In this document: positions 1 through 64,000 of the stretch, one piece after another
Position numbering within the stretch: position 1 is the stretch's first letter
Layout of the letters: each line of letters begins with the position of its first letter
NCBI RefSeq assembly: GCF_009363695.1
Contig: NZ_CP045403.1
Location: forward strand, 1,592,001 to 1,656,000
Direction: 5' to 3'
Origin: Bacillus sp. THAF10
GTDB taxonomy: Bacteria; Bacillota; Bacilli; Bacillales; Bacillaceae_I
Length of the DNA stretch: 64,000 nt
The notes under the pieces: model-generated
Seen by the model: only the letters and a program-made list of their open reading frames with translations
The model's database searches: none
What the model was told of the DNA's origin: nothing
Program-made: the position numbers and the translations under genes

Positions 1-103
1 TTTTATTTTGGTTATTTTACTAAAAAAAACAGGATTTCTTAAATAGGAAAAGAAAAGTATTAAAATAGCATCAATTGAAACAACAGAGAGGATGAATACT
101 TTT

Positions 104-1063
104 ATGAATTGGGAAACTCGCGTGACAAAGTTGCTTGATATTAAGTATCCAATTATACAGGGGGGACTAGCATATCTTGCTTATGCTGACTTAGCTGCGG
201 CTGTATCGAACGCAGGGGGACTCGGACAGATAACTGCTATGAGTCTAGAGTCGCCTGAGCAGTTAAGAGATGAAATACGAAAAACAAGGAAGCTAACAGA
301 TAAACCATTTGGAGTGAATTATGCCATCGGGCAGCATGGCAGGCCTTTTGAACATATGCTGGATGTTGCAATAGAAGAGAAGGTTCCGGTTATTTCGATG
401 ACAGGTGGTAATCCTGCTCCGATCTTTAATCGCTTAGAAGGGGTGTCGTGTAAGAAATTAGTGCTGGTTGCAGCAAAACGACAAGCACAAAAAGCAGAGG
501 AATTAGGAGCAGATGCTGTAATGGTTGTAGGGCAAGAAGGGGGAGGACATCTTGGCAAGAACGATCTGGGCACGATGGTCCTTATCCCAAAAGTAGTGGA
601 TGCATTGTCTATTCCAGTTATCGCTTCAGGTGGGATAGGCGATGGGAGAGGATTAATGGCGTCGTTGTCACTTGGTGCAGAAGGGATTGAAATGGGCACA
701 AGATTCATTGCAACAAAAGAATGCATACATGCACATCCCATCTATAAAGAGTTACTTGTAAAAGGGTCTGAAAGCGATACGGTGGTAATAAAAAGAAGTC
801 TTGGTGCACCTGCAAGAGCAATTCATAATAAATGGACGGAACAGATTCTGCAATTGGAGAGAGAAGCTAAAGGATATGAAGATCTAAAAAGTTTTATTAG
901 TGGGGTAGCCAATAAAAGGTTTATTTATGATGGCCAGACAGAGGAAGGCTTTGCTTGGGCTGGTCAAGTGATGGGATTGATTGATGATGTCCCGTCCGTT
1001 GAAAGCTTAATTTCAAGGATGATAAACGATGGAGAGAAAATAAGAAAGAACTGGGCAAACTAA
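104..1063 (+). CDS. Nitronate monooxygenase / 2-nitropropane dioxygenase-like FMN protein
   Basis: A TIM-barrel flavoprotein of the nitronate monooxygenase family, which oxidises nitronates using FMN; FabK enoyl-ACP reductases share the fold. Visible motifs are PIIQGG near the N-terminus, VPVISMTGGNP, the EGGGHLG stretch carrying the family's conserved histidine, and the phosphate-binding IPVIASGGIGDG followed by GAEGIEMGTRF. An ATG at 92 directly abuts the purine-rich GAGAGG; the ATG at 104 lies about 12 nt from it and gives MNWETRV (319 aa), so I prefer 104. It is the first gene of the window and is followed by yktA. Exact substrate is unknown. Confidence 0.85.
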   Translation: MNWETRVTKLLDIKYPIIQGGLAYLAYADLAAAVSNAGGLGQITAMSLESPEQLRDEIRKTRKLTDKPFGVNYAIGQHGRPFEHMLDVAIEEKVPVISMTGGNPAPIFNRLEGVSCKKLVLVAAKRQAQKAEELGADAVMVVGQEGGGHLGKNDLGTMVLIPKVVDALSIPVIASGGIGDGRGLMASLSLGAEGIEMGTRFIATKECIHAHPIYKELLVKGSESDTVVIKRSLGAPARAIHNKWTEQILQLEREAKGYEDLKSFISGVANKRFIYDGQTEEGFAWAGQVMGLIDDVPSVESLISRMINDGEKIRKNWAN

Positions 1064-1110
1064 AGCAGAAAAATGTTATACTGTATTTTTCATTATGACA
1101 TGGAGGTGAA

Positions 1111-1389
1111 ATGATGGAATTTACATATCCCATTTCTTATGATTGGTCAACGGAAGAGCTGATTGACGTGATGGCCTTTTATGAAGCGGTTGAGCATTCC
1201 TATACAAAGGGGATGGAGCGAGATCGCCTACTTGAATTATATCGCCGTTTTAAAGAAATTGTTCCAGGAAAAGCCCAAGAACGTAACCTTGGGAACGAGT
1301 ACGAGGAATCAAGTGGCTTTTCGATCTATCAAACCATGAAAAAAGCAAAAGAACTTTCACCTGGAGATAAGGTCAAGATGACAAAATAA
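1111..1389 (+). CDS. yktA: YktA, UPF0223 family protein
   Basis: A 92-aa soluble protein of the UPF0223 family, of unknown function, widespread in Bacillales. It begins MMEFTYPISYDW and contains the family-like ELIDVMAFYEAVE and LLELYRRFKEIVP helices. The start is supported by GGAGGTGA 1-2 nt before the first ATG and about 4 nt before the second at 1114, so the second ATG may be used. It is followed directly by a hairpin shared with the convergent yktB. No catalytic motif is visible. Identification rests on sequence recognition and on synteny with yktB and suhB. Confidence 0.85.
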   Translation: MMEFTYPISYDWSTEELIDVMAFYEAVEHSYTKGMERDRLLELYRRFKEIVPGKAQERNLGNEYEESSGFSIYQTMKKAKELSPGDKVKMTK

Positions 1390-1394
1390 TTCAA

Positions 1395-1430
1395 AACAGC
1401 TGGTGCCCGATTAAGAGGCGCCAGCTGTTT
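1395..1430. terminator. Bidirectional terminator between yktA and yktB
   Basis: Inverted repeat AACAGCTGGTGCC ... GGCGCCAGCTGTTT. It ends yktA on the plus strand. Its left arm lies beyond the yktB stop codon and its right arm lies inside the yktB coding sequence. Confidence 0.8.
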
Positions 1431-2061
1431 GTTTGGTTAAATTGTACAATTCTCTTAACGTTTGGAACGCTTCTTGTATCCTAGCAATGGTTTCATCCCC
1501 ACTAAGCTTTATAGCTTCTTCTTTAGGAATTTGAATACCACATAAAATTTCCGCTTTTTTCACTTGAATAAGACGCTCAAAAAGCTCCTTATGCTGCTTT
1601 TCGGATAACTCACTTTGCTTGATTACTTCTGGCTTTGTGTGGTCTTTAGACCAAACATAATCCGTTGGTATTTCATCTCGAATTTTTTTTACCTCTTTTA
1701 ACAGTGTTTCTCCAAATGAAGCCTTCAACGGTGCTTCGTATATGACAGCAAACCAAACGAATACATGAGTTTCCCAAAGACCGATTTGAAAATGTGGCAG
1801 CATTTTATACCCACGGGAGTTATTAGCAAAAGCAACCCAAGAATCCTTAGGAGGGTTTATTGTGCGGCGAGCATGTTTTGCAACATGGTAATGCATCTCA
1901 TCTCCTGTCATCGCTGATAAGGTAGGAGAGAAATGCTCACCTAACAATTCGAATTTTGGTTGAATCTGTGATTGCAATGCTTCCATTCTTTTTTCTAAGC
2001 CATTTATGTTAAAAACCTCAAAATCCTTCTTTTTGAACCCATTGAATTTCCTTTTTGCCAT
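1411..2061 (-). CDS. yktB: YktB, UPF0637 / DUF1054 family protein
   Basis: A 216-aa conserved protein of the DUF1054 family (B. subtilis YktB), function unknown. The sequence shows the family-typical AKHARRTINPPKDSWVAF and the hydrophobic/aromatic stretch HFQIGLWETHVFVWFAV. Two in-frame ATGs exist at 2067 and 2061. The ribosome site GGAG lies only about 4 nt from the first but about 10 nt from the second, so MAKRKFNGF (2061) is preferred. Convergent with yktA, with the stop codon located inside the terminator hairpin, so the last residues (TAGAS) are encoded by the hairpin arm. Confidence 0.85.
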   Translation of the reverse strand: MAKRKFNGFKKKDFEVFNINGLEKRMEALQSQIQPKFELLGEHFSPTLSAMTGDEMHYHVAKHARRTINPPKDSWVAFANNSRGYKMLPHFQIGLWETHVFVWFAVIYEAPLKASFGETLLKEVKKIRDEIPTDYVWSKDHTKPEVIKQSELSEKQHKELFERLIQVKKAEILCGIQIPKEEAIKLSGDETIARIQEAFQTLRELYNLTKQTAGAS

Positions 2062-2269
2062 TCTCATTCACTCCATCATTGATCTTTATTGTCTGGTTTA
2101 TTTTAGCATAGCGATTCTTCTCTGCCAAAAGATTAATGGGATAAAAAACTATCTGTAGGTAACTGCACATTTTAGTTACCAACTTTATTTCTTTTCATAT
2201 GATATAGCAACCATTTAAAAACGAATCTAAAGTTTATGGAAAGGAATATCATTTGAGGGAGGGAATGAC

Positions 2270-2461
2270 ATGAAACAAGTAGCGACTCCTTGGAAAAAGA
2301 GAAAAGAGGAAAATCATCGAGCGGTTCTAAAGCTAGAAATTGATTACGAGCTGGCAGTTCTTTTTGAAGCGATTCAAGAATCTGATCAGGAAAAAATCAA
2401 AAAATCCAAAGCCAAGTTGGAGCAATTACGCAAGGATATGCTAAGTCTAGAGGTTTCGTAG
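2270..2461 (+). CDS. Small charged helical protein, unknown function
   Basis: A 63-aa protein rich in Lys and Glu, predicted mostly helical (KLEIDYELAVLFEAIQESDQEKIKKSKAKLEQLRKDML), with a possible short coiled coil. It has a strong ribosome site (GAGGGAGGGAATGAC before ATG) and its own terminator just after the stop. Small proteins of this kind sit between yktB and suhB in other Bacilli (B. subtilis ykzI may be the counterpart), but I do not recognise it with certainty and no function can be assigned. Confidence 0.7.
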   Translation: MKQVATPWKKRKEENHRAVLKLEIDYELAVLFEAIQESDQEKIKKSKAKLEQLRKDMLSLEVS

Positions 2462-2474
2462 TGTTATACTACAA

Positions 2475-2502
2475 AACGGACCTAAAGAGGTTCGTTTTTC
2501 TA
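2475..2502 (+). terminator. Terminator after the 63-aa gene
   Basis: Hairpin AACGGACCT-AAAG-AGGTTCGTT followed by TTTTC. Confidence 0.75.
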
Positions 2503-2602
2503 TGTTCCCCTTTACTTGCTTTATCGGGCATGATTGAGTAAGCTAATACCTACATATCGACATTTATTCTACCATTACATTGTAAAAGGCAGGGGAAGTA
2601 GC

Positions 2603-3400
2603 TTGAATTGGTCTGAAATAGATAAGCACGCAAAAGCCTGGACAAAAGAAGCAGGTGAAAGAATAAGGTCCTCATTTAGTAAAGAACTCATGATACATAC
2701 TAAGTCATCACCAGATGATCTTGTCACAGATATAGATCAAGATACTGAAAAATTTTTTATTGAAAAAATAAGAGGAACCTACCCTGAGCATCAAATTTTA
2801 GGGGAAGAGGGCTTTGGCGATGAATTGGATAAATTAGATGGGACTGTCTGGATTATTGATCCCATCGATGGAACGATGAATTTTGTACATCAGCAACGAA
2901 ACTTTGCTATCTCGGTTGCCGTCTATGAAGATGGTGTGGGCAAAATCGGTTTAATTTATGATGTGGTCCATGACGAGCTTTATCATGCCAAAGCAGGGGA
3001 AGGAGCCTATTTAAACGACCTTCAACTTCCAAAGCTCGAGAAAGTACCTGTTGAAAAGGCAGTCATTGCTCTTAATGCCACTTGGATTACAGAAAATAAG
3101 CGAATTGACCCGACCATATTGTCACCATTGGTAAAAAAAGTGAGAGGTACAAGATCCTACGGGTCTGCGGCATTAGAGATGGCCTATGTCGCTACGGGCA
3201 GAATAGATGCCTACCTTACGCTCAGGTTGTCTCCTTGGGATTTTGCCGCTGGACTTATCATTGTGTCCGAATTAGGTGGGAAGGTAACGACCTTGCATGG
3301 TGAACCGTTGAACCTTTTAGGGCAGAACAGTGTGTTTGTGTGCAAACCGGGTTTACATGAAGAAATTTCAAGAGATTATTTATCAAAACTGAAAAAATAA
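2603..3400 (+). CDS. suhB: Inositol-1-monophosphatase family protein SuhB
   Basis: A Mg2+-dependent phosphatase of the inositol monophosphatase superfamily, removing phosphate from inositol-1-phosphate or related sugar phosphates in the cytosol. The metal-binding motifs are present in order: GEEG, then DPIDGT (in WIIDPIDGTMNF), then SPWDFAAG near the C-terminus. The frame is open further upstream to 2534, but the TTG at 2603 has AGGGGAAG at good spacing and gives 265 aa (MNWSEIDKHAK), the length expected for B. subtilis SuhB (YktC). It is followed by a terminator shared with the convergent ylaF. Confidence 0.93.
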   Translation: MNWSEIDKHAKAWTKEAGERIRSSFSKELMIHTKSSPDDLVTDIDQDTEKFFIEKIRGTYPEHQILGEEGFGDELDKLDGTVWIIDPIDGTMNFVHQQRNFAISVAVYEDGVGKIGLIYDVVHDELYHAKAGEGAYLNDLQLPKLEKVPVEKAVIALNATWITENKRIDPTILSPLVKKVRGTRSYGSAALEMAYVATGRIDAYLTLRLSPWDFAAGLIIVSELGGKVTTLHGEPLNLLGQNSVFVCKPGLHEEISRDYLSKLKK

Positions 3401-3403
3401 CTA

Positions 3404-3436
3404 AAAACCATGGAGCCATTTCGCTCCATGGTTTTA
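3404..3436. terminator. Bidirectional terminator between suhB and ylaF
   Basis: Perfect inverted repeat AAAACCATGGAGC ... GCTCCATGGTTTT between convergent genes, with T-rich sequence following on both strands. Confidence 0.85.
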
Positions 3437-3439
3437 ATT

Positions 3440-3625
3440 TTATAGCTGCCCGTTTTCACGCATTTTCTTTTTTGTTTTAAATCCAAAGCCCATTACTAAC
3501 ACAAATAGCACGAAAGCTCCAACGATACCAAGTGGGCTTCTTTCTGCGATTGCAATGCCGACTAAGCCAAGAGAAACCGCTGCCAAAATAGCAAAAATTA
3601 ACATCGGCCATTTAATATCTTTCAT
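3440..3625 (-). CDS. ylaF: YlaF, DUF5325 small membrane protein
   Basis: A 61-aa protein with two predicted membrane segments (about residues 5-25 and 29-49) ending in a basic tail (FKTKKKMREN). It matches the DUF5325 family (B. subtilis YlaF), of unknown role, and lies next to typA as in B. subtilis. Start ATG is preceded by AAAGGAGTTGATCTTAT, a clear ribosome site. It is divergent from typA. Confidence 0.85.
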   Translation of the reverse strand: MKDIKWPMLIFAILAAVSLGLVGIAIAERSPLGIVGAFVLFVLVMGFGFKTKKKMRENGQL

Positions 3626-3709
3626 ATAAGATCAACTCCTTTGGGAACGCTAAAAACATATAACATATATTTTACATAAGTCCCTTCGTCTTTTCTACTA
3701 TGTTTGTGG

Positions 3710-3715
3710 TATAAT
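3710..3715 (+). promoter_or_regulatory. Extended -10 promoter for typA
   Basis: TATAAT preceded by TGG (extended -10 form), about 40 nt upstream of the typA start. No good -35 box is seen. Confidence 0.5.
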
Positions 3716-3754
3716 ACTAAAGTTATTAAGTTGTATAATTAGGGAGATGAAATA

Positions 3755-5590
3755 GTGAACATCCGCAATGATATTCGTAACATCGCAATTATCGCTCACG
3801 TTGACCATGGAAAAACAACGTTAGTAGACAAATTGCTACATCAAGCTGGTACGTTTAGAACGAACGAGCAGGTAGCAGAACGTGCCATGGACTCCAATGA
3901 TTTGGAAAGAGAACGTGGGATTACTATATTAGCAAAAAATACTGCTATTAATTATAAGGACACTCGTATTAACATCATGGATACGCCTGGTCACGCCGAT
4001 TTTGGTGGAGAAGTAGAACGTATCATGAAAATGGTTGATGGAGTTCTCTTGGTCGTGGATGCCTATGAAGGGTGTATGCCACAAACACGTTTTGTTCTTA
4101 AAAAAGCATTAGAGCAAAACTTGACGCCAATTGTAGTCGTAAATAAAATTGACCGTGATTTTGCTCGTCCGACGGAAGTTGTTGATGAAGTAATCGATTT
4201 ATTTATCGAATTAGATGCATCAGAGGAGCAATTAGAGTTCCCAGTTGTTTATGCATCTGCAATCAACGGTACTGCAAGCACAGACCCAGAAAAGCAAGAC
4301 GAAAACATGGAAGCTATTTATGAGTCAATTATTGACCACATTCCAGCTCCAGTGGACAACAGTGCAGAGCCACTTCAGTTCCAGGTTGCTCTTTTAGATT
4401 ACAACGACTACGTTGGACGTATTGGTGTAGGGCGTGTTTTCCGTGGAACAATGAAGGTTGGACAACAGGTTGCTTTAATGAAACTTGATGGCTCAGTGAA
4501 ACAGTTCCGCGTAACGAAGCTGTTTGGCTTTATCGGTCTTAAACGTGTGGAAATTGAAGAGGCAAAAGCTGGAGACCTTGTTGCTGTTTCTGGAATGGAA
4601 GACATCAACGTAGGGGAAACAGTATGTCCAGTCGATCATCAAGATGCTCTGCCGGTACTCCGTATTGATGAGCCAACCCTTCAAATGACGTTCCTAGTGA
4701 ACAACAGTCCATTTGCTGGTAAAGAAGGGAAGTTTGTGACTGCCCGTAAAATTGAAGAGCGTTTGGAAGCACAGCTTGAAACAGATGTAAGCTTACGTGT
4801 AGACCCAACAGATTCCCCGGATGCTTGGGTTGTATCTGGTCGTGGCGAGCTTCACTTATCCATTCTTATTGAAAACATGCGCCGAGAAGGCTTTGAACTG
4901 CAAGTATCCAAGCCAGAAGTAATTATTAAAGAGGTAAATGGAGTAAAATCTGAGCCTGTGGAGCGCGTACAAATTGATGTGCCAGAAGATTACACAGGAG
5001 CTATTATGGAATCCATCGGTGCCCGTAAAGGCGAAATGGTGGATATGATTAACAATGGTAATGGTCAGGTTCGTCTAATATTCATGGTTCCTTCTCGCGG
5101 GTTAATTGGGTATACGACAGAATTCCTATCTTTAACTCGTGGTTATGGAATTATCAACCACACTTTTGATAGCTACCAACCAATGGCACCAGGTCAGGTA
5201 GGTGGACGACGTCAGGGAGTGCTAGTTTCCATGGAAACAGGAAAAGCATCCACTTACGGAATTATGGGTATTGAAGACCGTGGCGTTATTTTTGTAGAGC
5301 CAGGCACTGAGGTATACGAAGGCATGATCGTTGGGGAGCATAACCGTGAAAATGATCTTGTTGTTAATGTGTGTAAAATGAAACAAGCGACAAATGTTCG
5401 CTCCGCTACCAAGGATCAAACTGTCAGCATGAAAAAGCCTCGTTTAATGACATTAGAGGAATCATTAGAATATCTGAATGACGATGAGTATTGTGAGATT
5501 ACACCGCAATCCATTCGTCTTCGTAAGAAGCTTCTTGACAAAAACGAACGCGAACGTTTAGCGAAAAAGAAAAAATTTGCAGAGGCTTAA
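3755..5590 (+). CDS. typA: Translational GTPase TypA/BipA
   Basis: Ribosome-associated GTPase of the EF-G-like family, linked to ribosome assembly and stress or cold growth. The G domain is intact: AHVDHGKTT (P-loop), RERGITI (switch I), DTPGHADF (G3) and NKIDRDFARP (G4). The GRGELHLSILIE segment of the EF-G-like domain and the TypA-specific basic C-terminus (TPQSIRLRKKLLDKNERER) follow. The 611-aa length is normal. It starts with GTG at 3755 behind AGGGAGATG. In B. subtilis it is ylaG; it lies between ylaF and ylaH here as well. Confidence 0.97.
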   Translation: MNIRNDIRNIAIIAHVDHGKTTLVDKLLHQAGTFRTNEQVAERAMDSNDLERERGITILAKNTAINYKDTRINIMDTPGHADFGGEVERIMKMVDGVLLVVDAYEGCMPQTRFVLKKALEQNLTPIVVVNKIDRDFARPTEVVDEVIDLFIELDASEEQLEFPVVYASAINGTASTDPEKQDENMEAIYESIIDHIPAPVDNSAEPLQFQVALLDYNDYVGRIGVGRVFRGTMKVGQQVALMKLDGSVKQFRVTKLFGFIGLKRVEIEEAKAGDLVAVSGMEDINVGETVCPVDHQDALPVLRIDEPTLQMTFLVNNSPFAGKEGKFVTARKIEERLEAQLETDVSLRVDPTDSPDAWVVSGRGELHLSILIENMRREGFELQVSKPEVIIKEVNGVKSEPVERVQIDVPEDYTGAIMESIGARKGEMVDMINNGNGQVRLIFMVPSRGLIGYTTEFLSLTRGYGIINHTFDSYQPMAPGQVGGRRQGVLVSMETGKASTYGIMGIEDRGVIFVEPGTEVYEGMIVGEHNRENDLVVNVCKMKQATNVRSATKDQTVSMKKPRLMTLEESLEYLNDDEYCEITPQSIRLRKKLLDKNERERLAKKKKFAEA

Positions 5591-5612
5591 TGAAAGTTTA
5601 ATGTTATAAAAG

Positions 5613-5655
5613 TTGGAAGGCATGGACATTCGTCTGTGTCTTTCCTTCTAAAATT
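5613..5655 (+). terminator. Possible weak terminator after typA
   Basis: Imperfect hairpin GGAAGGCATGGACA ... TGTGTCTTTCC followed by AAAATTTTG rather than a clean T-tract, so read-through into ylaH is possible. Confidence 0.35.
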
Positions 5656-5677
5656 TTGTGAAAATGGGGGCTAGACA

Positions 5678-5992
5678 ATGGATGTTACGCAAAGGCTATC
5701 TTTTTTTGCCAGTCTCTATCGTGTCGAGGAAAACCCTGAAGTAAATATGTGGTTTCTTTACTTTACCATTTTAGGTTTGTCCATCCTTGTATATAAGCTA
5801 GGATTTGCTTTGAAGCTACCAATTCTAAAATCAGCAGTCATCTACTTGTTCTTGATATTAGGAAGTACGGTATTGACCTTTCTAGGTATATTTTTACCTG
5901 TTGGTGAAGGCTTGGTGGTTGCAGCGTTAATCCTCATAATCTACAAAATTCGTCTGCATCGTTCTAAACAAGCCGAGAGCCAAGAAACCTAA
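5678..5992 (+). CDS. ylaH: YlaH-like membrane protein
   Basis: A 104-aa protein with three predicted membrane segments (about residues 24-42, 48-66 and 70-90) and a short basic C-terminal tail. It matches the YlaH family by length, topology and position directly downstream of typA. Function is unknown. ATG start follows ATGGGGGCTAGACA. Seventeen nt separate its stop from the next gene, with which it probably forms an operon. Confidence 0.8.
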
Positions 5993-6008
5993 AGGGGAGG
6001 CGTCTTGT

Positions 6009-6293
6009 ATGAGATCCATTCAGGATACACTCTATAATTGGCTCACCATTAAAGTTGTTTCAGAAGCAAGGCCAGAGGATACATCAGCAAGGGAAACAAC
6101 CGCCCTATTTAAGGGAATTCTTTATGAGGATCATCAGTTATCCAATATTGAAGTAACAAAAGATGATTTGATGTATTTTGTGGAATATGATAAAGATGGG
6201 GAGCGGCATAAAGTCAGGTTTCCGATAGAGTTAATTGATGTGATGCTGGAACAAATGCTCGATGAGCCAGAAAAATACCAAAACTATGAATAG
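6009..6293 (+). CDS. Conserved hypothetical protein, 94 aa
   Basis: A soluble acidic protein of unknown function with a predicted alpha/beta pattern (NIEVTKDDLMYFVEYDKDGERHKVRFPIELID). The start is supported by AAAGGGGAGGCGTCTTGT before ATG. It follows ylaH by 17 nt and ends just before a strong terminator, so it is likely co-transcribed with ylaH. I do not recognise a family; B. subtilis seems to have no gene at this exact place. Confidence 0.7.
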   Translation: MRSIQDTLYNWLTIKVVSEARPEDTSARETTALFKGILYEDHQLSNIEVTKDDLMYFVEYDKDGERHKVRFPIELIDVMLEQMLDEPEKYQNYE

Positions 6294-6350
6294 AAAAGGA
6301 TAGCCCTTTTTTAAGTGAGTCCACTTAAAAATTAGGCTATCCTTTTTGTT
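6294..6350. terminator. Terminator with nested hairpins after the ylaH operon
   Basis: Outer arms AAAAGGATAGCC ... GGCTATCCTTTTT enclose a second inverted repeat TTAAGTG-AGTC-CACTTAA; a T-tract follows. Confidence 0.8.
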
Positions 6351-6363
6351 TATTACAGGCAGG

Positions 6364-6441
6364 AACTTTGTTGCACCTGCGTATAGTTAAGACACCCGTA
6401 ATCAACGTTGCAGTCGTGCTGTTTTCGTGGAGGTAGTTTTA
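6364..6441 (+). repeat. Dispersed repeat, copy R1 (partial)
   Basis: Truncated copy of the dispersed family. It carries the block ACTTTGTTGCACCTGCGTAT and the block GCAGTCGTGCTGTTTTCGTG, but not the terminal inverted repeat at its left end or the right half of the element. It lies between the ylaH operon and the convergent membrane gene. Confidence 0.8.
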
Positions 6442-6477
6442 AACAAGCCACGCAGACGCGGAGCCATTTGCTTAAAA

Positions 6478-6933
6478 TCAAGAGCGGTGTTTACCAAAGC
6501 TATTAAAAAAGATAAAGAAAGCGGGAAGTGCGATAGCGAATATAAGATGACCTATGGACCAAAGAGTTAACGCCAGTAAATCGGACGGAGGAGGTGTTGC
6601 TTTTTTTGCAAGAATGGTTAAAGGAAAAAAGGTGAGAATGGTTGGGAATGTTAGAATAAAAGAAAGAAGAAACTGTTTGTTAACAGAGTGGAGTTTTAAT
6701 CTCTTTACAAGGTATCCAAAGACAAAACCAATGAAAACAGCAATGATAAGATGTAACAGAAACTCTGTTAGCTCGGAGAAGTTTTGAGTTTTTAAGCCAG
6801 GAATAAAATCTACATTTAATAAAAGCACATACACTTTTTTTCCTGAGATTACTTCAAAAAATTTCATCGACCATCCCATTAAAATTCCACTAAGACAACC
6901 TGAAATCAGACCGCTTTTTATCAATTTTACCAC
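6478..6933 (-). CDS. Four-helix membrane protein, unknown function
   Basis: A 151-aa hydrophobic protein with about four predicted membrane segments (near residues 5-25, 55-78, 86-108 and 120-145) and a basic cytosolic loop (KRLKLHSVNKQ). I do not recognise the family. It starts with GTG at 6933, overlapping the last codons and stop of ylaI by 7 nt, which suggests translational coupling. Its final codons (GKHRS, stop) sit next to the repeat copy R1, so the C-terminus may have been reshaped by that insertion. Confidence 0.7.
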   Translation of the reverse strand: MVKLIKSGLISGCLSGILMGWSMKFFEVISGKKVYVLLLNVDFIPGLKTQNFSELTEFLLHLIIAVFIGFVFGYLVKRLKLHSVNKQFLLSFILTFPTILTFFPLTILAKKATPPPSDLLALTLWSIGHLIFAIALPAFFIFFNSFGKHRS

Positions 6934-7127
6934 TCATCCTGATTCTGTTTTTGTTCATAAAGACGAAAGTTTCCTGTTGCTTTTCTAGCAAGCGTCTTTT
7001 TTTCAATTCTATCATGGCACTCGTCGCACATATATGTATGAATGGGACGGTTACGCAACCTTTTTGCAATTAATGTTTCATCATCTATACTTTCAATTTT
7101 TTCGCAAATAACACATTTAACTCTCAT
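6927..7127 (-). CDS. ylaI: YlaI, DUF2197 zinc-ribbon-like protein
   Basis: A 66-aa protein with two Cys pairs, CVIC (residues 4-7) and CDEC (34-37), expected to bind zinc. Family DUF2197 (B. subtilis YlaI), function unknown. ATG start follows GAGGTGTCGT. It overlaps the next minus-strand gene and is transcribed away from repeat copy R2, which lies just upstream. Confidence 0.85.
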   Translation of the reverse strand: MRVKCVICEKIESIDDETLIAKRLRNRPIHTYMCDECHDRIEKKTLARKATGNFRLYEQKQNQDEW

Positions 7128-7213
7128 ACGACACCTCTATTTTCTATTATTATAGAAGTAGTATAGCATAAAGGGGCTGTTTCTTCTTCTTTCATCTTTT
7201 GGTATGATAAAAA

Positions 7214-7409
7214 AAAGGCTGTTTCGTAAACTTTGTTGCTACTGCGAATAGCTAAGACAAACATAATCAACGATGATGTCGTGCTCTTTTCGAGGAAGAA
7301 GATTTAGTCATGTGACAATTTTTCTTCGGATAAAGATTGGAAAAAGCCTTAAAGCCGACTTTTTCCAAGTTAATCACAACAATCAATCTTTTAGAAAAGA
7401 GCCTAAAAA
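7214..7409 (+). repeat. Dispersed repeat, copy R2 (full length)
   Basis: About 196 bp. The left end AAAGGCTGTTTCGTAAAC and right end ATCTTTTAGAAAAGAGCC form imperfect terminal inverted repeats. Inside are the TTTGTTGCTACTGCG block, the GTCGTGCTCTTTTCG block and a hairpin GGAAAAAG ... CTTTTTCC. It contains no plausible gene. It occupies most of the divergent gap between ylaI and the FMN-binding protein gene. Confidence 0.85.
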
Positions 7410-7445
7410 AATAAATGGTTAGAGAGATTATAGGAGGTATCACCA

Positions 7446-7904
7446 ATGCCAAATCTTGTAGAAAATGTTCTGATACAGCCATTATTAGCCGCTCTTCAAC
7501 AAGAGATTTTAGTGACGGTACATACAATTGATCATGATACAAGAGGACCTAATGTAAATGCAGTTTCATGGATTTATGCCTCAAATGAAAAAACACTCTT
7601 ACTCGCAGTAAATTCTACCTCAAGAATAATGGAGAACATTCAATTTCATAAAAATGTGGTAATTACGGTCATAGCAAATAACTCTGTTTATTCCATCAAC
7701 ACTGTTGCGACTGTGAAGGAAGAACGAATGAAAGAGGTACCCCTACGACTTTCCCTCTTGCAGCTTGATATTCAAGAAGTAAGAGATATCATGTTTTATG
7801 GTGCGAAAGTCAGTAATGTTCCTACTTTTGAGAAGACCTACGACCTAGATGCAGCTAGGAAATTGGATGAGCAAGTGATGAATTCTATCCGCTCCCATGT
7901 TTAA
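7446..7904 (+). CDS. Pyridoxamine 5'-phosphate oxidase-like FMN-binding split-barrel protein
   Basis: A 152-aa protein of the split-barrel flavin-binding superfamily: the N-terminal half shows the strand pattern expected for the barrel (GPNVNAVSWIYASNEKTLLLAVNSTSRIMENIQFHKNVVITVIANNSVYSI). Members bind FMN, F420 or haem; the substrate is unknown and true PNPOx activity is unlikely at this length. Start ATG is well supported by ATAGGAGGTATCACC. The gene begins about 36 bp after repeat copy R2, so its promoter probably lies in or overlaps the repeat. Confidence 0.7.
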   Translation: MPNLVENVLIQPLLAALQQEILVTVHTIDHDTRGPNVNAVSWIYASNEKTLLLAVNSTSRIMENIQFHKNVVITVIANNSVYSINTVATVKEERMKEVPLRLSLLQLDIQEVRDIMFYGAKVSNVPTFEKTYDLDAARKLDEQVMNSIRSHV

Positions 7905-7932
7905 AGCCAGACGAAAAATCGTCTGGCTTTTT
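7903..7932. terminator. Terminator between the split-barrel gene and ylaJ
   Basis: AAAGCCAGACGA-AAAA-TCGTCTGGCTTTTT, a perfect stem followed by T's. The genes are convergent. Confidence 0.9.
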
Positions 7933-7946
7933 GAATGTGTATAAGT

Positions 7947-8573
7947 TTAGTTTTGCTCCACTTTTTTGTTTCTGTCTTCATCTTTTTGATGATTGGACTG
8001 CTTTTGTTGTTTATTTTCTAGTTGTTGTTTTTGATTTTTTGGCAGTTGAGAATTATTTTGTTCAGTTGGATTTGGTGCAGTAGGTTCTTTCAAATCAATT
8101 GGAATTTCAGGCATCACTCTGCCTACAATTTCAGCTAGCTCTTCCAAAACTCCTCCAATTGGTCTTCCATTTTGAATATCTCTTCCCATTTCCTCGAGTC
8201 TAACAAATGAGTCTGCATCTGCTAAAATAATTGCTGTTGCACCGTATGGGTCATTCTTTAAACTTTCTGCCACCGAATATTTAATCGTGCTTACTCTTTC
8301 ACGATCTAAATCGGAATTTACATCAATTCCAACGACGGCATAAGGACCAAGGACAACAGCTGTCGCATCATTAACATTAGGAACCCTAGATGCAAGCTCA
8401 ACAAGATGAGCAGATACTTCTTGTCCTGTCTTTCGATCTACGTGAACATCAGCAGAATCCTTTACATGAATTATTCGTGAGTCCTCGTCTTCTTTTGAAA
8501 TATTTCTCGGCTGATTATTGCAACCAGCCAGAATAATAACACAGGCTAGTGTCATGATTATATATTTACTCAA
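7947..8573 (-). CDS. ylaJ: YlaJ, YhcN/YlaJ family sporulation lipoprotein
   Basis: A 208-aa predicted lipoprotein: signal sequence with lipobox LAGC (Cys at residue 18), then the YhcN/YlaJ domain (VAESLKNDPYGATAIILADADS) known from spore membrane lipoproteins linked to germination. The last 45 residues are a low-complexity tail rich in Gln, Asn and Lys. It starts with TTG at 8573 behind AAGGAGTGA; the nearer ATG is out of frame. Divergent from ylaK. Confidence 0.88.
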   Translation of the reverse strand: MSKYIIMTLACVIILAGCNNQPRNISKEDEDSRIIHVKDSADVHVDRKTGQEVSAHLVELASRVPNVNDATAVVLGPYAVVGIDVNSDLDRERVSTIKYSVAESLKNDPYGATAIILADADSFVRLEEMGRDIQNGRPIGGVLEELAEIVGRVMPEIPIDLKEPTAPNPTEQNNSQLPKNQKQQLENKQQKQSNHQKDEDRNKKVEQN

Positions 8574-8799
8574 CGCATTTCACTCCTTTTGGACTGATTC
8601 CAAATACATCTGACTTGATTTTATTGTTTATTTGTTCTTCTATCTTTATTCATTCCGACATATATTTTATCAACGGTCCGTCCCTCTTTTATGGTCAAGT
8701 AGTAACACACTATCTATATTGGGGCCATATAATGAGAAGGAGGATGCCTTGATTCACTCCAGAAAGAAAATAGAAGAGCTGAGAGTAGGAGGCGGCAAG

Positions 8800-10128
8800 T
8801 TGGGAAAAATTTATGTACTCGATACAAACGTTTTATTACAGGATCCATATGCTATCTATTCATTTGGTGACAATGAAGTAGTTATTCCAGCTGTGGTTTT
8901 GGAAGAAGTGGATTCGAAAAAACGATATATGGATGAAATAGGAAGGAACGCAAGGCAGGTATCAAAAATTATTGACTCTTTAAGATCAAGCGGAAAACTT
9001 CATGAAAAGATTCCGTTGCATAACGGTGGTGCTTTAAGGATAGAGCTAAATCACCGGAGCTTTCATGAGTTGCAGGAAATTTTTATAGAAAAGACAAATG
9101 ATAATCGGATACTTGCAGTAGCCAAGAACCTCTCGCTTGAGGAAGAAACAAAAGAAAATGGTCGTTCTGTTATTCTTGTTAGTAAGGATGCGTTAGTTAG
9201 AGTGAAGGCCGATGCTATAGGGTTAAACTCAGAGGACTTTTTAAATGACAGGGTGGTTGAAGTCGACCATATATATAAGGGATTTTTGGAAATTTATGTA
9301 CAAACTGACCTGCTTAATTCTTTCTACGAGAAAGGGGAGCTACAAGCAGGGGAGCTTGCGAGTCATCCATTTTATGCAAATCAATTTATTATCATGAAGG
9401 ATGCTTTAGGTGGCTCCGCATCTGCCATTGGCATTATTGATTCGACAGGAAAAAAAGTGAAGAAACTCGTATTTGACCAGGATCATATTTGGGGCATACG
9501 TCCACGTAATGTACAACAAACAATGGCGTTTGAGTCGCTTCTCCGCTCTGATATTCCGCTAGTCACGCTGATCGGAAAAGCAGGGACCGGAAAAACCTTA
9601 CTTGCATTAGCAGCCGGACTTATGCAGACCGAAGATTTAAATCGATATAAAAAACTGCTTGTCGCAAGGCCAATTGTACCAGTAGGAAAGGATATTGGCT
9701 TTTTACCTGGTGAAAAAGAAGAAAAGCTTCGTCCGTGGATGCAACCAATCTTTGACAATCTTGAATATCTTTTTAATACAAAGAAACCTGGAGAGCTGGA
9801 TGCGATTTTAGCAGGGATGGGTTCCATAGAAGTAGAGGCATTAACGTATATTAGAGGGCGTAGCATACCTGAACAATTTATCATTATTGATGAGGCGCAA
9901 AACCTGACAAAACATGAAGTCAAAACCATTCTGACTCGGGTGGGCGACAGAAGCAAAATCGTGTTGATGGGAGACCCAGAACAGATTGATCATCCTTATC
10001 TTGATGAATACAACAATGGTTTAACCTATGTTGTGGAAAAGTTTAAAGATCAAAAGCTTGCAGCACATGTGAAGCTTGTTAAAGGAGAAAGATCCATGCT
10101 TGCCAAACTTGCAGCGGATCTTTTATAA
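8800..10128 (+). CDS. ylaK: PIN domain plus PhoH-like ATPase (YlaK)
   Basis: A PhoH2-type protein joining an N-terminal PIN ribonuclease domain (YVLDTNVLL, IPAVVLEEVDS, VSKDALVRVKADAIG) to a C-terminal PhoH ATPase domain with Walker A (GKAGTGKT) and Walker B (IIIDEAQN). Related PhoH2 proteins act as RNA helicase/nucleases. The frame is open from 8632, but TTG at 8800 has TAGGAGG 5-6 nt upstream and gives 442 aa (MGKIYVLDTN), the length of B. subtilis YlaK. The extra upstream residues would precede the PIN domain and are probably not translated. Confidence 0.92.
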   Translation: MGKIYVLDTNVLLQDPYAIYSFGDNEVVIPAVVLEEVDSKKRYMDEIGRNARQVSKIIDSLRSSGKLHEKIPLHNGGALRIELNHRSFHELQEIFIEKTNDNRILAVAKNLSLEEETKENGRSVILVSKDALVRVKADAIGLNSEDFLNDRVVEVDHIYKGFLEIYVQTDLLNSFYEKGELQAGELASHPFYANQFIIMKDALGGSASAIGIIDSTGKKVKKLVFDQDHIWGIRPRNVQQTMAFESLLRSDIPLVTLIGKAGTGKTLLALAAGLMQTEDLNRYKKLLVARPIVPVGKDIGFLPGEKEEKLRPWMQPIFDNLEYLFNTKKPGELDAILAGMGSIEVEALTYIRGRSIPEQFIIIDEAQNLTKHEVKTILTRVGDRSKIVLMGDPEQIDHPYLDEYNNGLTYVVEKFKDQKLAAHVKLVKGERSMLAKLAADLL

Positions 10129-10139
10129 AGGAACTAAAA

Positions 10140-10174
10140 AAAGAGGGTCGCATGGTATGGATGCGACCCTAGCT
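10140..10174 (+). terminator. Terminator after ylaK
   Basis: AGGGTCGCAT-GGTATGG-ATGCGACCCT, a perfect 10-bp stem with flanking A-rich and T-containing sequence. Confidence 0.8.
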
Positions 10175-10191
10175 TTATCAAAAAATAACTA

Positions 10192-10692
10192 TTATTTAAC
10201 GACAATTTTATGAACATGTGTTAAAGGATGGTCTTTATTTGAACCATCTTCATAATAAACATGAACTGGTCCAGTTTCTAAAAGTGGTTTCCCATCTTTT
10301 GAAAAGCCAAGAATCATCTTTTGTGCTGTAGAGATATCGACTTCGATATTTTCGTGTTCCCCAACAAAAACAACCTTGGAGGACTCTGCTTGGGGTTCTG
10401 CATTAAACAAAAATGGACTAAGTTTAATCCCAAATGAACCTGATAATAACTGCTCCTTCTTAAATTTTCGTTCCGTCTTTAAGGTAGGTGGATAGATAGC
10501 ACCTTCTCTAATTTCTCGTTCCCAATGTTCTGACACCGCTTTTGTGTATTCTTCTAATGTATCTGCTTCTGCCTGTTTTTTTTCGGTAAAATATGTAGTA
10601 AGATCTATTTTTCTGTCATCAAAAATCCAAACACCAGGATCTAACGTGATGGTGTAATTGACTTTACCTTCTATTCTAATGATGTTTTCCAC
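10192..10692 (-). CDS. ylaL: YlaL family protein
   Basis: A 166-aa soluble protein without membrane segments, located between ylaK and glsA as ylaL is in B. subtilis; function unknown. It begins with a beta-rich stretch (IIRIEGKVNYTITLDPGVWIF) and ends with HVYYEDGSNKDHPLTHVHKIVV. It starts with GTG at 10692 behind AGGAGGGGACAGCT. The assignment rests on length and synteny more than on a recognisable motif. Divergent from glsA. Confidence 0.7.
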   Translation of the reverse strand: MENIIRIEGKVNYTITLDPGVWIFDDRKIDLTTYFTEKKQAEADTLEEYTKAVSEHWEREIREGAIYPPTLKTERKFKKEQLLSGSFGIKLSPFLFNAEPQAESSKVVFVGEHENIEVDISTAQKMILGFSKDGKPLLETGPVHVYYEDGSNKDHPLTHVHKIVVK

Positions 10693-10829
10693 AGCTGTCC
10701 CCTCCTATATAATGCTTTACGTTATTATATAACTTCTGTGTTTTTTTGTCATGTCCGTGGGGAATCTAAGTAACATGGTGATATTTTATAAATCCTCAGA
10801 GGAATTTTTGATAAAAAGGGTGTTATGTG

Positions 10830-11759
10830 ATGGCATGCAGAAGCAGTGAAGAATTACAATCATTTGTAGAAGAAGCAAAACAGGTTTATTTTGAAGGAAA
10901 AGTAGCCAATTATATCCCTGCATTACAACGTGAAAGTCCAAATCATCTTTCATGTGCGATTGCCTATCCTGATGGACAATGTATTTCTGCTGGTGATGTT
11001 ACAAGAAAATTTACTCTCCAAAGTGTATCGAAAATTATTACTTTGGCTATCGTTTTAATGGATTATGGACCTGAACATGTTTTCCATCGTGTTGGAATGG
11101 AACCGACTGGAGATCCATTTAATTCAATTATTAAACTCGAAACCTCTTCTAAGGCAAAACCTCTTAATCCGATGATTAATGCAGGAGCGCTAGCCGTAAC
11201 ATCGATGATTAAAGGTAGCAATGCTCAAGATAAAGTAGAATACATAATTGATTTTGTCAAAAAACTGACAAATGAAGACGAGATAAATTACTGTGAAGAG
11301 GTGGCAATTTCAGAATTTACGACCTCCTTTTTAAACAGGGCACTCTGCTTTTATATGAAGGGCGATGGCGTGATTCATGGCAATGTCGAGGAAATAATGG
11401 AAGTGTATACAAAGCAGTGCGCCATTGAGTTAAATTGCCTTCAGCTTGCACGCATGGGTGCTGTATTTGCAATGGACGGATTGAATCCATACACAGGGGA
11501 ACAGGTCATCCCGAAAAATATCGCTAGAATATGTAAAACCTTTATGGTCACTTGCGGAATGTATAATGCATCTGGCGAATTTGCCATTAAAATTGGAATT
11601 CCTGCAAAAAGCGGAGTCTCAGGCGGAATTATGGGAGCCGTACCAGGAAGAATGGGTATTGGTATTTTCGGACCTGCCTTAAATGAAGTAGGAAACAGTC
11701 ATACAGGTATGAAATTATTGGAATTACTACAGGAAAAGTATGATTTAAGCATGTTTTAG
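10830..11759 (+). CDS. glsA: Glutaminase (YlaM type)
   Basis: Cytosolic glutaminase converting glutamine to glutamate and ammonia, beta-lactamase-like fold. The catalytic S-x-x-K is in LQSVSKII, and NPMINAGALA, FMVTCGMYNASGEFA and KSGVSGGIMGAVPG are characteristic of the family. A GTG at 10827 is followed immediately by ATG at 10830; the AAAAGGG ribosome site is better spaced for the ATG, giving 309 aa, the usual length. It corresponds to B. subtilis glsA2/ylaM. Confidence 0.95.
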   Translation: MACRSSEELQSFVEEAKQVYFEGKVANYIPALQRESPNHLSCAIAYPDGQCISAGDVTRKFTLQSVSKIITLAIVLMDYGPEHVFHRVGMEPTGDPFNSIIKLETSSKAKPLNPMINAGALAVTSMIKGSNAQDKVEYIIDFVKKLTNEDEINYCEEVAISEFTTSFLNRALCFYMKGDGVIHGNVEEIMEVYTKQCAIELNCLQLARMGAVFAMDGLNPYTGEQVIPKNIARICKTFMVTCGMYNASGEFAIKIGIPAKSGVSGGIMGAVPGRMGIGIFGPALNEVGNSHTGMKLLELLQEKYDLSMF

Positions 11760-11853
11760 TTTTGAAAAGGCTTATCTATCTTGCATTTTTTTTAATTTAA
11801 CGATAAAATTTATTATTAAGATAGGTATTTGTACGTAAACGGAGGGATCGATA

Positions 11854-12135
11854 TTGGCATCAGAAATCGTGGTCGATCATCGTGAAAAAGCTATTTCGCT
11901 TTTAAAAGCCGATTCAGATAAAATATTGAAGTTGATTCAAGTGCAAATGGACAACTTGACCATGCCCCAATGCCCTTTATATGAAGAGGTGCTAGATACA
12001 CAAATGTTCGGATTATCCCGGGAGATGGACTTTGCCGTCCGACTCGGTCTTATATCTGAAAAAGAAGGAAAGGACATCCTATCCACCTTGGAAAAGGAAC
12101 TTTCTGCTTTATATGAAGCTTGGGAAAAAAATTAA
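11854..12135 (+). CDS. ylaN: YlaN, UPF0358 family iron-homeostasis protein
   Basis: A 93-aa helical protein of UPF0358. In B. subtilis YlaN is essential under low iron and binds the regulator Fur, relieving its repression. The sequence [23 protein letters not shown] and the C-terminal helix [15 protein letters not shown] are family-typical. TTG start at 11854 follows GGAGGG. It is followed by a strong terminator; in B. subtilis ftsW comes next, but here pycA follows instead. Confidence 0.92.
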
Positions 12136-12139
12136 TAGT

Positions 12140-12180
12140 AAAAACGCTCAATCGGGTAAAATACTGATTGAGCGTTTTTA
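12140..12180 (+). terminator. Terminator after ylaN
   Basis: AAAACGCTCAATC ... GATTGAGCGTTTTTA, long stem with T-tract. Confidence 0.9.
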
Positions 12181-12302
12181 TTAACCTAATAATATCTTGA
12201 TAGTGTCGATTGCGCGTAGGATCTACTGCGGTTTTTTAGTAAGATTTTGACTAATCTACACTACTCTTATATGAAAAAGAGGAAAATTATCGCAATATCA
12301 TG

Positions 12303-12308
12303 TATAAT
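12303..12308 (+). promoter_or_regulatory. Promoter -10 of pycA
   Basis: TATAAT with TG immediately before it (ATGTATAATGG), about 65 nt before the pycA start; no clear -35 box. Confidence 0.45.
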
Positions 12309-12375
12309 GGCAAATATAATTGAAAAAATATTCTAAACTTTTCCAAAAGAGAAGTAGCTACTAGGGGGAGACAAA

Positions 12376-15300
12376 ATGACGAAGAAAATCAGTAAAATAC
12401 TTGTAGCCAATCGTGGCGAGATTGCAATTCGTGTTTTTCGAGCTTGTACAGAATTAAACATTCGAACGGTTGCTATTTACTCCAATGAAGATATTGGTTC
12501 CTTTCATCGCTACAAAGCAGATGAAGCATATCTAGTAGGAGAAGGGAAGAAGCCAATTGATGCCTATCTTGATATAGATGGAATCATTGAAATTGCAAAA
12601 AAGAATGGTGTCGATGCAATTCATCCAGGATATGGTTTCTTGTCCGAAAACATTCATTTTGCGAAAAAATGTGAAGAAGAGGGTATTATTTTTATTGGAC
12701 CTACTTCTAAACATTTGGACATGTTCGGTGACAAAGTAAAAGCAAGAACGCAAGCTCAACTTGCAAACATACCTGTTATACCAGGAACAGATGGTCCTGT
12801 ACATTCACTTGATGAAGTGATGGATTTCGCTTCTACATATGGCTACCCGCTCATGATTAAAGCGGCTCTTGGCGGTGGCGGACGCGGAATGAGAATTGTG
12901 CGTAGTAAATCAGAGCTTAAAGAATCATTTGAACGCGCGAAATCAGAAGCAAAGGCTGCCTTTGGTAATGATGATGTGTATGTGGAAAAATTAATTGAGA
13001 ATCCAAAACATATTGAGGTACAAATTATTGGTGATGAGCATGGAGAAATCATCCACCTATATGAACGCGACTGTTCTATTCAACGACGCCATCAAAAAGT
13101 GGTGGAAATTGCACCAAGTGTTTCCCTTTCTGAAGAATTAAGAAACTCCATTTGTGATGCAGCGGTTTCATTGATGAAAAACGTAGACTATATTAATGCT
13201 GGAACTGTGGAATTTCTCGTAGCTGGAGACGAGTTCTTTTTTATTGAAGTAAATCCTCGTGTGCAGGTAGAGCATACAATCACCGAAATGGTGACTGGTG
13301 TGGACATTGTCCAAACTCAAATCTTAATTGCAGAAGGACATGCCCTGCATAGCAACAAGCTTGGAATTCCGAAGCAAGAAGATATTAAAGTGAATGGGTT
13401 TGCCATTCAGTCTCGTGTGACAACAGAAGATCCGCTAAATGGCTTTATGCCTGACACTGGAAAAATCAATGTGTATCGTTCCGGTGGCGGTTTTGGGGTT
13501 CGCCTGGATGCCGGAAATGGATTTCAGGGAGCGGTTATCACCCCATATTATGATTCGCTTTTAGTAAAGCTTTCCACTTGGGCGCTCACCTTTGAACAGG
13601 CTGCGACGAAAATGGAAAGAAACTTAAAGGAATTTCGAATCCGTGGGATTAAAACAAACATTCCTTTCTTGGAAAATGTAGTGAAACATCCGAAATTTAT
13701 GAACGGGGAATATGATACGTCCTTTATTGACACAACACCTGAGCTATTTGTGTTTCCAAAAAGAAAAGACCGTGGAACGAAGATGCTTAGCTATATTGGT
13801 AATGTAACAGTCAATGGTTTTCCAGGTGTAGAAAAAAGGAAAAAGCCTATTTTCACCAATCCAAGAATGCCAGATACCTCACTAATCACAAAAGTACCAG
13901 AAGGAACAAAGCAAATACTCGACCAACGTGGAGCAGATGGACTAGTACACTGGGTAAAGGATCAGAATAAGGTCCTTTTAACGGATACTACATTCAGAGA
14001 CGCACACCAATCTTTACTAGCAACAAGAGTACGTACAAACGATTTAAAACAAATTGCGGAACCAACAGCTAAATTGCTCCCGAATTTATTTTCTATGGAA
14101 ATGTGGGGAGGGGCTACCTTTGATGTGGCGTACCGATTTTTAAGTGAAAATCCATGGGACAGATTATTGGCACTAAGAGAGAAGGCACCGAACATTTTGT
14201 TCCAAATGCTACTTCGTGCATCCAATGCAGTTGGTTACAAAAATTATCCTGACAACTTAATTAAAGAGTTTGTTGAGAAATCTGCTCATGCTGGTATAGA
14301 TGTGTTCAGAATCTTCGACAGCTTGAACTGGGTGAAGGGGATGACGCTTGCCATCGACGCTGTTCGTGATAGTGGAAAGCTTGCAGAAGCAGCGATCTGT
14401 TATACAGGTGACATCAACGATCCAAGCAGAACGAAATATGACCTTCAATATTATCAAGACATGGCGAAGGAGCTTGAGAATAGCGGAGCACATATTTTAG
14501 CAATTAAGGACATGGCAGGTTTGCTAAAGCCTCAATCCGCTTATAGACTAATTTCTACGCTTAAGGAGACGGTGGATATTCCAATCCATCTTCATACCCA
14601 TGATACAAGTGGAAACGGAATCTATATGTATGCAAAGGCGATTGAAGCTGGCGTTGATATTGTAGATGTTGCTATAAGCTCCATGGCAGGATTAACTTCC
14701 CAGCCAAGTGCTAATTCTCTATACTATGCACTTGAGGAAATGGACCGTAAACCGGATGTTTCCGTTGATGCACTAGAACAGTTATCTCATTATTGGGAGG
14801 ATGTACGGAAATATTACAGCGACTTCGAAAGTGGGATGAATAGTCCTCACTCTGAGGTTTATATGCATGAAATGCCTGGAGGACAATATAGCAACCTGCA
14901 GCAGCAAGCAAAAGCTGTTGGTCTGGGTGCTCGCTGGGAAGAAGTAAAACAAATGTACCGTCGCGTAAATGATATGTTTGGTGACATTGTTAAAGTAACG
15001 CCTTCTTCAAAAGTGGTTGGAGATATGGCATTGTTCATGGTACAAAATAACCTGTCTGAACAGGATGTACTTGAGAAAGGTGACTCCATCGATTTTCCGG
15101 ATTCTGTTATCGAATTGTTTGAAGGATTCTTAGGTCAACCACATGGCGGGTTCCCACAAGAGCTTCAAAGGGTCATTTTGAAGGGGAAAACACCTATTAC
15201 GGTCCGCCCTGGCGAGTTGTTGGATGATGTTAATTTTGAAGCGGTGAGAAATGAGCTATATGAAACGTTAAACCGTCAAGTAACAAGCCACGAAATGCTA

Positions 15301-15819
15301 GCTTATGCCTTATATCCAAAAGTGTTTTTGGATTTCCAAAAGAAATATGAACAATTTGGAAATGTTTCTGTTCTAGATACGCCAACATTTTTCTTTGGAA
15401 TGAGACTTGGGGAAGAAATTCAAGTGGAGATTGAACAAGGAAAAACGTTAAATGTAAAACTGGTATCCATTGGACAGCCTCAAAAAGATGGAACAAGAAT
15501 CGTGTATTTTGAACTTAATGGACAGCCTCGAGAAGTGACCATTAAGGATGAAAGTGTGAAATCTGATGTATTAACCAAGCCAAAAACAGACCCATCCAAC
15601 CCATCCCACATTGGTGCTACAATGCCAGGAACCGTCATTAAGGTTTTAGTGGAGAAGGGAGAAAAAGTAAAACGAGGGGATCATTTGATGATCACAGAAG
15701 CAATGAAAATGGAAACCACCGTTCAGGCACCATTCAGTGGTACGGTGAAAGAAATTCATGCTTCAGCAGGTGAGGGAATAGCAACAGGCGATCTTCTAAT
15801 TGAAGTAGAGCAAGTATAG
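12376..15819 (+). CDS. pycA: Pyruvate carboxylase
   Basis: Biotin enzyme making oxaloacetate from pyruvate, bicarbonate and ATP, replenishing the TCA cycle. All domains are in one 1147-aa chain: biotin carboxylase (about 1-450, starting KILVANRGEIAIRVFRA, ATP-grasp loop GGGGRGMR), carboxyltransferase (about 530-800, LLTDTTFRDAHQSLLATR and metal-binding HLHTHDTSGNG), and C-terminal biotinyl domain with EAMKMET, whose Lys carries biotin. Length is normal. ATG follows AGGGGGAGAC. It is monocistronic here; dispersed repeat R3 follows directly. Confidence 0.98.
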   Translation: MTKKISKILVANRGEIAIRVFRACTELNIRTVAIYSNEDIGSFHRYKADEAYLVGEGKKPIDAYLDIDGIIEIAKKNGVDAIHPGYGFLSENIHFAKKCEEEGIIFIGPTSKHLDMFGDKVKARTQAQLANIPVIPGTDGPVHSLDEVMDFASTYGYPLMIKAALGGGGRGMRIVRSKSELKESFERAKSEAKAAFGNDDVYVEKLIENPKHIEVQIIGDEHGEIIHLYERDCSIQRRHQKVVEIAPSVSLSEELRNSICDAAVSLMKNVDYINAGTVEFLVAGDEFFFIEVNPRVQVEHTITEMVTGVDIVQTQILIAEGHALHSNKLGIPKQEDIKVNGFAIQSRVTTEDPLNGFMPDTGKINVYRSGGGFGVRLDAGNGFQGAVITPYYDSLLVKLSTWALTFEQAATKMERNLKEFRIRGIKTNIPFLENVVKHPKFMNGEYDTSFIDTTPELFVFPKRKDRGTKMLSYIGNVTVNGFPGVEKRKKPIFTNPRMPDTSLITKVPEGTKQILDQRGADGLVHWVKDQNKVLLTDTTFRDAHQSLLATRVRTNDLKQIAEPTAKLLPNLFSMEMWGGATFDVAYRFLSENPWDRLLALREKAPNILFQMLLRASNAVGYKNYPDNLIKEFVEKSAHAGIDVFRIFDSLNWVKGMTLAIDAVRDSGKLAEAAICYTGDINDPSRTKYDLQYYQDMAKELENSGAHILAIKDMAGLLKPQSAYRLISTLKETVDIPIHLHTHDTSGNGIYMYAKAIEAGVDIVDVAISSMAGLTSQPSANSLYYALEEMDRKPDVSVDALEQLSHYWEDVRKYYSDFESGMNSPHSEVYMHEMPGGQYSNLQQQAKAVGLGARWEEVKQMYRRVNDMFGDIVKVTPSSKVVGDMALFMVQNNLSEQDVLEKGDSIDFPDSVIELFEGFLGQPHGGFPQELQRVILKGKTPITVRPGELLDDVNFEAVRNELYETLNRQVTSHEMLAYALYPKVFLDFQKKYEQFGNVSVLDTPTFFFGMRLGEEIQVEIEQGKTLNVKLVSIGQPQKDGTRIVYFELNGQPREVTIKDESVKSDVLTKPKTDPSNPSHIGATMPGTVIKVLVEKGEKVKRGDHLMITEAMKMETTVQAPFSGTVKEIHASAGEGIATGDLLIEVEQV

Positions 15820-15833
15820 CATCGAGCAATAAT

Positions 15834-15915
15834 AAAAGGCTGCTTTCGTAAACTTTGTTGCTACTGCGCCGATTTATTTCAGGCTAATAGCAACAATCTT
15901 TTAGAAAAGAGCTAA
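15834..15915 (+). repeat. Dispersed repeat, copy R3 (internally deleted)
   Basis: About 82 bp retaining both ends: AAAGGCTGCTTTCGTAAAC with TTTGTTGCTACTGCG on the left, and GCAACAATCTTTTAGAAAAG on the right. The central part present in R2 and R5 is missing, which is typical of an internally deleted non-autonomous element. Confidence 0.85.
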
Positions 15916-15948
15916 AAAAAAGAGAGGGGAGTGTCCCCTCTCTTTTTA
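15913..15948. terminator. Bidirectional terminator between pycA and ctaA
   Basis: AAAAAAAAGAGAGGGGA-GTGT-CCCCTCTCTTTTTATA, a G+C-rich stem with A's on one side and T's on the other, directly after repeat R3 and between convergent genes. Confidence 0.9.
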
Positions 15949-16884
15949 TATGGATGATGAAGTTTGTTTATCTACCTTTAATCTATTTGTCTTATTTCTA
16001 CTAACTAGCATTAGCAAATAACTTAACACTCCAAACAAACAAGAAATAATGAGTGCGTGAAGTAGAGCAACAAATATGTTCAAGTTGGTAACAACTATCA
16101 ATGCCCCGGTTGTTGCTTGGGAAACCACTAGTATGGAAGAAACAATCCAGCCATTAAGAATGACAGGCTGATGTTTATATTTTTTAAATGCAAGAATTGT
16201 AACATAAAGAATCCAAATCACGATTAAGCCAGCAGCTGCCCTGTGTCCCATTTGTATCCATTCATGCGTTTGTGTTGGTAGCCCGAGTCCATTCCTTGTA
16301 CAGCTTGGCCAACTTGGACAAGCTAAGCTTGCTCCAACATGGCGTACTAGTGCGCCGCTGTATACAACTAAGTAACAATAAACAATGATTCCAATGATAT
16401 GAAAGCTCATTCGTCGGTCAACTATTAATTGCTCCGTTTCAAACTTTTTGTCTACTTCAAAAATGAGAAGTGTAAGAAGAAATACAGAAGCAAAGGAGAC
16501 AAGTGATATTCCAAAATGCAATGCCAATACTGCAGATGATTGTCCCCACATTACAGCAGCTGCACCGATAAGCCCTTGTAATATAAGAACAAGAATGGAA
16601 ACAAGCGCTAAAAACTTCGTCTCTCTTTTATGCCCGATTGCTTTCCAAGCCCATATTGCCAGTATCAACACCATGATTCCTGCTAGGGATGATACAATGC
16701 GGTGACTTAATTCAATAATGAGAGCAAGATCAATATTGCTTGGGATCAATTGTCCGTGACAAAGAGGCCAGGATCTACCGCAGCCCATGCCAGAACCAGT
16801 TTTTGTTACAAGTGCTCCCCCGATTAAAACAAATAGCATGATAATAGAAGTGCAAACGGCGAACCATTTTAATAATTTGTTCAT
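15946..16884 (-). CDS. ctaA: Haem A synthase CtaA
   Basis: Membrane enzyme oxidising haem O to haem A for the aa3/caa3 oxidases. Eight membrane helices are predicted. The extracellular Cys pairs typical of Bacillus CtaA are present (CGRSWPLC and CPSWPSC), as are the haem-ligand histidines in ELSHR, ALHFG, GHRAAAG and LLHALI. The frame opens at 17013, but the ATG at 16884 follows AAGGTGAATCTT and gives 312 aa ([10 protein letters not shown]), close to the family length. Divergent from ctaB, as in B. subtilis. Confidence 0.95.
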
Positions 16885-17398
16885 AAGATTCACCTTCTTG
16901 ATATTTTTTTTCTCCCTTATAGGAAAGGCTATGTTAGATAGAAATTCTTTAAAAAATAACGAAGCCATATTAAAAAAGGTACAGAAATGGTAAAATAATA
17001 AACGTCCTCCCAATACTACACAATCCTACGAAAATTGACAACAACCTACAATGTGTGTGATGCAGGAAATTATTATTGTAAAAAAGGTTGAATAATGGGA
17101 TGGAGTTTGCTAGAAATATATAAGGGATGTGTCAAAGATGCTCTTAAGAATGTATAAGAGCAACAACAAATCCTATTATATACCGTTTTATTAAGGGTTG
17201 GTAACATTCTTAACAGGTGACACAAATTAGTCATATTTTCTTCAAATATAATTCACAAAGAAATTAGCAAATATGATTTAATATACAGAGAGAATGTTGC
17301 GAATGTCCCCTGTAATTTCAATGCTTTTTCCATGAAATTCAGGTGTGAAAACGCCTTCACATTATAGCTGTTGCAATAGGTTTAAAGGAGGAATTCAA
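16885..17398. promoter_or_regulatory. ctaA-ctaB divergent regulatory region
   Basis: A 514-bp AT-rich gap with no convincing gene. In B. subtilis the equivalent region binds the response regulator ResD and carries the divergent ctaA and ctaB promoters. TTGACA occurs at 17035-17040 without a good -10 partner, TATAAT at 17247-17252, and a cre-like site near the ctaB start. The promoters are not assigned with certainty. Confidence 0.5.
17346..17359 (+). promoter_or_regulatory. Candidate cre (CcpA) site upstream of ctaB
   Basis: TGAAAACGCCTTCA matches the cre consensus TGNAANCGNTNNCA at all fixed positions but one. It lies 40 bp before the ctaB start. Catabolite repression of the ctaB-F cluster is known in B. 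subtilis. Confidence 0.55.
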
Positions 17399-18343
17399 AT
17401 GGCAAATTTGAGGACAATGGACCAAGCGCCCGCTTCAATATCCAATGATGAACGTCCTCAAGGAATAGAAGTTGCTCCTTCAAAATGGAAAGACTTCTTA
17501 GCGCTAATTAAAATTGGAATCGTTAATTCCAATTTTATTACTACTTTTACCGGCCTCTGGTTAGCCATATATTTCACCCGTCCTGAAGGGTTTATTGCTA
17601 ATTTAGATATTGTTCTATTAACGATGATAGGTTCTTCATTAGTTGTTGCAGGCTCCTGTAGCTTGAATAACTATATAGATAGAGATATCGATCATTTAAT
17701 GACACGAACAAAAAACCGTCCGACTGTTACCGGTAGAATGAATCCGGTAGGCGCATTATACCTTGGCATTATCTTAACAATCGTCGGTACCATCGTACTG
17801 GCAATGACAACAATAACTGCTGCAGTAATTGGATTAATTGGTGCTTTCACCTATGTGGTTTTATATACAATGTGGTCAAAAAGAAAAAACACCTTAAATA
17901 CTGTTATTGGAAGCATTTCAGGTGCCGTACCTCCATTGATTGGTTGGGCAGCGGTAGATGCTAATCTTTCATTAATAGCATGGATTCTTTTTCTTATTAT
18001 GTTTGTTTGGCAAATTCCTCATTTCCTTGCCATTGCCATAAGAAGATGTGAAGAATATCGAAATGCAGGGATACCTATGCTTCCAGTAGTGCATGGCTTT
18101 GCTGTGACAAGAAGACAAATGCTTGTATGGGTAGCATGTTTACTTCCTCTTCCTTTTTGGTTGTTTGATCTAGGTGGGGTTTTCATCTTTCTTGCCATGA
18201 TATTGAATGTTGGTTGGTTGGCTCTAAGCATAGCTGGCTTTAAAATGAAGGATGAAATGAAATGGGCGACATTGATGTTCGTTTACTCACTTAACTATCT
18301 CACCATCCTTTTTGTTTCCATGATTGTCGTAACCATCTTTTAA
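17399..18343 (+). CDS. ctaB: Protohaem IX farnesyltransferase CtaB
   Basis: UbiA-family membrane prenyltransferase converting haem B to haem O by adding a farnesyl group. The Asp-rich motif [19 protein letters not shown] is present near residue 85, with the second conserved loop around [13 protein letters not shown]. About nine membrane helices. The frame begins at 17345 but the ATG at 17399 follows AAAGGAGGAATTC, giving 314 aa. First gene of the ctaB-G group. Confidence 0.96.
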
Positions 18344-18352
18344 AATAGGAAG

Positions 18353-18386
18353 AACAGCTATTGCTTTCAAAGCATAGCTGTTAATT
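18353..18386 (+). terminator. Hairpin after ctaB
   Basis: AACAGCTATTGCTT ... AAGCATAGCTGTTAATTTT. A modest stem with a weak T-tract; likely partial termination. Confidence 0.55.
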
Positions 18387-18423
18387 TTCCTGAATTTAAA
18401 GGGTGAAAGTATTAAACCTGTGG

Positions 18424-18429
18424 TATAGT
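18424..18429 (+). promoter_or_regulatory. Extended -10 promoter upstream of ctaC
   Basis: TATAGT preceded by TGG (TGTGGTATAGTAAAC), leaving a leader of about 150 nt before ctaC. It suggests ctaC-G can be transcribed separately from ctaB. Confidence 0.45.
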
Positions 18430-18585
18430 AAACAATGGGTGCAAAAAACCACTGTACTTTGCGGATTAATCTCTATTTGCAATGGTACATAATTTTATGA
18501 TTAGATTCTTTCTCTAAGAAATGAAGGAATTTATCAATACATTCTACTTCACTTACTAAATACGAAAGAGGGGTTTGATTAGGCT

Positions 18586-19647
18586 ATGAAGAAATGGCTA
18601 CCTAATTGGCGTATATTATCACTTTTCAGTGTCATGACGCTTTTCTTAGCAGGCTGTGGTGAACCGTTTATATCTACACTTAAGCCAGTTGGTGAAGTGG
18701 CAGATATTCAAAAATCACTGATTCTGTTAAGCTCCGCAATTATGATCTTAGTTGTAGTTGTGGTTTCAATCATCTTCATTTATGTTGTGGTAAAGTTCCG
18801 TCAACGTAAAGGCGAAGAAGATATCATTCCAAAACAGGTGGAAGGAAGCCACAAGCTTGAAATTACCTGGACTGTTATTCCTATTTTATTATTACTTATC
18901 TTAGCAGTTCCAACTGTTTCTTACACATTCCAGCTTGCAGATGTAGCTGAAATGGAAAAAGAAGAATCAGATGCGCTTGTAGTAAATGTTACGGCACATC
19001 TGTACTGGTGGGAGTTTGAATACCCACAACTTGGCATTACAACAGGTCAGGATCTTTATGTACCTACCGATGAAAACATTTATTTTAGTCTAGAAGCAAG
19101 CCAAGTTAAACACTCCTTCTGGATTCCTTCTGCAGGAGGAAAGATGGATACCAACACTGACAACACAAACCGTTTTTGGTTAAACTTTGATTCCAAACGT
19201 GTTGGACAAGCAAAGAATCTTTTCCATGGAAAATGTGCGGAACTATGCGGACCTTCCCACGGTTTGATGGATTTCAAGGTAAAAACATTGCCTCGTGATG
19301 AGTTCGATCAATGGGTTGAAAACATGAAAGCAAAAGAGCATAAAGCTGATACAGACCTTGCTCAAGCTGGGGAAGAAATTTTCAATGAAAGCTGTATCAC
19401 CTGTCATGCTGTTGGTGCTGATAGCCAAGGCGATTCAGGCGTGGGACCAAACTTAACAAACTTTGGTGACCGACAAATGATTGCTGGCGTTCTAGAGCAT
19501 AATCCAGAAGAGCTGGAAAGATGGCTAAAAGAGCCAGATGAAGTGAAGCCTGGTAACTTGATGTCTGGAAAATACGGTAATTTAGATCAAGAGGAAATTG
19601 ACGCTCTTGTTGAATACTTAATGTCCTTAAAAGTGGACGAAGAATAG
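18586..19647 (+). CDS. ctaC: Cytochrome caa3 oxidase subunit II with fused cytochrome c
   Basis: Membrane lipoprotein subunit that receives electrons and passes them to subunit I. Signal peptide with lipobox LAGC (Cys24), two membrane helices (about 40-70 and 90-112), a cupredoxin domain with the CuA site (HGKCAELCGPSHGLM), and a C-terminal cytochrome c domain with CITCH and a methionine-containing distal region (NLMSGKYG). The fused cytochrome c makes this a caa3-type oxidase. 353 aa, normal. ATG follows AAAGAGGGGTTTGATTAGGCT. Confidence 0.96.
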   Translation: MKKWLPNWRILSLFSVMTLFLAGCGEPFISTLKPVGEVADIQKSLILLSSAIMILVVVVVSIIFIYVVVKFRQRKGEEDIIPKQVEGSHKLEITWTVIPILLLLILAVPTVSYTFQLADVAEMEKEESDALVVNVTAHLYWWEFEYPQLGITTGQDLYVPTDENIYFSLEASQVKHSFWIPSAGGKMDTNTDNTNRFWLNFDSKRVGQAKNLFHGKCAELCGPSHGLMDFKVKTLPRDEFDQWVENMKAKEHKADTDLAQAGEEIFNESCITCHAVGADSQGDSGVGPNLTNFGDRQMIAGVLEHNPEELERWLKEPDEVKPGNLMSGKYGNLDQEEIDALVEYLMSLKVDEE

Positions 19648-19672
19648 ATTCTATCGAAAGGGAGGTTACATT

Positions 19673-21556
19673 GTGAGTACGTTAGCACAGAAAAAAGGCT
19701 TTGGTGCAACAGTATGGGATTACCTTACAACGGTTGACCATAAGAAGATTGCCATCCTTTACCTTATGGCCGGCGGATTCTTCTTTATCGTCGGTGGCTT
19801 GGAAGCGATGTTTATTCGTATCCAATTAGCTATTCCTAACAATGATTTTTTAGCTGCAGGGCTTTATAATGAAATCCTGACCATGCACGGTACAACGATG
19901 ATATTCCTGGCAGCAATGCCTTTGTTATTTGCATTTATGAATGCGGCTGTTCCACTGCAAATTGGTGCACGTGACGTAGCTTTTCCATTTATTAATGCAC
20001 TAGGATTCTGGTTATTCTTCTTTGGAGGAATCTTCCTTAACTTAAGTTGGTTTATTGGTGTAGACGGACCTGGAGCGCCTGATGCTGGATGGACATCTTA
20101 CGCATCACTTTCTTTGGCATCTAGTGGGTCTGGTATTGACTTTTATGCATTAGGTCTTCAGATTTCCGGTATTGGTACGTTAATTGGGGGTATTAACTTC
20201 CTTGTTACGATTATCAACATGCGTGCACCTGGTATGACTTACATGCGTATGCCATTATTTACTTGGTCTACTTTTGTAGCATCTGCATTAATTCTTTTCG
20301 CTTTCCCTCCATTAACTGTTGGGTTGGCACTTATGATGTTTGACCGCTTATTTGGAACTGCCTTCTTTGATCCGAATCTTGGTGGTAACACCGTTATATG
20401 GGAGCACTTATTCTGGATTTTCGGACATCCTGAAGTTTACATTTTGATCCTACCTGCATTTGGTATTTTCTCTGATGTATTCTCTACATTCTCGAAAAAG
20501 CGTCTGTTCGGATACTCTTCCATGGTATTCGCGACAGTTCTTATTGGATTCTTAGGATTCATGGTATGGGCTCACCACATGTTCACAACGGGTCTTGGAC
20601 CAATTGCGAATGCGATCTTTGCAGTTGCGACGATGGCAATTGCGGTACCAACAGGTATTAAAATCTTTAACTGGATGTTCACCATGTGGGGCGGACAGTT
20701 ACAAATCAACACGGCAATGCTTTGGTCTATTGCCTTTATTCCAAGTTTCGTACTTGGTGGAGTAACAGGGGTAATGCTAGCATCAGCAGCAGCTGACTAT
20801 CAATACCATGACTCTTACTTTGTAGTAGCTCACTTCCACTACGTTATTGTTGGTGGGGTAGTGTTTGGTCTATTCGCAGGTCTACACTACTGGTGGCCAA
20901 AAATATTTGGAAAAATCTTGGACGAAACTCTTGGGAAGATTACGTTCTGGTTGTTCTTCATTGGTTTCCATTTAACGTTCTTCATTCAGCACTTCTTAGG
21001 TTTAATGGGGATGCCTCGTCGTGTATTCACATTCCAAAGGGATTTAGGATGGGATTTGGCAAACTTAATCAGTTCTATTGGTGCAATTTTCATGGCACTT
21101 GCAACAGTAGTTTTAGCAATTAACATCGTAAAAACATTCTTAAGCAAGCAGACGGTTGCAGGAGATGCTTGGGGACATGGTCGTACTTTAGAATGGTCCA
21201 TTCCTTCTCCACCACCAGAGCACAACTTCACACAAACGCCACTTGTACGTGGACTTGATCCATTATGGGTGGAAAAAATGGAAGGCAAGAAAGGCATGAC
21301 GCCTGCAGAGCCTATTGGGGATATTCATATGCCTAACGGTTCCATTATTCCATTTGTTATCTCATTTGGACTATTCATTGCAGCATTTGGTATCTTGTTT
21401 AAGAACGCATTTGCGTGGGGTATTCCAGTAATGATTATTGGATTACTTGTTACATTAAGTGGAATGTTCTTCCGTTCTATTATTGATGATCATGGATATC
21501 ATATTCATAAAGAAGATCTTCTTAAAGAAGATGATGACAAGGGGGCGAAGCTATAA
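19673..21556 (+). CDS. ctaD: Cytochrome caa3 oxidase subunit I
   Basis: Catalytic haem-copper subunit reducing oxygen to water and pumping protons. The metal ligands are all visible: TMHGTTM (haem a), FGHPEVYILILP (CuB with the His-Tyr crosslink pair), WAHHMF (CuB) and VAHFHYVIVGG (haem a3 and haem a). 627 aa. GTG start at 19673 behind GGGAGGTTACATT. Twenty-five nt after ctaC; its stop overlaps the ctaE start by one base. Confidence 0.98.
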   Translation: MSTLAQKKGFGATVWDYLTTVDHKKIAILYLMAGGFFFIVGGLEAMFIRIQLAIPNNDFLAAGLYNEILTMHGTTMIFLAAMPLLFAFMNAAVPLQIGARDVAFPFINALGFWLFFFGGIFLNLSWFIGVDGPGAPDAGWTSYASLSLASSGSGIDFYALGLQISGIGTLIGGINFLVTIINMRAPGMTYMRMPLFTWSTFVASALILFAFPPLTVGLALMMFDRLFGTAFFDPNLGGNTVIWEHLFWIFGHPEVYILILPAFGIFSDVFSTFSKKRLFGYSSMVFATVLIGFLGFMVWAHHMFTTGLGPIANAIFAVATMAIAVPTGIKIFNWMFTMWGGQLQINTAMLWSIAFIPSFVLGGVTGVMLASAAADYQYHDSYFVVAHFHYVIVGGVVFGLFAGLHYWWPKIFGKILDETLGKITFWLFFIGFHLTFFIQHFLGLMGMPRRVFTFQRDLGWDLANLISSIGAIFMALATVVLAINIVKTFLSKQTVAGDAWGHGRTLEWSIPSPPPEHNFTQTPLVRGLDPLWVEKMEGKKGMTPAEPIGDIHMPNGSIIPFVISFGLFIAAFGILFKNAFAWGIPVMIIGLLVTLSGMFFRSIIDDHGYHIHKEDLLKEDDDKGAKL

Positions 21557-22179
21557 TGCATACAGAAGAAAAATTCACAGCAGAAACTTTTCCAGCTTCG
21601 CCTGAAAAGGCTACCCTTGAAGGAAAAAATAAATTCTTAGGCTTCTGGCTTTTCCTAGGCGGAGAGACTGTCCTATTTGCTTCACTTTTTGCAACATATT
21701 TAGCTTTAAGTGGTCCCGACTCTATTGTAGCAGGACCGGAAAAGAAAGATTTGTTTGACCTTGGACTTGTTTTTGCTGCCACGATGATTCTTTTAACAAG
21801 TTCTCTTACAAGTGTGTACGCAATGTACCACATGAAAAACTTTAACTTCAAAAAGATGCAGTTATGGTTAGCAATCACTTGGTTATTAGGATTATCCTTC
21901 CTAGGCCTTGAGATTTATGAGTTCAATCATTATATACATTTAGGACACACAATTACTAGTAGTGCATTTGGATCTGCATTCTATGTACTTGTCGGTACTC
22001 ACGGTGCCCACGTTCTTTTTGGACTATTATGGATTGGAACATTGCTTATCCGAAACATGAATCGTGGATTGGATCTATACAATGCACCTAAGTTCTATGT
22101 AGCTTCTCTTTACTGGCACTTTATCGACGTTGTATGGTTATTCATCTTTACTGTCGTATATTTAATGGGGATGGTGTGA
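21556..22179 (+). CDS. ctaE: Cytochrome caa3 oxidase subunit III
   Basis: A 207-aa membrane subunit with five predicted helices, stabilising the oxidase core. Family-typical sequences are FWLFLGGETVLFASLFATY, the VGTHGAHVLFGLLWIGTL helix and YWHFIDVVWLFIFTVVYL at the C-terminus. The start ATG shares its A with the ctaD stop codon (TAATG), which indicates translational coupling. Confidence 0.97.
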   Translation: MHTEEKFTAETFPASPEKATLEGKNKFLGFWLFLGGETVLFASLFATYLALSGPDSIVAGPEKKDLFDLGLVFAATMILLTSSLTSVYAMYHMKNFNFKKMQLWLAITWLLGLSFLGLEIYEFNHYIHLGHTITSSAFGSAFYVLVGTHGAHVLFGLLWIGTLLIRNMNRGLDLYNAPKFYVASLYWHFIDVVWLFIFTVVYLMGMV

Positions 22180-22185
22180 TGACTG

Positions 22186-22518
22186 ATGGCAAATACTCAA
22201 TCAAATACAGGTAACCCAAAAGTAGATATAGCATATCGTCGTAAAAAAGCAAAAGAGGAAATGAAGTATCAGGTTGTATCGTTTGTATTAATGATCTTCC
22301 TAACATTGCTTGCATTCCTAGCGGTTGGAGCGGAGATGGATAAGTACTTTATTATGCCATTCATCATTCTGCTAGCAATCGTACAATGTATCTTCCAACT
22401 TTACTATTTCATGCATATGAATCATAAAGGACATGAAACGCCAGCTTTATTCTTATATTCTGGCTTAGCAGTTGGCTTGATTACTATCTTAGCGTTTACT
22501 ACTATTATCTGGTGGTAA
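22186..22518 (+). CDS. ctaF: Cytochrome caa3 oxidase subunit IV
   Basis: A 110-aa small membrane subunit with three predicted helices; PIVB/cytochrome C oxidase IV family, pattern LYYFMHMNHKGHETPALFLYSGL. Only six nt after ctaE and followed by a strong terminator. The ribosome site is weak (GGGGATGG upstream), consistent with coupling to ctaE translation. Confidence 0.95.
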   Translation: MANTQSNTGNPKVDIAYRRKKAKEEMKYQVVSFVLMIFLTLLAFLAVGAEMDKYFIMPFIILLAIVQCIFQLYYFMHMNHKGHETPALFLYSGLAVGLITILAFTTIIWW

Positions 22519-22526
22519 GCGGAATT

Positions 22527-22567
22527 GAGAAAGACCGTCATATTGAACGGTCTTTCTCTTTTTTTTG
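22527..22567 (+). terminator. Terminator after ctaF
   Basis: GAGAAAGACCGT ... ACGGTCTTTCTCTTTTTTTT, strong stem and T-tract. Confidence 0.92.
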
Positions 22568-22696
22568 TCGAAATCATGACATTTGCCTTAAAGCTATCCT
22601 AGTAGTTCTACAGTGCATTGAAGGGGCTCAGGATTATATAGTATAATGTTCGTATGTTCTATGGATGAAGCATTCCATACAGTTGAGGTGACAGAA

Positions 22697-23605
22697 ATGA
22701 TTGGCAACCTAGAAATGTTCGGATTTCAGGCTTTGTGGAGTCCGTATTTATTAATAACCACCATTTTGATTATTTCGTTTTATTTATATATTACCGGAGT
22801 AGGGAGACATCGGTTTAAGAACTCTGAACCCATCTCTACTAAACAAAAAACCTTCTTTTTAAGCAGTATGATTTTGTTTTATCTTGTAAAAGGTTCACCT
22901 GTAGATCTATTGAGTCATTTAATGCTAAGTGCACATATGACACAAATGGCTATCTTGTACCTTGTAATACCACCTATTCTATTAATGGGCATGCCTGCTT
23001 GGGTATTACGAAAAGTAATTAATTTTCCTGTAATCAAACCAGTTTTTAGCTTCTTTTCCAAACCACTTATAGCACTGTTTGTTTTTAATGTATTGTTCTC
23101 TCTTTATCACTTGCCTGTAGTGTTTGATTTCATTAAAGTTGATATGGTTTACCATACGCTATATACTGCTGTTATGTTTTTAGGCGCTTTTATTATGTGG
23201 TGGCCGCTTGTAAATCCACTGCCTGAAGAACAACGGTTATCAGGTATAAAGAAAATAGGGTATATTATGGCAGATGGCATGCTACTAACTCCAGCCTGTG
23301 CATTAATTATTTTTGCAGAACAACCTTTATATTCTACGTATTCAGAGCTTACCGCATGGCTTGCTGCGCTGGAATTATGTGTACCTGCAGGAACGTTAAG
23401 TGGATTAGATTTAGGTGGACCGGAAATGTTCAATTCCATGCCACTCTTAGAAGATCAACGACTTGGCGGAGTTATCATGAAAATCATTCAAGAGATTATG
23501 TATGGATGCATCCTAGCCTATGTATTCTTTAGCTGGGCGAGAAAAGAGCGAGAAAAGGATGAATTGGATTTAAATAAAGCAATGCACCCCAAAACAGTCG
23601 AGTAA
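22697..23605 (+). CDS. ctaG: Cytochrome c oxidase assembly factor CtaG
   Basis: Multi-spanning membrane protein of the caa3 CtaG family, required for active caa3 oxidase and probably involved in copper delivery. Conserved pieces are MLSAHMTQMAILYLVIPPILLMGMP and the later His/Trp-rich helices (LFSLYHLPVVFDF, AFIMWWPLVNPLP). The frame opens at 22646, but ATG at 22697 follows TTGAGGTGACAGA and gives 302 aa, close to the family length. It lies after the ctaF terminator and so needs read-through or its own promoter. Confidence 0.94.
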   Translation: MIGNLEMFGFQALWSPYLLITTILIISFYLYITGVGRHRFKNSEPISTKQKTFFLSSMILFYLVKGSPVDLLSHLMLSAHMTQMAILYLVIPPILLMGMPAWVLRKVINFPVIKPVFSFFSKPLIALFVFNVLFSLYHLPVVFDFIKVDMVYHTLYTAVMFLGAFIMWWPLVNPLPEEQRLSGIKKIGYIMADGMLLTPACALIIFAEQPLYSTYSELTAWLAALELCVPAGTLSGLDLGGPEMFNSMPLLEDQRLGGVIMKIIQEIMYGCILAYVFFSWARKEREKDELDLNKAMHPKTVE

Positions 23606-23613
23606 ATGCAAAG

Positions 23614-23645
23614 AAAGCAGCAGCACAGTGTTGTTGCTGCTTTTT
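23614..23645 (+). terminator. Terminator after ctaG
   Basis: AAAGCAGCAGCA-CAGTGT-TGTTGCTGCTTTTT. Confidence 0.85.
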
Positions 23646-23671
23646 ACATAGAGTATTGAGAGGAGAACAAC

Positions 23672-24139
23672 ATGGATTATTCTGTTCCTATTATGCCAAC
23701 CATAAGTACCTTTTTTATTGTACTTAGTGCCATTTTTGTAGCGATTGGTTGGTACTTAATTTTACAAAGAAAACTTGAAGCTCATAAGAAGGTTATGTTT
23801 TATGCAGCCATTTTTGCTATTTTGTTTTTCATTATTTATGCCTCCCGAACGATCTTTATCGGAAATACAAGCTTTGGGGGACCAGATAATGTGAAGATCT
23901 ACTATACGATTTTTTTACTGTTCCATATTACACTCGCAACAGTTGGTGCCGTTCTTGGTATCATCTCATTATGGACAGGCTATAAAAATAAATTGAATAA
24001 GCATCGTAAGCTTGGCCCAGTCACAAGTATCGTGTGGTTTGTAACAGCCATCACTGGAGTTGCAGTTTACTCTTTGCTTTATATCATTTACCAGGGCGGA
24101 GAAACGACTTCTGTAGTTAGAGCTATTCTAGGATATTAA
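23672..24139 (+). CDS. ctaM: DUF420 membrane protein, CtaM/YozB-like
   Basis: A 155-aa membrane protein with four predicted helices (starting near residues 8, 41, 77 and 118), matching DUF420. In Staphylococcus aureus a DUF420 protein (CtaM, homologous to B. subtilis YozB) is required for activity of the aa3 oxidase; location right after ctaG fits an assembly role. Conserved histidines occur in KLEAHKKVMF, LLFHITLATVG and NKHRKLGPVTSIVWF. ATG start behind TTGAGAGGAGAACAAC. Symbol given by family membership and context. Confidence 0.8.
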   Translation: MDYSVPIMPTISTFFIVLSAIFVAIGWYLILQRKLEAHKKVMFYAAIFAILFFIIYASRTIFIGNTSFGGPDNVKIYYTIFLLFHITLATVGAVLGIISLWTGYKNKLNKHRKLGPVTSIVWFVTAITGVAVYSLLYIIYQGGETTSVVRAILGY

Positions 24140-24141
24140 GC

Positions 24142-24179
24142 AAAAAAAGTGTTTGGAGAAGACTCCATACACTTTTTTT
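24142..24179 (+). terminator. Terminator after the DUF420 gene
   Basis: AAAAAAAGTGT-TTGGAGAAGACTCCAT-ACACTTTTTTT with an inner GGAG/CTCC pairing. Works in both directions. Confidence 0.9.
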
Positions 24180-24180
24180 G

Positions 24181-24341
24181 TTAGCTCTTTTCAAAAAGAT
24201 TATTAAGATTTTTTCCAGTCATTATACGAAGATAAGTTGCCATATATATGATAATTACTCCACGAAAAGAGCACGACAGCAACGTGGATTACATGTTGCT
24301 TAACTATACGCAGTATCAACAAAGTCTGCGATAACAGCATG
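24181..24341 (-). repeat. Dispersed repeat, copy R4 (inverted)
   Basis: About 161 bp in opposite orientation to the other copies. Read on the minus strand it has the left end GCTGTTATCGCAGACTTTG, the ACTGCGTATAGTTAAG block, GTTGCTGTCGTGCTCTTTTC, the GGCAACTTATCTTC block, and the right end TTTTTGAAAAGAGCTAA. The central hairpin is degraded. It fills the convergent gap between the DUF420 gene and the AI-2E family gene. Confidence 0.85.
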
Positions 24342-24345
24342 TTTG

Positions 24346-25404
24346 TTATATTTTAAAGTTCAATTTAATTATTCCGGCCTCTCTAGCAGAATTAAATGCA
24401 ATGAGAACAAGAGGACCTACAAAAAATCCTAATACCCCAACTAGCTTTAAGCCAAGATACATCGCAATGAGTGTAGCAAGCGGAGAGAGCCCGATATGAG
24501 TTCCCATTACTTTTGGTTCTACAGTTCTTCTAATGACAAGTAGAATGACTGCAAGGACAGCAAGCTGGGTACCAAGTGCAAGGTCACCAGTAATCAAATG
24601 ATACAATGCCCATGGTCCTAAAATTACAATCGAGCCAATAATAGGAATTAAATCAATAATCCATATAAGTAATGACATCACGAGAGCGTGCTCGGGAGCA
24701 ATGAACCAAAGACCAATAAGACTCACAAAAAATATAAGAACACTCACTAAAAATTGAGCCTTAAAAAAGCCAAAAATTACGTAGGATAACCTGGAACTCA
24801 TAAATGTTACTTTGTCAGCTGTTTCTTCTTTCAGATGAGCAAAGATTCCCGCTTTTAATCGGGGCATGTCAATCATAAATAAGAACAGGGCAATTAAGAA
24901 GACAATAAAGCTCACTAAGTAGTTAGGAATATTAGTGAAAATGCTTTTTATATTTTCTATATTAAATAAATCTGTTAAGTATATTCTTAAATCATACAAA
25001 AGGTTATCAATTTGACTGCTTATCTCACGCACAAGCTCTGGCGGAAGATCTTCTGAAGCGAGTTCAATGTCAGCCTGAAAGTCTCGCCACACACGATTAA
25101 CTTCATTTATGTAAGAAGGTGCATTTTCTACGAGGTTGATGGCTTCTGTAATTACTTTTGTTGTTAAGAAATAACCGGCAATGCCAATGCTTGTTAAAAA
25201 TATCACAAATACGATAAAAACAGACAAGTTTCGTTTTATTTTCGCTCGCTGTTGGATTACTCTCACGAGAGGTTCTAGAAATAATGCTGTAACTAAGGCA
25301 ACGATGATGGGAACGGAAATTGGTAAAATAAATAACGCAACCAAGCTCACAGCCACAATAATTAAAAGAATAAACAGGGTACGTAAACTAAAAAGCGTGG
25401 ACAA
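24346..25404 (-). CDS. AI-2E family (YtvI-like) membrane protein
   Basis: A 352-aa membrane protein of the AI-2E transporter/permease family (PF01594) with about seven helices: two N-terminal, an extracytoplasmic region (about 75-140), and the C-terminal bundle with SLLIWIIDLIPIIGSIVILGPWALYHLITG and GLKLVGVLGFFVGPLVLIAFNS, both strongly family-typical. B. subtilis paralogues include YtvI (sporulation), YrrI and YueF; which one this corresponds to cannot be settled. TTG start behind AAAGGAGTCCATCA. Confidence 0.85.
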   Translation of the reverse strand: MSTLFSLRTLFILLIIVAVSLVALFILPISVPIIVALVTALFLEPLVRVIQQRAKIKRNLSVFIVFVIFLTSIGIAGYFLTTKVITEAINLVENAPSYINEVNRVWRDFQADIELASEDLPPELVREISSQIDNLLYDLRIYLTDLFNIENIKSIFTNIPNYLVSFIVFLIALFLFMIDMPRLKAGIFAHLKEETADKVTFMSSRLSYVIFGFFKAQFLVSVLIFFVSLIGLWFIAPEHALVMSLLIWIIDLIPIIGSIVILGPWALYHLITGDLALGTQLAVLAVILLVIRRTVEPKVMGTHIGLSPLATLIAMYLGLKLVGVLGFFVGPLVLIAFNSAREAGIIKLNFKI

Positions 25405-25631
25405 TGATGGACTCCTTTCTAAACCAGTACTTCTACCTTAATTATAGTATGGTTTCTTTGGAATGAACAGTAGCTAGGAAAATTATTATGTGTAGGAGAG
25501 ATAGTGGTGAAATGAAGGGTAATTTTTACTAGTAGGGCATGCACTTTAATTTTTTCAAAAGCATAAAATAATAATACCAATATGTACATTGCACTGTCAT
25601 TTCTCCAAAAAAATGTAAGGGGGGATGCCTT

Positions 25632-25973
25632 TTGATGCAACTAATGAGTAAGCAGGATGAAATGAGTAATTTGATTTTACAAACAGTTATTTCTATCTGT
25701 GTTTCTGAATTTAGTGAGATAAAATTATTACCTGTTGGATCGTTGAATAAGTATTATTATGCACTAACAAGGGAGATAAGAAACTCAGCAAATATTAAGA
25801 TAAATGACAGAAATGAATATACCATTGATTTAACAATAGCCATTTCTGCAACACCTGATATCCTAGGAGCTTGTAAAAAACTTCAGCTTGCCATTAAAGA
25901 AGAAATTGAGATTATTACTGGGTGCAAGGTCAGTAATGTAAATCTGTCCATTGAAGGAATTTGGAAAAAATAA
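25632..25973 (+). CDS. Asp23/Gls24-like small protein
   Basis: A 113-aa soluble protein whose C-terminal two thirds resemble the Asp23/Gls24 fold: ISATPDILGACKKLQLAIKEEIEIITGCKVSNVNLSIEGI parallels the usual helix, then 'tG..v..VNv.V.gI' ending. Family members (YloU, YqhY, AmaP partner) relate to envelope stress or lipid metabolism. It starts TTG at 25632 or ATG at 25635 behind AAGGGGGGATG. Isolated gene, with no amaP-like partner adjacent. Family assignment is by pattern, not certain. Confidence 0.6.
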   Translation: MMQLMSKQDEMSNLILQTVISICVSEFSEIKLLPVGSLNKYYYALTREIRNSANIKINDRNEYTIDLTIAISATPDILGACKKLQLAIKEEIEIITGCKVSNVNLSIEGIWKK

Positions 25974-26011
25974 AAAGGTGACGCAATCGTATGTAAGCAT
26001 TGCAATTCACC
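25972..26011 (-). terminator. Terminator of the YugN-like gene
   Basis: Imperfect hairpin GGTGACGCAAT ... ATTGCAATTCACC; read on the minus strand it is followed by TTTTTATTT. It lies between convergent genes. Confidence 0.6.
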
Positions 26012-26021
26012 CATTACTTCA

Positions 26022-26378
26022 TTATTTTATTGCGTCCATGCGCTCTTTTGCTTGTTTCAGCAGTGATTTAGATGTGGAAACAACATTTGCGGGAAATGTT
26101 TCGCCTTCCCCATATTCTACTCCATGAGGATAATAGTGTTTCCCTAATAGTGGTGTAAGAAAATTAATTACTGCATGAGATCCTCCGATATCACCTTCTA
26201 CAGCATATCCTTGCACACGTAGATAAAATACTCCCTCTTTCGTCTCAAACTTGCGATCAAACGTTACGCGTTCATAGTCCCATTGACCAGCAAGATCAAA
26301 ACCAAGGTCTTCCATAATATCCGTACAGCGTGATAATTCCACTTTTTCATTTTCTAAACCTGTGTTTTCAATTTTCAT
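26022..26378 (-). CDS. ylbA: YugN-like family protein (YlbA position)
   Basis: A 118-aa soluble protein of the YugN-like family (PF08868): FDLAGQWDYERVTFDRKFETKEGVFYLRVQGYAVEGDIG and the PLLGKHYYPHGVEYGE motif. Function unknown. It lies between the cta region and ylbB as B. subtilis ylbA does. ATG start behind AAAAAGGAGTGCACATAC. Confidence 0.78.
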   Translation of the reverse strand: MKIENTGLENEKVELSRCTDIMEDLGFDLAGQWDYERVTFDRKFETKEGVFYLRVQGYAVEGDIGGSHAVINFLTPLLGKHYYPHGVEYGEGETFPANVVSTSKSLLKQAKERMDAIK

Positions 26379-26612
26379 GTATGTGCACTCCTTTTTGTGT
26401 CGCTTAATATGTAAGAAAGTATGCTCCTAGTTAATAATAGTACGAAAGCGAACAACTTTCAACAAAGAATAGGACAACAGTTCTCTTCAACGAAATGTTT
26501 TTTCAGAAAAAGTCATGATTTTGTAGAAAATGGTCATCCTAAATGGTGGAATGGATTATTACTATCCTCTTCTTTTAGACACAAACCTATGCGATAAAAT
26601 GGAGGAATAAAC

Positions 26613-27026
26613 ATGAAAAAGGTAAGAGATATCATGACAACAGATGTGGATTGCTGCACACCTCTTGATAATGTTTACGAGGTAGCATCGAAAATGCGTG
26701 ACCTAGATGTTGGAGCCATTCCTATCGTGGAGAATGGAAAGCTTCTAGGTATGATAACCGATCGAGACTTAGTCGTCAGAGGTATAGCAGAAAAGCATCC
26801 GGGGTCCAATCAAGTGACAAATGTAATGAGCGACCACCTGATTACCATTTCCCCTGAGGAATCACTTGCTGAAGCTTCAGAGCTTATGTCAGAACACCAA
26901 ATAAGAAGGCTACCGGTCGTAGAAAATGGACATCTTATAGGCATTGTTTCATTAGGAGATTTGGCCATTCACAACTATTCTGATGATCAAGCTGGAGATG
27001 CTCTAAGTGAAATCTCTGAACATTAA
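26613..27026 (+). CDS. ylbB: CBS-domain protein YlbB
   Basis: A 137-aa protein made of two CBS domains (about 1-62 and 65-128), which usually bind adenosyl ligands. Typical pattern VRDIMTTDVDCCTPLDNVYEVASKMRD, VGAIPIVENGKLLGMITDRDLVVRG and the repeat version RRLPVVENGHLIGIVSLGDLA. No effector domain is attached. ATG behind ATGGAGGAATAAAC. Confidence 0.93.
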   Translation: MKKVRDIMTTDVDCCTPLDNVYEVASKMRDLDVGAIPIVENGKLLGMITDRDLVVRGIAEKHPGSNQVTNVMSDHLITISPEESLAEASELMSEHQIRRLPVVENGHLIGIVSLGDLAIHNYSDDQAGDALSEISEH

Positions 27027-27037
27027 TTAAAAAAAGA

Positions 27038-27080
27038 TAGGACTTAGCCATTAACATTGGTGAAAGTCCTTTTTTTTTTG
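27038..27080 (+). terminator. Terminator after ylbB
   Basis: AGGACTT ... AAAGTCCT followed by ten T's. Confidence 0.88.
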
Positions 27081-27177
27081 AGTATTCATTTCTCTGTAAA
27101 AGGGTATACATAGAATAAATTTAATAGAATGCTTTTCCATTCAGCAAATATAATGGAAAAGAGGAGGAGAAAATAGA

Positions 27178-28218
27178 ATGAGAGGACTTATATTTTTACT
27201 TTTCATTGCTTTTTGCCTGTATTTATTCGTTAACATCGAACCTCATCAGATTGAAAGTCTTATAAAAGAGCAAGGAATTGCAGATAGAACAGAAGAGAAA
27301 ACCTACACCCCATCAGAATTAGAAACAGATTCTAGTATTGAAGGATTATCTAATTATATGGGACAAGACATAAAGAAGTTAGAGGAAGTGTTTGGACCAC
27401 CAAATAGAAAAGACCTTTCCTCCTATGATTATGAGTGGTGGGTGTATAATTCGGATTTAGATAATTACATACAATTTGGTGTCAAGAATCAAAAAGTGGT
27501 TACCATTTTTCATACAGGAATAGAGAATTTTCAACAAGAGTTTCCTATTGGAGAGAGCTATGGAAACTTGAATAAGAGTATGGATTTTCAAGAGAGTGTG
27601 ACTGTAGAACATGAAGAAGGTTCTTACCAATTTAAACTAAAAGAAAACGAACGCTCCACTAGGCCATTGATAAAGGTGAAGGATTTCTATGTACAGCTCT
27701 ATTTTGATGAATTCACTCAAAAATTATCAAGTGTACGCTATATTGATTCAGAAACCATTATTAAACAACGTCCTTATGAAATGGTGTATAGGGGGCCTTT
27801 ATTAGAAGCGCAGGAATTGACAGCAGCAGAATGGAAAAAAGTCGAAGAAGGAAATGCGAGGCAAATTATGGATTTCACGAATATCATTCGCCTTCGCTTT
27901 GATCTAAATAATGTGGAATGGGACGAAGAAACTTCACAAGTTGCATATTTTCATAGTAAAGACATGCGTGAAACAAACTATTTTTCACACACATCTCCTA
28001 CAAAGGGTAGTCTTTCTGATAGACTTTCAGAAGGAGAGATTCCATTTCGTTTAGCTGGAGAAAACATCGCTGCTAAATATGTAGATGGAATGGCCGCAGT
28101 GGAAGGTTGGCTTAACAGTGAAGGACATCGTAATACTTTATTAAATAAAAGATTTACGCATTTAGGGGTCGGAGTAAGTGAAAAGTATTATACTCAAAAT
28201 TTTATAGAAAAATGGTAG
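27178..28218 (+). CDS. ylbC: YlbC, CAP-domain secreted/membrane protein
   Basis: A 346-aa protein with an N-terminal signal anchor (MRGLIFLLFIAFCLYLFVN), a CAP-associated N-terminal domain (about 55-190: GQDIKKLEEVFGPPNRKDLS, YEWWVYNS) and a C-terminal CAP/SCP domain (about 210-346) with FHSKDMRETNYFSHTSP, LAGENIA and NSEGHRNTLLNKRFTHLGVGV. CAP domains of spore formers (SleB/YkwD-like) are often extracellular with unknown activity. ATG behind GAGGAGGAGAAAATAG. Confidence 0.92.
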   Translation: MRGLIFLLFIAFCLYLFVNIEPHQIESLIKEQGIADRTEEKTYTPSELETDSSIEGLSNYMGQDIKKLEEVFGPPNRKDLSSYDYEWWVYNSDLDNYIQFGVKNQKVVTIFHTGIENFQQEFPIGESYGNLNKSMDFQESVTVEHEEGSYQFKLKENERSTRPLIKVKDFYVQLYFDEFTQKLSSVRYIDSETIIKQRPYEMVYRGPLLEAQELTAAEWKKVEEGNARQIMDFTNIIRLRFDLNNVEWDEETSQVAYFHSKDMRETNYFSHTSPTKGSLSDRLSEGEIPFRLAGENIAAKYVDGMAAVEGWLNSEGHRNTLLNKRFTHLGVGVSEKYYTQNFIEKW

Positions 28219-28220
28219 TT

Positions 28221-28259
28221 AAAAAAGACAGACATGGGGTTTCATGTCTGTCTTTTTTG
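28221..28259. terminator. Bidirectional terminator between ylbC and the small membrane gene
   Basis: AAAAAAGACAGACATG-GGGTTT-CATGTCTGTCTTTTTT. Confidence 0.92.
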
Positions 28260-28607
28260 AATGATTTTTCCTATATGAAAAGTGGTGCCCTCCCATTTTC
28301 CAAGTAATTGTACAGTCTGCCCTTTTGAAAAGGAATATGGAGTGGTGTCCGGCTTAAGTTGCTGACGGATAAGAGCTTTTATAAGGCTATTGCCTTCTTT
28401 GATTCTCATTGTTGTATCTAAGGAATAATACTCATGATAAAATCGTTTCTTCTCAGTGAAACAATCCAAGATCTCTCCCTCCACACTTGCTTCCAAGGGA
28501 ATTTCGCTCAGTTTCTCCCAGCGTTCTCTTTGCTTTGTTTTTTCCTTTTTTGTCACCAAATAAAAATATAGGATCAAAGCAGGAATGACAATTGCGGTAA
28601 CCAACAA
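28242..28607 (-). CDS. Membrane-anchored hypothetical protein, 121 aa
   Basis: N-terminal membrane helix (residues 1-19) followed by a cytosolic basic linker (KKEKTKQRERWEKL) and a beta-rich domain (EIPLEASVEGEILDCF, SFSKGQTVQLLGKWEGTTFHIGKIIQ). No family recognised. It starts with TTG at 28607 behind AAGGGGTG and lies 12 nt after the thioesterase stop, so the two form an operon. Its 3' end runs into the terminator arm. Confidence 0.7.
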   Translation of the reverse strand: MLVTAIVIPALILYFYLVTKKEKTKQRERWEKLSEIPLEASVEGEILDCFTEKKRFYHEYYSLDTTMRIKEGNSLIKALIRQQLKPDTTPYSFSKGQTVQLLGKWEGTTFHIGKIIQKRQT

Positions 28608-28619
28608 AACACCCCTTTT

Positions 28620-29105
28620 TTATTTGGTTTTTGGGATGATGAAAAAGCTGCCTGTACTGTGAGCAATTAATGTTCCGTCCTCACGATAAACTTTACCTTC
28701 CATGACAAGAATCTTTGAGCCCTGATGTATGACATTTGAAATACATTTAAATGAATTACCTACACCTTTGGCAACAAAGTTTACCTTCATTTCTGTCGTG
28801 ACAGCTGCACAGTTCTCAGGGATTATTTTGAAGGCAAGTGTCCCCATCGCAGAATCAAGAAGTGTGGCTGTCAATCCCCCGTGCAAAATATCTAGGGAGT
28901 TTTGCAGCAACGGAGAGTTTGGTATCTCCATTGTTAGCGTTGCAGGCTCTTCGAAAGTGCTTTTAATGCCCATTAAGGCACCAATAGGAGTGCCATTTTT
29001 TCCCTCTTTTAATCGTTTCATGCTTTCTAAATATAAGGAAGCAGCTTCTTGTTCTTCATCAGATGCATCTTTTAAAAAGTCAGTCCATTGTTGAATAATG
29101 CTCAT
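28620..29105 (-). CDS. PaaI-type hotdog thioesterase
   Basis: A 161-aa hotdog-fold protein of the PaaI/YdiI thioesterase group, expected to hydrolyse an acyl-CoA. The active-site signature LHGGLTATLLDSAMGTLAF is intact, with VTTEMKVNFVAKG and the C-terminal strand pattern VMEGKVYREDGTLIAHSTGSFFII. ATG behind AAGGAAGGATAAATT. Substrate unknown. Confidence 0.88.
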   Translation of the reverse strand: MSIIQQWTDFLKDASDEEQEAASLYLESMKRLKEGKNGTPIGALMGIKSTFEEPATLTMEIPNSPLLQNSLDILHGGLTATLLDSAMGTLAFKIIPENCAAVTTEMKVNFVAKGVGNSFKCISNVIHQGSKILVMEGKVYREDGTLIAHSTGSFFIIPKTK

Positions 29106-29244
29106 AATTTATCCTTCCTTCTTTCAAAAAAGTCTATTTTCATCTTAACAATGTAAGGATGAAAAAGGAAAGTAAAATAGGCGAACGCTTTTCATTTTTT
29201 TCAATAAGATATTATAGGCATTTATACAGGAGTGAGGTGAGAGA

Positions 29245-29643
29245 ATGGCAACGAAAGAGGAACATCCAAGCATTGCAAAGTTTAAGGATTTTGTAAAAAG
29301 GCATCCAAAGCTTTCGGAGGAAGTGAAAAGCAAAAAGAAAACATGGCAAGAGCTGTTTGAAGAATGGTACCTGCTTGGGGAAGAGGATGAAAGCTGGAAA
29401 AGTTTTCGAAATGAAGAGGCAAAGCTTGAGAAGGAAGAAAAATCCTTAACTGATGTTATTCCTCAGGTAATGCAAGCCTTAAAAAAAATGGACGTCAACC
29501 AAGTTCAATATCATCTTTCAAATATGAACAATGCCATCGGGAATATTCAGGATCTAATTCAACAATTTCTCCCCAACTCAACAAAAGGTGGTTCCTCCAC
29601 TTCTACAGGCATCAAAAATCCGTTTTCCTTCCGAAAAGACTAA
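29245..29643 (+). CDS. ylbD: YlbD, putative spore coat protein
   Basis: A 132-aa charged helical protein, family YlbD-like; B. subtilis YlbD is a sporulation protein annotated as a putative coat component. Features: HPSIAKFKDFVKRHPKLSEEVKSKKKTWQELFEEWYLLGEED at the N-terminus and a Ser/Thr/Gly-rich C-terminus (STKGGSSTSTGIKNPF). ATG behind GTGAGGTGAGAGA. Likely operon with ylbE, 15 nt downstream. Confidence 0.9.
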   Translation: MATKEEHPSIAKFKDFVKRHPKLSEEVKSKKKTWQELFEEWYLLGEEDESWKSFRNEEAKLEKEEKSLTDVIPQVMQALKKMDVNQVQYHLSNMNNAIGNIQDLIQQFLPNSTKGGSSTSTGIKNPFSFRKD

Positions 29644-29658
29644 GAATGGGTGAGATAG

Positions 29659-29898
29659 ATGCGTAAAGACGTATATGAATATATTCAGAAGAAGAAAAGC
29701 CTAAAAAGCTATTTGAGAGAGCAGCCTGGCTGGTATCGTACACTCACACGTAATCCCGATAAACTAGAGGACTTTGAGCTGTCTTCCTTGCACTATTATA
29801 AACAGACAATTCCTCATAAAGTGGAAAGGTTTCAAAATTCAGTCCAAATGGCAACGATGATGGTTCATATGTTTCAAACAATGAAGAACATGGATTAA
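29659..29898 (+). CDS. ylbE: YlbE-like protein
   Basis: A 79-aa protein of the YlbE-like family, unknown function. The sequence YIQKKKSLKSYLREQPGWYRTLTRNPDKLEDFELSSLHYYKQTIPHKVERF is family-typical. It follows ylbD closely and precedes a hairpin that also covers the ribosome site of the next gene. Confidence 0.9.
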   Translation: MRKDVYEYIQKKKSLKSYLREQPGWYRTLTRNPDKLEDFELSSLHYYKQTIPHKVERFQNSVQMATMMVHMFQTMKNMD

Positions 29899-29913
29899 AG
29901 AATAGAAAAGGTC

Positions 29914-29956
29914 CTCCTTTCTCACACTAAGGAAAAATGGTTAGCTGAGAAAGGAG
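29914..29956 (+). promoter_or_regulatory. RBS-sequestering hairpin before the lipoprotein gene
   Basis: CTCCTTTCTCA (29914-29924) is perfectly complementary to TGAGAAAGGAG (29946-29956), with an extra inner CTAA/TTAG pairing. The 3' arm contains the entire AAGGAG ribosome site of the gene starting at 29964. No T-tract follows, so this looks like a translation-control stem rather than a terminator. Confidence 0.65.
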
Positions 29957-29963
29957 TTTGTTT

Positions 29964-30389
29964 ATGAAAAAATGTTGGATAAGCTTTTTATGTTTATTTC
30001 TCCTTTTGGTGGGGTGTAAAGATAAACCCGAAAAACCTGAATCTACAGTTGATGCAGGAGTTAATGTCATGAAGGTGGTTTCACACGTACCAACAGAGAA
30101 GAAAGAACAAATGGATATGGTGGTACATCATTTTATTAAAGGAAATGATGTTTATATTGAGTGCATCGTTACCCCTGATTTTCATTTTACTAGTGATAAA
30201 GAAGAAAATCATTTCGGAGAAGGCAAGATTAAAGTATATTCTAACCAAAAAGAAATGGGAACATATACGAAAGGAGCATTCGTTCTTAGAAACTTGGAAA
30301 AGGGTAACCATCCATTAACGATCAAGCTCCTACATAATGATCAGAGTGAATATGGTCTTTCTGAAACGATAAATATCACGATAAAGTGA
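29964..30389 (+). CDS. Small lipoprotein of unknown function
   Basis: A 141-aa predicted lipoprotein: signal peptide with lipobox LLVGC, then a beta-rich domain (MDMVVHHFIKGNDVYIECIVTPDFHF, GEGKIKVYSNQKEMGTYTKGAFVLRNLEKGNHPLTIKLLHND) reminiscent of an immunoglobulin-like fold. Family not recognised. A TTG at 29958 is in frame but ATG at 29964 is better placed for AAGGAG. It sits between ylbE and ricF; its stop overlaps the open frame upstream of ricF. Confidence 0.72.
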   Translation: MKKCWISFLCLFLLLVGCKDKPEKPESTVDAGVNVMKVVSHVPTEKKEQMDMVVHHFIKGNDVYIECIVTPDFHFTSDKEENHFGEGKIKVYSNQKEMGTYTKGAFVLRNLEKGNHPLTIKLLHNDQSEYGLSETINITIK

Positions 30390-30445
30390 GCGGGGATTAC
30401 ACATCTTTAGAAAATCATGGTATGATTGTATTGGAGGTGTATTCC

Positions 30446-30895
30446 ATGTTTGCTACACTTGAACACATTATGATGGCAGAAAGAGCAGAAGAATTGGCGA
30501 AGATGATCTGGCAATCAGAGCTTGCGGATGATTATCATCGTTCATTAAATAAATTACAAAATGACGAAGAAGCTCAAGCGCTTATTCGTTCATTTGATTC
30601 TATAAAAGAGAAATATGAAGAAGTTCAACGTTTTGGAAAGTATCATCCTGATTATCGCAAGGTCACACTTGAGACTCGGGAACTTAAGCGCAAGTTAGAT
30701 CTTCATGAAACCATTCACGCCTTTAAGGAAGCGGAAAACAATATTCAAAAGCTTCTCGATGAGGTGAGTGTGATGCTTGGAAAGGCAGTATCAGAAAATG
30801 TAAAGGTACCAACAGGAAATCCATTTTTTGATTCTCTCTCAAGCTGTGGTGGCGGATGTGGCTCTGGCGGCGGATGTGGCTGTAAAGCTGGATAA
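30446..30895 (+). CDS. ricF: RicF (YlbF), Y-complex iron-sulfur protein
   Basis: RicF with RicA (YmcA) and RicT (YaaT) forms the Fe-S-containing Y-complex that acts with RNase Y on mRNA processing and is needed for competence, sporulation and biofilm. Helical YlbF/YmcA domain about 1-120, then a Gly-Cys tail (CGGGCGSGGGCGC) providing cluster ligands. The frame opens at 30386 but the ATG at 30446 has GGAGGTG upstream and gives exactly 149 aa, the B. subtilis length. Confidence 0.94.
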   Translation: MFATLEHIMMAERAEELAKMIWQSELADDYHRSLNKLQNDEEAQALIRSFDSIKEKYEEVQRFGKYHPDYRKVTLETRELKRKLDLHETIHAFKEAENNIQKLLDEVSVMLGKAVSENVKVPTGNPFFDSLSSCGGGCGSGGGCGCKAG

Positions 30896-30902
30896 GGGTG
30901 AT

Positions 30903-30940
30903 GACGAAGCTGTGCTTTGCTGCAGCTTCTTTTTTTTTGA
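30903..30940 (+). terminator. Terminator after ricF
   Basis: GAAGCTG-TGCTTTGCTG-CAGCTTC followed by nine T's. Confidence 0.85.
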
Positions 30941-30952
30941 GATTTTTTAAGG

Positions 30953-31285
30953 TTAGGTTTTTCTAAGACGAATACAGTCTTCACAAAGGTTTCCACAGCA
31001 AAACATCTTTTCTTGAGGTACAAAAAAACGATGACGATACACAAACAAAGAATGATGTTTTCTGAAAAAATGCGTTTCTGCCGTTACTTTCTTTTTAAAC
31101 ATGGCTTTCTTTGCACAGACATGTATAAAGGAGCGGCCCTTTTCTTCCCAGATTTCGTTATGTTCCTCCATAACCGTTACATAGAGAAAGGGAATGCCGG
31201 TAACATTTTTTCGATAACAATTCTGCACTAGTTCATTTTTTTGAAGCTCTTCTAAAAAAGAATTCCAAATCGCATCTAGCTCCAT
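30953..31285 (-). CDS. Cysteine-rich hypothetical protein, 110 aa
   Basis: Unknown family. The N-terminal half is alpha/beta with aromatic residues (IWNSFLEELQKNELVQNCYRKNVTGIPFLYVTVMEEHNEIWEEKG); the middle is basic and aromatic (HFFRKHHSLFVYRHRFF), and the C-terminus carries CCGNLCEDC, a likely metal or thiol site. ATG behind GAGAGGGTGAGTGTGA. It lies convergent to ricF and divergent from ylbG, at a place where B. subtilis, as far as I recall, has no gene. Confidence 0.7.
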   Translation of the reverse strand: MELDAIWNSFLEELQKNELVQNCYRKNVTGIPFLYVTVMEEHNEIWEEKGRSFIHVCAKKAMFKKKVTAETHFFRKHHSLFVYRHRFFVPQEKMFCCGNLCEDCIRLRKT

Positions 31286-31321
31286 TCACACTCACCCTCT
31301 CAATAAAATATTTTCTTTAAC

Positions 31322-31351
31322 TTGTCATAATTTTTCCATTCATGCTAAACT
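31322..31351 (+). promoter_or_regulatory. Sigma-A-type promoter of ylbG
   Basis: TTGTCA, 18-bp spacer, TAAACT with TGC before the -10 (extended). Confidence 0.6.
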
Positions 31352-31390
31352 AGATAAAGATAAATAAGGGATACATAAAGGGGTAAAGGT

Positions 31391-31666
31391 ATGTTATCAC
31401 AAAGACAAGGTATCGTTGTCTGGCTTCATTCATTGAAACAGGCGAAGCTTTTAAGACGTTACGGGAACGTTATTTATATATCCAAAAAGTTAAAATATGT
31501 GCTTTTCTATTGTAATCGTGATGACGTAGAGATGCTGGTAGAAAAGCTGAACAAACAATCCTATGTAAAAAAGGTCGATGTTTCTCCAAAGCATGCCATT
31601 AAAACTCATTATGAAAATTCGCGACCAGATAAAGCAAAAGAATACGATTACAAAATGGGTCTATAA
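31391..31666 (+). CDS. ylbG: YlbG, UPF0298 family protein
   Basis: A 91-aa protein of UPF0298/DUF2129, function unknown: QRQGIVVWLHSLKQAKLLRRYGNVIYISKKLKYVLFYCNRDD followed by KLNKQSYVKKVDVSPK. ATG behind AAAGGGGTAAAGGT. It keeps the conserved ylbF-ylbG-rsmD order apart from two inserted minus-strand genes. Confidence 0.92.
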   Translation: MLSQRQGIVVWLHSLKQAKLLRRYGNVIYISKKLKYVLFYCNRDDVEMLVEKLNKQSYVKKVDVSPKHAIKTHYENSRPDKAKEYDYKMGL

Positions 31667-31712
31667 AAAAAAGCAGTACAAGCAAAGTAACGTTTGATTT
31701 GTACTGCTTTTT
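31665..31712. terminator. Bidirectional terminator after ylbG
   Basis: AAAAAAAAGCAGTACAA ... TTGTACTGCTTTTTT between convergent genes. Confidence 0.9.
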
Positions 31713-31717
31713 TCTGC

Positions 31718-32107
31718 TTATTTCAGGGCAGGAATATAATGATTTAATCGAAGAATTCCAATGAGATATTGGAAGAACAACTCTTTTTCTACAAAGGTAC
31801 TAGATGGCTTTACATCAAATTGAATAACCTGTTTGTTTAGTGTTTCCGCTAAATTTAAGAAAAGCTCGGCACGTTTATTGCTTTGATGATGGTAGTTTGG
31901 AATTCCTTCTAAACTGATATAAAGTGCTTGAAAATCACCAGGATTTGTTGGTTTCATTACCACTACAAAAGATGATAGCTTACGATCGTTTTTTTCTGTA
32001 TGTAACATCATCATATGCTGTAATCTATCACTATTGCTTTTAGCAAGCTCCATCAGCTCGTAAATATCTGAATACCCTTCTCCAAGTTCGATAAAACGTT
32101 GTATCAT
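31718..32107 (-). CDS. Conserved Bacillales protein, DUF7147-like
   Basis: A 129-aa soluble protein seen next to ylbG/rsmD in other Bacillales, sometimes annotated as methylthioribose kinase, which its size makes implausible. Pattern MIQRFIELGEGYSDIYELMELAKSN, SFVVVMKPTNPGDFQALYISLEGIP. The frame begins at 32146, but ATG at 32107 follows GAGGAGAAGTAGAA. Function unknown. The csfG-like RNA lies just upstream on the same strand and ends in a terminator before this gene. Confidence 0.72.
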   Translation of the reverse strand: MIQRFIELGEGYSDIYELMELAKSNSDRLQHMMMLHTEKNDRKLSSFVVVMKPTNPGDFQALYISLEGIPNYHHQSNKRAELFLNLAETLNKQVIQFDVKPSSTFVEKELFFQYLIGILRLNHYIPALK

Positions 32108-32171
32108 TTCTACTTCTCCTCTCATAAAAAACCAGTGTTTCCTCATTCATAACTTTACCATGCTATCACGA

Positions 32172-32331
32172 CAAAAAAAACCCTGCCTGGATATCCAAGC
32201 AGGGTCCTTCTATCCCTTGAAGTTAATCAAGGTTAAGAAGGCAAAGGGAGAGGAGAAACCGGAGGAAGAACTTATGGGGAAACGTAAGTCTTCTCCGCGG
32301 TTGGCAACAACATCACACAAAGGATGTTGTT
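32172..32331 (-). ncRNA. csfG: CsfG-like sporulation small RNA
   Basis: Structured minus-strand RNA of about 160 nt in the ylbG-rsmD gap, where B. subtilis encodes the forespore sRNA CsfG. Reading 5' to 3' on the minus strand: a 9-bp hairpin with arms AACAACATC and GATGTTGTT (32331-32306), a long hairpin (32302-32257) with a C-rich loop TTTCCCC, a pyrimidine-rich unpaired linker TTTCTCCTCTCCCTTTG (32256-32240), a third hairpin (32241-32206), and a terminator with eight T's. Unpaired CU-rich segments could pair with ribosome binding sites. The same region may have been described as the 'ylbH leader' motif. Confidence 0.7.
32173..32204 (-). terminator. Terminator of the csfG-like RNA
   Basis: On the minus strand: CCCTGCTTGGATATCCAGGC closing with AGGG, then TTTTTTTT. 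On the plus strand the hairpin is preceded by A's and has no T-tract, so termination is for the minus-strand transcript. Confidence 0.85.
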
Positions 32332-32337
32332 AAACAA

Positions 32338-32367
32338 TAGTATGAACGAAAACGCTAAAAGCTATAC
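32338..32367 (-). promoter_or_regulatory. Sigma-G/sigma-F-type promoter of the csfG-like RNA
   Basis: Minus strand: GTATA (-35), 18-nt spacer, CATACTA (-10), matching the sigma-G consensus GHATR-N18-CATNNTA. The predicted start falls at the base of the first hairpin (about 32331). Confidence 0.7.
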
Positions 32368-32474
32368 ACGATTTTAAAAACATGTATAGACATCGGAAAT
32401 TCATTTGAATTCAAAGTCTAATATGGTAGGATAATGATGGTTAGCAATTTAGTGAAAAAAAGTAAGGTGAGCAT

Positions 32475-33532
<1,058 letters not shown>

Positions 33533-33537
33533 TTTTT

Positions 33538-33568
33538 TAGGCCAGCACAAATTGGTTGTGCTGGCCTA
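33538..33568. terminator. Perfect inverted repeat between coaD and ylbJ
   Basis: TAGGCCAGCACAA-ATTGG-TTGTGCTGGCCTA, 13-bp perfect stem between convergent genes, overlapping the ylbJ stop. It lacks a T-tract on either strand, so termination is likely but not of the classical form. Confidence 0.6.
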
Positions 33569-34783
33569 TGCTCTACGCATCAAAAGAAAAATGTAAATCC
33601 ATAACATGACTAAAGTAAAAACAGGTCCAACCTGTTGTAAATTAGTCATGATGTTTTCCCAATAGCCATCTGCGATAATGGGAGAAAAAACAGGCACATC
33701 TCCTGTCGAGGCTTCAAACCCTCCAAGCCTTTTACTAAGAGGCTTCCATAGGACAAAAGTAAGAAGAGCTGCAAAAAAGGCATGCAAGATTCTTGCGATA
33801 AAAAACGGCTTAAATCGTATATCTGTTTCAGAGAGAATGCTGGCTACTTGTGCTTGAACAGATAATCCGCTGAAAGCTAAGAAAAAACTCGTGACTATTA
33901 CTTTCTCCAATAAACCGACATCTTTCACTTCGCTTGTAAGCTTCCCTCCTAACGTTATTTCAAAAAGTCCAGAAATCAGAGGATAGCTTAGGTCTTTTGA
34001 AATATCAAACAATCCCAGTACGATACTAATAATTGCTGCTAATAAAGTGGTAATAGATACGATTGCTAGCATACTGTTTAAGACTGAAAATAAAATTAAA
34101 AAGCCACCAACCATTAAAAGTGTATGAACCGAGGACAGGACAGCGTCTCCCAACAACTTTCCTAGCGGCTTGTTATTGGCAATTCTCGTCTTATGCATTT
34201 CAGAAAATGCTCGAATAAAAGGAATCCTTCTTTGAGGTGGGACAGAGGAATGACGTGAGTTTTCATAGTAGGGTCCATAAAATCTCATAACAAGGCCTAC
34301 ACACACATTTCCTATATAATGAGAGGCTGCAAGAATGATTCCAATTTTGGGGTTGTGAAAAAAACCAACAGCTATCGCACCAAAAATAAACAAAGGATTC
34401 GAGGAGTTTGTAAAGGAGACGAGCCGTTCGCCCTCTAGTTTTGTGATTTGATTTTCCTCTCTTAAACGCACCGTCAATTTCGCACCCGTTGGATACCCAG
34501 ATGCCATTCCCATTGCTAACACAAATCCACCTACACCAGGAACGCGGAATAATGGTCGCATAAAGGGCTCTAACAACACACCGATAAATGCTACTACACC
34601 AAATCCTATTAACAGCTCACTTAATATTAAAAAGGGAAGAAGAGAAGGAAACACAATCTCCCACCACATCGTTAATCCTCTCACACTCGCCTCAAATGAT
34701 GCCTTAGGATTTAGTATAAGAGATGTGCTAAGGAGGAAAATAATAAGTGCAAGTATGGAAGTTTTTAGCTTGGATTTATTCAA
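33566..34783 (-). CDS. ylbJ: Sporulation integral membrane protein YlbJ
   Basis: A membrane protein of about 405 aa with ten or so helices and nucleoside-recognition (Gate) type sequences; B. subtilis ylbJ is mother-cell expressed and needed for heat-resistant spores. Typical segments: FPSLLPFLILSELLIGFG, GMASGYPTGAKLTVRL, SFTNSSNPLFIFGAIAVGFF. The frame opens at 34825, but the TTG at 34783 follows AAGGAGGTAGCAAGA and gives MNKSKLKTSIL. Confidence 0.93.
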   Translation of the reverse strand: MNKSKLKTSILALIIFLLSTSLILNPKASFEASVRGLTMWWEIVFPSLLPFLILSELLIGFGVVAFIGVLLEPFMRPLFRVPGVGGFVLAMGMASGYPTGAKLTVRLREENQITKLEGERLVSFTNSSNPLFIFGAIAVGFFHNPKIGIILAASHYIGNVCVGLVMRFYGPYYENSRHSSVPPQRRIPFIRAFSEMHKTRIANNKPLGKLLGDAVLSSVHTLLMVGGFLILFSVLNSMLAIVSITTLLAAIISIVLGLFDISKDLSYPLISGLFEITLGGKLTSEVKDVGLLEKVIVTSFFLAFSGLSVQAQVASILSETDIRFKPFFIARILHAFFAALLTFVLWKPLSKRLGGFEASTGDVPVFSPIIADGYWENIMTNLQQVGPVFTLVMLWIYIFLLMRRA

Positions 34784-35089
34784 TCTTGCTACCTCCTTAT
34801 ATACGTGGCTTTCTTTTTTGTACAAGAATGAACAGGTTTTTGTTAGAATAGTATTAATTACCTGTAAGTAAAGGTTTGTCCAATGGAGGACAAGAGTTTA
34901 TGTTCTTTTCAATCATACGTAGAAAGGGTATTCTTTTAGAACATAAAATACGTAAAGAATGTGTCAGTTTGTTCACTTAGTAAAAGGAGAAGCGTATGAT
35001 ATAAGAGACGGGAAATACAGTAAATAATAGTTGACTAATTTTGACTGGTGTATGGCTAGAGGTAGCTGTAAACAGCTTGGGGTGATATC
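34784..35089. other. ylbJ-ylbK intergenic region
   Basis: About 306 bp divergent gap. Apart from the ribosome sites of the two genes and a marginal 26-codon frame (34900-34980), I see no repeat, hairpin or clear sigma-A promoter. Confidence 0.5.
34900..34980 (+). CDS. Possible 26-aa small protein
   Basis: ATG preceded by ATGGAGGACAAGAGTTT (GGAGG about 10 nt upstream) opens a 26-codon frame, basic and starting MFFSIIRRKGILLEHK, in the ylbJ-ylbK gap. No homologue is known to me and so short a frame can arise by chance. Confidence 0.2.
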   Translation: MFFSIIRRKGILLEHKIRKECVSLFT

Positions 35090-35887
35090 TTGAGGGATCC
35101 TAAAATTGGAATAGCTTTGGGCTCAGGCGGAGCAAGAGGATTTGCACATCTTGGTGCATTGAAAGTACTTCAGGAAGAAAAGATTCCTGTCAATTTAATA
35201 GCAGGAAGCAGCATGGGGGCTTTAGTTGGCAGTATTTATGCAATGGGTCATGATATGGATCGTCTGTATAAAATTGCCACCGCATTTAAGCGGAAATATT
35301 ACTTGGATTTCACCGTTCCTAAAATGGGGTTCGTTAGTGGCAATAGGGTAAAGGAATTAATCAGGATGTTTACCCAAAACAAAAATATTGAAGAGTTAAC
35401 GATACCAATGTCCATTGTTACAACTGACCTTGAAAAAGCAGAAAAGGTCGTACTCCAAAAGGGACCCATTTCTGACGCTGTGAGAGCAAGTATTTCTATT
35501 CCCGGAATTTTCGTTCCTGAAAAGCTAGATGGCAGGCTACTTGTCGATGGTGGCGTAGTTGACCGTGTACCTGTAAGTGTTGCCAGAGACATGGGAGCTG
35601 ATATTGTCATTGCCATTGACGTGTCTCAAGTAAAAACAAACGAGCCTGTGGATTCTATTTTCGATGTTATCCTTCAGACCATAGATATCATGCAAAATGA
35701 ACTGGTAAAAAGAAGTGAACTGGAGGCCGACATCATGATTAGGCCACCAGTTGCCCATTATAGCTCCAGGGCATTTACGAATATCGAAGAGATAATCAGG
35801 ATTGGGGAGGAAGCAACAAGGTTACAAATCCCTTATATTAGAAAGTCTATGGAGGAGTGGAAGGAGAAACAGCAACATGAAAAGTAA
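35090..35887 (+). CDS. ylbK: Patatin-like phospholipase/esterase YlbK
   Basis: A 265-aa serine hydrolase of the NTE/patatin group. The oxyanion loop GSGGARG, nucleophile GxSxG in AGSSMGALVG and catalytic Asp in DGGVVDRVP are all present. Substrate unknown. TTG start at 35090 behind GGGGTG. Its stop lies downstream of the ylbL start (11-nt overlap), so the two are translationally coupled. Confidence 0.94.
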   Translation: MRDPKIGIALGSGGARGFAHLGALKVLQEEKIPVNLIAGSSMGALVGSIYAMGHDMDRLYKIATAFKRKYYLDFTVPKMGFVSGNRVKELIRMFTQNKNIEELTIPMSIVTTDLEKAEKVVLQKGPISDAVRASISIPGIFVPEKLDGRLLVDGGVVDRVPVSVARDMGADIVIAIDVSQVKTNEPVDSIFDVILQTIDIMQNELVKRSELEADIMIRPPVAHYSSRAFTNIEEIIRIGEEATRLQIPYIRKSMEEWKEKQQHEK

Positions 35888-36896
35888 ATGGTTTAAAAGG
35901 TCATTAATGTTAGGGGTTATTCTCGCAATTGTATTAAATTTTGTCACCCTACCTTATTATGTTACAAGACCAGGGGATGCTCAGGTTTTAGCTCCACTTG
36001 TCGAAGTGGAAGGCGGCTATGAAAATAAAGGAAAGTTTATGCTGACGACCGTGAAAATGGGAAAAGCCAATATATTTACATACGCCTTAGCGAAGGTCAG
36101 CGATTACCAAACGATTTTTCCGATTAATCAAATACGTAGTGAAGATGAAACAGATGAAGAGTATTCCTACCGCCAATTACATATGATGGAAAGCTCTAAG
36201 GAGACAGCGATAAAAGTTGCATATGAAAAGGCTGGGAAAAAGGTCGATTTAATCACGAAAGGCGTCTACGTGTTTAGTGTTAAGGAAGGGCTTGCAGCAG
36301 AAGGCAAGCTAAAGATAGGAGACCGTATCACCAAAGTAGATGGGGAAGATACAACCACTGCTGAAGCATTAATCGATAAAGTTAATTCAAAAAAGATTGG
36401 TGATAAAATAGAACTGATTTTTGACCGTGATGATCGTCAAGAATCAGCAATGATTACATTAGGAGAGCATCCTGAAGATCCTAATAGGCCAGGAATCGGT
36501 ATAAGCTTGATGACAGATTATACGATTGAAATGGACCCTGACATTTCAATCAATACTTCTCAAATTGGCGGACCATCAGCAGGATTAATGTTCTCTTTGG
36601 AAATTTATAACCAGCTTGTAAAAGAAGATATTGCAAAAGGGTACGAAATTGCAGGGACAGGTGCTATGAATGAAAATGGGAAGGTTCAACGGATCGGTGG
36701 TATTGCACAAAAAATCGTTGCAGCCGATAATTCCGGAGTGGAAATCTTCTTTGCTCCAAATGAAAATGGTCGCGAAGGCTCCAATTATCAAGAAGCAATG
36801 AAAGCTGCAAAGGATATTAACACAGATATGAAGATTGTTCCCGTCGATACATTCGATGAAGCAATTGCGTACTTAGAAGCATTAGACCCTAAATAA
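35877..36896 (+). CDS. ylbL: YlbL, PDZ-Lon-type membrane protease
   Basis: Membrane-anchored serine protease; B. subtilis YlbL (with CtpA) degrades the division inhibitor YneA after DNA damage. N-terminal signal anchor (MKSKWFKRSLMLGVILAIVL), PDZ domain (about 120-190, VFSVKEGLAAEGKLKIGDRITKVDG), and a Lon-type domain with the catalytic Ser in GGPSAGLMF and Lys in RIGGIAQK. The ATG at 35877 follows AAGGAG and gives 339 aa; the longer in-frame start lies within ylbK. Confidence 0.94.
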   Translation: MKSKWFKRSLMLGVILAIVLNFVTLPYYVTRPGDAQVLAPLVEVEGGYENKGKFMLTTVKMGKANIFTYALAKVSDYQTIFPINQIRSEDETDEEYSYRQLHMMESSKETAIKVAYEKAGKKVDLITKGVYVFSVKEGLAAEGKLKIGDRITKVDGEDTTTAEALIDKVNSKKIGDKIELIFDRDDRQESAMITLGEHPEDPNRPGIGISLMTDYTIEMDPDISINTSQIGGPSAGLMFSLEIYNQLVKEDIAKGYEIAGTGAMNENGKVQRIGGIAQKIVAADNSGVEIFFAPNENGREGSNYQEAMKAAKDINTDMKIVPVDTFDEAIAYLEALDPK

Positions 36897-36911
36897 GAAA
36901 ATCTATATAAG

Positions 36912-36950
36912 AAAAGGCTGCTCTAGATGGTTAATCTGAGCAGCCTTTTT
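36912..36950. terminator. Terminator between ylbL and tmcAL
   Basis: AAAAGGCTGCTC ... GAGCAGCCTTTTT between convergent genes. Confidence 0.9.
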
Positions 36951-36959
36951 CTATCAGGA

Positions 36960-38204
36960 TTAATCAAATGTTTCTTCCTCTTCATGATAACGGATGGGGG
37001 GACGTGAGAATTCCTGTTGCATCCAATGACTTCTTGAGGGCTCATCAAATTTCATCGCATACGTTTGTGTTGCTCGAACATCCATCTCAAGCATAGTGCT
37101 ATTAATACCTGAAACTTTTGCAACTAAAGGGATGTCCAAATCTTTTTTCACCTTGCTTAAGTATGCCCGTCCTTTTTGGCTCATTCCTAACAGACGAATG
37201 TATTCACTCTGCTTTTTGGCAGAAACAGCTAGCATAACTTCCTTTTTGGTGTTTGTTAAAATATGCGTACAAACTCTTTGAAGTCTTGTCCAAGTATAAC
37301 GTTTTGTTTTTAATCTTGTCATAAATTCATGAAAAGAGTGACTTTCTTTTATCGTTTGCTGTAATCGATTCTCAAGGCCTTCTTCCACTTCATAGATTTC
37401 TGCAAGCTCTGATGATGTACTACAAAGAATGCGATATTTCAATAGAGTGAAGTAATCTTCCCACCTATGAAAACTTCCGGTCTGCTTGTAATAAAGAGAT
37501 AAGAGTTCATAGGTTTTTGGAGGAACAAAGCGCTGTACCTTCTCAAAATCTCCATTGTTACCAAAAATGTGCTTTCGAATGCTAGTTGCACTTGCAATAG
37601 AGGTTTCATTAAAAGTAGGGTCATGATAACCAGCAGCGGTCCTTTCAATTGTTAACCCTTTTAGCGAGCTATTCTGTTCCATGATTGCTTTTATGTAGTG
37701 ATAACCTAGGATGTTGTTAGGTTTAGTTAGGTCCAAAATATGCTCTTTATCTTCCGTTAACTGAATAAATGCAAGAGAAGATGCTTTTGGAAAGCTATAT
37801 CCTTCCTTCATGTATCTTTGAACATTTCTGTCATAGCTGTCCTTATGTTCCTCCATAATATGTAACGTACGATAGAAGTCCTCTATTTTACCTTGTTCAC
37901 TGCCAAAGCAAACGGTATCACATTTTAATGCAGACAATATGGAAATAGAACCACTAGCAAATACCTCTGCCTTTTGAGTAGCAAAGGCGTAGGGTAGTTC
38001 TACAACGACGTCCACTCCACTCGCAAGCGCCATCTTTGTTCTAGTCCACTTAGAAACAAGGGCAGGTTCTCCTCTTTGTAGGAATTGACCACTCATGACA
38101 GCAATGACTACATCAGCACGTGCTGCTTCCTTCGATTGGGTCAAATGAAATAAATGACCGTTATGAAAAGGATTATACTCGACAATTACACCTAAAGATT
38201 TCAT
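36960..38204 (-). CDS. tmcAL: tRNA(Met) cytidine acetate ligase TmcAL (YlbM)
   Basis: Makes N4-acetylcytidine at the wobble position of elongator tRNA(Met) using acetate and ATP. The nucleotidyltransferase-like N-terminus GVIVEYNPFHNGHLFHL carries the HxGH motif; SGQFLQRGEPALVSKWTR and VELPYAFATQKAEVFASG are family signatures. 414 aa. ATG behind GAGTGGGTGAACG. Corresponds to ylbM; divergent from ylbN. Confidence 0.95.
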   Translation of the reverse strand: MKSLGVIVEYNPFHNGHLFHLTQSKEAARADVVIAVMSGQFLQRGEPALVSKWTRTKMALASGVDVVVELPYAFATQKAEVFASGSISILSALKCDTVCFGSEQGKIEDFYRTLHIMEEHKDSYDRNVQRYMKEGYSFPKASSLAFIQLTEDKEHILDLTKPNNILGYHYIKAIMEQNSSLKGLTIERTAAGYHDPTFNETSIASATSIRKHIFGNNGDFEKVQRFVPPKTYELLSLYYKQTGSFHRWEDYFTLLKYRILCSTSSELAEIYEVEEGLENRLQQTIKESHSFHEFMTRLKTKRYTWTRLQRVCTHILTNTKKEVMLAVSAKKQSEYIRLLGMSQKGRAYLSKVKKDLDIPLVAKVSGINSTMLEMDVRATQTYAMKFDEPSRSHWMQQEFSRPPIRYHEEEETFD

Positions 38205-38317
38205 CGTTCACCCACTCATTTCAGCTTTAAAAGCAAAGATAATTAATTTCTATTTTTTATTGGTTTTTTGTTCGAAATACGTTATTATGTCTATAATTAT
38301 AGTGTAAAGAAAAAACA

Positions 38318-38346
38318 TTGACAAATAAACTTCTGAAAGCTATAAT
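38318..38346 (+). promoter_or_regulatory. Perfect-consensus sigma-A promoter of ylbN-rpmF
   Basis: TTGACA, exactly 17 bp, TATAAT. Both hexamers match the consensus at every base; the -10 lies about 30 bp before the start. Confidence 0.88.
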
Positions 38347-38376
38347 TACTTTTGTTGCCTTGAGGTGAATATCTTG

Positions 38377-38892
38377 TTGAAATGGACAATATTTCAGTTA
38401 AATCAGCTTCAGCATAAAGGGTTACACATCGACGAAACAGTTGATGTAAGTGATATTACAGCACACAGCGACATTCGTTCTGTTGATGCTGTTCATGTAA
38501 CTGGAAGAGCTGATTTAAGTTCAAAAAAAGCTACATTTCACTTAACTGTGGAAGGTAGGATGGTTTTACCTTGTTCACGTACTTTAGTTGATGTGGACTA
38601 TCCTTTTACAATAAAAACAACTGAAACTTTTCTTTTCCAGCCTGGCGAATATGAAAGTGAAGACGAAGAACTTCATTTGGTAGAAGGCGATCAAGTAGAT
38701 TTGATGCCTGTCATTCGGGAAGCAATCATTCTTGAAGTGCCAATGCAAGTATTCAGTGAAGCTCCTGATCAAGAGAAAGCAGCTCCACAATCAGGAAAAG
38801 ACTGGGAAGTTGTCACAGAAGAGGAAACCAAAGAAAAAGTGGATCCTCGCCTAGCAGGCTTGGCTAAGTTTTTTGAGAAAGACAAAGAGTAG
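38377..38892 (+). CDS. ylbN: YlbN, DUF177 (YceD) family protein
   Basis: A 171-aa member of the YceD/DUF177 family, universally paired with rpmF and linked to 23S rRNA accumulation or ribosome assembly. Contains [37 protein letters not shown]. Start choice is uncertain: GTG 38365, TTG 38374 and TTG 38377 are in frame; GAGGTGA is best spaced for the TTGs, and [11 protein letters not shown] fits the family. Thirty-two nt upstream of rpmF. Confidence 0.9.
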
Positions 38893-38924
38893 ATAATTCA
38901 CTCTTTTTTAAGGAGGTGGGAAGA

Positions 38925-39098
38925 ATGGCTGTACCTTTTAGAAGAACGTCTAAAACTGCAAAAAGAAAACGTCGTACACACTTTAAACTACAAGTTCCTG
39001 GTATGGTAGAATGCCCAAGCTGCGGTGAACAGAAATTATCACACCGTGTATGCCCAGCATGCGGTACTTACAAAGGAAAAGAAGTAGTAAATAAATAA
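38925..39098 (+). CDS. rpmF: 50S ribosomal protein L32
   Basis: A 57-aa basic ribosomal protein: [22 protein letters not shown], then a zinc-ribbon with CPSC and CPAC pairs (the C+ form, unlike the Cys-free alternative paralogues). AAGGAGGTGGGAAGA directly precedes the ATG at 38925; the open frame three codons upstream is not the start. Confidence 0.97.
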
Positions 39099-39103
39099 TA
39101 AAG

Positions 39104-39133
39104 AAACACAAGGCCCTCGCCTTGTGTTTTTTT
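39104..39133 (+). terminator. Terminator after rpmF
   Basis: AAACACAAGG-CCCTCG-CCTTGTGTTTTTTT. Confidence 0.92.
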
Positions 39134-39174
39134 ATATAAGTTTTTTTCAAAAGATTATTTAGGGGGAAAGGGAG

Positions 39175-39936
39175 ATGGGGAGTTCCAAAGTCGAGCAATA
39201 CATAGATGAAAATCAACTATACTGGTTTAAAATAAACCGTCCTGATAAACGCAACGCTATCGATTTTGATGTCATGAACGAGCTTGAACATGCGTTAACT
39301 GTAGTGAAAGAACAAAGTAGCGTTCGTGCTTTTGTGATCACAGGGAAGGGAAATCAATCCTTCTGTTCAGGGGGAGACCTTTCCATTTTTCATGCATTAT
39401 ACTCAAAAGAAGAAGCCTTAGGAATGCTTGAGAAAATGGGGAGAATTCTATATTCTCTTATGACGCTACCTGTTCCTACCATTGCGATAATCAACGGTAC
39501 CGCAATAGGAGGAGGCTGTGAGATAGCTGCTGCTTGTGATGAGAGATGGGCTTTTTCTTCAAGTAAAATGGGGTTTGTGCAAGGGAAATTAGGAATTACA
39601 ACAGGCTGGGGTGGCGCAAGCATGTTAATGGAAAAATTATCTCATGCCAATGCCTTGAAGATGCTAATATCTGCAAAGATTTATTCCGCTTCTGAAGCAA
39701 AAGAGCTTGGATTCATTCAACGAATTGTGTTAGAAGACGAACTGGATGAATGGAAAAAAGTGATAAATGTTGCATCTCCTGTTATTAGAAGCTATAAAAA
39801 AGCCTTTATAAGAAAATGGGAGCAATCCAACTTGAAAGAGCGGATGCTAGCAGAAATAGAGCAGTGTGCAATCCTTTGGGAGAGCGAGGAGCACCACGAG
39901 GCAGTAAAAATGTTTTTAGAAGCAAAAAAAAGATAA
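39175..39936 (+). CDS. Enoyl-CoA hydratase/isomerase (crotonase) family protein
   Basis: A 253-aa crotonase-fold protein acting on an acyl-CoA. Oxyanion-hole regions are intact (FCSGGDLSIF and GTAIGGGCEIAAACDERWA). However, the two catalytic glutamates of true hydratases appear to be missing: the usual 'PE..LG' region reads FVQGKLGITTGWGGA and the second region reads NALKMLI. This pattern is nearer to decarboxylase-type crotonases (methylmalonyl/ethylmalonyl-CoA), so a hydratase label may be wrong. ATG at 39175 behind AGGGGGAAAGGGAG. Confidence 0.8.
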   Translation: MGSSKVEQYIDENQLYWFKINRPDKRNAIDFDVMNELEHALTVVKEQSSVRAFVITGKGNQSFCSGGDLSIFHALYSKEEALGMLEKMGRILYSLMTLPVPTIAIINGTAIGGGCEIAAACDERWAFSSSKMGFVQGKLGITTGWGGASMLMEKLSHANALKMLISAKIYSASEAKELGFIQRIVLEDELDEWKKVINVASPVIRSYKKAFIRKWEQSNLKERMLAEIEQCAILWESEEHHEAVKMFLEAKKR

Positions 39937-40027
39937 TGATACCCCCTCTATTTTAAATACATGATTAGTCTATCTTTCCTACTACATGCATATGTATAGG
40001 GTAAAAAGTGAGTGGGGGGATAGAGTC

Positions 40028-40645
40028 ATGTCTACAGTACGTCAAGATGCCTGGACACAAGATGAAGACTTGTTGTTGGCGGAAGTGGTCTTACGATATA
40101 TTAGAGAAGGCGGTACACAGTTGACAGCATTTGAGGAAGTAGGAAAAAAGCTATCAAGAACATCTGCTGCCTGTGGATTTAGATGGAATTCTTATGTGAG
40201 AAAGCAATATGCTGCTGGTATAGAACTTGCTAAGAAACAGCGAAAAGAATTAAAAAAGGAACAGGCTATGCAACAACAGCACCCTGTTGAGGATCCCTAT
40301 AGAGCCATCAATAATAAGCTATACCCAACTGACAATCTTACCATATCAGCAGTGATTAGCTATTTAAATCATTTGGAGCAGCTCGAAAATGAGTACACAA
40401 AAATGAAAGAAGAAAACATCAGTCTCCGAAAAAAAATAAATGAGCTTGAAGATGATGTGAAGCTGCTAGCAGAAGCAAAGCTTGCATTAGAATCATCGAT
40501 GAATCTTGTAGAAGAGGATTATCGTGCCCTGATTGAAATTATGGAACGTGCTCGAAAAATGGTGGTTTTACAAGATGAAGATAAAAACAAAAAAGTGAAA
40601 TTTCAAATGGACCGAAACGGTAATTTAGAAAGAGTTGAAAAATAA
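40028..40645 (+). CDS. gerR: GerR/RsfA-type sporulation transcription factor (YlbO)
   Basis: A 205-aa regulator with an N-terminal Myb/SANT-like DNA-binding region (RQDAWTQDEDLLLAEVVLRYIREGGTQLTAFEEVGKKLSRTSAACGFRWNSYVRK) and a C-terminal coiled coil (about 120-175). In B. subtilis YlbO is GerR, a sigma-E-dependent mother-cell regulator; RsfA is its forespore paralogue. ATG at 40028 behind GGGGGGATAGAGTC; an earlier in-frame start at 39986 lacks such support. Confidence 0.88.
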   Translation: MSTVRQDAWTQDEDLLLAEVVLRYIREGGTQLTAFEEVGKKLSRTSAACGFRWNSYVRKQYAAGIELAKKQRKELKKEQAMQQQHPVEDPYRAINNKLYPTDNLTISAVISYLNHLEQLENEYTKMKEENISLRKKINELEDDVKLLAEAKLALESSMNLVEEDYRALIEIMERARKMVVLQDEDKNKKVKFQMDRNGNLERVEK

Positions 40646-40657
40646 AAGGTAAAACAG

Positions 40658-40692
40658 TAAACCACTTCTTTTTCAAAAGGGTGGTTTTCTTT
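40658..40692 (+). terminator. Terminator after gerR
   Basis: AAACCAC ... GTGGTTTTCTTT. Confidence 0.75.
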
Positions 40693-40749
40693 ATGAGTTT
40701 CATAGGAGTATAATGGGGACTGACAGAAGAGTTTTGGGAGGGAAAGGTT

Positions 40750-41151
40750 TTGGTAAATAGTGAGCAAATCATCTTATTTGATGGTGTTTGCAATCTCTGC
40801 AATTCGGCAGTGACGTTTGTAATTAAAAGAGATAAAAATGAAGTCTTTAAATTTGCATCCCTGCAATCAGAAGCTGGAAAAAAGCTTCTAAGAAACAAAT
40901 TCAATGCAAATGAAGAGTTTAATAGCTTTTTCCTCGTGCAAGGAGATAAAATCTACGATAAATCATCAGCCGCTCTTTATGTTGCCAAGGCATTAAACCT
41001 GCCATGGAAGTTTTTGTTTCCACTCATTCTTATTCCAAAACCTCTTAGAGACATGGTGTATTCTTTTATAGCAAACAACAGATACAAGTGGTTTGGAAAA
41101 AGTGAATCCTGCATGCTTCCAAGCCCAGAGCTAAAGAACCGATTTTTATGA
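40750..41151 (+). CDS. DCC-family thiol-disulfide oxidoreductase-like protein
   Basis: A 133-aa protein of the DCC family (DUF393, YuxK-like), named for the DxxCxxC motif, here DGVCNLC at residues 10-16. The thioredoxin-like core suggests a redox role, but the substrate is not known. TTG start at 40750 behind GGGAGGGAAAGG. Its stop codon lies at the first base of dispersed repeat R5. Confidence 0.88.
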   Translation: MVNSEQIILFDGVCNLCNSAVTFVIKRDKNEVFKFASLQSEAGKKLLRNKFNANEEFNSFFLVQGDKIYDKSSAALYVAKALNLPWKFLFPLILIPKPLRDMVYSFIANNRYKWFGKSESCMLPSPELKNRFL

Positions 41152-41342
41152 AAGACTGTTTTCGTAAATATTGTTGCACCTGCGTATAGATAAGCATCTT
41201 GTTATCAATGTTGCTGTCGTGCTCTTTTCGTGGAGGAAGCTAAAATATGTGGCAACTTTTCTTCAAATAATGAATAGAAAAAGTCTTAATGCCGACTTTT
41301 TCTTAGGTTTTTTGCAACAATCTTTTAGAAAAGAGCTTTATG
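41151..41342 (+). repeat. Dispersed repeat, copy R5 (full length)
   Basis: About 192 bp. Left end AAAGACTGTTTTCGTAAA, right end ATCTTTTAGAAAAGAGCTTT (imperfect inverted repeats). Internal blocks: ATTGTTGCACCTGCGTATAG, TTGCTGTCGTGCTCTTTTCG, GTGGCAACTTTTCTTC, and a hairpin GAAAAAGTC-TTAATGCC-GACTTTTTC. ATG occurs directly on both sides, a possible 3-bp target duplication. Starts at the last base of the DCC gene. Confidence 0.88.
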
Positions 41343-41378
41343 AAAAAATGCTATCACAGTAGTGGTGATAGCATTTTG
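41343..41378. terminator. Terminator between repeat R5 and ylbP
   Basis: AAAAAATGCTATCA-CAGTAGTGG-TGATAGCATTTT, between convergent genes. Confidence 0.85.
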
Positions 41379-41382
41379 CTAA

Positions 41383-41886
41383 TTAATTATCTAAATCATC
41401 TAATGATAATGAAGCTTGAGGTCTGTCCTGAGCGGTGACGCCTTTTGGATACCAAACTAATGGATTTTCCCCAAGGTCACGCTGTACATCGTAATGAACG
41501 GCAGTAAAGCCCATTTTATTCCAGAAATCCTGAGACTTGATTCGTGGATTTGTTTTTATCGGCAAACCATAGCCCTTGGCAAATTCTACTAGTTCCTTCC
41601 CAAAGCCTTTTCTTTGATAGTTTGGAAGAACTTCTAGCTTCCAAAGCTCTAAATAGTCCTGACGCGGTTCAAAATATTGATCTAGTTCTTTTGAAATTTT
41701 GTAAAGGCTCATTCTTGCAACAAGCTTCTCTCCGTAATAGATACCATAAAATGGAGATTCGCTGTCATTGTCGATAATGTTTCCTTGAAGATCTTCTAGC
41801 ATGGATAGCTCTTGGATGCCATATTCTCTAAACTGCTTAAATTCTTCTAATGTTTTATAGTTAATGGATAGTTTCTTTACTGACAT
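41383..41886 (-). CDS. ylbP: GNAT-family N-acetyltransferase YlbP
   Basis: A 167-aa acetyltransferase of the GNAT fold. The acetyl-CoA-binding segment LEVLPNYQRKGFGKELVEFAKGYG (about 85-108) has the Q/R-x-x-G-x-G/A pattern. Substrate unknown. ATG behind AGGGGGAAGAAGT. Divergent from the carboxylase operon, with cre-like sites in the shared gap. Confidence 0.9.
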   Translation of the reverse strand: MSVKKLSINYKTLEEFKQFREYGIQELSMLEDLQGNIIDNDSESPFYGIYYGEKLVARMSLYKISKELDQYFEPRQDYLELWKLEVLPNYQRKGFGKELVEFAKGYGLPIKTNPRIKSQDFWNKMGFTAVHYDVQRDLGENPLVWYPKGVTAQDRPQASLSLDDLDN

Positions 41887-42007
41887 ACTTCTTCCCCCTT
41901 CAAAATCCTTCTTTAAATAAAGCGCTTACCACTATACTTATTAAGTAAAATGGTTTATTTTTATATTAATTATATAACAAAATAACAAAAAATTCTGCAA
42001 TAATTTT

Positions 42008-42021
42008 AGAAAGCGTTTGCA
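42008..42021 (+). promoter_or_regulatory. Candidate cre site 1 of the carboxylase operon
   Basis: AGAAAGCGTTTGCA fits the cre consensus TGNAANCGNTNNCA except for the first base. Confidence 0.5.
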
Positions 42022-42075
42022 AATGTAGCAGGAATTAAAAGAATTATGTAGAAATAATAGTTTGAGGAGGAATAC

Positions 42076-42089
42076 TGCAAACGTTCAGA
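42076..42089 (+). promoter_or_regulatory. Candidate cre site 2 of the carboxylase operon
   Basis: TGCAAACGTTCAGA fits the cre consensus except at position 13; it lies about 20 bp before the first gene, a place typical of roadblock repression by CcpA. Confidence 0.45.
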
Positions 42090-42107
42090 GGGAAAGGGGA
42101 TTGTTAC

Positions 42108-43451
42108 ATGAAAAGGATATTGATAGCGAATCGAGGAGAAATAGCAGAACGAATTATCCGGACTTGCAACCGTCTTAATATAGAAACTGTTGCAATATAT
42201 TCCGACGCAGATAAGGATATGCCATATGTTCAGCAGGCTACTATTGCCCGACATATTGGACAAGCGCCACCACAGCAATCCTACCTTAACGTCGAAAAAA
42301 TCTTAGAGATTGCGATGGAGGAAAAAGTTGATGGTGTACATCCAGGATACGGCTTTCTATCGGAAAATGGAGATTTTTCAGAGGCGCTAAAAAAAGCTGG
42401 GTTACGTTTTATCGGCCCTGATGTAGAGGTTATTCGTTTGATGGGGGATAAGCTTTCCTCTCGAAGAGCCATGATTGAGGCAAGTGTACCAGTTGTGCCA
42501 GGTTCTAATGAACCAGTTGCCACACTAGAGGAAGCGTTAGAACTTGCTGAGGAGATTGGTTTCCCTGTTATGTTAAAGGCAAGCGGCGGTGGTGGGGGAA
42601 TTGGCATGCACCGTTGTGAGAATAAGCAAGATATTGAAAATACATTTGAACAAACAAAAAAACGTGCCAAGGCTTATTTTAACAATGAAGATATGTTTAT
42701 TGAAAAATATGTTGGTAACGGCAGGCACATTGAAGTGCAAATTTTTGGTGATGCACACGGAAACATTGTACATATGTTCGAGCGTAATTGTTCTGTACAA
42801 AGACGAAATCAAAAAGTAATTGAGGAAGCCCAAAGTCCAAATTTAAGCGAGGAAACAAGAGCGAAAATTTGCGAGGCTGCAGTGAAGGCTGGTAAACAGG
42901 TACACTACAAAAATGCAGGTACGGTGGAGTTCATTATGGATGAAAAAGAGAATTTTTATTTTCTAGAGATGAACACCAGACTTCAGGTAGAACACCCGAT
43001 TACAGAGGCTATCACAGGTCTAGATTTAGTAGAATGGCAACTTCTTGTTGCAAGTGGTGAGAGATTACCACTTATGCAAGAGGAAATCTCCAGTAAAGGC
43101 CATGCTATTGAATTTAGACTTTATGCGGAAGATCCAGTGAAATTTTTTCCATCTCCAGGACTGATTACCACCTGGCATTTACCTGAAAGGGATGGAGTAC
43201 GAATTGATAGTGGTTATGGACCAGACCTGAAAGTCACGCCATTTTATGATCCGATGATTGCGAAAATTATCGTTAGTGGCGAGACGAGGGAAGCAGCGAT
43301 TCTGAAATCACTAGAATACCTTCAACAGGCTAAAGTAGAGGGCATTAAAACAAACCTTCCATTTTTAATTCGAGCCATACAGGAAAAAAGCTTCCAATCA
43401 GGAGACTATCATACTGGATTTATTCAAGAATTAAAACCTATAACAAACTAA
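42108..43451 (+). CDS. Biotin carboxylase subunit of an acyl-CoA carboxylase
   Basis: A 447-aa ATP-grasp enzyme carboxylating biotin on its carrier protein. Motifs: RILIANRGEIAERIIRTC, GVHPGYGFLSEN, ATP-binding GGGGGIGMHRC, and EMNTRLQVEHPITE. Grouped with a separate biotin carrier and a carboxyltransferase, it resembles the B. subtilis yngH-yngHB-yngE set or propionyl/methylcrotonyl-CoA carboxylases rather than the housekeeping accBC pair. ATG behind AAAGGGGATTGTTAC. Confidence 0.9.
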   Translation: MKRILIANRGEIAERIIRTCNRLNIETVAIYSDADKDMPYVQQATIARHIGQAPPQQSYLNVEKILEIAMEEKVDGVHPGYGFLSENGDFSEALKKAGLRFIGPDVEVIRLMGDKLSSRRAMIEASVPVVPGSNEPVATLEEALELAEEIGFPVMLKASGGGGGIGMHRCENKQDIENTFEQTKKRAKAYFNNEDMFIEKYVGNGRHIEVQIFGDAHGNIVHMFERNCSVQRRNQKVIEEAQSPNLSEETRAKICEAAVKAGKQVHYKNAGTVEFIMDEKENFYFLEMNTRLQVEHPITEAITGLDLVEWQLLVASGERLPLMQEEISSKGHAIEFRLYAEDPVKFFPSPGLITTWHLPERDGVRIDSGYGPDLKVTPFYDPMIAKIIVSGETREAAILKSLEYLQQAKVEGIKTNLPFLIRAIQEKSFQSGDYHTGFIQELKPITN

Positions 43452-43484
43452 AAAAATACAACATGATCTCAGGAGGAAAATGAA

Positions 43485-43697
43485 ATGAAAAAAATAGAAG
43501 CATCGATGGCAGGTACAGTTTGGAAGGTACTAGTTCAAGCTGGGGAGGAAGTAAAAGCTGGTCAAACGGTCATTATTTTAGAATCTATGAAAATGGAAAT
43601 ACCTGTTGAAGTGATGATGGATGGTACTGTTGCTGCCATTAATATCGCAGAGGGCGACTTCGTTAATGACGGAGACATTTTATTGGAACTAGAATAA
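43485..43697 (+). CDS. Small biotin carrier (biotin/lipoyl attachment) protein
   Basis: A 70-aa stand-alone biotinyl domain; the biotinylation motif ESMKMEI has its Lys at about residue 36. It resembles B. subtilis YngHB (BLAP). ATG behind CAGGAGGAAAATGA. Flanked by the carboxylase and carboxyltransferase genes of the same enzyme. Confidence 0.92.
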   Translation: MKKIEASMAGTVWKVLVQAGEEVKAGQTVIILESMKMEIPVEVMMDGTVAAINIAEGDFVNDGDILLELE

Positions 43698-43736
43698 CAG
43701 CTCTGACAACAAGGATGGGAGAAACGGAGGATACTT

Positions 43737-45281
43737 ATGATAAAAACTGCAAATGAGCTTGAAAAGGAGTTTCAGGAAACAGTTGATACGATTAAAAGTG
43801 GCGGAAGTGAAAAATACCATGCCAAGTTAAGGGAACAAAACAAGCTATTTGTCCGTGATCGTCTTGCCCTATTATTTGATAACGGCCAGTATGAAGAGGA
43901 CGGCCTTTTTGCGAACAATAAAGCACAAGGGTTACCAGCAGATGGAGTCGTCTGTGCCATAGGGAAAGTGAATGGACAAACGGTTTGTGTGATGGCTAAT
44001 GATTCTACTATTAAAGCTGGTTCATGGGGAGCGCGGACGGTAGAAAAAATAATCAGAATACAAGAAACAGCGGAGAAGCTGAAGGTTCCTATTTTGTATC
44101 TTGTGGATTCTGCGGGTGCAAGAATCACAGACCAATTGGATATGTTTCCAAACCGCCGTGGTGCAGGAAAAATCTTTTATAATCAAGTAAAGCTTTCCGG
44201 AATGGTACCGCAAATTTGCTTGCTTTTTGGTCCATCAGCTGCTGGTGGTGCTTACATTCCAGCTTTCTGTGACATTGTTGTCATGGTAGATGGCAATGCT
44301 TCCATGTATCTTGGCTCACCAAGAATGGCTGAAAAAGTTATTGGGGAAAAAGTGACATTGGAAGAAATGGGTGGAGCGAGAATGCACTGCTCTGTAAGTG
44401 GATGTGGGGACGTGCTTGCAGCTACGGAAGAAGAAGCTATTTCTCATGCGCGCAACTACCTAAGCTATTTCCCTGCAAGTTACCAAGAAGTTTCTAAAGA
44501 AGTGGAGCCTGTTGCGCCAAAAGAAGGACGTTCTCTAACGGATATTATTCCCGTTAATCAGAACGCTCCCTTTGATATGTACGAAGCAATTGATCAGTTG
44601 ATTGATGCCAATAGCTTCTTTGAAATTAAAAAGCTATTTGCCCCAGAATTGATTACTGGCCTAGCCAGAATAGATGGCAAAGTTGTAGGTATTATTGCAA
44701 ACCAGCCTAAAGTAAAAGGTGGCGTGCTATTTGTAGATTCAGCTGACAAAGGTGCTAAGTTTATTCAGCTTTGTGATGCTTACCATATACCTCTACTATT
44801 TTTAGCGGATGTTCCAGGCTTTATGATTGGTACCAAGGTAGAACGAGCAGGAATTATTCGTCATGGAGCAAAGTTAATCGCTGCCATGAGCTCTGCTACT
44901 GTTCCAAAAATCTCAGTGGTAGTTAGGAAAGCTTATGGAGCAGGTCTTTATGCGATGGCAGGCCCTGCATTTGAGCCAGATTGTTGTATTGCCTTACCAA
45001 CAGCGCAGATTGCGGTAATGGGACCTGAAGCAGCAGTGAATGCAGTGTATTCTAATAAGATTAATGAAATTGAAGATCCAAAGGAAAGAATCGCTTATGT
45101 TCAGCAAAAGCATCAAGAATATAAAGAACATATCGATATTTACAAGCTTGCTTCAGAAATGATTGTTGATGATATCGTGCAGGCGAAGGACCTGAGAGAT
45201 GTCTTAATCAATCGATTCCATTACTATTCCAGCAAGCAGATGACTTTCTCGCAACGCAAGCACCCTGTTTACCCGGTTTAA
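43737..45281 (+). CDS. Acyl-CoA carboxyltransferase beta subunit
   Basis: A 514-aa carboxyltransferase of the PccB/MmdA/YngE family transferring the carboxyl group from biotin to an acyl-CoA. Both crotonase-like halves are present: FGPSAAGGAYIPAFCDIVVMV with YLGSPRMAEKVIGEKV, and C-terminal ADVPGFMIGTKVERAGIIRHGAKL and KAYGAGLYAMAGPAFEPD. Candidate substrates are propionyl- or methylcrotonyl-CoA; sequence alone does not decide. Third gene of the operon, followed by a terminator. Confidence 0.92.
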   Translation: MIKTANELEKEFQETVDTIKSGGSEKYHAKLREQNKLFVRDRLALLFDNGQYEEDGLFANNKAQGLPADGVVCAIGKVNGQTVCVMANDSTIKAGSWGARTVEKIIRIQETAEKLKVPILYLVDSAGARITDQLDMFPNRRGAGKIFYNQVKLSGMVPQICLLFGPSAAGGAYIPAFCDIVVMVDGNASMYLGSPRMAEKVIGEKVTLEEMGGARMHCSVSGCGDVLAATEEEAISHARNYLSYFPASYQEVSKEVEPVAPKEGRSLTDIIPVNQNAPFDMYEAIDQLIDANSFFEIKKLFAPELITGLARIDGKVVGIIANQPKVKGGVLFVDSADKGAKFIQLCDAYHIPLLFLADVPGFMIGTKVERAGIIRHGAKLIAAMSSATVPKISVVVRKAYGAGLYAMAGPAFEPDCCIALPTAQIAVMGPEAAVNAVYSNKINEIEDPKERIAYVQQKHQEYKEHIDIYKLASEMIVDDIVQAKDLRDVLINRFHYYSSKQMTFSQRKHPVYPV

Positions 45282-45287
45282 CCATTA

Positions 45288-45320
45288 GTTCAGGCCCAAT
45301 TACGGGCTTGAACTTTTTTA
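45288..45320 (+). terminator. Terminator of the carboxylase operon
   Basis: GTTCAGGCCC-AATTAC-GGGCTTGAACTTTTTT. Confidence 0.9.
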
Positions 45321-45349
45321 ATCGTGTTTTATATAGAAGGATTAATTGG

Positions 45350-45355
45350 TACAAT
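45350..45355 (+). promoter_or_regulatory. Extended -10 promoter of panE
   Basis: TACAAT preceded by TGG, about 32 nt before the panE start. Confidence 0.5.
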
Positions 45356-45386
45356 AACAACAAATAGGTAATAAGAAGGAGTTTGT

Positions 45387-46304
45387 ATGAGGATTGCCAT
45401 TATTGGCGGAGGTGCAATAGGGCTTTTATTCTCTTATCATCTTCGCAAAGAGTTTCACGTCACTTTATATGTTAGAAGAGACGAGCAGCTTGCAAGAATT
45501 AGAGAGGAAGGAATCACACAATATAAAGAAGGAAAAGCTTGCAAACGGGATGTAAAAGTAGCTTTGATGGAGGAAGATACAGTCTTTTGTGAGGAGATTA
45601 TTCTTGTTGCTGTTAAACAATATTCCCTTCCGAAGCTAATGGAGAAGATTAAGAATCAGGCAATAGACAAAACGGTTCTATTTTTACAAAACGGAATGTC
45701 GCATCTAGGGCATTTGGAAGATTTCAAACAGAAAGAAGTATTGCTAGGGGTCGTGGAGCACGGGGCAAAAAAACGAAGTGATGCAGCATATGAATGGACA
45801 GGAGTAGGTCAAACTAAGATTGCTGCTTTTCATTCGAGTGTAAACATAGAAAATATCCCTTTCTTAAATATTTGGCAGCAGCTACTGGGAGATGTCTTTC
45901 CTCTTGTATTTGAAAGAGACTATCATGATATGTTGATGTCAAAATTAATGGTAAATGCACTCATTAACCCAATCACTGCCATCCACCATGTGAAAAATGG
46001 TGAACTGTTACAAAATCCTCATTTATATAGCTTGATGAAATTGCTGTATAAGGAAGTGGACTTTTTAATCTCTCCAGATAAAAGAGAGGAAAAGTGGGAG
46101 CATGTGAAAAAGATTTGCCAAACAACTTCCTCTAATTTCTCGTCAATGGAAAGAGATATAAGGGAAGGAAGAAAAACAGAAGTTGATGCCATTTTAGGCT
46201 ACATTTTAAATTTAGGAAAAAAACAAGGAAAAGCGCTCCCTATTACAGAATGTATGTATCAAAGCATTAAAGCTATGGAATGGAAACAGACAAGCGGCAT
46301 CTAA
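45387..46304 (+). CDS. panE: 2-dehydropantoate 2-reductase
   Basis: NADPH-dependent reduction of ketopantoate to pantoate in pantothenate/CoA synthesis. The N-terminal dinucleotide-binding motif IAIIGGGAIGLLFSYHL is intact; NGMSHLGHLE and the catalytic Lys region MSKLMVNALINPITAIHHVKNG are typical. 305 aa. ATG behind GAAGGAGTTTGT. It corresponds to B. subtilis ylbQ/panE. Confidence 0.93.
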   Translation: MRIAIIGGGAIGLLFSYHLRKEFHVTLYVRRDEQLARIREEGITQYKEGKACKRDVKVALMEEDTVFCEEIILVAVKQYSLPKLMEKIKNQAIDKTVLFLQNGMSHLGHLEDFKQKEVLLGVVEHGAKKRSDAAYEWTGVGQTKIAAFHSSVNIENIPFLNIWQQLLGDVFPLVFERDYHDMLMSKLMVNALINPITAIHHVKNGELLQNPHLYSLMKLLYKEVDFLISPDKREEKWEHVKKICQTTSSNFSSMERDIREGRKTEVDAILGYILNLGKKQGKALPITECMYQSIKAMEWKQTSGI

Positions 46305-46359
46305 TCATCCGGTACAGTTTCATCAGCTTGTGAACTTATATGAAACGAGGTTGTTTTTT

Positions 46360-46749
46360 ATGTCGGAATTGGTAGTAGGCTTAGTGGCTACATTTGTAAC
46401 CATCCCAATAATTGCATTGTTCCTTTTTTATACTCTTGCTAAATTTATCACAAAAAATAATAAAAAGGCCTTTCACCTAGCAATCGATGGGACTACTTTC
46501 TTTTTTATTTTGGCCGTTCATTTTTTATTGGTGATTATTTGGAATCAAACCATGCTTTGGGTGGTCATGATTATCCTTTTGTTCAGCGCATTCCTTGTGG
46601 TGCTTGCCAATTATATCGTCAAACAAGAAATAGAGTTGAAAAGAGTGATAAAGGGATTTTGGAGACTAAATTTTCTTATGTTTTTCGTCGTTTATTCTCT
46701 CCTTTCCGTCTTCGGTATTCTCCAAAGAGTATATCACTCTTTTGTGTAA
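46360..46749 (+). CDS. DUF3397 family membrane protein
   Basis: A 129-aa protein with four predicted membrane helices (starting near residues 3, 38, 62 and 103), matching DUF3397, which commonly lies between panE and bshC in Bacillaceae. Function unknown. GTG at 46330 is in frame, but the ATG at 46360 follows GAGGTTGTTTTTT and gives MSELVVGLV. Confidence 0.8.
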   Translation: MSELVVGLVATFVTIPIIALFLFYTLAKFITKNNKKAFHLAIDGTTFFFILAVHFLLVIIWNQTMLWVVMIILLFSAFLVVLANYIVKQEIELKRVIKGFWRLNFLMFFVVYSLLSVFGILQRVYHSFV

Positions 46750-46759
46750 GCAATATTTT

Positions 46760-46787
46760 TTGAATGTATAACAATCAGTGCTATACT
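46760..46787 (+). promoter_or_regulatory. Promoter of bshC
   Basis: TTGAAT, 16 bp, TATACT with an extended TGC; about 45 nt before the start. Confidence 0.55.
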
Positions 46788-46831
46788 CATAAAGACTTAG
46801 CATATATGAACGATTAGAAAGGACGTACTTT

Positions 46832-48460
46832 ATGAATGTAGTAGAAATATCTCTCCCTACTATTAATAAATTTTCATCCGCTTACATGGAGGGAGAAGAA
46901 AGCATCCTACGCTTCTTCACGTATAATCCCCATATTCAGCATACATATGAAAAAAGAAAAGAAAGCTTGAATAATAGAAACTATCCTAGAAATGAGCTTG
47001 CAGAACATCTTTTAGCATACAATGCATATTTTGATGCAGATCATCACACAAAAACAAATATTGAAAGATTAAAGGAAGCGAAAACGCAAGTAGTTATTGG
47101 CGGCCAACAGGCTGGTTTATTAACTGGACCTATTTATTCTATTTCTAAGATTATCAGTATCATCAAACTTGCTAGCGAACAAGAAGAAAAACTAGGGGTG
47201 CCTGTCATTCCTGTCTTTTGGATTGCTGGGGAGGATCACGATTATCAAGAAATTAATCATGTGTATTCTCCACTCGGGGAGAAAATGGAGAAATATGCTT
47301 TTTCTCTAAAGGGATCTGGTAAAAAAATGGTCTCTGAACTTGAGTTTAATAAGGAAGAATTGAAGGAATGGGCTAAAGAGGTAGTGAAAAGCTTTGGAGA
47401 AACTGCCCATACAGTGAACATTATCTCTTCGCTTGAAGATGCTCTTATTAAGTCTCAAAGCATTACCGACTTTTTTGCACACATCATAACTGAATTATTT
47501 AAAGGAACCGGTTTAGTTCTTGTAAATGCTTCTGACAAAAACTTAAGGAAAATTGAAACAAAATTCTTTTTAGAGCTCTTAGAAAAAAATAAAGAAATAA
47601 CCAAAGGAGTTTTACACAGTCAGGAAAATCTCGAAAATCTCGGATATGCCCCACTCCTTGAAGTGAGCGAGGATTCGATGAACCTTTTTTATCATCGTAA
47701 TGGGGAGAGAGAGCTCCTTTATTGGAATGAAAAAGAAGCGTACGCCACAACGAAAGATTCCGGCCTGAAGCTAACCTTGGAAGAACTTAAAAAGAAAATG
47801 GAAGAAGCTCCTGCACATTTTTCCAATAATGTTGTCACGAGACCCTTAATGCAAGAATTTCTGTTTCCAACACTGGCGTTTATCGGTGGTCCTGGAGAAA
47901 TCAGCTATTGGGCAGAATTAAAGGATAGCTTTGAGGCTGTAAATTTAGAGATGCCCCCTGTTGTTCCAAGAATTTCTCTCACTTTCCTTGAACGGCATGT
48001 AGAAGCTTCATTAAAAAATCTAGAAGAGTCATTAACAGATGTACTAGAGAACGGTCTAGAAAGCAAAAAGAAAGCTTGGTTGTATCAAACAGAATTGCAT
48101 CAATTAGAAGAAAAGCTAGCTCATTATCAAAAAGAATACCAAGAAGTGCATATGAAATTTAAAGACTTAGGCAATGATATGATGCCCCATCTTGAACCTG
48201 CTTTTGATAAAAACTGGCGTCTTATTGACAGGCAGTTCTCCTATTTACAACGTTTGATGGAACGATCTGCTTATGAAAAACATGAAAACATCATGAAAAA
48301 ATATGAAAAAGTGGAGCTTGCGCTACGGCCGCAAGGGATGCCGCAGGAAAGAGTTTGGAATATCTTTTATTTCCTGAACACCTATGGAACCGACCTCATC
48401 CATAGAGTCTGTCAACTTCCACTCCACCACAACGGAAAACATAAAGTAATTAAATTATAG
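46832..48460 (+). CDS. bshC: Bacillithiol biosynthesis cysteine-adding enzyme BshC
   Basis: Adds cysteine to glucosaminyl-malate, the last step of bacillithiol synthesis. The nucleotidyltransferase-like Rossmann core shows VVIGGQQAGLLTGPIYSISKI and VFWIAGEDHDYQEINHV; a long C-terminal coiled coil follows (about 410-470). 542 aa, usual length. ATG behind AGAAAGGACGTACTTT. It corresponds to yllA, just upstream of mraZ as in B. subtilis. Confidence 0.95.
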   Translation: MNVVEISLPTINKFSSAYMEGEESILRFFTYNPHIQHTYEKRKESLNNRNYPRNELAEHLLAYNAYFDADHHTKTNIERLKEAKTQVVIGGQQAGLLTGPIYSISKIISIIKLASEQEEKLGVPVIPVFWIAGEDHDYQEINHVYSPLGEKMEKYAFSLKGSGKKMVSELEFNKEELKEWAKEVVKSFGETAHTVNIISSLEDALIKSQSITDFFAHIITELFKGTGLVLVNASDKNLRKIETKFFLELLEKNKEITKGVLHSQENLENLGYAPLLEVSEDSMNLFYHRNGERELLYWNEKEAYATTKDSGLKLTLEELKKKMEEAPAHFSNNVVTRPLMQEFLFPTLAFIGGPGEISYWAELKDSFEAVNLEMPPVVPRISLTFLERHVEASLKNLEESLTDVLENGLESKKKAWLYQTELHQLEEKLAHYQKEYQEVHMKFKDLGNDMMPHLEPAFDKNWRLIDRQFSYLQRLMERSAYEKHENIMKKYEKVELALRPQGMPQERVWNIFYFLNTYGTDLIHRVCQLPLHHNGKHKVIKL

Positions 48461-48462
48461 GG

Positions 48463-48492
48463 AAAGCAGCGGAAATTCCGTTGCTTTTTTTT
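48463..48492 (+). terminator. Terminator after bshC
   Basis: AAAGCAGCGGAA-ATT-CCGTTGCTTTTTTTT. Confidence 0.9.
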
Positions 48493-48670
48493 ATGTCTTT
48501 TTTCTGACAATCAAACAAAATAAAAAGGACTGTTTTTGTAGAAACAAAGAAAAACAACACAGTTTTAAGCTCAGTCGAAGCCAAAAAAAGTCAAGTTCAT
48601 CCCGAATTCGTTCTTTTGTCAAAAAATGTTGTAAAAAGATGAAAAACGAAAAAAAATTAGGCTTAAAGGA

Positions 48671-48699
48671 TTTTCTTTTAGGGAAGAGAATAGTACAAT
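48671..48699 (+). promoter_or_regulatory. Promoter of mraZ / dcw cluster
   Basis: TTTTCT, 17 bp, TACAAT. The -35 is poor. The 10-bp repeats begin 8 bp after the -10 box. Confidence 0.5.
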
Positions 48700-48706
48700 A
48701 AAGTAA

Positions 48707-48756
48707 GTGGTGAGAAGTGGGGGATTGTGGGGGAAAGTAGAAGAAAGGTGGGAAAG
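48707..48756 (+). promoter_or_regulatory. Five 10-bp repeats, probable MraZ operator
   Basis: Units begin exactly every 10 bp at 48707, 48717, 48727, 48737 and 48747: GTGGTGAGAA, GTGGGGGATT, GTGGGGGAAA, GTAGAAGAAA, GGTGGGAAAG. MraZ is known to bind tandem GTGG/TGGG-type boxes with 10-bp period upstream of its own gene. Confidence 0.7.
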
Positions 48757-48760
48757 CCGA

Positions 48761-49192
48761 ATGTTCATGGGGGAATATAATCATACAATTGATGCAAAAG
48801 GCCGGATGATCGTGCCTGCAAAGTTCCGTGAACACTTAGGTGAAACCTTCGTTCTTACAAGAGGTTTAGACAAATGCCTCTTTGGATACCCACTTTCTGA
48901 TTGGAGTACTGTTGAAGAAAAGTTAAAGCAGCTTCCACTTACGAAAAAGGATGCCCGTGCATTTACACGATTCTTCTTTTCAGGAGCTTCTGAATGTGAA
49001 TTGGACAAACAGGGGCGTGTCAATATTGCTAGCCCGCTTGTTCAATATGCACAACTGGAAAAAGATTGCGTAGTGATTGGAGTATCTAACAGAATTGAAA
49101 TCTGGAGCAGGGAAAACTGGAATGCATTTGTGGAAGAATCGGAAGACTCCTTCGCAGAAATTGCAGAAAACCTCGTGGATTTTGACTTATAA
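48761..49192 (+). CDS. mraZ: Transcriptional regulator MraZ
   Basis: A 143-aa AbrB-like DNA-binding protein with two MraZ domains, controlling the dcw cluster including itself. Typical sequence [22 protein letters not shown], the second [16 protein letters not shown] repeat and the C-terminal [10 protein letters not shown]. The ATG at 48761 has AAAGGTGGGA upstream and gives the B. subtilis length; the frame open from 48707 covers the operator repeats and is not coding. Confidence 0.96.
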
Positions 49193-49305
49193 AAAAGGGA
49201 TAGATTATATACAGCTTGGATAATTCAACAATAACTTAGAGAAAATAGTGAAAGAATTAGCAGCATCAAGAAGTTAACAGCCATGAGCTAGAAAGGCGGT
49301 GGAGA

Positions 49306-50244
49306 ATGTTTCACCATGTAACAGTTTTATTAAATGAATCCGTAGATTCTCTTGCCATTAAAGAAGATGGTATTTATGTGGATTGTACGCTTGGAGGAGC
49401 AGGTCACAGCTCTGAGATTGTGAAGAGGCTTTCTGATAAAGGTAAACTGATTGCTTTCGATCAAGATGACAGCGCGCTCGAACATGCCAAAGGTGTGTTA
49501 CATAACTATCTAGACAGAGTGATCTTTATTAAAAGTAACTTCAAACACCTAAAAGAAAAATTATATGAAGAAGGCATAACGAAAGTAGATGGCGTTCTCT
49601 TTGACCTTGGAGTTTCCTCTCCGCAACTTGATACACCTGAGAGAGGGTTTAGCTACCATCATGATGCGCCATTAGATATGAGGATGGATACGAAAAGTCC
49701 ATTAAGTGCATTTGATGTGGTCAATGAATGGCCGTACGAAAAGCTCGTTCGTATTTTCTTTCAATACGGCGAAGAAAAGTTCTCCAAACAAATTGCTAGA
49801 AAAATTGAAGAATATCGAAAGACAAAACCGATTCCTACCACGTTGGAACTTGTAGAAATTATTAAGGATGGCATTCCGGCACCAGCAAGAAGAACAGGCG
49901 GGCATCCAGCAAAAAGAGTGTTTCAAGCCATCCGAATTGCAGTCAATGATGAGTTAGGTGTGTTTGAGGATGCCATTCATCAAGCAATAGATGTGCTGAA
50001 CCCAGGAGGAAGAGTATGTGTCATCACCTTCCACTCCTTAGAAGATAGAATTTGTAAGGTGGCATTTAAAGAGAAAAGTCAATTGCCCCAGTTACCACCA
50101 GGGTTGCCTATCATTCCGGATGAGTTTCAGCCGATATTAAAGCTTGTATCACGAAAGCCTATCCTGCCAAGTGAAGAAGAGCTAGAAGTAAATAATCGTG
50201 CAAGATCAGCGAAACTGCGAGTTGCAGAAAAAATAAGAGACTAA
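49306..50244 (+). CDS. rsmH: 16S rRNA (cytosine1402-N4)-methyltransferase RsmH
   Basis: SAM-dependent methylation of C1402 in the ribosomal P site. N-terminal [17 protein letters not shown] motif [36 protein letters not shown] and [23 protein letters not shown] are signatures. 312 aa. ATG behind AAAGGCGGTGGAGA. It precedes ftsL, forming the mraZ-rsmH-ftsL-pbpB operon. Confidence 0.97.
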
Positions 50245-50267
50245 AAAAAGAGTCAGGGGGAATGAGG

Positions 50268-50627
50268 ATGAGTAATTTAGCGCATAAAATTCAACGGCAA
50301 CATGAAGAACGTAGACAACAAGCACCAAAAAAGAAAGTCGCAATTAAAAAGCAAGCAAAGATTACCTTAGGGGAAAAAGTGTTAGGTTGTATGTTTGTTG
50401 GAATGGTAGCATTTACGTCGTTAACGATTGTGAATAATCATGTGGAAATTTATCATGTGAACAGAGAAATCCAGACGATGGAAGGTTCTATTGAGTCCCA
50501 ATTAAAAACAAACCGTGAATTAGAATTAAGAGTAGCTGAAGAAAGCAGTTACGAGGTTATTTTAGAAAAAGCCAAGGAGCTTGGCCTTACTTTAAATGGA
50601 AATAATGTTAAGAACGTAGGCAACTAA
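50268..50627 (+). CDS. ftsL: Cell division protein FtsL
   Basis: A 119-aa bitopic division protein: basic cytosolic N-terminus (HKIQRQHEERRQQAPKKK), one membrane helix (about residues 39-57) and an extracellular coiled coil (YHVNREIQTMEGSIESQLKTNRELELRVAEESS) that pairs with DivIC. ATG at 50262 is too close to CAGGGGG; the ATG at 50268 is better placed. Its stop overlaps the pbpB start (TAATG). Confidence 0.92.
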   Translation: MSNLAHKIQRQHEERRQQAPKKKVAIKKQAKITLGEKVLGCMFVGMVAFTSLTIVNNHVEIYHVNREIQTMEGSIESQLKTNRELELRVAEESSYEVILEKAKELGLTLNGNNVKNVGN

Positions 50628-52843
50628 TGAGTACCCAAAACTTAGTTCAAAAAAAGAGAATTCATTTAGGAGCAGCAATTTTACTTGTGTTATTTGCTTT
50701 GCTCTTTTTTCTATTAATTGGGCGTTTTTTCTACCTTCAGGCTACCGGAGAAGCTCATGGTCAAAATCTTTCTGCTGAAGCTAGTGACAGATACAACGTT
50801 AATAAGGAAATCACAGCAACAAGAGGTGCTATTTTAGACCGAACAGGAAAGCCTATCGCTGAAGATACGCCTTCCTTTAATCTCGTTGCTGTGTTAGATG
50901 AAAGCTTGACTGTCGATGAAGAAGAGCCTCGTCATGTTGTCAAACCAGAGGAAACAGCTGCTAAACTCGCTGAAGTTCTTGAAGCTGATTCTGGCATAAT
51001 TTTAGAAAAACTCTTATCAGAAAAAAAACAAGTTGAATTTGGTGCGATCGGAAGAGATTTGCCTCTTTCTGTCAAGAAGGAGATAGAAGATTTAGAGCTT
51101 CCTGGTATTGGTTTTGTAGAAAGCTCCAAACGATTTTATTTCAATGGGAAGTTTGCTAGTCACCTAATCGGTTTTGCAAGACCAAATGATGATGGGGAAA
51201 TTAAAGGAGTATCAGGCTTAGAGAAAATGTTAGAGGATGAATTAAAAGAACAAAATGGCTCATTGTCCGTAAAAACAGATAATAAAGGCTTTAAGCTATC
51301 AATGAATTCTGATGTTTCCTATGCACCTGCCATCAATGGTAATAATGTACATCTTACTTTAGACCGCACGATTCAAACTTTTCTAGAAGAAGCAATGAAC
51401 AATGTGGTGAAAGAGTACCAACCAGAACGAATTATTGCGATTGTAGCTGATCCGAAAACCGGAAAAATTTTAGCGATGGGATCCAGACCGACCTTTGATT
51501 TGAACACAAGAGAAGGACTTACGGATAATTGGAATAATGATGCCATTTCGTACCGCTATGAGCCAGGCTCCACGATGAAGATTTTCTCGCTTGCAGCTGC
51601 GATAGAAGAGGGAGTTTTTAACGGTAACGAGCTATATGAATCAGGCTCCTACAAACTCCCAAATGATCCATTTCCAGTTTATGATCATAATAGAATTGGC
51701 TGGGGAGTTATTTCTTTTAAGGAAGGCGTACAGCGTTCATCCAATGTAGCGTTTGCGTTGCTTGCTGAAAAAATGGGAACAGATAAACTATTAGAATATA
51801 TAAAAGCATTCGGAATGGATAGTCCAACAGGGATAGATCTTCCAGATGAGGTATCAAGTAACATCAACTATCACTATCATCGAGACCGGATATCAACCGC
51901 TTTTGGACAAGGCTCTGCATTTACTCCTATCCAGCAAATTCAAGCGGCAACGGCCATTGCCAATGGTGGGAAAATGATGAGGCCTTACGTGATTAACAAA
52001 ATAGTTAATCCTAATACTAATGAAGTGGTATTAGAAAACAAACCAAAACAACAAGGTAAACCGATTTCTGAGGATACAGCTTCTAAAGTATTAGAAGTGC
52101 TTGAATCTGTAGTGAGTGCGGAAAATGGAACTGGTCGTCCATATAGTGTGGATGGCTATAAGGTCGCTGCAAAAACTGGAACCGCACAAATTCCTGGTCC
52201 TGGAGGCTATTTATCAGGTCATGGAGAGTACATCTATTCCATTATGGGGATGGCTCCCGCAGATGACCCAGAACTTATTATGTATGTTGCAGTAGAAAAG
52301 CCCAAGATTGCGCAGCATGAAAATGGTGCTGGTCCAGTCTCAGGGGTGTTTAATTCTGTGATGAAAAGAAGTCTTCAATACATGAGCATTCAACCTGATG
52401 AGAATCAAGTCTCTACACCGAAAAAGAAGAAGGTAGGTGTGAAGGTTCCTGAGCTTGTTGGGAAGAATGTGACGCAAGTTTCTTCTGAGAGTCAAGGACC
52501 AGACTATGTGGTTGTAGGAGAAGGGAAGGAAATTATCAAACAAAGCCCTCAACCTGGTCAGGAAGTCATTAAAGGAGAGAGAGTCATTTTAATAACAGAG
52601 GCTTCTCCACCTATTCCTGATATGACTGGTTGGAGTCTAAGAGATGTTAGGAAATTATCTAATTTACTTGACCTCGACATTTCTGTAAAGGGCAATGGGT
52701 ATGTGCATGAGCAAAGCATCATACCTGGAACCCCTGTGGAAAAAGGAAATGAACTGACGGTAACCCTTCGTACGAACAGACCGATACCACAAACGGAAGC
52801 AGAAGAGGAAGCTTCCGAAGATAATAATTCAGAGGGTGAATAA
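50627..52843 (+). CDS. pbpB: Penicillin-binding protein 2B
   Basis: Class B septal peptidoglycan transpeptidase (738 aa). N-terminal membrane anchor (about 14-36), dimerisation/pedestal domain, transpeptidase with SxxK (GSTMKIF), SxN (SSNVAF) and KTGT (AAKTGTAQ), then two C-terminal PASTA domains (about 600-720: VPELVGKNVTQVSSESQG, IPDMTGWSLRDVRKLSN). Start ATG overlaps the ftsL stop by one base. A strong terminator follows. Confidence 0.96.
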   Translation: MSTQNLVQKKRIHLGAAILLVLFALLFFLLIGRFFYLQATGEAHGQNLSAEASDRYNVNKEITATRGAILDRTGKPIAEDTPSFNLVAVLDESLTVDEEEPRHVVKPEETAAKLAEVLEADSGIILEKLLSEKKQVEFGAIGRDLPLSVKKEIEDLELPGIGFVESSKRFYFNGKFASHLIGFARPNDDGEIKGVSGLEKMLEDELKEQNGSLSVKTDNKGFKLSMNSDVSYAPAINGNNVHLTLDRTIQTFLEEAMNNVVKEYQPERIIAIVADPKTGKILAMGSRPTFDLNTREGLTDNWNNDAISYRYEPGSTMKIFSLAAAIEEGVFNGNELYESGSYKLPNDPFPVYDHNRIGWGVISFKEGVQRSSNVAFALLAEKMGTDKLLEYIKAFGMDSPTGIDLPDEVSSNINYHYHRDRISTAFGQGSAFTPIQQIQAATAIANGGKMMRPYVINKIVNPNTNEVVLENKPKQQGKPISEDTASKVLEVLESVVSAENGTGRPYSVDGYKVAAKTGTAQIPGPGGYLSGHGEYIYSIMGMAPADDPELIMYVAVEKPKIAQHENGAGPVSGVFNSVMKRSLQYMSIQPDENQVSTPKKKKVGVKVPELVGKNVTQVSSESQGPDYVVVGEGKEIIKQSPQPGQEVIKGERVILITEASPPIPDMTGWSLRDVRKLSNLLDLDISVKGNGYVHEQSIIPGTPVEKGNELTVTLRTNRPIPQTEAEEEASEDNNSEGE

Positions 52844-52853
52844 AGTGCAATTT

Positions 52854-52899
52854 ACTGCTTTGCAGAAGGATGGACACCTCCTTTAGCAAAGCAGTTTTT
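52854..52899 (+). terminator. Terminator after pbpB
   Basis: ACTGCTTTGC ... GCAAAGCAGTTTTT with an inner AAGGA/TCCTT stem; separates the vegetative pbpB operon from spoVD. Confidence 0.9.
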
Positions 52900-53033
52900 C
52901 TGTTCTAAGGTTTCTTTTTGTGAGATGTTGAAAAGTTCTATCCCTTCAAGTACAAGCATATATTACTACGAATATAGTGGGCTCATAGTGGTATGAGCTT
53001 TCGATGCAAACTTTTAAAGGGGGAACGGAATAG

Positions 53034-54965
53034 ATGAGGGTATCTCATGTGACGGTGCGCAGAAGACTAACCATCGTACTTCTTGTAGGAATTCTGCTGT
53101 TCAGTATCATTGATCTGCGCTTAGGGTATGTTCAAATTGCACTTGGGAATATGTTAACGGACAGGGCGAGGGATTCATGGAGTCGCAATATTCCCTTTGA
53201 ACCAGAGCGTGGGGAGATTATGGATCGAAACGGGGTTCCACTAGCAACCAACATGAGTGCACCAACCGTTTTTGTCGTTCCTAGACAAATTAAAGACCCG
53301 AATGAAACCGCCGAAAAACTTGCACCTGTCTTAAACATGTCGAAAGAGAAGTTGTACAAGCTGATCACGAAAAACTCTTCGATGGAAAAAATTAATCCAG
53401 AAGGAAGAAAAATCTCCCACGAAAAAGCAAAGGAAATACGAGCGCTCGATTTAAAAGGAGTATATATTGCAGAGGATTCGAAAAGGCACTATCCTTTTGG
53501 AAGCTATCTTTCCCATGTTCTTGGTTTTGCAGGGATTGACAACCAAGGGCTGATGGGTTTAGAGCTATATTATGATGAGCAATTAAAGGGCGAAAAAGGC
53601 TATGTTCAATTCTATTCCGATGCAAAAGGAAGAAGAATGCCAGATATTCCGGATGATTATGAGGCACCACAGGATGGACTAGACCTTAGACTAACGATTG
53701 ATTCACGGGTTCAAACCATTATGGAAAGGGAGCTTGATCTCGCACAAGAATTGTACAACCCAGATGGAATCATTGCCATTGCAATGGACCCAAACACTGG
53801 CGAAATCCTCGGAATGTCGTCTAGACCTGATTTTGATCCTGCAGAATTTCAAAGTGTTGCTCCAGAAGTGTATAACAGAAATCTGCCTGTTTGGAGTACG
53901 TATGAGCCAGGATCTACCTTTAAAATTATCACACTTGCTGCTGCTCTTGAGGAGAGCAAAGTAAACTTAACAAAAGATACATTTAATGATGGGGGCGCAG
54001 CGATGGTAGATGGTGCAAGGCTTCGTTGTTGGAAAAAAGGTGGGCATGGCCATCAGACATTTTTAGAGGTTGTCCAAAATTCATGCAACCCTGGGTTTGT
54101 AGAGCTCGGTCAACGTCTTGGTACGGACAAACTCTTTGATTATATTAAATCGTTTGGATTTGGAGAAAAAACAGGGATTGACCTAGCTGGAGAGGGAAAA
54201 GGGATTCTTTTTAAACCGGAGCAGATTGGACCAGTGGAGCTTGCAACCACAGCATTTGGTCAAGGGGTATCTGTTACTCCGATCCAGCAGGTTGCTGCAG
54301 TGGCTGCTGCGGTTAATGGAGGTATCCTCTATACACCTTATATTGCAAAGGAGTTTGTGGATCCTGTAACAGGTGAGGTGGTTTCAAGAAAAACTCCCGT
54401 GGAGAAACGCAGAGTTATTTCAGAGGAAACCTCTCAACAGGTAAGGTATGCCCTTGAGAGTGTGGTGGCGCAAGGAACTGGCCGAAATGCATTCATTGAA
54501 GGCTATCGAGTGGGCGGGAAAACAGGGACAGCTCAAAAAGTGAAGGATGGAAGGTATATGGAGAATAATCATATTGTTTCCTTCATTGGTTTCGCTCCAG
54601 CTGATGATCCTCAAATTGTTGTCTATCTTGCTGTGGATAATCCTAAGGGGACGGTTCAATTCGGTGGGGTAGTAGCAGCACCAATTGTCGGGAATATAAT
54701 GGAGGATAGCCTAATTGCCCTGGATGTGGAAAAAAGAAAAGGTCAAATTGAAAAAGAACTCCAATGGCCAGACGTCCCGCTTGTAGAAGTTCCCAACCTA
54801 AAAGGAATGACTAGAAAAGAAATACTTCAGCAGCTTGTAACACTCAAGCTAGAAGTTAGCGGAGAAGGGGATACCGTTGTCCAGCAAGCACCTGCACCTG
54901 GGACAAAAGTAGAGGAAGGTTCCACGGTGAGAGTGTATCTATCTGGAAAGAAAGAGAGCGATTGA
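53034..54965 (+). CDS. spoVD: Stage V sporulation protein D (SpoVD)
   Basis: Class B penicillin-binding protein for spore cortex synthesis in the mother cell, partner of SpoVE. One N-terminal membrane helix, transpeptidase motifs SxxK (GSTFKII), SCN (NSCNPGFVE) and KTG (GGKTGTAQ), and a single PASTA domain at the C-terminus (VPNLKGMTRKEILQQLV). 643 aa. ATG behind AAAGGGGGAACGGAATAG. A clear sigma-E promoter was not assigned. Confidence 0.95.
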   Translation: MRVSHVTVRRRLTIVLLVGILLFSIIDLRLGYVQIALGNMLTDRARDSWSRNIPFEPERGEIMDRNGVPLATNMSAPTVFVVPRQIKDPNETAEKLAPVLNMSKEKLYKLITKNSSMEKINPEGRKISHEKAKEIRALDLKGVYIAEDSKRHYPFGSYLSHVLGFAGIDNQGLMGLELYYDEQLKGEKGYVQFYSDAKGRRMPDIPDDYEAPQDGLDLRLTIDSRVQTIMERELDLAQELYNPDGIIAIAMDPNTGEILGMSSRPDFDPAEFQSVAPEVYNRNLPVWSTYEPGSTFKIITLAAALEESKVNLTKDTFNDGGAAMVDGARLRCWKKGGHGHQTFLEVVQNSCNPGFVELGQRLGTDKLFDYIKSFGFGEKTGIDLAGEGKGILFKPEQIGPVELATTAFGQGVSVTPIQQVAAVAAAVNGGILYTPYIAKEFVDPVTGEVVSRKTPVEKRRVISEETSQQVRYALESVVAQGTGRNAFIEGYRVGGKTGTAQKVKDGRYMENNHIVSFIGFAPADDPQIVVYLAVDNPKGTVQFGGVVAAPIVGNIMEDSLIALDVEKRKGQIEKELQWPDVPLVEVPNLKGMTRKEILQQLVTLKLEVSGEGDTVVQQAPAPGTKVEEGSTVRVYLSGKKESD

Positions 54966-55085
54966 ACCAAAAATACTGTTTTAGAAAGATAGGTGTCATT
55001 GGTTTATTTTTCCTAAATAGGATAGAATGGAATTATAAAGTAAAGTAGCAGTTAGGTTTAAGATTACCAAAGGGGTCTGATCTAC

Positions 55086-56555
55086 ATGAAGCTTCAACAT
55101 CTAATAGAAAATCTTCATCGATATGAAGTGTCCTCTGAATGTAACCCTGAAATCACCTCCCTTTCCATGGATTCTAGGAACGTGAGGAAGGGGAGTTTAT
55201 TCTTTTGTATAAAAGGGTACACGGTTGATGGGCATTTATTCGCTTCTGAAGCCATTAAAAATGGTGCTGTAGCAATCATCTCTGAAAAAAAACTGACATT
55301 GTCCGCACCGGTAATTGTCGTTCCTGATTCCAAAAAAGCGATGGCAATTTTAGCGGATGTCTTTTACCACCACCCAACTCATAAGATAAAACTAATAGGT
55401 GTTACAGGTACGAATGGCAAAACCACCACCACTCATATTATTGAAGCTATTCATCAAGCGTATAATCAAAAAACAGGAATGATTGGCACCATCTATATGA
55501 AAATCGGAAATGAAACTTTTCCTGTCAAAAATACTACTCCAGATGCCTTAACACTTCAGGAGTCCTTTCACCAAATGGTAGAGGAAAATGTTCAAACGGT
55601 TGTAATGGAAGTTTCTTCTCATGCGCTCCACATGGGAAGGGTGCATGGCTGTGACTTTGATGTTGCTGTTTTTACCAATTTAACGCAAGACCACCTTGAC
55701 TATCATCAAACCATGCAGGAATATCAATTCGCAAAATCGTTGCTATTTTCTTCACTAGGAAACACATACAACCAAGGTAAACCAAAATTTGCTGTATTAA
55801 ATGCGGATGATCCTTCGTGTGAATTCTATAAAACGGCTACTGCCGCTCAAGTTTTAACATACGGTATCACCGAAACTAGTGATATTATGGCCAAAAATGT
55901 TGTTGCCACGGCCAAAGGTACTGCTTTTGACCTTGTATTTGATAACAGGGTTATTCCAGTGCGTTTAAAAATGGTAGGACAATTCAGTGTCTATAATGCG
56001 CTAGCTGCAATTAGTGCTTGCTATGCTTCGAATATCCCCATGGAAACAATTGTTCCTGTAGTAGAGAGCATTACGGGAGTTCCAGGAAGATTTGAAGCAA
56101 TAGAAGCAGGTCAGGATTTCACCGTCATTGTTGATTACGCTCACACACCCGATAGCCTAGAAAATGTACTAAAAGCAACAAAAGAGCTGTCAGGCGAAAA
56201 CCTCTATTGCGTAGTTGGTTGTGGTGGTGATCGTGATCGAACTAAACGGCCGTTAATGGCAGCTGTTGCAGTAAATTATGCGAATAAAGCGGTTTTTACA
56301 TTAGATAATCCAAGATCAGAAGCAATTTCACAAATTTTTGCTGATATGGAAGCTGGTGTATTAAACAAAAAGTACGAGATTATTGAAGATCGAAAGAAAG
56401 CTATTTACCAAGTTATATCGGAAGCAAAAGCAGGAGATGTTGTTTTAATAGCTGGAAAAGGACATGAAACCTATCAAATTATTGGTGAGAGGACGCTCGA
56501 ATTTGATGACAGAAAAGTAGCCCTTGAAGCCATACAGGCAAAAAAAAGTTCATAG
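55086..56555 (+). CDS. murE: UDP-MurNAc-tripeptide synthetase (meso-DAP adding)
   Basis: Adds the third stem-peptide residue in peptidoglycan synthesis. ATP-binding GVTGTNGKTTTTH, central YAHTPDSLENVL and GCGGDRDRTKRP motifs. The substrate motif reads LDNPRSEAI; DNPR is the signature for meso-diaminopimelate rather than lysine. 489 aa. ATG behind AAAGGGGTCTGATCTAC. Confidence 0.97.
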   Translation: MKLQHLIENLHRYEVSSECNPEITSLSMDSRNVRKGSLFFCIKGYTVDGHLFASEAIKNGAVAIISEKKLTLSAPVIVVPDSKKAMAILADVFYHHPTHKIKLIGVTGTNGKTTTTHIIEAIHQAYNQKTGMIGTIYMKIGNETFPVKNTTPDALTLQESFHQMVEENVQTVVMEVSSHALHMGRVHGCDFDVAVFTNLTQDHLDYHQTMQEYQFAKSLLFSSLGNTYNQGKPKFAVLNADDPSCEFYKTATAAQVLTYGITETSDIMAKNVVATAKGTAFDLVFDNRVIPVRLKMVGQFSVYNALAAISACYASNIPMETIVPVVESITGVPGRFEAIEAGQDFTVIVDYAHTPDSLENVLKATKELSGENLYCVVGCGGDRDRTKRPLMAAVAVNYANKAVFTLDNPRSEAISQIFADMEAGVLNKKYEIIEDRKKAIYQVISEAKAGDVVLIAGKGHETYQIIGERTLEFDDRKVALEAIQAKKSS

Positions 56556-56773
56556 TCTAAAATATAACGGGTAATGAGTCATCAAAGCTCCTACATTCGT
56601 TTCGTTTTCATTACAAATGAAAAAAAGTATTTTCATGAGCATAAAAAAAAGATAAAATTTATGTTTGGTACACTGAAATTAATAATGTGTTTCATTATCA
56701 AGACAAAATGGTATTATTCATCATAGTTGATGATAATACCTCTTATTTTGCTAAAAGAAAGGAGGGAATAACG

Positions 56774-57748
56774 ATGCAACAACAGGTTATTTTATTTGCA
56801 ATCGTTATATCTTTTTTAATTACTGTACTTTTATCACCAATTTTTATTCCCTTCCTGCGAAGGCTGAAGTTTGGTCAAAGCATCAGGGAAGAAGGACCAC
56901 AATCACATCTCGTAAAAACTGGAACACCGACAATGGGTGGGATTATGATACTACTTTCCATAGTAGTAACGACACTTGTTATAACAGGTACCTTTGCTGA
57001 AGCATCTGTTGAGACGTATCTTTTACTCTTTGTAACAGTGGGATACGGGTTACTTGGCTTTTTGGATGACTTTATTAAAGTCGTGTTGAAAAGAAACCTA
57101 GGCTTAACTTCCTTGCAAAAACTAATTGGGCAAATTGTGATTGCCGTTGTTTTTTATTTCGTTTTTGTTCAATTTGATTTTTCCACAGCGGTTAGCATTC
57201 CTGGTACGGATATCTCTATTGAACTTGGATTTTTCTATGTTCTTTTTCTTATATTCTGGTTAGTTGGTTTTTCTAATGCAGTCAATCTAACGGATGGTCT
57301 GGACGGCCTTGTTTCAGGCACAGCTTCGGTGGCTTTTGGAGCATTTGCTGTTCTAGCATGGTACCAGTCACAATTTGAAGTATCCATCTTTGCAGTAGCA
57401 GTTGTAGGGGCGCTCCTTGGCTTCTTAGTTTTCAATGCACATCCTGCAAAAGTATTCATGGGCGATACTGGCTCACTTGCACTAGGTGGAGCGATCGCTA
57501 CAGTCGCAGTCTTATTGAAACTTGAAATCATTCTTATTATTATAGGAGGAGTATTCGTCATTGAAACTCTTTCCGTTATCATACAAGTTATTTCCTTTAA
57601 GGCAACTGGAAAAAGGGTCTTTAAAATGAGTCCATTGCATCACCATTATGAACTAGTTGGCTGGTCTGAGTGGCGCGTTGTGGTAACTTTCTGGACAGTA
57701 GGACTATTGTTTTCAATCCTTGGAATTTATCTAGAGGTGTGGATCTGA
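56774..57748 (+). CDS. mraY: Phospho-MurNAc-pentapeptide transferase MraY
   Basis: Integral membrane enzyme making lipid I from UDP-MurNAc-pentapeptide and undecaprenyl phosphate. Ten predicted helices. Catalytic regions: [21 protein letters not shown] (DD pair), NLTDGLDGL, and [12 protein letters not shown], plus the HHHYE loop near the end. The frame opens at 56687, but the ATG at 56774 follows AAAGGAGGGAATAACG and gives 324 aa, matching B. subtilis. One nt before murD. Confidence 0.97.
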
Positions 57749-57749
57749 T

Positions 57750-59102
57750 ATGAAACAACTTAATCACTATGCGAATAAACATGTTTTAGTGCTGGGGCTT
57801 GCAAAAAGTGGTACTGCCACAGCGGAATTATTACATAAACTAGGTGCCAAAGTAACCGTGAATGACAAAAGTCCTCTTGAAGGAAATACACATGCACAGC
57901 ATTTGCTTTCACTTGGAATGGATGTTGTTTGTGGAGGGCATCCTCTTTCTCTATTGGATCAAAAGATTGATGTCATTTACAAAAACCCTGGAATTCCTTA
58001 TAACAATACACTGCTTGTGGAAGCAGAAAAGAAAGGCATTCCAATCTATACAGAAGTGGAGCTTGCTTATGAATTAAGTGAAGCTCCATTTATCGCTATC
58101 ACAGGTTCTAATGGCAAAACTACGACGACAACGTTGATTCATGAGATGCTGACAGCTTCTAATAAAAATCCGTTGATTGCCGGTAACATTGGGAATGTAG
58201 CAGTAGAGGTTGCACAGGAGGCAACCGAACAGAATGTGATGGTAACAGAATTGTCCTCGTTTCAACTGATGGGCATTGAAAGCTTTCGCCCTAAAGTTTC
58301 CATTCTGCTAAACATATTTGAGGCGCATCTCGATTATCATGGAACTCTAGAAGAATATGGAAGAGCCAAAGCGAGAATTTTTATGAATCAAACAAGTGAA
58401 GACTTTGCTGTTGTAAATGCTGACGACAAGAAGGTCATGGAGCTTGTAAAAGGTTCTGGTGCTACCATTGTGCCTTTTTCAACGAAAAGTAAAGTTGAGG
58501 ACGGGGCATACATGGACGCTGGAGTGGTTTATTTTAAAGGCGAACCAATAATAGAGGTCGAAGAGATTGTACTACCAGGGAAGCATAATCTTGAAAATAT
58601 TTTAGCTGCTATTTCAGCTGTTAAGCTATTTAATGGTACAAATGAAGGGATTAAAGCTGTGTTAACGACTTTCAGCGGAGTAAAGCATCGCTTGCAATTC
58701 GTAGAAAGCTATCAAGGCAGAAGGTTTTATAATGATTCTAAAGCAACGAATATTCTTTCCACACAGGCTGCACTTTCTTCATTTGAAGACAATGTGATTT
58801 TGCTTGCAGGCGGACTAGATCGTGGAAATGAGTTTGATGACCTTTTGCCAGCTCTTAAAAATGTCAAAGCTCTTGTGACGTTTGGAGAAACTGCAGAAAA
58901 ATTGAAAAAGATTGCCAAGAAGGCTGGAATAAATCAAGTAAAACATGTCGATAATGTGGAAAAAGCCGTACCGGTAGCCTATGAATTGTCAGAAAGTGGA
59001 GATGTTATCCTGTTGTCCCCTGCTTGTGCAAGCTGGGACCAATATAAAACATTTGAACAACGTGGAGACATTTTTATAGAAGCGGTGCATAAGCTTAAGT
59101 AA
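57750..59102 (+). CDS. murD: UDP-MurNAc-L-alanine:D-glutamate ligase
   Basis: Adds D-glutamate to UDP-MurNAc-alanine. Rossmann-like N-terminus ([18 protein letters not shown]), ATP motif [13 protein letters not shown], and conserved [18 protein letters not shown] and [18 protein letters not shown] segments. 450 aa. ATG overlaps the mraY stop region (TGATATG). Confidence 0.97.
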
Positions 59103-59177
59103 GGGCTTGGCCACATGTGTGTTGGAAGTGAGTATAGACATCCTGCAGCCCTAATTTCATTATTAGAGGTGTTTCCT

Positions 59178-60278
59178 TTGTCTAAAAAGCGTTCAACTCC
59201 TGACATTATCCTTATACTAACCACATTGACCCTGCTCGCAGTCGGATTAATCATGGTATATAGTGCGAGTGCAGTATGGGCTGACTATAAATTTCAGGAT
59301 ACCTTCTTTTTTGCAAAAAGACAGCTTCTCTTTGCTGGCTTAGGTGTTGCTGCGATGTTTTTTATTATGAATGTGGATTATTGGACATGGCGAACATGGG
59401 CAAAGCTATTGATTCTCGTTTGTTTTTTTCTGCTTGTTATAGTTCTGATACCAGGAATTGGAATGGAGCGAAATGGCTCAAGAAGCTGGATTGGAGTCGG
59501 CGCATTTTCCGTTCAGCCATCAGAATTTATGAAAATAGCGATGATCGCTTTTCTTGCAAAATATTTAAGTGAAAATCAAAAAAAAATTACTTCCTTCAAA
59601 AAAGGCTTGGTTCCAAGTCTTGGACTCGTTTTTTTAGCCTTTGGTATGATCATGCTGCAGCCGGATTTAGGAACAGGCACCGTAATGGTTGGCACGTGTA
59701 TCGTGATGATTTATGTTGCAGGTGCTAGGATAAGTCATTTTGCTTGGCTTGGTCTTCTTGGAGTAGCGGGGTTTGTGGGGCTCGTTTTATCAGCACCATA
59801 TCGTATAAAACGAATTACCTCCTTTTTAAACCCATGGGAGGATCCATTAGGAAGTGGGTTTCAAATTATCCAATCTCTTTATGCAATCGGACCTGGAGGG
59901 CTTTTAGGATTAGGTCTCGGCCAAAGCAGGCAAAAATTCTTTTACTTACCTGAGCCGCAAACGGATTTTATCTTTGCTATTCTAGCTGAGGAACTTGGCT
60001 TCATTGGTGGAAGCTTAGTTGTATTATTGTTTGCGCTGCTTTTATGGCGAGGAGTCAGAATTGCCATTGGAGCACCTGATTTATATGGTAGCTTTTTAGC
60101 CATTGGTATTATAGCCATGATTGCCATCCAGGTTATCATAAATGTAGGTGTTGTTACGGGCTTAATGCCTGTAACTGGTATCACGCTCCCGTTTTTAAGC
60201 TATGGAGGTTCATCGTTAACATTAATGCTGCTTGCTGTTGGGATTTTATTAAATATCAGCAGATATGCAAAATATTAG
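59178..60278 (+). CDS. spoVE: SEDS-family peptidoglycan glycosyltransferase SpoVE
   Basis: SEDS polymerase with about ten membrane helices, partner of SpoVD in cortex synthesis. Signatures: VYSASAVWA, GIGMERNGSRSWIGVG, QPSEFMKI, QPDLGTGTVM, FLPEPQTDFIFAILAEELG-like YLPEPQTDFIFAILAEELG, and TGITLPFLSYGGSS. The frame opens at 59115, but TTG at 59178 follows AGAGGTG and gives 366 aa, the B. subtilis SpoVE length. As no ftsW is found next to ylaN here, a vegetative FtsW role cannot be excluded. Confidence 0.9.
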   Translation: MSKKRSTPDIILILTTLTLLAVGLIMVYSASAVWADYKFQDTFFFAKRQLLFAGLGVAAMFFIMNVDYWTWRTWAKLLILVCFFLLVIVLIPGIGMERNGSRSWIGVGAFSVQPSEFMKIAMIAFLAKYLSENQKKITSFKKGLVPSLGLVFLAFGMIMLQPDLGTGTVMVGTCIVMIYVAGARISHFAWLGLLGVAGFVGLVLSAPYRIKRITSFLNPWEDPLGSGFQIIQSLYAIGPGGLLGLGLGQSRQKFFYLPEPQTDFIFAILAEELGFIGGSLVVLLFALLLWRGVRIAIGAPDLYGSFLAIGIIAMIAIQVIINVGVVTGLMPVTGITLPFLSYGGSSLTLMLLAVGILLNISRYAKY

Positions 60279-60641
60279 TCCAACAAAATAAAACCCTTGT
60301 CCGGATTCATTTCGGTCAGGGGTTTTTATGAGTTTATATGACAAAGTATAAAAATTTGATTACAATAACTAATATTCGTTGCACATCTTTAACTAGGGTT
60401 ATACTATTAGAGTATTGTGCAATTTTGTACCATTCACAGTTTGTTTTTACAAGTTTATCAATTGGGAGATAGGGGTATTAAACTACAGCCTTTTTCCTTC
60501 CATACATAGAAATCTAGACTCACTTGGTCAAATGATTCTAATATGATAGGCTTATGTACCATTCATTTTATAAATGCATACACTGTGTATTAAATAATGA
60601 AGCTGAAGTGTTTATGAACGTGCGTTTAGGAGGATTTGACA
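60279..60641. other. spoVE-murB gap, position where murG is usually found
   Basis: About 360 bp without a gene. It holds the spoVE terminator (60290-60327), a possible -10 TATACT at 60400-60405 with TTGCAC 15 bp upstream, and the murB ribosome site. No remnant of murG is seen. Confidence 0.7.
60290..60327 (+). terminator. Terminator after spoVE
   Basis: AAAACCCTTGTCCG ... CGGTCAGGGGTTTTTA, 14-position stem with two imperfect pairs and T's. Confidence 0.85.
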
Positions 60642-61550
60642 TTGGAAAAATTATTAAAAGAACTGCAGGATAAAGAAGTCGGCAAAGTATTGCCCAATGA
60701 GCCATTGGCAAATCATACGACCATGAAAATTGGTGGACCAGCAGACATTCTTGTAGAGCCGAAGAGCCTAGAAAAACTTCAAGAAACAATGAAGGTTATT
60801 GATGCTTATAAGATGAAGTGGACCGCAATTGGCAGAGGTTCCAACCTACTTGTATCAGATAAGGGAATAGAAGGAGTCGTCATCAAGCTTGGAAATGGCA
60901 TGGATCATTTTGAGTTAGTAGGAAATGAGGTTCATGTTGGTGGAGGTTACTCTCTTATCAAGCTTGTCACTATTATTAGTAAAAAAGGGCTGGCTAACCT
61001 TGAGTTTGCTGCAGGCATACCTGGATCAGTAGGTGGAGCTGTGTATATGAATGCAGGTGCCCATGGATCAGATATGTCAAAAGTATTAAAAAAAGCTCAT
61101 ATTCTTTTTGAGGATGGAACGATGTCTTGGTTAACACCAGAAGAGTTAAACTTTTCCTACAGAACTTCTATTCTTCAAAAAGAACGACCAGGTATTTGTT
61201 TAGAGGCGGTTTTGGAAGTTGAGGAAGGGAATAGAGAGGAAATAGTCGCACTTCTTCAAAAGAACAAAGATTACCGTCGTGACACCCAGCCTTTTTCTTA
61301 TCCTTGTGCAGGTAGTATTTTCAGAAACCCACTGCCTGACTATGCAGGCCAGCTGATAGAAAAAGCAGGCTTAAAAGGCCATATGATTGGTGGAGCAAAG
61401 GTGTCTGAGATGCATGGTAATTTTATTGTTAATGATAACCATGCCAAGGCTCAGGATGTCCTTGATTTAATCGCCTTTATCAAAAAGACGGTATTTGAAA
61501 AATTTGGCGTCAAAATGGAAACTGAAGTTGAAATTATAGGAAGAAAATAG
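60642..61550 (+). CDS. murB: UDP-N-acetylenolpyruvoylglucosamine reductase MurB
   Basis: FAD enzyme reducing UDP-GlcNAc-enolpyruvate to UDP-MurNAc. FAD-binding features: [55 protein letters not shown]; catalytic Ser region AGSIFRNP and C-terminal EVEIIG. TTG at 60636 is only 1 nt from AGGAGGA; TTG at 60642 is better spaced and gives 302 aa. Confidence 0.95.
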
Positions 61551-61583
61551 TAGTTTTTATCCTTGCATTCACCCCATCTATGA

Positions 61584-61589
61584 TATAAT
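61584..61589 (+). promoter_or_regulatory. Extended -10 promoter of divIB
   Basis: TATAAT preceded by TGA, about 55 nt before divIB; a partial -35 TTGCAT lies 15 bp upstream. Confidence 0.5.
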
Positions 61590-61642
61590 TATGCTAGAAA
61601 ATCTTTGCATAAAAACAGCGTAGCATCATTACGCTTGGTGGG

Positions 61643-62449
61643 GTGAAAAAGTTTTCAATGGAAAAAGGGAAAGTAGTAACACTGGAAGACCGTGTGCCGA
61701 AAATTAAGCAGCAAAGAAAGCAAAAGGCTAACAGGAGATTAATCATTTATTTATCCTTGTTTTTTATTCTGCTTTTTTTAATCATTTATTCACAATCGCC
61801 CTTAAGTAAAGTATCAGCTATCGATGTTGAGGGAAACTTCCACGTCTCAGATAAAGAGATTATTACTTTGGCAGAATTGAGTGGGGACACTAGCATTTGG
61901 AGAGTAAATGAAAAAGATGTCGCGGATCTGATAAAACAACACAAAGAGATTTCACAAACAAAAGTGCAAAGAAAGTTTCCCAACAGTGTAGTAATCAACG
62001 TTCAGGAATTTAAACGTGTTGCTTATATATACGAAAACGAAAACTATTACCCTGTCATGGAAAATGGTAAAATGCTGTCTGTACTTACGAAAGAAGAACC
62101 AACACCAGATGATGCTCCGTTGATGTTAAATTGGAAGAACGGAGAGATGGTGGAAAATTTTATTAGGGAGCTAATTAAAATTCCTCCATCTATCATTTAT
62201 TCTATTTCAGAAATTCATCACACGCCTACAGACATCGATGCCCATCATATCACTTTATTTATGAATGATGGATTTGAAGTAAGTGCGACGATACCTGGGT
62301 TTGCTAACAAAATGATCTCTTATCCTTCCATCGTCGAGCAGCTAGATCCCGCTGTTAAGGGAGTTATAAACATCGAGGTTGGTACGTTTTTTAAACCATA
62401 TGAATCAGTTGGAGAGGAAGAGGAAGCAACAGATGAAGGTGACGGGTAA
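61643..62449 (+). CDS. divIB: Cell division protein DivIB (FtsQ)
   Basis: Bitopic division protein, partner of FtsL and DivIC. Basic cytosolic N-terminus, one membrane helix (about 34-51), POTRA domain (SKVSAIDVEGNFHVSDKEIITLAEL) and beta domain, ending in an acidic tail (EEEEATDEGDG). 268 aa. GTG start at 61643 follows GGTGG. It overlaps ylxW by 17 nt. Confidence 0.95.
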   Translation: MKKFSMEKGKVVTLEDRVPKIKQQRKQKANRRLIIYLSLFFILLFLIIYSQSPLSKVSAIDVEGNFHVSDKEIITLAELSGDTSIWRVNEKDVADLIKQHKEISQTKVQRKFPNSVVINVQEFKRVAYIYENENYYPVMENGKMLSVLTKEEPTPDDAPLMLNWKNGEMVENFIRELIKIPPSIIYSISEIHHTPTDIDAHHITLFMNDGFEVSATIPGFANKMISYPSIVEQLDPAVKGVINIEVGTFFKPYESVGEEEEATDEGDG

Positions 62450-63119
62450 ACATGTTGTTCTGTCGCTTGTCTGTCTTGTGCTAGGGTTTATCGTTTCATA
62501 TTCCTATCAACTTACAAATGAGGAAGAAGCAAATGTTACAGACAGGCAATGGCAACGAGATGGGTCAATAAGAGAAACTTTATTAAAAACGGAAGAACAC
62601 AACTTAGAGCTTCAGCAGGAATTATTACAAAAACAAGAAGAAATACAATCAATAGAAGAAGAGCTTGCTAGAGGAGAACAATTAATGTTTAACCTCGTGG
62701 AAGATGTGGACAAGCTCAGAATGTATAATGGAAATGTAAAAGTACAGGGACAAGGAGTAGAGGTAACACTCGCGGATGCTTCTTATGCTCCTTCAGAAGA
62801 AAATATAAATAATTACATTGTGCATGAAAGCCATGTTTTCAAAGTGATGAATGAGCTTTTTATTTCTGGTGCGGCTGCAGTAGCTATTAATGGGCAGAGA
62901 ATAACAAACGACTCTTATATTATTTGCAATGGTCCGGTCATAACTATTGACGGCAATCAGCATCCTGCTCCATTCGTCATAACAGCGATAGGGGATTCGG
63001 AAGTAATGGTAGCAGCGCTCAATATTCTTGGGGGAGTTAAGGACCAACTAGTTGCTGATAATATTACCGTTAAGATACAAGAGCATAATCTCGTTGTGCT
63101 CGACCCTGTTATCCGTTAG
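62433..63119 (+). CDS. ylxW: YlxW, DUF881 family protein
   Basis: A 228-aa protein of the DUF881 family between divIB and sbp, with a signal anchor (VVLSLVCLVLGFIVSYSYQL), a coiled coil (about 45-85) and the extracellular DUF881 domain (NVKVQGQGVEVTLADAS, AAAVAINGQRITNDSYIICNGPVITIDG). Function unclear, envelope or division associated. The ATG at 62433 follows GAGAGGAAGAGGAAG and lies within the divIB end; the earlier in-frame start at 62379 is unlikely. Confidence 0.9.
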   Translation: MKVTGKHVVLSLVCLVLGFIVSYSYQLTNEEEANVTDRQWQRDGSIRETLLKTEEHNLELQQELLQKQEEIQSIEEELARGEQLMFNLVEDVDKLRMYNGNVKVQGQGVEVTLADASYAPSEENINNYIVHESHVFKVMNELFISGAAAVAINGQRITNDSYIICNGPVITIDGNQHPAPFVITAIGDSEVMVAALNILGGVKDQLVADNITVKIQEHNLVVLDPVIR

Positions 63120-63150
63120 AATGACTGCATGCTTATGAGGTTAGGTGTTC

Positions 63151-63870
63151 ATGGTGGACAAAAGGAAAATAAGTTTTACCATTATTACGATGATTGTAGG
63201 ACTAATGATTGCCATACAGTTTCAAACAGTAAAGCAACCGATCATTCGGGACACTCGTGATACATGGGAGCTTCGCAGTGATTTGAAACGAGAGCAAGAA
63301 ATTCAGTCGCAAATTATTCAAGAAATAAGAAAATATGACAATATGATACAGGAATATGCCATTGATCAGGAAGAAGCAAAGGGAACGGTTGTCAGAGAGA
63401 CACTTGAGGAATTAAAACAAGAAGCAGGGCTAACAGAGATGAAGGGGCCAGGAATTAGAATGACAGTCAAACCGTTGTTTAGTGAGGAAGTTTTAGGACA
63501 GCCAATGAATAATATATCTTCCGATCTTTTAAGAAGATTTGTCAATGAGTTAAATTCTTATGGGGTCCAAGAAATTAGTATCGCCAATCAACGAATTGTT
63601 AATCACACGGTCATTAGAGAAATTAATGGCAGAACGAAAGTGAATAACTCCTGGATTCCTAATGACAATTTTGAAATCATCGTAATTACCAGTGACCCGT
63701 CAAAGCTCTACAATCGTTTACAGGTTTCTAGGGCTATGGATGAATTTGCAATTGAAAATTTGATGCTAGATGTAAGCACACCCATTAATGAAGTGACAGT
63801 TCCAGCTTATGATGAACAAATCAGAGTAAAGTATATGGAACCGGTAAAAGCTGGGAAGGAGGGGAGTTGA
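63151..63870 (+). CDS. ylxX: YlxX, DUF881 family protein
   Basis: Second DUF881 protein, about 239 aa, paralogous to ylxW: signal anchor (FTIITMIVGLMIAIQFQTV), coiled coil (about 40-85), DUF881 domain (MKGPGIRMTVKP, VQEISIANQRIVNHTVIREINGRTKVNNSWI). GTG 63145 and ATG 63151 are both in frame; the ATG is better spaced from GAGGTTAGG. One base separates its stop from sbp. Confidence 0.9.
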   Translation: MVDKRKISFTIITMIVGLMIAIQFQTVKQPIIRDTRDTWELRSDLKREQEIQSQIIQEIRKYDNMIQEYAIDQEEAKGTVVRETLEELKQEAGLTEMKGPGIRMTVKPLFSEEVLGQPMNNISSDLLRRFVNELNSYGVQEISIANQRIVNHTVIREINGRTKVNNSWIPNDNFEIIVITSDPSKLYNRLQVSRAMDEFAIENLMLDVSTPINEVTVPAYDEQIRVKYMEPVKAGKEGS

Positions 63871-63871
63871 C

Positions 63872-64000
63872 ATGTGGCTTCCTCTCCTAGGATTAATTAT
63901 TGGAATTGTGCTTGGGTTGTATTCGGAAATCCGTGTGCCAGATGAATATTCAAACTATCTATCCATTGCTGTTCTTGCAGCTCTTGATACGCTATTCGGT
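63872..64000 (+). CDS. sbp: Small basic protein Sbp (DUF1290), 5' part
   Basis: The first 43 codons of a small membrane protein cut by the window end: MWLPLLGLIIGIVLGLYSE, then VPDEYSNYLSIAVLAALDTL, the DUF1290/Sbp signature. Strong ribosome site GGAAGGAGGGGAG. In B. subtilis sbp precedes ftsA-ftsZ. Confidence 0.93.
   Translation, partial: MWLPLLGLIIGIVLGLYSEIRVPDEYSNYLSIAVLAALDTLFG

Follow-up and report, generated by a model that had tools for sequence, protein, structure and literature searches.

What is the short repeat that recurs five times along a stretch of Bacillus sp. THAF10 DNA, and what has multiplied it? In the 64,000 nucleotides analyzed (positions 1,592,001 to 1,656,000 of NZ_CP045403.1; hereafter, the window), the original prediction had marked five related noncoding segments, R1 to R5, and had proposed a MITE or a bcr/REP-type element multiplied by a transposase encoded elsewhere. 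Following this up, we find a high-copy MITE family with IS1595-type ends, wide in its reach and mostly ordinary, and we conclude that R1 to R5 are very probably copies of one ~184-bp Sutcliffiella MITE that an IS1595-family transposase would have multiplied in trans. The conserved interior of the element, a core and a hairpin, is not what one expects of a plain MITE. The genus is that suggested by pyruvate carboxylase (PycA): it shares 92 to 93% identity with its counterparts in Sutcliffiella horikoshii (two records), Bacillus sp. CHD6a, and Bacillus sp. RO1 and no more than 81% with any of the other 76 loci listed, which would place the window in Sutcliffiella.

RESULTS

Five window copies of one element with inverted ends

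Alignment and direct reading bore out that the five segments belong to one repeat family, with R5 and R2 as full copies (184 and 187 bp), R4 inverted, and R3, R1, and R4 shortened. R5 is a complete MITE on the forward strand (41154..41337); neither of its ends departs from the end pattern at more than one position, and its core has no mismatch. Its left terminal inverted repeat lies at 41154..41177 (forward) and its right one at 41314..41337 (reverse), each with one mismatch, and the same 8-bp target duplication, TTATGAAA, can be read immediately outside both (41146..41153 and 41338..41345). Within it lie, on the forward strand, a conserved 20-bp core, GTTGCTGTCGTGCTCTTTTC (41210..41229), which contains GCTCTTTTC, and a hairpin with A/T tracts (41276..41303), supported by pairing counts, that is terminator-like on both strands in a consensus scan. 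R2 (7217..7403, forward) is full length with small indels, and its flanks match at seven of eight positions, as do those of R4 (24183..24339, reverse; 157 bp), which retains both ends and is missing a portion of the hairpin. R3 (15838..15913, forward; 76 bp) carries both ends with at most one mismatch each, has its middle deleted, and shows flanks matching at six of eight positions. R1 (6364..6441, forward, outer limits approximate) is a fragment without either tip, whose core has one mismatch at 6413. The predicted imperfect inverted repeats were confirmed at the ends, GGCTGTTTTCGTAAACTTTGTTGC versus GGCTCTTTTCTAAAAGATTGTTGC forming one imperfect 24-bp inverted repeat, and between the ends of R2 to R5 no transposase is present. 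The consensus length of the element is 184 bp.

A fixed 8-bp target duplication in sampled genomic copies

Further copies, anticipated elsewhere in the genome, were found by BLAST and by scans for the core and end patterns. With 40 of its 223 candidates scored, R2 gave at least 43 matches to its own genome. A scan for the core, GTCGTGCTCTTTTCGTGGA, that allowed three mismatches gave 71 + 59 = 130 matches (reversed control, 1), a number that counts matches to the core motif and is not a census of copies, and the end pattern with at most one mismatch gave 84 + 84 = 168 (control, 0). Such numbers show that the resemblance among the segments is no accident. We then examined the flanks of 79 copies with both ends (131 to 199 bp), drawn from 84 loci of the genome plus the window; as these loci were the best BLAST matches, the core places among the matches listed, and two transposase relic loci, the sample favors core-bearing copies. 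Agreement between the flanks peaked at exactly 8 bp (0.771 versus 0.489 in shuffled flanks, z 16.8), with lower z values for flanks of 7 bp (6.5) and 9 bp (5.0), and the 8-bp flanks were perfect in 26 of the 79 copies and had at most one mismatch in 37. Hence, the target duplications that the prediction had asked to be defined have a fixed length of 8 bp in this sample, and these duplications together with the scattered sites indicate transposition. In a three-copy array the neighbors have one 8-bp spacer in common, TTTTCATA, and in a two-copy array the spacer measures 7 to 8 bp, depending on where the last base of the element is placed.

Among 40 well-preserved copies (178 to 190 bp, at most six end mismatches), the median pairwise identity was 82.5%; of 776 pairs at distant sites, 4 exceeded 95%, the closest reaching 97.8%. 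Such divergence is compatible with a spread in several waves, most of them not recent.

IS1595-family transposases between the same ends

The suggested search for an insertion sequence with the same ends led to IS1595-family transposase elements in related bacteria. An end search of plasmid records returned 13 and 18 records, and one of the eight regions read had the ends around a transposase. This Niallia plasmid element (L086:4004-5768) is 1765 bp long, has the same ends with TTTTTAAA at both flanks, and encloses an annotated IS1595 family transposase together with a DinB family gene (DinB/MST-type). Used as a query, its transposase found a match in 49 of 101 related genomes. Among 30 transposase loci fetched, 8 had an end pair 0.9 to 2.0 kb apart with flanks matching at seven or eight of eight positions, a combination absent from the other 22; at 17 loci no end pair was seen. 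Counting the Niallia plasmid element, the flanks match at all eight positions in six cases (with L092, L093, L094, L103, and L116), at seven in L091, L105, and L107, and at six in L100, while the end pairs of L106, L109, L110, and L119 have flanks that match at only two to three. The four best matches to the query (L091 to L094, 56 to 81% identity) all have the end pair and L097 to L099 (41 to 42% identity) are without it, a pattern that is consistent with ends and enzyme having evolved together.

The family assignment is supported by profile searches, in which PF12762 and NF033547 scored above cut-off in all four partner transposases tested, as did NF050000 for the zinc-binding N-terminal domain; Pfam's PF12760 was below cut-off in two of the same four and gave no report in the other two. 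Target duplications in the IS1595 family are described as usually 8 bp long (PMC8101967), and for its member ISEc69 an 8-bp AT-rich target is reported to be duplicated (PMC7835479). Further elements with the same ends carry, besides the transposase, an alpha/beta hydrolase gene (L092:1422-3430) or open reading frames without a Pfam match (L093:1413-3222 and L091:971-2582), and with their differing extra genes these elements and the Niallia one look like gene-shuttling transposons. Short motifs of the MITE interior, sought in 11 element loci, revealed no clear common interior.

Decayed transposase genes in the host genome

A PF12762 profile search of the genome of the window gave no match, and no intact IS1595 transposase was found there. 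A protein search detected two relics. One, ~50% identical across 92 residues and with six stops, adjoins an end with two mismatches; the other, 73% identical across 48 residues, adjoins a sequence that resembles an end but has four mismatches. As only these two decayed pieces were found, the MITE seems to be an orphan in its own genome. Transposase remnants were also noticed by eye in three of the loci (L083, L087, and L089). Another genome of the genus, G014, has two open transposase copies; one was examined, and each end of its flanking pair deviates from the pattern at three positions. Given the relics and these deviating ends, the cognate enzyme of the MITE was not found.

A conserved core and hairpin

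To compare interiors within the genus, 31 copies were collected by similarity to R2, five longer than 188 bp were dropped, and the remaining 26 were aligned with 20 copies from the host genome. Between this species and the others, mean identity (gaps counted as differences) reached 0.89 and 0.88 at the two ends, 0.86 in the core, and 0.69 in the hairpin, and the three spacers scored 0.53, 0.36, and 0.58. Comparing the other species with one another gave 0.83 for the core, 0.82 for the hairpin, and 0.39 for the long spacer. Between species, the core is thus kept nearly as well as the ends, the hairpin is also kept, and the long spacer is nearly random. The same order holds within the genome itself, with 0.961 for the core and 0.929 for the hairpin versus 0.839, 0.834, and 0.747 for the spacers, a difference that none of 10,000 permutations equaled. 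The core carries the terminal-repeat tip, GCTCTTTTC, oriented like the left end.

Because the genus copies had been found through similarity to R2, we sampled one genome, G015, by its ends alone. An end pair was present in 27 of 30 loci, at 25 distinct places, and 22 of these contain the 15-base core with at most three mismatches (shuffled interiors: mean 5.5 to 6.9, lowest 3). Of the remaining three places, two have short elements and the third has an element whose core lacks one base. Three G015 loci (L281, L296, and L305) represent a size class of 210 to 211 bp, alongside the usual 181 to 184 bp.

As to the hairpin, the terminator consensus scan found two terminator-like matches in R5 versus 0.5 in shuffles. 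Across the 46 aligned sequences, 94.7% of the hairpin cells are paired, and one of the hairpin's pairs reads UA in 24, GC in 17, and AU in 1. For ends and hairpin together, the numbers of paired cells and of cells with two-sided change and the covariation score exceeded those of all 500 shuffles, with no excess in pairs showing two-sided change (6 versus 5.5 in shuffles) or in further pair types (21 versus 21.7). A control slid by two positions (+2) still gave 19 two-sided-change cells versus 25; kinship without structure can produce such values. RNAalifold on the 46 genus copies returned a weak consensus (-3.18 kcal/mol, three pairs with two-sided change). No Rfam family matched the element, either in the window at the gathering threshold or in eight loci at E values up to 0.1. 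The same searches located a ylbH leader RNA elsewhere in the window (RF00516, 32171-32300, 107.8 bits) and, outside the element, a match to the Bacillus sRNA ncr1241 (RF02451, L035:2821-2885).

Gene context

The original prediction had placed four of the five copies between convergent genes. The ORF list agrees for the window (R2 is the divergent one), and genome-wide this placement is not enriched by gap count. Using simple ORF calls, we obtained the gene context of 69 copies, of which two lie inside an ORF and one has no neighbor. The 66 usable copies comprise 18 in convergent, 13 in divergent, and 35 in co-directional gaps, compared with 25, 30, and 46 of 101 background gaps. Enrichment in convergent gaps was therefore rejected by count (18 of 66 versus 25 of 101, p 0.67). 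Judged by gap length, copies show a weak excess in convergent gaps (p 0.031) and a deficit in divergent ones (13 of 66, p 0.0006), the latter not clear by count (p 0.08). In co-directional gaps, 25 copies run opposite to the genes and 10 in the same direction, a skew inflated by the counting of tandem arrays and reduced to ~22 versus 10 after these were collapsed by hand. The intergenic location most likely reflects the loss of harmful insertions together with an AT-rich target.

Distribution across genomes

Across the order, 150 of the 299 genomes sampled carry ends with no more than one mismatch (reversed control: three matches in all), and the richest genome has 373 ends; by hand count, 49 genomes have at least 20 and 15 have at least 100. 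A narrower pattern, which requires the core and one half of the hairpin to match exactly and at the correct spacing, occurs in 8 of the 299 genomes, all of the window's genus, that is, in 1 of 116 genera, and several other genera have the same ends around differing interiors. At L040, L044, L045, and L048 (genomes G035, G047, and G041), the same ends enclose an interior like CTTTCCGCGGG ... CCCGCAGGAGTC, which we take to resemble a common Bacillaceae repeat. Genome G044 has 199 ends, most of which, among the matches listed, are the identical 24 bases; this uniformity suggests a young burst there.

In the regions orthologous to the surroundings of R1 to R3 in S. horikoshii (two records) and CHD6a, a scan that misses fragments revealed no end pair, and the R3 gap is filled there by ~2 kb of other DNA; the R4 site lies beyond the aligned stretch. 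Among 80 named PycA loci, an end pair occurs in one and an end with at most one mismatch in four. Whole-element searches with R2 against plasmids and with R5 against phages found nothing; four viral contigs have one exact end apiece, and no convergent pair was seen in them. A core scan of named genomes, a set from which near records were possibly left out, found none. A search of titles and abstract starts in the open-licence literature, which does not establish absence from print, did not find the family, and no occurrence of the two end strings was seen among the papers listed.

DISCUSSION

We propose that an IS1595-family enzyme would bind the 24-bp ends and move or copy the miniature element, that insertion at a staggered cut would duplicate 8 bp of an AT-rich, mostly intergenic target, and that an autonomous partner was presumably once active in this genome and later decayed. 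Such cross-mobilization is what we infer from features read directly: the inverted ends, the copy number, the 8-bp duplications, and, in relatives, IS1595-family transposase genes enclosed by these ends and by duplications of that length. The predicted multiplication by a transposase encoded elsewhere is supported to this extent, by inverted ends, 8-bp duplications, and transposase elements with the same ends.

A transposase of another family that makes 8-bp duplications could in principle have moved these MITEs, with ISL3 as the first candidate. Members of the ISL3 family have GGCT-type ends, and this end tip and their duplication length are similar to those of the element. Against this, the ISL3 profile PF01610 has no match in the host genome and none in 14 of the 17 genomes searched, several of which are rich in ends, and at the 10 ISL3 loci fetched from the remaining three, no convergent end pair surrounds the gene at up to five mismatches per end. 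Some of the 10 have single ends or MITE-like pairs nearby. As no ISL3 transposase was found flanked by these ends, ISL3 is disfavored as the partner, and we regard this origin as very improbable. Even harder to credit is that the element is a bcr1-type repeat. The copy number is alike, up to 130 bcr1 copies being given for one strain (PMC6542083), but the same source ties bcr mobility to TTTAT motifs, whereas the targets here are variable AT-rich 8-bp sequences, so that the two are set apart by description. Of the two alternatives first proposed for the element, the MITE thus stands, on its ends, duplications, and same-end transposase elements, and the bcr/REP type fits less well.

The conserved interior raises a different possibility, namely that the repeat is now a regulatory sequence of the host, kept because its hairpin works as an RNA element or terminates transcription in both directions. 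Its core and hairpin are kept across species around a long spacer at 0.36 to 0.39 identity, the R5 hairpin is terminator-like on both strands, and the hairpin is extensively paired among the aligned copies. However, the 8-bp duplications and scattered sites speak for transposition, the preference for convergent gaps is absent by count and weak by length, the consensus RNA fold is weak and lacks an Rfam match, and selection for transposition would account for the conservation as well. We consider a host regulatory repeat unlikely and retain the IS1595-mobilized MITE as the preferred reading. For the core, selection for transposition and an effect on the host both fit. As a tentative suggestion that we think has the odds against it, core and hairpin may be working modules that have preserved the ~184-bp layout as species diverged and the remainder changed, either raising transposition of the miniature form or acting as a mobile two-way terminator that insulates neighboring genes. 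If true, Sutcliffiella would have turned a derivative of IS1595 into a structural repeat found throughout the genus.

Overall, these results point to a likely mobilizer of intergenic repeats that form a large class in Bacillales-type bacteria, and they supply a motif and a partner transposase family with which to annotate them. They also raise the question of why a miniature element retains an interior for which its transposase has no known need.

Compared with known systems, the similarity to bcr1 of the Bacillus cereus group, judged by description only, lies in a similar copy number within the Bacillaceae (PMC6542083). With IS1595 insertion sequences, the window element shares the 24-bp ends and the 8-bp AT-rich duplications of the transposase-bearing elements, but it is geneless, has another interior, and resides in a genome where no intact transposase was found. 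Bacterial MITEs are described as derivatives of insertion sequences moved in trans (PMC3852290). Like them, the element is short, encodes no plausible protein, has IS-like inverted ends and direct repeats, and occurs in many copies; unlike them, it shows no visible remains of an IS interior and instead carries a genus-specific interior with two conserved modules.
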